Shown here: piece after piece, positions 1 through 20,535 of the stretch
Layout: the number at the start of each line of letters is the position of its first letter
Numbering within the stretch: the first letter of the stretch is position 1
From: a virus
IMG/VR virus record: IMGVR_UViG_3300042691_004320
Span: 1-20,535 of that record
Length of the DNA stretch: 20,535 bases
Reading direction: 5' to 3' (one strand)
The notes under the pieces: model-generated
What the model saw: only the letters and a program-made list of their open reading frames with translations
What the model was told of the DNA's origin: nothing
Database searches by the model: none
Made by a program: the position numbers and the translations under genes

Positions 1-44
1 CGCTCCCCTGCTGCACCTTTTGCCCTGCTATTGATTTTGCCCAT
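1..44 (-). CDS. N-terminus of resolvase/PD-(D/E)XK-type nuclease (partial)
   Basis: Only the first 14 codons are present, read leftward from an ATG at 44, and the gene leaves the window at base 1. The peptide MGKINSRAKGAAGE closely resembles the start of phage Holliday-junction-resolvase-like endonucleases, which typically open with an SRAKGxxGER motif containing the conserved helix-1 glutamate of the PD-(D/E)XK fold. That family link is recalled knowledge; the catalytic residues lie outside the window. It is the last visible gene of the leftward nuclease module and follows the 59-residue gene at 90-269 after a 45-base spacer. A small hairpin sits just before the start codon. Confidence 0.55.
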   Translation of the reverse strand, partial: MGKINSRAKGAAGE

Positions 45-46
45 TT

Positions 47-66
47 GTTGGTTTTAGCAGACCAAC
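47..66 (-). promoter_or_regulatory. Hairpin immediately upstream of the 1-44 gene
   Basis: GTTGGT (47-52) and ACCAAC (61-66) form a perfect 6-bp stem with an 8-base loop. On the minus-strand mRNA the stem ends two bases before the ATG at 44, and no clear Shine-Dalgarno is visible there. It could tune ribosome access. A 6-bp inverted repeat can occur by chance, so this is weak. The rest of the spacer 45-89 is AT-rich and holds nothing else I can support. Confidence 0.25.
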
Positions 67-89
67 CCACCGCGCGTCGAGATCTATTT

Positions 90-269
90 TTAATTAAGCC
101 AAGTTTTATTAGCGTGACTAATATCCTCGTCAAACTTGCGGATCATTGCCTGCATGGTCAACTTCCTGACCATCTTTTGATTCTTCTTGACCCACTCCAC
201 CGCCTCGTCAAAAGACTGCGCGTCTTTCAATCCATCCTCAAAATATTCCCATGCCTCCTTCTCGGTCAT
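90..269 (-). CDS. Small charged helical protein (59 aa), unknown function
   Basis: The ATG at 269 overlaps the TGA of the upstream nuclease gene (ATGA), and the frame ends with TAA at 90-92. The 59-residue product begins MTEKEAWEYFEDGLKDA. It is rich in Glu, Asp and Lys, has no Cys, Pro or hydrophobic membrane stretch, and is probably all alpha-helical. A well-formed Shine-Dalgarno-like AAAAAC/AGG is not evident, so translational coupling to the nuclease is the likely way it is expressed. I do not recognise a family. Its position between two nuclease-type genes suggests a DNA-metabolism accessory or a small regulator, but that is inference. A 115-residue frame on the other strand covers the same bases and is a shadow. 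Confidence 0.65.
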   Translation of the reverse strand: MTEKEAWEYFEDGLKDAQSFDEAVEWVKKNQKMVRKLTMQAMIRKFDEDISHANKTWLN

Positions 270-649
270 AGGTTTTTAAATACACGCCAACCACCTCCTG
301 TCGACGGACAAAGCTTGGTTGTTAACGACCTGCATTTTGATATTGGCAACAGCCAAAACAAATCATCATTCATTCCCCAACAGGCAACGTAATCCACACC
401 ACTAATAGCGCGCTTTGGTATATTGAAGCCATTACCAGTACTTGTGGTAAACCGATACTTGGTTCGTCCAGGCTCTACAGCCTGCGCGGTCTTAACCTGG
501 ATGCGATAAAACTTATTGTTCTTCTCGGCCACCACATCATACCCAGCGAAATCTTCATAAGGTGTCAACACGTTGTACCCACAGCGCAATAGCGCGCCAG
601 TAACGCGAGCCACCCCTACAGCACCTACTTGTCGTGAACTTAATTTCAT
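266..649 (-). CDS. PD-(D/E)XK-fold nuclease-like protein
   Basis: The 127-residue product resembles the small PD-(D/E)XK endonuclease family related to archaeal Holliday junction resolvases and intron endonucleases (the PDDEXK_5 type, from memory). Residues 10-30 form the first helix and a GYNVLTP strand. Asp38 in GYDVV and Gln51-Val-Lys53 in RIQVKTA give the D-x(n)-Q-x-K core. One oddity: family members I recall have Gly-Glu in the first helix, whereas this protein has GVARVTG, so the helix-1 Glu seems replaced by Val. It would cut or resolve DNA in the cytoplasm, possibly in genome processing. The start at 649 has AGGAG ten bases upstream. The stop overlaps the next start (ATGA). It begins only 36 bases from the divergent plus-strand gene. 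Confidence 0.7.
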   Translation of the reverse strand: MKLSSRQVGAVGVARVTGALLRCGYNVLTPYEDFAGYDVVAEKNNKFYRIQVKTAQAVEPGRTKYRFTTSTGNGFNIPKRAISGVDYVACWGMNDDLFWLLPISKCRSLTTKLCPSTGGGWRVFKNL

Positions 650-651
650 TG

Positions 652-679
652 TTGACGTACTCCTAATTTAGCAGATACT
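652..679 (+). promoter_or_regulatory. Sigma70-like promoter for the plus-strand gene
   Basis: TTGACG (652-657, 5 of 6 to the -35 consensus) is followed by a 16-base spacer and GATACT (674-679, 4 of 6 to TATAAT, keeping the key A2 and T6). Normal spacing would start the transcript near 685-687, which is at the ATG (686). The message could therefore be leaderless, in line with the lack of any Shine-Dalgarno before this start. It lies in the 36-base gap between divergent genes. Confidence 0.5.
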
Positions 680-685
680 AGAAAA

Positions 686-1075
686 ATGAAAATAAGAAAC
701 ACACTTATCGCGCTGGCCCTCTCTACTACGTTTACATGTCTCGCGGATGACGGCTTGAACCAAGAAATTGTGGCTGCCGTCTACAGGGGTAGCAGCACGC
801 ATGTGCTTGCTGGGAATTCCGCTGTGGGTGCTGGTGGCGCGCTCGTTCGAGCAGGAGGAACACTCCTCACTCCTGAGGGTGCTTACGTCCAAGCTGGTGA
901 CAGCTTCCTCAAGCCTGGTGGAGGTGCGGTTGTTCGCGCTGGCAGTAGCTACGTTGGAACGGACAGCGCGCTTGTTAACGTTGGTAGCGGACTGAATCTT
1001 ATTCTTATTGGCTCGGACGGCGCGAGCATTGGGGCTGGCAATACTATTCTTCGACCCCTTTTCCTTCCGCACTAG
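686..1075 (+). CDS. Secreted Gly/Ala-rich repeat protein on the opposite strand
   Basis: This 129-residue protein is the only convincing plus-strand gene. Residues 1-21 form a signal peptide: charged MKIRN, a hydrophobic core, then a signal peptidase I-like CLA site. There is no lipobox. Mature residues from about 38 to 120 are a degenerate repeat of roughly 8 residues rich in Gly, Ala, Val and Ser (AGNSAVGAG, ALVRAGGT, VVRAGSSYVG, ASIGAGN), the sort of pattern expected of a beta-solenoid or roll. It has no enzyme motif. It is convergent with the endolysin and divergent from the nuclease. Its own promoter suggests expression apart from the late operon, as for a moron acting in the periplasm or at the host surface. 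Host-surface alteration or superinfection exclusion is only a guess. Frames of 139 aa (minus) and 75 aa (plus) in this stretch are shadows. Confidence 0.7.
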   Translation: MKIRNTLIALALSTTFTCLADDGLNQEIVAAVYRGSSTHVLAGNSAVGAGGALVRAGGTLLTPEGAYVQAGDSFLKPGGGAVVRAGSSYVGTDSALVNVGSGLNLILIGSDGASIGAGNTILRPLFLPH

Positions 1076-1632
1076 CCTACCCCCCACATCGCCTGCCGAT
1101 TTCTTATCCTGTTCTCAAGACCAGCGATAAACTTCTTTCGGCTTGCGTCGTTATAGGCCAATTCGTATTCGTAATCCAATTGTGCTTGACTCATCGCCTG
1201 CATTAACGCGCGTGGGTGAACTTTGTTGATTGCTTCCAAGGTTTTCGGACCAATCTTGCCATCCACATCAACCTTAACCTTGAGAGCATTCAGCCCTTTC
1301 TGGATAAACCTTGTTGCACCGCCCATCCCTCTATTGAACGCGAGATCTTGCGTGAATGCTTGCATGACCTCAGGCAATTTGGATACGAGTGGGCTGGTGT
1401 ATTCTTTGATATAGCGCGCTGCCTCTTTCGCTCTTTCCTCCGCTGGCAACTCTGAGAGCTTTTTGAATTCTTCTGGATGGTATTTGTCATTAATCCCAGC
1501 TATCTCATAGCTTCCACCACCATCTCCGTCTGGCAACTTGTAGATCGCCAAATTGCCGTTGTGATCGAACCTACCCTCAAGCTTGACTGTCTCCATTGCT
1601 GCTTCAAGCAGCCTATTGTCAGAACCATTCAT
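1072..1632 (-). CDS. Endolysin, GH108-type N-acetylmuramidase with peptidoglycan-binding domain
   Basis: The 186-residue product matches the pattern of phage endolysins of the glycoside hydrolase 108 class with a C-terminal PG_binding_3-like part. Glu19 in KLEGRF sits where the catalytic Glu is expected. DGDGGGSYEIAGINDKYHP at 35-53 is the Gly-rich segment that follows it in this subgroup, and FNRG (99-102) and VDGKIGPKT (123-131) mark the binding and helical half. It would cleave host murein glycan strands at lysis. No signal peptide is visible, so export would need a holin. A virion-associated muramidase role is also possible because it follows the ejection-protein genes. The start is 12 bases from the upstream stop. 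Its TAG stop overlaps the plus-strand gene's stop in a CTAG palindrome. Confidence 0.82.
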   Translation of the reverse strand: MNGSDNRLLEAAMETVKLEGRFDHNGNLAIYKLPDGDGGGSYEIAGINDKYHPEEFKKLSELPAEERAKEAARYIKEYTSPLVSKLPEVMQAFTQDLAFNRGMGGATRFIQKGLNALKVKVDVDGKIGPKTLEAINKVHPRALMQAMSQAQLDYEYELAYNDASRKKFIAGLENRIRNRQAMWGVG

Positions 1633-1643
1633 AGGTTCTCAAA

Positions 1644-3779
1644 CTATTTCTTTATGATTTCCTGTTCAATTGCATTATCACGCACAGCATCGTGCAATTC
1701 CTTGATGTCCTCGTCACCACTCTTTTCGTAAATCTTCATTAAGGTGGCAAGGGCTGCGGAAGTTCCAGAAATTGGAGTGTTCTTGTTGGTGGCAAGCCAA
1801 TTTACAAACTGTGGATTCGTATATAACCTTGCAGCCTGGTTCGCTCCGACAAGAGTTCCAATAATTCCAGACAGGAATCCAAATTTGCCAGCAGCCAAAG
1901 AGCCAGCACCGCTCGTAATTGTGGCTGGAGTTACAACTGCGCCAGCAGTACCAGAAGGATTGGCAAGGATCGCATTGCTTTCGCGGATCTTATTGGCAAC
2001 TTTCGCGACTGTTTCAAGGTCATTCTCGAATTTCTTGCCAAATCCGCCGATCAAAATCTTTTTAGCCTCTGGATCTAAAGTGGCATAATTCTGAAGAAAT
2101 TTTGCAGTACTAAAAACATCGCCAGTTGGGTCTTGTAGCCCAGGAACAGCCTTCCCCATCCTAGCAATAAATGCGGATGAAACAGCTCTCCTAGCATCTG
2201 GAGGGACAACATCGAAAATTTCTTTTAGTCTTGTCGGACCATTCCTTGCCCCACCGACAATCGCCAGATATACATCCTCTGGATTTTTGTCCATGATCAA
2301 GCTTTGGACGTTGTCCATTGTTTCGTGGAATTTTCTGGTGAATTCATTTGCAGCCCTAAACCTCGCCAAAGCTTCTGGTCCCTGCTTGGCTGCTGCTGCC
2401 TCCATGTCCTTCGTTATCGCACCATAAAACCTCTGGTACTGCACTTTCGTAACGTCTGGAGTCAAATCAACTGTGGCAAGCTTCTCTCCGACTGATGTTC
2501 TCAAGTCCTTTAACACATTGTATGGAATCTTGCCCTGCGCATTCATCTGCCTTGTCTCGTATATTCCATTTAGAATCGATGACAGCTTCGTGTTTGCAAA
2601 TTCCTTCTGAAGCGATGGGGCTGCATTAGATATTCTGTTTACCATTTCATTCAATACTTTTTCTGTATTGTCCGAATCTACTGGCATACGCTCTGGCATA
2701 TAGGCATCAAAAGCACCATAAAGATTCTTTTGGGCCTGCCTTGCGCGAGGCACGAACACTTCGGTAAACCCTTTTTGAACCGCCCTGCCAGCTTCAACTG
2801 GTTCGGTTACTCTTGAAATTTGTGCGCGGAGTTCTTCAACCCTTTTCCCAACTTCAGCCTGCTGTGCTAGCCCCTTCTCGCGCATTGTTGCGAGTCCGCT
2901 AGGAAATCTGCCTGTGGTTGTTTCAATCGCCTGCATCAGGGGTCGTTCAACAGCCTGTGCGAGCGTTGGGGTTGTTCCAGCCTTCTCATAAAGTGCAATA
3001 TTCTTGGCAAGCTCCTCTTGACTCCTAAATCCCCTCAATGCATTTAATGCAAGGTTCTTGGAGAATTCAGTTATTCCACCAAGTCCAGATGCAAGAGCTA
3101 TTGGAGCTGCGACACCAAGCTTTCTGGCTGTAAGAGCAACCTGTCCCATTCGAGCCAAGGATGGAGTTGCAAGGCTTCCAGCAAGTCCTACCAATGTTTG
3201 GCCAAGCTCATCCTGCATCCCCATCTCTTTGGCGGTAGATGAAAGCACAGACCCTACCGCACCAGCAGTAGCTTGCACCCCAGGTGAAGCAGCGATAAAT
3301 TCACCGACCTTTGCAAGTTTTGGCAGGTTCTGTGCGCCAGCCATTAACTGACCACCAGCAATCAGCGGAACCATTTCTGCAGTTGTCCCAACAACCTTGG
3401 ATTGAATTCTTTCAAAAGGAGTCTCTGGTTTGGGAAGGCCAATCTGATTCTTGATATCCTCAAGAACCGCGCTGAGTTCTGGAACTTTCTTTTTCTCGTC
3501 ACCTTGTGCAACGAGCGAATTGTAAACCTTTGCGCCAATATCTGCCAAGAATGCGCCTGATGCACCAACGCGAGCAGCAGGTGCAGCAACCTCAAATGGT
3601 GCGCCAGCTATTCCTGCTACAGCGCCACCGACAGTTGCAGGCGTAATCGCTTCACGTGCAATTAGGCCAGCCTCTCTTTTAAGAAATTCTGGAATGCTTC
3701 TACTTGGCGTGACTACATCTTCTCCCTGCGGTTTTTGCGCAGTCAGTTCTACCTGTTGCTCGTCTGGAATGAATCCCAT
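1644..3779 (-). CDS. Large putative ejection / internal virion protein
   Basis: The 711-residue protein is Ala/Gly-rich in its first third. Hydrophobic segments lie around residues 46-90, 120-175 and 190-235, with another near 625-655. Between them is a long, charged, mostly helical middle (about 260-600). This mix of membrane-prone and helical stretches in the last large gene before lysis is what ejection proteins of short-tailed phages look like (the position of T7 gp16). They leave the capsid with DNA and form a channel through the host envelope. I see no transglycosylase or protease motif. The role rests on position and composition, not on a recognised domain. It starts three bases after the stop of the 466-residue gene upstream. 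Confidence 0.6.
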   Translation of the reverse strand: MGFIPDEQQVELTAQKPQGEDVVTPSRSIPEFLKREAGLIAREAITPATVGGAVAGIAGAPFEVAAPAARVGASGAFLADIGAKVYNSLVAQGDEKKKVPELSAVLEDIKNQIGLPKPETPFERIQSKVVGTTAEMVPLIAGGQLMAGAQNLPKLAKVGEFIAASPGVQATAGAVGSVLSSTAKEMGMQDELGQTLVGLAGSLATPSLARMGQVALTARKLGVAAPIALASGLGGITEFSKNLALNALRGFRSQEELAKNIALYEKAGTTPTLAQAVERPLMQAIETTTGRFPSGLATMREKGLAQQAEVGKRVEELRAQISRVTEPVEAGRAVQKGFTEVFVPRARQAQKNLYGAFDAYMPERMPVDSDNTEKVLNEMVNRISNAAPSLQKEFANTKLSSILNGIYETRQMNAQGKIPYNVLKDLRTSVGEKLATVDLTPDVTKVQYQRFYGAITKDMEAAAAKQGPEALARFRAANEFTRKFHETMDNVQSLIMDKNPEDVYLAIVGGARNGPTRLKEIFDVVPPDARRAVSSAFIARMGKAVPGLQDPTGDVFSTAKFLQNYATLDPEAKKILIGGFGKKFENDLETVAKVANKIRESNAILANPSGTAGAVVTPATITSGAGSLAAGKFGFLSGIIGTLVGANQAARLYTNPQFVNWLATNKNTPISGTSAALATLMKIYEKSGDEDIKELHDAVRDNAIEQEIIKK

Positions 3780-3782
3780 AAA

Positions 3783-5183
3783 TTAAGGGGTTAGTGGAGT
3801 TAATATTCCTGTTTTGCCTTGTATCATAACAGAATCACCATCACGGAATCCAGCAGCCCTAGCCTCTGCTTCGCTTGCGAAGTTTTGTTGCCCACCAGCT
3901 CCACCCATTGCATTTGCTGGAGCAACATTCTTTCGAACTCCAAATGTATCAAGATCGGAAGGAGCTGAGTTTGCGTCAATAATGGACTGAATCGATTTGA
4001 CCTGGTAACCATTCGCGCGCGCATCAGCAGAAATTTTTCTGGCCAAAACCTTTTTCAGCTCTGCAAGCCTGTCATTTGCAGCGTATGCAAGAATTGCAGT
4101 TGTGTCTGGAATGGCTTGTTTCAACCTCTCAACGTCCTGCTCTGTCTGAGTTCCAGGTCCGCCCAAGGCAAGTCGCATTTGGCCGAAAAGAGCTGTGCGG
4201 ATCGCGTCTGCTCGCGCCATCAATCTTGGCCTATCAATAACTGCGCCCCTAGCCTCTTCGCCAATCTTCACAAGCTCATCAATCGATCCTACTGCGGAAA
4301 CGAATTCTGGAAGCCTGTCCCTAATGTCCTTCGCACCTTTTTCAGTAGTTGCCATTCCTTCTAAACCAGGGATCTTGAGCGCATTTTCAGTAGCCTTCTT
4401 TGTTTGCGCATCTTCATATCCTGTCATCTTGCCAAGGGTCTGTTCCGCTGCGATGCGTTCTGGAGAACCAGGTTGGAGTGAATTGATATATGCAATTCCT
4501 TGCGCCTTCATCGGAACAAGCTTTTCAAATCTTTCTCTGTAGATGGAGCTTATGTCAGCAGTTGCTGGGAATGTTCCTCCACCAAGATTTTCAGGTACTG
4601 GCATTGTTCCAACAAGTTCGCCGAGTTGCTTGGTTGTCGCGCCAAGGGCAGCAGTCGTCCCAGGAATCCTTTGTTGCATCGCTGCCTCAACGTCGAGAGC
4701 TGGGCGCATCATGCGAGTCGCCATGTCTCTTTCCATTGTCGGACCAGCGACGTTTGACGGAAGCGGAGCAGATGCGGATTTTAAGTTTGCTATGCGATTC
4801 TGCACATCAGACAACAATCCCTGCTGTGTTTCTAGATTATTCTTTAATTCCTCTTGAACTGTGCTTAAGCGAGCAGCCTCAAGTGGCGCGTACTCAGGAG
4901 CTGCCTTCCTCTGCTTTTCTGCTTCAGAAGCAATCTCACCCTTAAGCTTTTCAATCCCAAGAGTTGTCTTCTCTCTCTCGGCCAGAAGCGCAGCCTGTCC
5001 CTCTGGACTCTTTAAATACGCCTCTTCGCGCGCAGCCTTCTCAAGGTTGGCGCGCAAGAGTTCTTGTTGGAGTCTTTTGCTTTCTCGCTCGCTTGCAACA
5101 TCAAGCTGCTGTTGCCTGACAGCCTCTTCGTAGGCTGGGCTTTTGTATACAGTAAATGGTCCAAACTGTACTAAATCGGCCAT
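3783..5183 (-). CDS. Putative ejection / internal virion protein (coiled-coil rich)
   Basis: The best start is the ATG at 5183 (MADLVQFG, 466 aa). It fits the recurring TAATATGG junction with the preceding gene, whereas the longer frame from 5204 would overlap that gene by 20 bases. Residues about 15-140 are Glu/Lys/Arg/Leu-rich coiled coil. The middle has Ala-rich helices and Pro/Gly linkers, and the C-terminus (about 425-466) looks globular, ending GDSVMIQGKTGILTPLTP. No signal peptide or transmembrane segment is clear. It lies in the block of four genes between the tail nozzle and the endolysin that in T7-type order encodes internal core proteins. Function is inferred from context. Confidence 0.6.
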   Translation of the reverse strand: MADLVQFGPFTVYKSPAYEEAVRQQQLDVASERESKRLQQELLRANLEKAAREEAYLKSPEGQAALLAEREKTTLGIEKLKGEIASEAEKQRKAAPEYAPLEAARLSTVQEELKNNLETQQGLLSDVQNRIANLKSASAPLPSNVAGPTMERDMATRMMRPALDVEAAMQQRIPGTTAALGATTKQLGELVGTMPVPENLGGGTFPATADISSIYRERFEKLVPMKAQGIAYINSLQPGSPERIAAEQTLGKMTGYEDAQTKKATENALKIPGLEGMATTEKGAKDIRDRLPEFVSAVGSIDELVKIGEEARGAVIDRPRLMARADAIRTALFGQMRLALGGPGTQTEQDVERLKQAIPDTTAILAYAANDRLAELKKVLARKISADARANGYQVKSIQSIIDANSAPSDLDTFGVRKNVAPANAMGGAGGQQNFASEAEARAAGFRDGDSVMIQGKTGILTPLTP

Positions 5184-5184
5184 A

Positions 5185-6786
5185 TTATTTGGTGGCAACC
5201 CCACCCAAAGTATACGATTTAAATCCGCTTGCTATTGGTGTGGCAAGATTCCCAATACCACCAGCGATCTGCGCGAATTGAGCAGCTCCAGATGGTTGCT
5301 GGCTTTGCGCTTGTAGATAATTTCCATATGTGCTGGCCTGATAATTCGCCAACGTGTTATAAAGTGACGCAGCGGTTTGCTGTAGTGCAAGCGGAGCGTT
5401 TGGATTGGTTGTTTGATAAAATTGTTGTGCTGTGCTTGCGCCTTGGCCAAAGTTACCAGGAAGTGCCTGATTGGCTTGAATGTAATTCTGGAACGCTGCG
5501 TTCTGTTGCCCTGTCCTAGCATTGCTAAGATTGTAGATGGAAGGACCACCAGCAACAAAACCAGCAGCAGATCCAAGTCTTGTCTGTAGCAAGGCATCGC
5601 GGAGTGCAAGATCGCGCTGTAGTGCGTCACCAGTTGTTTGGCCAGAAGATAGGAACTGAGAGGCTGCTCCAAATCGCGCAAGCCTTCGAGCCTCGCCAGC
5701 AGCACCAGATTCAACAGCTTCTTGCACGGCAGGCGCGACACCAAAGATGTTGCCTCGAACTGTTTGAGCTGCGCGAGCTGCCTGCTCGTACTGCCTGCGC
5801 TCATCCGCACCAAGCGTAGATCCAAGTCTTAATTGGTTTAAGGCTTCTTGCTCAAGCTGACCTCGTAATTCTTCAGTCTGTTGCGATGTAGTTGCAGGCA
5901 ATTCCTCAGTTGCTAATTTCCTGTATTTATCTCCAAGAGCAACGGCAGTCTCGTAAGCTTTCGGATCAATCTGTTTTAGCTGATCGCTGGCGCGTTCCTC
6001 TGGAAGTTTGAGGAATTCCCTAAAAGATGTGATTTCCTTCTGCCCAGCGGTATCCAATGCTGTGATTGGCTTAAAGCCTGCAACTTGCGCCTGCGCCGAG
6101 GTGATTGCCTCGTTGACGCTCTTGCTGTCTTCGTTAAGAGTTTTGAGTGATGCCTCAAGCGGAGCGCGCCTTTCGTCATCAGCCTTTAGCTTCGAAAGCA
6201 ATTCGTTGGTTGAAGCAATTTTTTCGTTAATTCCAACAATTTGAGCATTGCCTCGATCAACAACCGACTTGAGCGAATTTAGCTTTGCATCGTTGTAATC
6301 GTTTATGATCTGATCGTCGGAAACCTGGAAGTTAAGCTTTGTACCAAGATCAGATGCGCCGTAGTTCCTGGCTCCAGAGAGTGCAGATAACGCACCGCTC
6401 AGTCCAGTTGCCCCAGCCCTAATCTGGCCAGCAGCAGTATTTAGTTCGCCTGCTTGCTTGGTGTAGCTCTCGTCAAGCTTTCTGGCTGCTACAGCTTGTG
6501 CTGATTTAAATTCTTCGTCTGCCAAGTACTTGTTGTACGCATCTTCGAAATTCTTGACCATTCCTGCTGGATCTTTTGCCGACATCGAATAAACCTTGCC
6601 ATCATGTCTATGCGAATAGGTTGATGTTCCAGCTAGGAATTGGTTATAGTCAGGAACCCTCGGACTTCCGTCTACATTACCTGCACTTCTTCCACCACTT
6701 GGATAAAGGGCAAGCAGGCCAGAATCACCACCAATGCTTGGCTTGTATTGTTTATTAAAAAATTCTTGTTTTGATAATACTGCCAT
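5185..6786 (-). CDS. Putative ejection / internal virion protein (533 aa)
   Basis: The 533-residue product starts MAVLSKQEFFNKQY. It has a short N-terminal globular part to about residue 90, then long helical and coiled-coil stretches (about 95-350), and a Gln/Ala/Asn-rich C-terminal third with many small residues. There are no Cys-rich or enzyme motifs. It is joined to both neighbours by identical TAATATGG stop-start junctions (at 6786 and 5183), implying one translational unit with the 158-residue gene before and the 466-residue gene after. Position and composition suggest a protein packaged in the head and ejected with DNA (T7 gp15-like position). I do not recognise a family by sequence. 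Confidence 0.6.
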   Translation of the reverse strand: MAVLSKQEFFNKQYKPSIGGDSGLLALYPSGGRSAGNVDGSPRVPDYNQFLAGTSTYSHRHDGKVYSMSAKDPAGMVKNFEDAYNKYLADEEFKSAQAVAARKLDESYTKQAGELNTAAGQIRAGATGLSGALSALSGARNYGASDLGTKLNFQVSDDQIINDYNDAKLNSLKSVVDRGNAQIVGINEKIASTNELLSKLKADDERRAPLEASLKTLNEDSKSVNEAITSAQAQVAGFKPITALDTAGQKEITSFREFLKLPEERASDQLKQIDPKAYETAVALGDKYRKLATEELPATTSQQTEELRGQLEQEALNQLRLGSTLGADERRQYEQAARAAQTVRGNIFGVAPAVQEAVESGAAGEARRLARFGAASQFLSSGQTTGDALQRDLALRDALLQTRLGSAAGFVAGGPSIYNLSNARTGQQNAAFQNYIQANQALPGNFGQGASTAQQFYQTTNPNAPLALQQTAASLYNTLANYQASTYGNYLQAQSQQPSGAAQFAQIAGGIGNLATPIASGFKSYTLGGVATK

Positions 6787-6787
6787 A

Positions 6788-7264
6788 TTAAACGCTCATG
6801 TTCGGCCTTGAAACATTTGTTCCAATAGTTGAAAAATAATCGACAGGAGCTGCGCCCTGCGAGAACGCAACTTCTGGTTGAACTGCGCCATATGGGCTTT
6901 GCCCATAAAGACGAGCAAACTGAGTTGTCATTTGCTGGCCAAGACCCTTGTTCAGGGCAAACGCTTCTGGCGAGTACTCGTACTGCCTACGAAGCGATTC
7001 CAAGGTGCGCTGTGCGCCAAACTGGCGTTCCAGCTCAAGGTTTGATTTGACTGAAGAAGCCTGGTCTAGAGCGGATAACTGCCTCTCCAGCTCCCTCTGC
7101 TGGGGCATATATTGCATGCGAAGCTTGTTCTCAAGCTCTGCCATAGCAGGAGATTTCTCGATATAGGTATCAATGTTCTTGCGATACATTTCGGCATTAG
7201 CCTGCGCTACGGCCATAGGGTCTGGAGGTGGCGGAGGTGACGGAACTGATGGTTTGCCTCCCAT
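6788..7264 (-). CDS. Small internal virion-type protein (T7 gp14-like position)
   Basis: The 158-residue protein begins MGGKPSVPSPPPPPDP, a Gly/Pro-rich N-terminus common in small internal core proteins of podoviruses. Residues 18-90 are a charged helical coiled coil. The C-terminus (about 100-158) is Gln/Gly/Tyr-rich with no obvious transmembrane helix. The gene sits directly after the nozzle and GNAT-like genes and before the larger ejection proteins, the order in which T7 places gp14. It starts one base after the TAA of the 128-residue gene (TAATATGG), with no Shine-Dalgarno at normal spacing. The role is inferred from N-terminal composition and synteny. Confidence 0.55.
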   Translation of the reverse strand: MGGKPSVPSPPPPPDPMAVAQANAEMYRKNIDTYIEKSPAMAELENKLRMQYMPQQRELERQLSALDQASSVKSNLELERQFGAQRTLESLRRQYEYSPEAFALNKGLGQQMTTQFARLYGQSPYGAVQPEVAFSQGAAPVDYFSTIGTNVSRPNMSV

Positions 7265-7265
7265 A

Positions 7266-7652
7266 TTAAGCTAATGCCTTTCTCATAAATTTGTAATAAT
7301 CGTACTCCTTTGGTTGTCCTAAACGTTTAAAAATGATTCGCTTGCGTGGTCCGAATCGATCCAACAGGATCAATAGCAAGCCTTTGAGTGGGGCTACCGA
7401 CTCAGCATTTCTAATACCACTAGTGGCACACAAGTCAACAAAGATATTGTCTCCATGCTCGTCGTGGACGTAGTGACCTACTTCAGAGCCACTATTGACG
7501 CACCTAGCCAGGGCAACGCCTAGAATCTCATCATTCCTGTTCCTTAATGTACCCATAAGTCCCTGCTTATCAAACCATGCCACCCACTCCCTAAAGTTAG
7601 GCCACATCGCCTCGGAAACGCCACTTTTCTCAAGAAACTCTACCTGGGTCAT
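7266..7652 (-). CDS. GNAT acetyltransferase-like protein beside the tail nozzle gene
   Basis: The 128-residue protein has the strand-helix pattern of a GNAT fold: an N-terminal helical part (1-35), GVALARCV (45-52) as a central strand, IFVDLCAT (70-77) as the next strand, then a helix ending [18 protein letters not shown] and the terminal Tyr-rich helix [12 protein letters not shown]. The classic Q/R-x-x-G-x-G/A acetyl-CoA loop is not clear, so catalysis is uncertain. T7 has a GNAT-like internal virion protein (gp13) in the same place between the nozzle and the core proteins, which supports a structural or assembly role. The start overlaps the nozzle stop (ATGA), so translation is probably coupled. 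Confidence 0.5.
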
Positions 7653-9505
7653 ATGTTTTGCTGAATCTGAATTGGATCTGGATTCGCTGCCATAATGACC
7701 CCGCGAATGGAGAGCTTCCTACTAGCAGCCTCAACCTTCATCTTGATATTGCGCCACTTGTCGTATGACCTAAGACTATCCGCCCTGCGCTTGACAACCT
7801 TCGCGCTTAGTGTGGCTGGGAGTGTAAATGGGAGCGTTAATCCGTCAGGCGAGGTTGTGTCAACATTCGTGCCAAGAATAATGTCGTTTCCATCCGTATC
7901 CCTACGAATGCTTATGGTTGCGTTGGTAGATCCAGAATTGAAAAATTCAACCTCGTAGTGCGATCCGTACTTCAGCGCAAAGCGATCATCAAATTCATAC
8001 GCCTTAGTGACCACCCTGCTCGTATAGCCAGTACCAAAATCTTGGAACCCTGTATTGATGTCAACTGAATCTGAATCCTTATAATCCGTAAGGTGACCAA
8101 TCCTTGAGTTGGTTGTGCCTATGCAAAGTTTGATTGTGTTCGTGGTGAATCCAGAAGTAAAGCTTGTCTCAACCATCCTTGCTGCTGCTACTTCCCACAA
8201 GCCTTCGAAGCAATTGAAGATTGAGTTGTACACCAATATGTGGCTTGGCTTGGTTGCCGAATCCAGAGGTATGGCGAGGAGATATCGATTGTTATGGAAT
8301 GTGGCATTGCAAGTGTCGACGAAGCTTCTGTTAATCCTTGCGATGATGTCCTTAACTGGCTCGCTTATTGTGAGGCCAACTGTAGAGAAGTCATCCGCCA
8401 AAGACCTTGAGATTGATCGTATGCCGTCATTCGCCAAGAAGAACACATCCTTGTTTACGAGGGCAACTGATCTGCCTGCGATACAACCGATCCTGTTCGA
8501 AATTGTCTGAACAGTCCACTCCGCTGCGCTATTGGTAAGCGACAACACGCTTGTTCCTGATGTCACAGTCGTGCTTGGCGTGACATCAACCAGGTAGATC
8601 TTGTTCCTCTTAAACACGATGATTTGGAATCCGTAGAAGGGCTGGATCGCAATAATATCCTCACCATCGTCACCACCCACAATGATTGAATTTGTAGTCT
8701 TCCATATCTCTGGATCGAGAATGTCAGAGGCGTAAAGAGTGTTGCGACTCTCACCTGTGCCTACGGCAAAAAGCCGATTCGTAAATGACTTGATTAAACG
8801 AAGTCCAGATGGAGCCAATTGAGTAGAAATGTTTGCTGTAGCTGTTGCTCCGCTTCCTCCTCCGCCAGTAATTGTAACTGATGGGGCAGTCAAGTATCCA
8901 GACCCAGCGTTGGTTACTGTTATTGCTGTAACTTTATTTGATACAACAGTTGCAATTGCGGTTGCTGTTGTTCCATATCCAGCAGTTGGAGTTCCAATTG
9001 TTACAGTTGGAACGCTTGTATATCCACTTCCATCGTTTGTAACAGTAATTGATGCAATGCTAGTACCCTGGCGATAATTGCTTGTTCCATCGGTAAACTG
9101 GAGATTGCTTGATCCGTCCGTCCAAAATAATTTGTTGTTTAGCTGGGCAAACTCAATTTGATTTGTGGAATTTGCAAATGTTCCTCCAGTAGTCGAGAAC
9201 GTGCTTGAGCTTGTGTTGTATTTATAAAGAGATCCGCCTGTGGCAACAATAATTTCCTCAACGTTGGGCGTATCGAAATAGAACATTCCCTGAACTGTGC
9301 TTGCCGTAGAAAAACTTGTTGAAACTGTCTCAATGCCCTGGCGAGTCTGAAGGTTGCCATTGGGCGAAATGGTCATGTTAAGCAGCTCAGAGGCTGCGTT
9401 ATCCGCAATAAGATTGGGGCTAATGCCAGATACCTGGCCACCATCAAAACTTGGCGTGACAGCTACCGACAGTACATCATCTGTTGCATCCGTGAAGTAC
9501 GGCAT
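7649..9505 (-). CDS. Tail nozzle protein (tail tubular protein B-like)
   Basis: The 618-residue protein follows the adaptor gene and has the features of podovirus nozzle proteins (T7 gp12 / P22 gp10 class). The N-terminus has [18 protein letters not shown]. It has repeated beta-strand motifs with F/Y-W patches, RLFAVG and DPEIW around 235-275, and [13 protein letters not shown] near 355-370. These fit a beta-propeller that forms the hexameric tip below the adaptor. Residues 149-226 carry two copies of a Gly-rich module with GSGYxxxPxVxI that interrupts the propeller-like sequence. No processing or enzyme motif is seen. The 3' end overlaps the next gene by four bases. The start at 9505 lacks a Shine-Dalgarno and lies four bases after the adaptor stop. 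Confidence 0.8.
8828..9061 (-). repeat. Two GSGY-type beta modules inside the nozzle gene
   Basis: Residues 149-186 and 191-226 of the nozzle protein are two copies of a module with the pattern I-x-V-T-N-x-G-S-G-Y-x-x-x-P-x-V-T-I followed by a Gly/Ala/Thr run. The first reads [19 protein letters not shown] and the second [19 protein letters not shown]. At DNA level the copies are similar but diverged. Similar modules occur in many phage surface proteins, from memory. Confidence 0.8.
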
Positions 9506-9509
9506 GGCT

Positions 9510-10481
9510 TTAGATGATCTCTTCTAAACCAAGTTCGCCAAGAGAGGTTGGGGTGATCTGCTTCATTCCGCCAACTTGGCTCAATTCGTAGTTCGCCATA
9601 GATGCCAGGTCGGTATTGGCAGTTTGAACGACAAGTTGTGCCTTTCCGTACTGACGCTCGCGCTCAAGGGCATCTGCGTGCGTCAAGGCTAGCACGACAT
9701 GACTGACATGCGGAAGTCGAAGCTCATCATCAATGGCGTTGGAGGATGGAGGGAAGTCTACGATGTAGTTCGAGCGAGTAAGGCATTGAAGCTTTTCAAT
9801 TACCTTTAATGTGGTGGTGCTGGATGTTTCGAGGGCAGGGTAAACGTCAATTTGAGCGACACCAGAAGAATTACGTCCCTTGAAGTAATATGCTTGCGGT
9901 GTGCCAGTTCTGTTGTTGTCGAGAAGATCGGCATCTTGCGATATAATTGTGGCCAGATCCATTGGGGTAAGCTCATCATCACCCCATGCAACTGATAGAG
10001 GTGTCTCTACGTTTGTTCCAAGCGTAACAGTTCTGCTAAGAGTTATTGCCCCAGTTGGGGCTGGAGCTATTCCACTAGCTCCAACATTCCATGTTGTAAA
10101 ATCAGTTGTTCCGTTTGTTGTGTATGTAGGATTTGTATAAAATGTAAATCCTATAAAGGCTTGATTTATTTGCCACAATGAACTCCCACCATCCCATTCT
10201 ATTGTATTTGCAAATGTTTGATTTCCAGTAAATGTTGATGTGCCAAAACTAGTTCTTGTGTATGTCCCATTTGAGCCAGGTGATCCATTCGCTCCAGAAA
10301 TAACAATTTGAGAAACATCGGAAATTGCATACGTCGAACTGGTAACAGTCTCGCGCCAAGGCGCAAAGTTCCAAACGCGCCGATAGTTTAGGGCTGCTGC
10401 CTTTTGCAGGAACGTGATAGTATCAGCATCGGTCTTGCCGATCTTCTCGCCTGCAAACTGAGCAATTTCGGTGATCGTCAT
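9510..10481 (-). CDS. Tail adaptor / head-tail connector (tail tubular protein A-like) with inserted domain
   Basis: The 323-residue protein has the flanks of a portal-proximal adaptor: an N-terminal helical part ([31 protein letters not shown], quoted in pieces as FAGEKIGK and [12 protein letters not shown]) and a C-terminal part from about 160 onward with helices ending in YELSQVGG and [10 protein letters not shown]. It would sit between the portal and the nozzle. Residues about 58-148 are a Gly/Thr/Asn-rich beta insert that breaks the helical adaptor; it contains [18 protein letters not shown] and an F/Y-rich strand. By hand count 10081-10260 is about 34% GC, against about 53% in 10321-10380. 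The start at 10481 follows the fibre stop by six AT-rich bases with no Shine-Dalgarno. The assignment rests on gene order with the nozzle and general pattern. Confidence 0.7.
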
Positions 10482-10487
10482 TTATTT

Positions 10488-11573
10488 TTATACATTGTAA
10501 TATGGAATTTGATATGCAGTAGATCCAATTCTAATTCTGATGTATCCTACTGGAAGTGCCGTGAGTGCAGTTGCTGCACCATTTGCTCCAATTGTTGTTT
10601 TTGTTGAAAGAGTTGACCCAAAGGCAATTTCTCCGCTTAATTGAGAAGTTGCTCCATTTCCAATTGAAATTGAGTTTGATATTGTTCCATTACTAACATT
10701 TGATGATGCTCCAATGCAAACGTTTCCTGTTCCAGTTGTAATTGAATTTCCAGCAAGATATCCAATTGCCGTGTTTAAAATTCCAGTTGTATTGTCTCCT
10801 AATGCAGCATATCCAAACGCACTATTGTTACTTCCAGAAGTATTTGAATCAAGAACTCCAACTCCAAATGCAGAATTAAATGATCCTGTATTATTAACTA
10901 AAAGAGATTGTTCCCCAAATGCGCTATTAAAGCTTCCGCTTGTGTTCGCTTGTAGCGCGCTATTACCAACTCCAGCATTTAAACCTCCAGTTGTATTGCT
11001 GCCAAGCGTATTGAGCCCAAAGGCAACATTAGCTTGACCTGCTCCTGTTCCAATTGTGCGTCCAGCTATTGTTGCATTGTTGGAGGATATGAAATTATTA
11101 ATAGTTCCAGCCGTAAAATTGCATGAAGTTCCAATCGATCCAGAATAGGTTCCGCCAGTAAGTGTTCCAGTAAGAGTACTCGCTGTTAATGTCTGAATTG
11201 TTCCAGCCGTAAGATTTGCAGATCCTCCAATCGATCCAGTAAATGTACCAGTACTTGAATTGATTAATCCAGAGTATGTGCCACCAGTAAGATTGCTTGT
11301 CAGCGTGCTTGCCGTTAAGGTCTGAACTGTCCCATTGGTAATATTGGCAGCAGTAGATGTAGTCGTTCCTGCCGTAAGTGTTGGGATTGTTCCAGTCGTG
11401 CTATTAAACGTTCCAATCGTCCCCCTAGTGCAGGAAAGCGTGCCAATCGTGCCAGAGTTGATGCTTAATGCGCACTCAGGGTTGATTGCAGCGTCAGCAA
11501 TCAAAGCGTTAAGCTTTGTATTGGTTACTGTGTCGTTTGCACCAAAGCTGGTTCCTGCTGTAAAATTCGGCAT
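10488..11573 (-). CDS. Tail fibre / adhesin-like virion appendage with YadA-type repeats
   Basis: The 361-residue protein opens MPNFTAGTSFGANDTVTNTK, a start I know from many phage appendage proteins (an FTAGTxF...LNALIADA anchor). Residues 41-155 are Thr/Gly/Ser-rich tandem repeats. Residues 181-265 hold five 17-residue units of the form NxAFGxxxLxxNTTGx, the left-handed beta-roll repeat of trimeric autotransporter head domains, which suggests a trimeric receptor-binding spike. The C-terminus ends GYIRIRIGSTAYQIPYYNV, a hydrophobic strand seen on such proteins. A strong AGGAG lies seven bases before the ATG, inside the previous stop region. Repeats are AT-rich (about 36% GC over 10681-10860). 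It lies upstream of the tail adaptor. Confidence 0.78.
   Translation of the reverse strand: MPNFTAGTSFGANDTVTNTKLNALIADAAINPECALSINSGTIGTLSCTRGTIGTFNSTTGTIPTLTAGTTTSTAANITNGTVQTLTASTLTSNLTGGTYSGLINSSTGTFTGSIGGSANLTAGTIQTLTASTLTGTLTGGTYSGSIGTSCNFTAGTINNFISSNNATIAGRTIGTGAGQANVAFGLNTLGSNTTGGLNAGVGNSALQANTSGSFNSAFGEQSLLVNNTGSFNSAFGVGVLDSNTSGSNNSAFGYAALGDNTTGILNTAIGYLAGNSITTGTGNVCIGASSNVSNGTISNSISIGNGATSQLSGEIAFGSTLSTKTTIGANGAATALTALPVGYIRIRIGSTAYQIPYYNV
10779..11033 (-). repeat. Five 51-bp tandem repeats (YadA-like 17-residue units) in the fibre gene
   Basis: The five units start with ANVAFGLNTL, LNAGVGNSAL, FNSAFGEQSL, FNSAFGVGVL and NNSAFGYAAL, each 17 residues with N at position 2, G at 6, L at 10 and N at 12-13. 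A sixth partial unit, LNTAIGYLAG, follows. Copy-number change by slippage or recombination would shorten or lengthen the spike. Confidence 0.8.
11136..11333 (-). repeat. Two longer repeats in the N-terminal fibre shaft
   Basis: Residues 81-103 and 124-146 of the fibre share the pattern GTxQTLTASTLTxxLTGGTYSG, separated by about 20 residues. Shorter GTIGT-type units precede them at residues 41-72. The shaft is therefore built from at least two repeat families distinct from the YadA-like head repeats. Confidence 0.7.
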
Positions 11574-11581
11574 ATTTTCTC

Positions 11582-11806
11582 CTAGTTGTTCCTATTTTTA
11601 ATTACGTCCCAAGCCATTGAACATATAAGGCCAATAACGCCAGAGAGGGCTAGTATCTTAGTCCTTAGATGCTCCAGCGCATTAACCTTATTAGCAATGT
11701 CTGCGTAGTTTGCAAGTGACCTTTCGACCATCGAATAAAGCTGAACCTGACGCTCCTCCATCCTGGCGAGCTTCAATTCTATGTTCCAAACTTGGTCTTC
11801 GCTCAT
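11582..11806 (-). CDS. Small coiled-coil protein with C-terminal membrane anchor (XhlA-like)
   Basis: The 74-residue protein has a charged helical N-terminal region (MSEDQVWNIELKLARMEERQ, to about residue 48) followed by one hydrophobic helix at about 52-66 (ILALSGVIGLICSMAWDVI) and a short basic tail. This layout is that of XhlA/hemolysin-type phage lysis accessory proteins, although C-tail-anchored coiled coils have other uses. Its ATG overlaps the TGA of the preceding 41-residue lipoprotein (ATGA), so the two are likely made together and may form a lysis or envelope cassette. A 69-residue frame at 11691-11900 is out of phase and is a shadow. Confidence 0.65.
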   Translation of the reverse strand: MSEDQVWNIELKLARMEERQVQLYSMVERSLANYADIANKVNALEHLRTKILALSGVIGLICSMAWDVIKNRNN

Positions 11807-11928
11807 TTGGTTTGGCCCAGGTCGGATGCAGCTCCCATGTCCGAATAGATTGGAAGTGAATTGTTATCAATCTTGCTTGGCGAGCAGGAGGCAAGGGCAA
11901 GGCAGAGGATGATTAGCGGGATGTTCAT
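11803..11928 (-). CDS. Small lipoprotein (41 aa), possible o-spanin
   Basis: The ATG at 11928 shares a base with the upstream TGA (TGATG) and the gene ends with TGA at 11803, overlapping the next start. The product begins MNIPLIILCLALASC: a hydrophobic signal followed by the lipobox LASC, with Cys15 as the lipidated residue. The mature part is only about 27 residues, rich in Ser, Asp and Pro. This is the size and form of Rz1-like outer-membrane spanin subunits. Its partner would be the coiled-coil membrane protein that follows. Spanin function is inferred; another envelope lipoprotein is possible. Confidence 0.7.
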   Translation of the reverse strand: MNIPLIILCLALASCSPSKIDNNSLPIYSDMGAASDLGQTK

Positions 11929-12374
11929 CAAGCTGCGGTGATGGTGATGCTAGGAGTCCAGCCAGAGGTTGGTATGTAGTCAACATTTGTGCTTGGGTTT
12001 GTTGCGACCGCATCAAGAGTTATTCCTTCATTATCCCACAAATGCATTATTTGCCAGTTTGAACCATTGATATAATAATTTGACTGTTCAAAGTCAAGCA
12101 ATGTAGCGTTTGGCCCAAGAAAAAAGTATAATTCATTACTGGATTCGACTTGAGGCAAGCTATAAAAAGGAGCTAGACCAGCATACCACTCATACTCAGA
12201 TACAGTCCCAATAAAATCTTCAACGCCTTGTGCATTATATGTTCCAGAAGATACTCCACCAGAACCAACAACCACTATTGATGATGTTGATGCAACTGGT
12301 AATCCGCTGGGTGCAACCCCACCACCAACCTTGCGGATGTTTTGCACTCCTAGTGCTAGAGATAGTCTTGGCAT
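11928..12374 (-). CDS. Small virion-type protein with beta-rich surface module (148 aa)
   Basis: The start is taken at the ATG 12374 (MPRLSLALGVQNIRKVGGG); a TTG five codons upstream gives a longer but less likely form. The N-terminal MPRLSLALG...GGGxAPSGLPVAST is a leader I associate with phage small virion proteins. The rest is beta-rich, with SSGTYNAQ, an aromatic-rich middle, YYINGSNWQI and a closing PTSGWTPSITI. That layout resembles the insert in the tail adaptor (NGTY, then W-containing strands), so both may carry the same surface module. GC is about 36% over 12061-12180. No membrane or enzyme motif is present. Its exact place in the virion is unknown. Confidence 0.6.
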   Translation of the reverse strand: MPRLSLALGVQNIRKVGGGVAPSGLPVASTSSIVVVGSGGVSSGTYNAQGVEDFIGTVSEYEWYAGLAPFYSLPQVESSNELYFFLGPNATLLDFEQSNYYINGSNWQIMHLWDNEGITLDAVATNPSTNVDYIPTSGWTPSITITAA

Positions 12375-12393
12375 AAAATCACAATGCAATCAC

Positions 12394-12419
12394 CCGCCAA
12401 GGGGTAGAACCTTTGGCGG
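12394..12419 (-). other. GC-rich hairpin in the 62-base spacer before 11928-12374
   Basis: CCGCCAA (12394-12400) pairs with TTGGCGG (12413-12419) as a perfect 7-bp stem. It extends by two G-C pairs around a one-base bulge. On the minus-strand transcript no U-tract follows, so it is not a standard intrinsic terminator. A 15-codon frame beginning MIQATTPP overlaps it, starting at the TAATG end of the preceding gene. I do not call that frame a gene. Confidence 0.45.
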
Positions 12420-12436
12420 TGTGGTTGCTTGAATCA

Positions 12437-12676
12437 TTAACCAGCTATGTATCCAATCACCCTGCCAGTTCCAGCCGTATAGCTGTCGAACTCGCCATAG
12501 ATGATGTTGCCTGAACCAATCGTAATGCCTGTCAGAGTACCATCATATTTACCGCTAATCGCGCTAAACGTGGTATCTGCAAGCATCTGGATCGCCCAGT
12601 AGCCAGCGGGAGCTGTTCCAGTTGTCCCTACGGAAAATCCGTATTGAGCCTGGAATTTATCTAATGCGCGTGACAT
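12437..12676 (-). CDS. Small beta-rich virion-type protein (79 aa)
   Basis: The 79-residue product MSRALDKFQAQYGF... is Gly/Thr-rich with alternating hydrophobic strands (GYWAIQML, GTLTGITIG, NIIYGEFD, GRVIGYIAG), so a small beta-sandwich or barrel is likely. There is no signal peptide. Its ATG overlaps the previous stop (TAATG), tying it to the 64-residue gene before it. Several small proteins coded just after the capsid gene in such phages decorate the head or complete the tail, and this may be one of them. I do not recognise a specific family. Confidence 0.6.
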   Translation of the reverse strand: MSRALDKFQAQYGFSVGTTGTAPAGYWAIQMLADTTFSAISGKYDGTLTGITIGSGNIIYGEFDSYTAGTGRVIGYIAG

Positions 12677-12870
12677 TAGGTGTGCAGGGCAATTCTGTAA
12701 GAAGTGCCGTTAAGGGTCACGTTCAAGGAAGCAGGAGCGGTTGCAACAGTATTAACTGTTCCACCGCTGGAGCTTGCCGTAAACTCAATGACGTTGGTGA
12801 AGTTAGCTCCGTTGATACGGACAGCCTTGTTCTTCGCCTTAATTGGACTGCGTTGAAACTCATCGCTCAT
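12676..12870 (-). CDS. Small hypothetical protein (64 aa) after the capsid genes
   Basis: The 64-residue protein has a basic N-terminus (MSDEFQRSPIKAKNKAVRING) and a Thr/Ser/Gly-rich beta-prone remainder ending LNVTLNGTSYRIALHT. Its start is well supported by AAGGAGAT seven bases upstream, which lies inside the last codons of the 93-residue gene. Its TAA shares a base with the next ATG. No family is recognised. Size, strand pattern and position suggest a minor virion component. The clear ribosome site shows it is expressed. Confidence 0.6.
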   Translation of the reverse strand: MSDEFQRSPIKAKNKAVRINGANFTNVIEFTASSSGGTVNTVATAPASLNVTLNGTSYRIALHT

Positions 12871-12874
12871 ATTC

Positions 12875-13156
12875 TTAATCTCCTTTGCGACTCCAGGCGC
12901 GTTTCACTTGATCCGCGCTGAACTCGCTTTTGAATCTACTGCCAAGTTTTTGTTCCTGGCGGTAGTACCCCTTCATAATATTTGTTTTATTAGACCCAAG
13001 TGGGTTGTCGAGGGGTTCGCCAACACCAACAAGAGCCAAACGTTGTGGGACAGTAAACCGCTTCAGATACTTAGGGACTGAGTCCCTTTCAGCTACTGAT
13101 TTTTCCAGTTCAACGACTGAACCATTTCTGGTATCGGTGTACTGGTAAATCGGCAT
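12875..13156 (-). CDS. FmdB-like N-terminus without zinc-binding cysteines (93 aa)
   Basis: The protein starts MPIYQYTDTRNGSVVELEKS, which echoes the MPIYEYxCxxCG start of FmdB-type regulatory zinc ribbons but contains no Cys at all, so it cannot bind zinc in that way. The rest is basic and helical (QRLALVG, YYRQEQKLGSRF, QVKRAWSRKGD). I have seen similar unannotated phage proteins with the same VAERDxVPxxLKR segment, which suggests a phage-specific family of unknown role. The ATG overlaps the previous TAA (TAATG), with GAGGAG about ten bases upstream. The fold and function are unproven. Confidence 0.6.
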   Translation of the reverse strand: MPIYQYTDTRNGSVVELEKSVAERDSVPKYLKRFTVPQRLALVGVGEPLDNPLGSNKTNIMKGYYRQEQKLGSRFKSEFSADQVKRAWSRKGD

Positions 13157-13446
13157 TAGCTGTAGTTCTCCTCGTCGGCCTGCTTCGCCAGCTCACGCAT
13201 TTTGTCCTCCTCAGACATGTTGTCCTCTTCGTTATTCTCGGACTCGCCTTCAATCATGGCCTCATTGACCTTGATGTGGGCTACGCCGTTCTTAACCATT
13301 TGAACAACACCGCTGAGTTCAACTTCATCACCTTCAGAGGGAGGAACATTGTCTCCGCCATCATTAACTTCAAGCATCGACAGGGGCAACATGACCATGC
13401 CTTTCGACATTTTCATATCACCACCTTTATTCATTCCTTCTTTCAT
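13156..13446 (-). CDS. Met-rich acidic small protein after the capsid gene (96 aa)
   Basis: I place the start at ATG 13446 because CGGAGA lies six to seven bases before it, while the longer frame (ATG 13527) has no ribosome site and would put a 10-bp hairpin inside the coding region. The product begins MKEGMNKGGDMKMSKGMVML and is strikingly Met-rich. A middle section PSEGDEVELSGVVQMVKNG looks like a small beta-barrel, and residues from about 70 are an acidic tail (ESENNEEDNMSEEDK). It could be a capsid-associated or decoration protein, but that is inferred from position. No family is recognised. Confidence 0.6.
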   Translation of the reverse strand: MKEGMNKGGDMKMSKGMVMLPLSMLEVNDGGDNVPPSEGDEVELSGVVQMVKNGVAHIKVNEAMIEGESENNEEDNMSEEDKMRELAKQADEENYS

Positions 13447-13465
13447 TTGATCTCCGTTGGAAGAG

Positions 13466-13491
13466 GCTGGGGAGGTTTTACCCTCCCCAGC
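13466..13491 (-). terminator. Strong hairpin just after the capsid gene (attenuator / processing site candidate)
   Basis: GCTGGGGAGG (13466-13475) and CCTCCCCAGC (13482-13491) form a perfect 10-bp, mostly G-C stem with a six-base loop, the strongest I found in the window. It lies about 45-70 bases past the capsid stop, where T7 has its Tphi terminator. No long U-tract follows on the minus-strand RNA (CUCUUCC), so partial termination, RNase processing or 3'-end protection of capsid mRNA are all open. Confidence 0.5.
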
Positions 13492-13535
13492 TTTCCGAGG
13501 ACCCATAGCGATTACTAGGGTTCCCATTTAATTGT

Positions 13536-14564
13536 TTAGCTGTAGTTCGACTTCGCGAAGATCGCGCGGAAGAACGTAGTATCCAATTGTTTGGCAGCAT
13601 AGAACGTCTTAAAGGACGCTACTACGCGCTGACCATAGGGGTCGGATTTATCGGCAGCATCAAGGATCGTGACCTTCGGTGCGAAGGGCGAGCCAGAGGC
13701 AACAACTGAGTTCAGGCTGGGAACTCCAAAGGAGTTTCCGCCCAAGAGCAAGTTGCCGTACACGGCTTGACCAGCAGTCGAGGCAGAAGCCACACCCGCA
13801 GCAGCGGTTGCGAACGTCTGAACGTTGGTGCTGGAAACGACTTTGCATCCGAACAGCGAACCGATTTCACCTTTGAAGATGGCTTCAGGATTCGAGTAGC
13901 TCGAAACCTTCAACCAATCGTCATCCTGCTGGAGGTCACGAATGACCGCAGGGTGAGCGACAAGGACGTAAGAATCCTTGATCTTAGGCGCACGGCTGAT
14001 GAACAATGCAGTCGCGCCGTCGAGCAAGTCGGTGGCGGTGATTGCGCTGTTAGCAACAGAGCTGGTCGCAAAGGTCGTGCCGTTCGTGCTGTTCTGCGCG
14101 TAACGAGCATAGCTCTTCGTGGCAACGTTTGTGCCAGTCGAGGTGGAAGAATCTTGGATCAGCGCGCGGTGACACAGAGTGTCGGCGTGCAGAGCAGCAT
14201 CTTCACCCAACTGCTTGGTGGCCTGGGCGAGGTGATTGAACAATTCGGTGGCCAAGAGAACGTCCGTGAGGACGATCTGACTGCCGTACTGCTGGAGGGT
14301 TGCTTCAACAGTAGACAAGGTCAGCTGACGCTGATCCGAGCCATCGCCAATAGTCGTTCCTTCAGAGAGGGAAACGATCTTGTCAATCGCGGGATTATCG
14401 AATTTGAAGAAGCGGATAGTTTTGTTTCCGCCAGTTTTCGAAGGATACGCCACCTTCATTGCAAACTGCTCCATCTGGAGCAAGGGGAGCGCACGTTCCA
14501 AGAGCATCTTGGAGAAGTACGTCTGGAACTGTGCAGAGACAGATCCTGTAGTTACATTAGCCAT
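13536..14564 (-). CDS. Major capsid protein (N4-gp56 family type)
   Basis: The 342-residue protein has the features of the N4-gp56 group of HK97-fold capsid proteins: an N-terminal MANVTTGSVSAQFQTYFSKM helix, FRFFKFDN-like strand with basic and aromatic residues, LSEGTTIGDGSDQRQLTLST (the E-loop region, near residues 67-85), QYGSQIVLTD, and a long C-terminal domain with VLVAHPAVIRDLQ. It assembles the icosahedral head with the scaffold coded just upstream. AAGGA lies about ten bases before the ATG, and codons are GC-richer than in its neighbours, as expected of a highly expressed gene. An 825-base open frame on the plus strand here is a shadow caused by codon bias. Confidence 0.85.
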   Translation of the reverse strand: MANVTTGSVSAQFQTYFSKMLLERALPLLQMEQFAMKVAYPSKTGGNKTIRFFKFDNPAIDKIVSLSEGTTIGDGSDQRQLTLSTVEATLQQYGSQIVLTDVLLATELFNHLAQATKQLGEDAALHADTLCHRALIQDSSTSTGTNVATKSYARYAQNSTNGTTFATSSVANSAITATDLLDGATALFISRAPKIKDSYVLVAHPAVIRDLQQDDDWLKVSSYSNPEAIFKGEIGSLFGCKVVSSTNVQTFATAAAGVASASTAGQAVYGNLLLGGNSFGVPSLNSVVASGSPFAPKVTILDAADKSDPYGQRVVASFKTFYAAKQLDTTFFRAIFAKSNYS

Positions 14565-14597
14565 TTTATTATTTTCCTTTTAAACAACTAACCTATT

Positions 14598-15563
14598 TTA
14601 CGATCTATCCGCCTCTGCTGCCATCTTCAGCAATTCACGCCCTTGCTCCTCCGAGGAGAGTTCGTGAAAAGCTTTGACGCGAGCAGGGCCAGAAGGTTGA
14701 CCGCTTGCAGGTGTCGTTGCCTTTCTTAGTTGAGTCAATTCTGACTCATACTTTGCAATCTTCTTTTCCAAGTCAGAGGCAGCGTCCGCCTTGAGCCTCA
14801 TCTTTGCCAGACCAACAGCATCATTGATTCCGTTAGGATAGTTCCTAAGAATCGCGTGTTGCTGTAACAAGTTTGCTACTGCTTTGTAGAGGCTGGTCGA
14901 AGAATCCTTTAATTCTGGATTCGCTTCGACTTCGCGCAAAAGGTTTTGGTCCCAGGCATTCTTCCATTCCGCCTGCGCCTTCTGCTCGGTATCTCTCTTG
15001 CCAGCAGTTTCAATCTCGTTGGCTTTGCTTTCAGCGAGTTTCGCAAGATCGTCACGGCCTTCATCACGATAGCTTTTTGCTGCTTCGCGATAATCTTCCG
15101 CGCTAAACTTGCTAGAACTTGCTTCTGTCTTTGCTGGAGAAGCTTCTTGACTAGCCCTTGCAGCCTTGGCTGCTTCAATAGCTTCTCTTTCAGCCTGGAG
15201 TCTTGCACGTTCCGCTTTGACATCTTCCCACTCTTTTGCGAGTCGAGACTGTGCCTTTTGGTACTTGCTTTGCTTCTTTTCGGAAGCTGACTCTGACTTG
15301 GGTTCATCAGATTGCGTTGTTAAAGAGCTTGTTGATGTAGTTTCAGTCTTAGGGACTTCTTCTACCACCGCATCATTCGATGTGGATTTGGTTTCGGCGG
15401 TTTCTGGAGTCGTAGGTTTCTCCGAGCTATCACTACTTACAACCTCCTGCTTAACTTCTTTAGTAGCCTCAACATTATCTTCTGGTACTTCATCTAACCC
15501 AGCGTCAAATGCTGCTGCCATCTTCAGCATATCAAGTTCAGTTGGTTCTTTGGAATCCGCCAT
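14598..15563 (-). CDS. Capsid scaffolding protein
   Basis: The 321-residue protein lies directly before the capsid gene, the usual place for scaffolds. It is very acidic and Ser/Thr-rich in its first 95 residues. Residues about 97-210 are a Lys/Glu/Ala-rich coiled coil (KKQSKYQKAQSRLAKEWEDV). A further helix spans about 250-280, and a short C-terminal tail ends HELSSEEQGRELLKMAAEAD, the kind of terminal helix that binds coat protein. It would guide head assembly and then exit. AAAGGG lies six bases before the ATG. A 33-base gap separates it from the capsid start. The 172- and 114-residue plus-strand frames here are shadows. Confidence 0.8.
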   Translation of the reverse strand: MADSKEPTELDMLKMAAAFDAGLDEVPEDNVEATKEVKQEVVSSDSSEKPTTPETAETKSTSNDAVVEEVPKTETTSTSSLTTQSDEPKSESASEKKQSKYQKAQSRLAKEWEDVKAERARLQAEREAIEAAKAARASQEASPAKTEASSSKFSAEDYREAAKSYRDEGRDDLAKLAESKANEIETAGKRDTEQKAQAEWKNAWDQNLLREVEANPELKDSSTSLYKAVANLLQQHAILRNYPNGINDAVGLAKMRLKADAASDLEKKIAKYESELTQLRKATTPASGQPSGPARVKAFHELSSEEQGRELLKMAAEADRS

Positions 15564-15612
15564 GTTGACCCTTTCTTACACCGCCACTCAGGGAGTCATT
15601 CTGAATAGCAGG

Positions 15613-15936
15613 TTAATTGACAGCAGGTTCATCGGCCCCATCCCTGCTGTCGAGGATGGGCGAGTTTTGTTTGGGGCTGCATAACGACTCAATTGTCGCC
15701 ACACAACCTCGAAATCCTTTAGCATATCCGCAAGCCTCTGCAAGTGAGTTCGCTTCTTTCTCTACTGCGGAGGCATTTTGGCGCAAAGTAAGATTTAAAA
15801 GGATCAGACTAAGCTTCTTGCCAGTTAGGCTTCCAAGGAATCCAGTTAGCGCTCTTTCATCCTCCGCCTCCCACTTAGGCTCGTCTACCCACTCCTGGTG
15901 ACGGATAAAAGCCATAATTGCGCGTAGTTTTCTCAT
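15613..15936 (-). CDS. Small hypothetical protein before the scaffold (107 aa)
   Basis: The 107-residue protein starts MRKLRAIMAFIRHQEWVDEP and includes a helix-rich middle (LTGFLGSLTGKKLSLILLNLTLR), then GYAKGFRGCVATIESLCS with two Cys. It resembles small genes found between portal and scaffold in related phages, as I recall, but has no named function. The ATG shares a base with the methyltransferase stop (TAATG). No membrane segment is certain; residues 39-50 are hydrophobic but short. Spacer 15564-15612 holds only the scaffold ribosome site. Confidence 0.6.
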   Translation of the reverse strand: MRKLRAIMAFIRHQEWVDEPKWEAEDERALTGFLGSLTGKKLSLILLNLTLRQNASAVEKEANSLAEACGYAKGFRGCVATIESLCSPKQNSPILDSRDGADEPAVN

Positions 15937-16451
15937 TAGAAATAAATTACTGCTTGATTTTCAACAGTTTGCTTTGCATCAAAACCTAACTCTTCAGAGG
16001 CTTGTCTTACTCCAGGGCAATTCACCCAATCCCAATCATCAAGGAATATTGCGCCACCTGGAGCCATTCTGTCTTTAAGCACCTTTAAAGAATTTAAGGT
16101 TGATAGATAAAAATCAACATCAAGGTGAACCATCCAGAATCCAGCCTCATCTCCAATGCTTTCTGGAAATATGCCCTTACGCACTACAACATTTTTCCTG
16201 TTACTGAGCATTTTAATGACATCTATCTCTGGCTTGAATTCCCCCACCTTGTGTGGCTCGCCTTCCTTCCAACAAGACTCTGGCATTCCTTCAAATGTGT
16301 CGTATGCGTAAATTTTTGTATCCAAGAAATTATCCGAAAGTATTCCTGTAAATCCACCATGAAATACTCCAACCTCACCAATAAGACCAGTTGGGTTCTT
16401 AAAGCAATGTGTGAGCATTGCCATAATTTTACCCTCATTTAAAAGCGTCAT
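15936..16451 (-). CDS. TylF-like SAM-dependent O-methyltransferase
   Basis: The 171-residue protein looks like a compact class I SAM-dependent methyltransferase of the TylF/MycF (macrocin O-methyltransferase) type. GEVGVFHGG (25-33) is the SAM loop, YAYDTFEGMPES (49-60) holds the acidic residue and the family's DTFEGMP signature, HLDVDFY (109-115) and PGGAIFLDDWDW (131-142) supply the Asp residues that bind the metal and position the substrate hydroxyl. Family enzymes methylate sugar hydroxyls, so it might modify a glycan or a virion or nucleotide sugar; the substrate is unknown. It is shorter than TylF-type enzymes of about 250 residues. GC is about 38% over three sampled lines. It sits in the head module, an odd place for an enzyme, and overlaps the next start. 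Confidence 0.78.
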   Translation of the reverse strand: MTLLNEGKIMAMLTHCFKNPTGLIGEVGVFHGGFTGILSDNFLDTKIYAYDTFEGMPESCWKEGEPHKVGEFKPEIDVIKMLSNRKNVVVRKGIFPESIGDEAGFWMVHLDVDFYLSTLNSLKVLKDRMAPGGAIFLDDWDWVNCPGVRQASEELGFDAKQTVENQAVIYF

Positions 16452-16492
16452 ATTTTAAACGCAATTAATGCATCGCGCATTACTGGTACTGC

Positions 16493-16514
16493 CATCCGCC
16501 AATACAAGCGGATG
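16493..16514 (-). other. Inverted repeat in the portal-downstream spacer
   Basis: CATCCGC (16493-16499) and GCGGATG (16508-16514) form a perfect 7-bp stem with an 8-base loop in the 81-base gap between 16533 and 16451. No U-tract follows, so it is not an intrinsic terminator. A 15-codon frame beginning MAVPVMRDALI ends in ATGA over the methyltransferase start; its reality is unproven, and I do not list it as a gene. Confidence 0.4.
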
Positions 16515-16532
16515 TAGCTGTAAAGTCAAAGC

Positions 16533-17369
16533 TTAAATTAACCTTCGATTGCTTGGGGCGAGGGAATTGTTTGCAGGAGGTCTTGGCATTGGCGTGCGAC
16601 GAGTTCTGCCTGCCACTTGGGAGAAGCTTCTGGCTGGACCAGCAGGAGCTGCGAGGTTCTGAACTGCTTGGTTCATGTCTTGGTTCCTACGCATTCCCTG
16701 CTGAAGCATTTGGTTGTAGTTCTGCATTTGTGGAATTTGAAATTTTGGCTGCACTTCTACTGGTCTAGGTCTTGCCTGATCTGCAATGATTGGATTTGGT
16801 GTTGCATTCTGACCATTAATCGGAACTTGGTTTGCAAGATTTCTTTGCTGTTCCGCTGCTGCCAGCATGGCTTGCTCTAGCTGTGGATTAACTTGTGGCA
16901 TTGCGCTTCCAGTTGTTGCTGTGGGTTGGTTGGGAGTTTGGAATCTTTCAACAGGTACAAATCTGCTTCCAGGTGCTGGAACTATTCCCCTTGGTCTTGA
17001 TTCCTTTTCACCTGTTGCTGGATCAATATAATTTACCATATCCGCTGTATAGTAAGAGCCTGGTTGCCTTACATTAATAAAGTCTTGATTGCCTGTGGCC
17101 TGAGTCCTGTCACCAATTGGCATCAGATTAGGCATTTCACCTCTTGCTTGGCGATCAGCGACTAATTGTGAAAGCATGTTGAAATAATTTTGATTCTGCA
17201 TAAGAGAATTGAAATTAGGATCGCGAACCATATCAACAGGAGCGCGTTCTGGTGGAGGCGGTGGTGCAGCCTGCCTTCCATTCGCTTGCAATACTGCTGG
17301 GCTTGGAGGCGGAGGCAATACTCCTTCTGGAGGAAGTGGTGGTTGTTGTGCGTTTAATGCTGATCCCAT
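16533..17369 (-). CDS. Pro/Gln-rich low-complexity protein after the portal (278 aa)
   Basis: The 278-residue protein begins MGSALNAQQPPLPPEGVLPP and is rich in Pro, Gln, Asn and Ala throughout, with a better ordered stretch around 46-135 (VDMVRDPNFNSLMQNQNYF, then NFxNVRQPGSYYTADMV-type Tyr/Val segments). The C-terminus is basic (RTRRTPMPRPP, NRRLI). It looks largely disordered, with no enzyme, membrane or signal motif. It starts one base after the portal stop in a TAATATGG junction, so it is translated with the portal and may be a head-vertex or assembly protein. I recognise no family. Confidence 0.6.
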   Translation of the reverse strand: MGSALNAQQPPLPPEGVLPPPPSPAVLQANGRQAAPPPPPERAPVDMVRDPNFNSLMQNQNYFNMLSQLVADRQARGEMPNLMPIGDRTQATGNQDFINVRQPGSYYTADMVNYIDPATGEKESRPRGIVPAPGSRFVPVERFQTPNQPTATTGSAMPQVNPQLEQAMLAAAEQQRNLANQVPINGQNATPNPIIADQARPRPVEVQPKFQIPQMQNYNQMLQQGMRRNQDMNQAVQNLAAPAGPARSFSQVAGRTRRTPMPRPPANNSLAPSNRRLI

Positions 17370-17370
17370 A

Positions 17371-19239
17371 TTACATTACCTGTGGTTGGAGTTGTTGCGG
17401 TGCTTGCCCCTGCTGTTGTACTTGAGCCTTGGCTGCATCGCGAAGTTGTTTCTGAATAGCCCTGGAGGTATTCGGATCGGTCTGTTCAAGCGCAGCCAGG
17501 TGCTGCTGCAAGTGTTCCATTAGAACTTGGATTGCACTCTGGTCTACTGGCTGCTGACGCATTTGCGCTGCTTGGTTGAACGCGAAGAGAACCGATATGT
17601 GCGCTTTGTGATCATCGCTAGGTTTAATCGCGACAGGGAATCCTGTGGCCAGCATGGTCGCAATTTCTGTCGCTTGATCTTCAGCTTGATCGCCTGATCC
17701 TGCTTGCGGGTCAGTAAATAGTTTTCTAACGAGACTAGGGTCATCTTGTTCAAGAACTGACTTTACCAGCTCTCCTTGGTTAATATAGGGATTATTTTGG
17801 AACATCTGCATCCGCGCCACAGATTTCTGCAACGCAAATTGGCGATTGATAAAGTCAAGTCCACCCTTCGGCTCAATCGAGTACTGCTCATGAATTCCCT
17901 CAGGAACCATCTGGCCAGTATCGTCGGCATAACGGAACATCAAATCTTCCTTTGCGTACTGGACGTACAGGGACCAGCATTGGCGGAATAGGTGAGCCAA
18001 GCTCATTCGGAAGATGCGATTACGCAAATCACCAGAGGCAGCAGCCTGACCCTGCATCGCTTGAATCTCGGCAGCAGTTTTTCTGTCTCCAGTATTAAAC
18101 TGCGAGCCAGCACCAAAGTCAGCGTTACCCATTCGATTCTCTGCGAGCTGACGCTCTTCAAGCATCAAACGCTGGAAGTCAAAGGGAGGTTGGCTGAACT
18201 GGACAGGCTTTAATCCTTGCGGAAGAATCTGACCAGGCTGCATCCTCAAGTTCGCTGTGTTCAGCGATACTGGATTCTGCGCTTCGAAAACAGGGCGGTT
18301 GGCCAGCTCTACATAGTCAGAGAGGGAGTTCTTGAGCTTGTTTAGGAGGTTTTCGCCAGGGAGGAGGATCTCAGCTACCCCGCGAGGACTATACCAACCG
18401 CCACCTGTGATTTCATATGGGAAATCAACAAACGGAGGCTCGCCGTGTTCGTATGGGAGGGTAAAGGGTTTCCGCACGTTCTCGTTGATTGCGAGAGGGG
18501 AGTATGTTTCAACCAACCATCCGTCCTTCGACGGAGTGTACATTTCCCACAAGATGATCCGATCATTCTCTGCTTCCTGCGTGATGCCTTCGCGCCGATA
18601 GATCTCGTCTTGGATCTCGCTGCGAAGTCCGACAGAGTTGTTCGGCTTGCCAGCAATGCGCTTAATGAATTCTTCGTCCTGCTTGTAGAGAGGATTGGTC
18701 TTATAGCTATCAACAGAAATGGAAATGATGTGGACGATGAAGTCTGCGTCTTTAAGTTCTTTGGTATACTGAGGAACAATCAAATGAAAAGGATCGATGG
18801 CTTCGAAGCCAATCCGCTTGTTTTGATCGTCCCAAACAACCTTGGCAACACCGCGACCATAGAGAAGTAAGTTGTCGATGACGGACACAATCTCTTTCTG
18901 GAAGTTGGACTGCTCGCGCATCTTGTAGTCAAACCAACGCTCGGCGGTAACAGTAATCGGAGTCAACTGCTGACGCATCGGAACGAAGCTGGAAAGAATG
19001 TCGTTGCCAATCGCGCTGTTGACGAAGGAGGGCTTGAGACGCTCAATCGCCGTATCGATCAACTGAACGTGCAGGTCGGCTGCTGTTGGCCAAGGCTTGA
19101 CCTTACGGCGTACACCAAAGTAGCGAGCTTGGTAGAACAACCGCTGGCGGTTCTCCCAAGTTTCACGTTGGTTCAGACAATCAATAATCCTCTGGTAGTA
19201 ATCTCCGCGACGATTGTTCTTGTCTTGATTGGTTGCCAT
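17371..19239 (-). CDS. Portal protein
   Basis: The 622-residue protein matches podovirus portals in length and layout. The N-terminus has DYYQRIIDCLNQRETWENRQ and WPTAADLHV. A central region has RWFDYKMREQSNFQKEI, NLLLYGRGVAKVVWD and AIDPFHLIVP (about 106-166), a pattern I know from portals of short-tailed phages. Then GGGWYSPRGVAEILLP and a long helix (about 285-320) lead into the wing and stem, and the C-terminal 60 residues are Gln-rich and probably disordered. Twelve copies would form the DNA-entry ring that binds terminase and the tail adaptor. AAGGAT lies ten bases before the ATG, within the previous stop. Several plus-strand frames here are shadows. Confidence 0.85.
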   Translation of the reverse strand: MATNQDKNNRRGDYYQRIIDCLNQRETWENRQRLFYQARYFGVRRKVKPWPTAADLHVQLIDTAIERLKPSFVNSAIGNDILSSFVPMRQQLTPITVTAERWFDYKMREQSNFQKEIVSVIDNLLLYGRGVAKVVWDDQNKRIGFEAIDPFHLIVPQYTKELKDADFIVHIISISVDSYKTNPLYKQDEEFIKRIAGKPNNSVGLRSEIQDEIYRREGITQEAENDRIILWEMYTPSKDGWLVETYSPLAINENVRKPFTLPYEHGEPPFVDFPYEITGGGWYSPRGVAEILLPGENLLNKLKNSLSDYVELANRPVFEAQNPVSLNTANLRMQPGQILPQGLKPVQFSQPPFDFQRLMLEERQLAENRMGNADFGAGSQFNTGDRKTAAEIQAMQGQAAASGDLRNRIFRMSLAHLFRQCWSLYVQYAKEDLMFRYADDTGQMVPEGIHEQYSIEPKGGLDFINRQFALQKSVARMQMFQNNPYINQGELVKSVLEQDDPSLVRKLFTDPQAGSGDQAEDQATEIATMLATGFPVAIKPSDDHKAHISVLFAFNQAAQMRQQPVDQSAIQVLMEHLQQHLAALEQTDPNTSRAIQKQLRDAAKAQVQQQGQAPQQLQPQVM

Positions 19240-19253
19240 ATTATTTGTTATCC

Positions 19254-19637
19254 TTATTTAAAGAAATCAGAAAGTTTTGAAATGTACTTCATCTGTTCTT
19301 CTGTAGCACTTTTACCGCTAGTATCACCAGTAAACAACCTTGCTGCTATGGTTGCCCTTCTATCATCTTCACTTGCATTTTTGTATGTAGTATTATCAAG
19401 GGCTTTATTTTGTTCTTCAGTAAGATCAAAATTTGGTTTTTCTATTTGACCAGTACGAATGAGTATTCTTGTTGCCTCATTCCTGATTACCGCATCCTTT
19501 TGTTGTTCGTTAAGGTTCGAGTATGGGTTAAGGATAATTTTATTGTCTTCGGCTGCCATGCCAGTTACATTTTTATTCTTATTGAAATAATCCATTTCGC
19601 TTGGAAATGGTTGTCTTAACAAGTCGTATGGATTCAT
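19254..19637 (-). CDS. Conserved-type phage protein between lysis genes and portal (127 aa)
   Basis: The 127-residue protein contains VTGMAAEDNKIILNPYSNLNEQQ (24-46, here quoted in part as VTGMAAEDNKIILNPYS) and later LTEEQNKALDNTTY, IAARLFTGDTSG and ATEEQMKYISKL. I recall this arrangement from unannotated genes near terminase and portal in other podoviruses, so it is a genuine conserved family without known role. The product is charged, helical, and lacks membrane or signal segments. Its ATG overlaps the stop of the o-spanin-like gene (ATGA). It is AT-rich: the line 19381-19440 is only 27% GC. Confidence 0.65.
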   Translation of the reverse strand: MNPYDLLRQPFPSEMDYFNKNKNVTGMAAEDNKIILNPYSNLNEQQKDAVIRNEATRILIRTGQIEKPNFDLTEEQNKALDNTTYKNASEDDRRATIAARLFTGDTSGKSATEEQMKYISKLSDFFK

Positions 19638-19873
19638 TTGTTGCGCTCAGTCTTTAGTTCATACGAAAGATCGTTGACAGCATTCAAGGCTTTCCTCGCC
19701 CATTCGCGCGTACCAGGAGTACCGCGACGAATCTCAATGTAGTTTGGATCTTTCATCAGCTCCTCAACTATCCCTGTCGTGTGGGTTACTGGTGTCGTTG
19801 TTGCGCAACCACCAAGACTCACCGCGCAGATCACGCTCAATAGCGTCGCGATTATCGCGCCACTCGTTCTCAA
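19634..19873 (-). CDS. Lipoprotein, o-spanin (Rz1-like)
   Basis: In this frame a hydrophobic signal (SGAIIATLLSVICAVSLGGC) ends in the lipobox SLGGC, followed by about 56 mature residues including helical EWARKALNAVNDLSYELK. This fits an outer-membrane spanin subunit that fuses membranes at lysis. The open frame runs back to 19978, but the extra residues have no signal-like character and overlap two genes. I therefore propose the TTG at 19873 (79 aa, Cys23), which puts a short basic N-terminus (LRTSG) before the hydrophobic core. It overlaps the 62-residue gene in another frame, as Rz and Rz1 do. Confidence 0.65.
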   Translation of the reverse strand: MRTSGAIIATLLSVICAVSLGGCATTTPVTHTTGIVEELMKDPNYIEIRRGTPGTREWARKALNAVNDLSYELKTERNK

Positions 19874-19952
19874 AGTTCTGAGTGCGCTTTTGCTTCCAAC
19901 CTGGAATGATGCGAAAGACGGCTGCGATGATCTCAAGGATTGCACGCAGCAC
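19764..19952 (-). CDS. Short membrane-anchored protein, i-spanin-like
   Basis: The 62-residue product starts at GTG 19952, six bases after the holin-like gene's stop. Residues 2-18 (LRAILEIIAAVFRIIPGW) are a hydrophobic or amphipathic helix suited to a membrane anchor, and the remainder is charged and helical (ENEWRDNRDAIERDLRGESWW). The order holin-like, then anchor plus helix, then an overlapping lipoprotein in another frame is the holin-Rz-Rz1 layout. It is short for an i-spanin, and the anchor is short for a full transmembrane span, so confidence is moderate. An amphipathic membrane-binding regulator is an alternative. No Shine-Dalgarno is obvious, so coupling to the holin-like gene is likely. 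Confidence 0.5.
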   Translation of the reverse strand: MLRAILEIIAAVFRIIPGWKQKRTQNFENEWRDNRDAIERDLRGESWWLRNNDTSNPHDRDS

Positions 19953-19958
19953 AAAAGA

Positions 19959-20129
19959 TTATTTAATATTGAGCCCAACTGTCTTCAAGAAATTAACAAT
20001 CTTTTCTAGGAAGCTGTCATCAGCGGGGGTGGGTGTCAGTTTGACAATAATGCGAGCAGCAAGAACGATACCGCCTACGGCAGCAACGATCTCTTGCCAG
20101 TTTGAAGTAATCCAATTCCAAATATTCAT
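19959..20129 (-). CDS. Holin-like small membrane protein (56 aa)
   Basis: The 56-residue protein begins MNIWNWITSNWQEIVAAVGG. One transmembrane helix spans about residues 12-30 (QEIVAAVGGIVLAARIIVK), followed by the turn LTPTPADD and an amphipathic helix ending LKTVGLNIK. I know this TPTPxDD-type protein from many phage genomes, where it lies near lysis genes, and a holin or antiholin role is the usual guess. It has an excellent AGGAGGA seven bases before its ATG, placed inside the last codons of terminase, so it is made at high level. It heads the spanin-like pair. Holin activity is inferred, not shown. Confidence 0.7.
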   Translation of the reverse strand: MNIWNWITSNWQEIVAAVGGIVLAARIIVKLTPTPADDSFLEKIVNFLKTVGLNIK

Positions 20130-20132
20130 AGT

Positions 20133-20535
20133 TTATCCTCCTGCGTCAAAGCCAGCCATGACAGGGTCGTGCGACTCCATCATTTGGCTTAACGCCTTCC
20201 AAGTTGGACGTTCCGTGGGGAAAGTCAAGTCCCAGCGGATATTACCACCATCTAGGCACAATGCCAACGCATCCGCTCGATCAGGGCTGGCGATACCCCT
20301 ACTGCGCAAGGAGTCCTTAGATTCTACCCCAAGCTTGCCCCTGCTGTTGGTCACAGTCCTGCGACAGGTTAATTGCGCCATTAGTTCGTCATCATCCTCT
20401 GGAAGGATGATCTCGCGATCCCCAATCTTCTTTGACATGTTAAACCACATCTCAGCCGACTTGTTGGTGTAGGCATCAGCATCGTTAGGCGTACCACCAA
20501 AGTTTACCCTGTTCACCCTCCATCCAGCCTCGGCC
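20133..20535 (-). CDS. terL: Terminase large subunit, C-terminal nuclease end (partial)
   Basis: The frame is open to the right edge, so this is the C-terminal part of a larger gene; a GTG at 20516 is not a real start because in-frame codons continue upstream (AEAGWRVNRVNFGG). The piece has the late nuclease-domain features of terminase large subunits: VNFGG followed by NKSAEMWFNMSKKI, then the signature SPDRADALALC in which the Asp residues help to bind metal. It cuts the concatemer during headful or unit-length packaging and docks on the portal, coded three genes further on. The last residues (FDAGG) also hold the ribosome site of the holin-like gene. Confidence 0.88.
   Translation of the reverse strand, partial: AEAGWRVNRVNFGGTPNDADAYTNKSAEMWFNMSKKIGDREIILPEDDDELMAQLTCRRTVTNSRGKLGVESKDSLRSRGIASPDRADALALCLDGGNIRWDLTFPTERPTWKALSQMMESHDPVMAGFDAGG

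What the first reader, a model, noticed from the sequence alone, without database searches (positions are those of the whole stretch)
652..1075. Lone opposite-strand secreted repeat protein with a promoter that implies a leaderless mRNA
Seen: a plus-strand gene with a signal peptide and Gly/Ala repeats, a TTGACG-16-GATACT promoter match, and an ATG exactly where transcription should start, with no Shine-Dalgarno. Inference: an independently expressed moron exporting a repeat protein to the host envelope. Any minus-strand readthrough from the endolysin to the nuclease would be antisense to it, which could restrict it to times when late transcription is off.
Basis: partly seen in the sequence, partly recalled or inferred. 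Interest (0 to 1): 0.6.

Follow-up and report, generated by a model that had tools for sequence, protein, structure and literature searches.

The report
Phage exports swappable repeat protein
A family of uncultured phages carries one backwards gene that makes an exported repeat protein from an RNA with almost no leader; its signal peptide stays nearly the same while the rest of the protein is swapped between at least 15 versions, as if the phages compete over something at the host cell surface.

Summary
The plus-strand gene at 686-1075 is real: 102 distinct related cassettes were compared, always reversed between the same nuclease and endolysin, and dN/dS is 0.15-0.28 in its own frame. The promoter match alone is no better than chance. 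Comparison makes it convincing: all 86 distinct upstream sequences carry TTGAC 34-36 nt before the ATG, and few have a Shine-Dalgarno. The same spacing recurs at four or more unrelated genes in these phages, so leaderless (or nearly leaderless) initiation looks like a general habit.

The main new point is that the gene is a cassette. Promoter and signal peptide are near constant in most members. The mature part falls into at least 15 types at about 25% identity, all sharing a 14-residue repeat; the predicted helix-plus-short-strands fold has no structural match. Near-identical neighbours can carry unrelated mature parts, and several types coexist in one sample. The flanking nuclease resembles homing endonucleases and has moved between lineages.

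Best mechanism, inferred: an envelope superinfection-exclusion or competition factor under diversifying selection, about 0.4. An endolysin partner is the main rival. It is a conserved gene of the group, not a sporadic moron.

The parts
652..657 (+). -35 element TTGACG; the core TTGAC is invariant in all homologous loci
   Evidence: sequence; 86 of 86 distinct upstreams
674..679 (+). -10 element GATACT; the last T (position -7 from ATG) is invariant
   Evidence: relatives have GAGACT, GATATT, TATACT and similar
686..688 (+). ATG start codon, predicted to lie at or within 1-2 nt of the transcription start (leaderless)
   Evidence: fixed TTGAC-ATG distance of 34-36 nt in all relatives and enrichment of that distance genome-wide
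686..745 (+). signal peptide of 20 residues; nearly constant DNA across unrelated mature types in most of the group
   Evidence: cleavage site judged by eye, no SignalP run
746..1072 (+). mature protein, 109 residues: N-terminal helix then about 11 short beta strands with a 14-residue repeat; type T2 of at least 15 types
   Evidence: AF2 pLDDT 86, pTM 0.76; periodicity; types
1072..1075 (.). CTAG shared by the two converging genes: the stop codons of the lone gene and of the endolysin overlap
   Evidence: 4-nt overlap in 27 of 35 loci measured
1072..1632 (-). endolysin (PG_binding_3; related to a holin-associated muramidase); the neighbour whose similarity tracks the lone-gene type
266..649 (-). 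PD-(D/E)XK nuclease, PF11645, like PDB 2OST; retains YD...IQVK; discordant with the phage backbone, so horizontally mobile
660..664 (-). AGGAG Shine-Dalgarno of the nuclease, lying inside the spacer of the plus-strand promoter; this exact element is seen in the window's own clade
   Evidence: sequence

Best explanation
The gene is a conserved, independently transcribed cassette of a phage group. A host-type sigma-70 promoter starts transcription at or next to the AUG, so the mRNA is leaderless or nearly so. A signal peptide, nearly constant in most members, exports a small beta-repeat protein to the envelope of the infected cell. The mature domain exists in many alternative types that are exchanged between phages by recombination at the conserved flanks, possibly helped by the homing-type nuclease next door. 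The most likely function is superinfection exclusion or a related phage-phage competition role in the envelope, where rare types gain an advantage. Shown by sequence comparison: real gene, conserved start architecture, swapped mature domain, mobile nuclease, coexistence of types. Inferred: export (signal peptide), leaderless transcript, fold. Hypothesis: the exclusion function and the role of the nuclease in the swapping.
For: Position and orientation conserved down to about 31% identity. TTGAC at 34-36 nt in 86 of 86 upstreams. Fifteen mature types at 60% identity clustering. Pairs with about 87-100% identical nuclease, promoter, signal and endolysin DNA but unrelated mature parts, with breaks at nt ~60 and at the stop. 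Mature part strongly conserved within most types (dN/dS 0.02-0.18) yet about 25% identical between types. More than one type in 20 of the 22 samples that hold more than one sequence. Nuclease related to 2OST and discordant with the backbone. Precedent: CwpV, an exported protein with five alternative repeat types, blocks phage DNA injection (PMC4737114).
Against: No activity has been shown. The type does not track the candidate tail fibre or another tail gene (partial r 0.08 each), so receptor-matched exclusion is not supported. It does track the adjacent endolysin (r 0.54), which may be simple linkage but also fits a lysis role. There is no membrane anchor or lipobox, although many exclusion proteins are membrane-bound.
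Confidence: 0.4

Rival explanations
1. Lysis partner: the protein is a periplasmic modulator of the neighbouring endolysin or of lysis timing, and its types co-evolve with endolysin variants. The head-on arrangement couples its shut-off to endolysin expression.
For: Type correlates with endolysin similarity after backbone control (r 0.54, 0 of 500 permutations) and not with the other neighbour, the nuclease (r -0.05). Pairs with endolysin DNA of 93-96% identity share the type in 72% of cases against 34% for the nuclease. The two genes converge and overlap at their stops.
Against: Type T3 occurs with endolysins only about 70% identical in DNA, and nearly identical endolysins carry different types (L097/L076, L082/L181). 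Hitch-hiking on one side of the exchange point explains the correlation equally well.
Confidence: 0.2
2. Host-surface modifier unrelated to phage competition: the protein coats or alters the infected cell surface, for example against grazing or for aggregation, and diversifies because of the host or its predators.
For: Signal peptide, no membrane anchor, repeat fold, strong allelic diversity, several types per sample.
Against: A benefit during a short lytic infection is hard to see. No lysogeny genes were recognised among the proteins I checked, but that survey was partial.
Confidence: 0.15
3. Diversity is a by-product: the mobile nuclease drives gene conversion of its flank (promoter and signal sequence), and the mature-type differences are old divergence preserved because heterology blocks conversion there; no special selection acts on type.
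For: Nuclease gene mobile. Signal-peptide DNA has lower dS than the mature part in all types compared. Type uncorrelated with the nuclease.
Against: Identity resumes at the endolysin end in the swapped pairs, so the mature domain itself has been replaced. Many types coexist in single samples.
Confidence: 0.15
4. The coding gene is really the antisense ORF at 668-1087 (139 aa) and the plus ORF is its shadow.
For: It is longer than the plus ORF.
Against: dN/dS about 0.9-1.85 in its frame against 0.15-0.28 on plus; the antisense frame is broken in most types; the signal peptide and repeats are conserved on plus.
Confidence: 0.01

Closest known systems
CwpV of Clostridioides difficile (PMC4737114)
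   Same: Exported protein with a constant export part and five alternative repeat domains; blocks phage DNA injection like superinfection exclusion.
   Different: Host-encoded, cell-wall anchored, phase-variable; no sequence relation was tested or is claimed. Here the gene is phage-encoded, small, without an anchor, and its activity is unknown.
Leaderless phage genes such as PY54 cI and cro, and lambda cI (PMC4488713)
   Same: Promoter directly in front of the AUG; mRNA starts at the AUG.
   Different: Those are repressors with mapped 5' ends; here an exported protein and predictions only.
PD-(D/E)XK homing endonuclease I-Ssp6803I (2OST) and free-standing phage homing endonucleases at boundaries of genetic exchange (PMC10448857, PMC2988022)
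   Same: The flanking nuclease is a sequence relative of 2OST and behaves as a horizontally mobile gene next to an exchanged gene.
   Different: No intron seen, cleavage site unknown, homing not shown. The identification of 2OST as I-Ssp6803I is from my own knowledge.
Phage morons and superinfection-exclusion proteins (T4 Imm and Sp, HK97 gp15, P22 SieA)
   Same: Small phage-encoded protein predicted to act in the envelope, with its own promoter.
   Different: No sequence family match; conserved position in all relatives; predicted soluble rather than membrane protein; hypervariable types.

Membership tests
Leaderless mRNA gene | Promoter placed so that transcription starts at the AUG | tested here: met
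   TTGAC 34-36 nt before ATG in 86/86 distinct upstreams and T at -7 invariant; 58 genome-wide hits at 34-36 nt against 2.5 per other distance. Positional prediction only.
Leaderless mRNA gene | No Shine-Dalgarno | tested here: met
   SD-like 4-mer in 5 of 86 upstreams and 1 of 26 genomes, against about 18% of random windows
Leaderless mRNA gene | Mapped 5' end at the AUG | not testable with these tools
   needs dRNA-seq, RACE or primer extension
Superinfection-exclusion protein | Blocks infection by related phages | not testable with these tools
   no host in culture; bench test proposed
Superinfection-exclusion protein | Located in the cell envelope | tested here: inconclusive
   signal peptide recognisable by eye in all types, location not measured
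Superinfection-exclusion protein | Match to a described defence, exclusion or phage protein family | tested here: not met
   no hit reaching a curated cut-off in Pfam, PHROGs, NCBIfam or PADLOC
Superinfection-exclusion protein | Specificity matched to the phage's own tail | tested here: not met
   partial r 0.08 for the fibre and 0.08 for a tail gene, not significant; only one fibre gene tested, 15 genomes
Moron (independent transcription unit) | Own promoter, opposite strand | tested here: met
   (promoter by comparison, not by experiment)
Moron (independent transcription unit) | Sporadic presence among close relatives | tested here: not met
   intact in 159 of 160 loci with a placeable nuclease start
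I-Ssp6803I-type PD-(D/E)XK nuclease (the neighbour, PF11645) | Family profile and active-site motif | tested here: met
   PF11645 E 3.7e-15, 2OST E 8.9e-6, YD...IQVK kept in the sequences read
I-Ssp6803I-type PD-(D/E)XK nuclease (the neighbour, PF11645) | Horizontal mobility | tested here: met
   97-98% identity where the backbone is about 72-85%, 74-82% in phages with a backbone of 88-99%
I-Ssp6803I-type PD-(D/E)XK nuclease (the neighbour, PF11645) | Site-specific cleavage and homing | not testable with these tools
   needs biochemistry or co-infection crosses
Beta-solenoid protein | Regular short strands with a constant coil length | tested here: inconclusive
   14-residue period across types, AF2 pLDDT 86 with short strands; no Foldseek match in PDB or BFVD; coordinates not available, so solenoid and antiparallel meander cannot be told apart

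The most novel reading that the evidence does not exclude
A phage self/non-self system: an exported repeat protein with many interchangeable types gives type-specific exclusion of competing phages, and a homing-type nuclease fixed beside it drives the exchange of types between co-infecting phages, all expressed from a leaderless mRNA.
Probability: 0.15. Interest if true: 0.85.

Novelty: new variant of a known kind. Interest (0 to 1): 0.6.

Why it matters
It adds an exported phage protein family with no recognised relatives whose mature part is swapped wholesale behind a fixed promoter and export signal, the pattern expected of genes under phage-phage or phage-host conflict. It also suggests that leaderless initiation is a general expression mode in an uncultured phage group, possibly of Verrucomicrobiota, a phylum reported to include SD-scarce members (PMC10783764). 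Both are testable with synthetic constructs before the host is cultured.

Tried and rejected
Antisense ORF 668-1087 as the real gene: rejected. Lipoprotein: no canonical lipobox. Sporadic moron: rejected, the gene is in all relatives. Matching of type to tail fibre, tail or virion genes: no correlation apart from the endolysin, weakly the primase (r 0.23) and, with few genomes, two genes on the far side of the endolysin. RNA element or riboswitch in the region: none. Homologues in named phages: none by tblastn for three types. Homologues in bacterial genomes: none by pattern scan with the window clade, and no capsid relatives either. Solved-structure and fold libraries: nothing significant. 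A first AF2 run with only close homologues failed (pLDDT 44); adding the diverse types solved it. Papers tying leaderless expression to exclusion proteins: none relevant found.

Full report
OBSERVATION. The sequence features are as described: TTGACG 652-657, 16-nt spacer, GATACT 674-679, ATG 686, stop 1073-1075, signal peptide and Gly/Ala repeats, no Shine-Dalgarno. Taken alone the promoter is unremarkable: 3 matches in 1.5 kb against 1.6 +/- 1.4 in shuffles. The case rests on comparison.

THE GENE IS REAL. A first viral scan found 17 homologous loci in three tiers of divergence (about 90%, 75-79%, 31% identity). Between the window and its close relatives dN/dS is 0.15-0.28 on the plus strand. 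In the frame of the longer antisense ORF (668-1087) it is about 0.9-1.85, and that frame is broken in most other types. Another antisense frame also scores low, because it shares the wobble positions with the plus frame; it is not the frame of the listed antisense ORF.

POSITION. Scans with the endolysin and the nuclease returned 80 loci each; some contigs appear in both. Of 160 loci with a placeable nuclease start, 159 carry an intact reversed ORF in the gap; the exception, L068, is truncated. After removing identical copies, 102 distinct cassettes remain. The gene converges on the endolysin, the stops overlapping by 4 nt in 27 of 35 loci measured.

START. There are 86 distinct 60-nt upstreams (about 11 effective sequences after down-weighting similar ones). 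All have TTGAC 34, 35 or 36 nt before the ATG, and position -7 is always T; spacer and -10 vary. SD-like words occur in 5 of 86. In the clade where the neighbouring nuclease starts at a different codon, TTGAC stays. Genome-wide in 25 related genomes, TTGAC-to-ATG distances of 34-36 nt occur 58 times in all, against a mean of 2.5 for each other single distance. The hits fall into the lone gene plus at least four other unrelated, conserved gene families on both strands. The lone gene contributes a large share of these hits and the genomes are related, so the ratio is descriptive, not a test. The simplest reading is that promoter-proximal genes of these phages are leaderless or nearly so. Direct 5' ends are missing. 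Mapped phage precedents exist (PY54 cI and cro, PMC4488713).

HOST. The nearest named terminases are from Akkermansia phages at 35-37%, and one of four endolysin hits is also from an Akkermansia phage. A Verrucomicrobiota host is possible, not shown. Akkermansia and another Verrucomicrobia member are listed as SD-scarce (PMC10783764).

HYPERVARIABLE CASSETTE. The 94 distinct proteins fall into 15 mature types at 60% identity, three of them singletons, so more probably exist. In most of the group the signal peptide is close to MKAITMITLTAMLMASVMAED; the window's own clade has a different one. In pairs such as L097/L076, L082/L181 and L141/L150, nuclease, promoter and signal DNA are 91-100% identical and endolysin 87-96%, while the mature DNA drops to 61-67% aligned identity. 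The breaks lie at about nt 60, the cleavage site, and at the stop codon. Within most types the mature part is under strong purifying selection (0.02-0.18; T2 and T4 are higher, probably because the pooled pairs mix subclades and were not re-aligned); between types identity averages 0.26. Signal DNA has lower dS than the mature part in the types compared, as expected of a homogenised flank. Of 22 samples with more than one distinct sequence, 20 hold more than one type, up to five. Sampling was by similarity to this group, so these are not population frequencies.

FOLD. The types share a 14-residue repeat with a half-period of 7. AlphaFold2 with 35 diverse mature sequences gives pLDDT 86 and pTM 0.76: an N-terminal helix and a series of short strands. 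Foldseek finds no match in PDB (best E 1.1) or BFVD (best E 0.53). Without coordinates I cannot separate a beta-solenoid from an antiparallel meander.

NEIGHBOURS. The nuclease is PF11645 and matches PDB 2OST at E 8.9e-6; 2OST is, to my knowledge, the homing endonuclease I-Ssp6803I. Its history is discordant: 97-98% identical (dN 0.02-0.03) in G018, G022 and G033, where backbone proteins are about 72-85%, but 74-82% in G004 and G014, where the backbone is mostly 88-99%. Sliding identity places the anomaly at the nuclease gene. Nucleases at boundaries of genetic exchange are documented in phages (PMC10448857). Lone-gene type tracks the endolysin (r 0.54) and not the nuclease (-0.05), fibre (0.08) or tail gene (0.08), after control for backbone (21 genomes). 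Two genes beyond the endolysin also scored (r 0.42-0.56), in only 7-9 genomes. This one-sided link fits exchange points on the promoter side, or a functional tie to the endolysin.

MECHANISM. Most likely: an exported envelope factor for phage-phage competition, such as superinfection exclusion (0.4). CwpV, an exported protein with five alternative repeat types that blocks DNA injection, shows that such a design can work (PMC4737114). The lack of correlation with tail genes argues against simple receptor matching. The endolysin-partner rival gets 0.2. All functional statements are inference.

VERDICT. The cassette exchange is the part worth following.

Noticed in passing
related genomes, e.g. 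L022 (G002) and homologous positions: At least four other conserved gene families (starting MAVPVMRD, MSELTEQVRAYF, M[SN]NT..TEASAV, MAINSRRKGAAGERE) have TTGAC 34-36 nt before the ATG: leaderless start seems general in this group.
   Followed up: partly
window 266-649 (-): PD-(D/E)XK nuclease related to 2OST, mobile between phage lineages independently of the backbone; possible free-standing homing endonuclease.
   Followed up: partly
window 10488-12676 (-): Fibre-like and following small genes are replaced by different genes in close relatives: a second hypervariable region, independent of the lone-gene type.
   Followed up: partly
window 7649-9505 (-), residues about 144-228: A Gly-rich insertion matches many unrelated PHROG tail fibre and virion families, as a mobile domain would.
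   Followed up: no
window 19634-19978 (-): Small protein with a lipoprotein-like stretch (VSLGGCATTTP), possibly spanin-like; start codon uncertain.
   Followed up: no
L022:5674-6378 (-): DUF7227 protein (PF23872, E 4e-85) in a small opposite-strand module between the primase/helicase genes and the terminase small subunit of related genomes.
   Followed up: no
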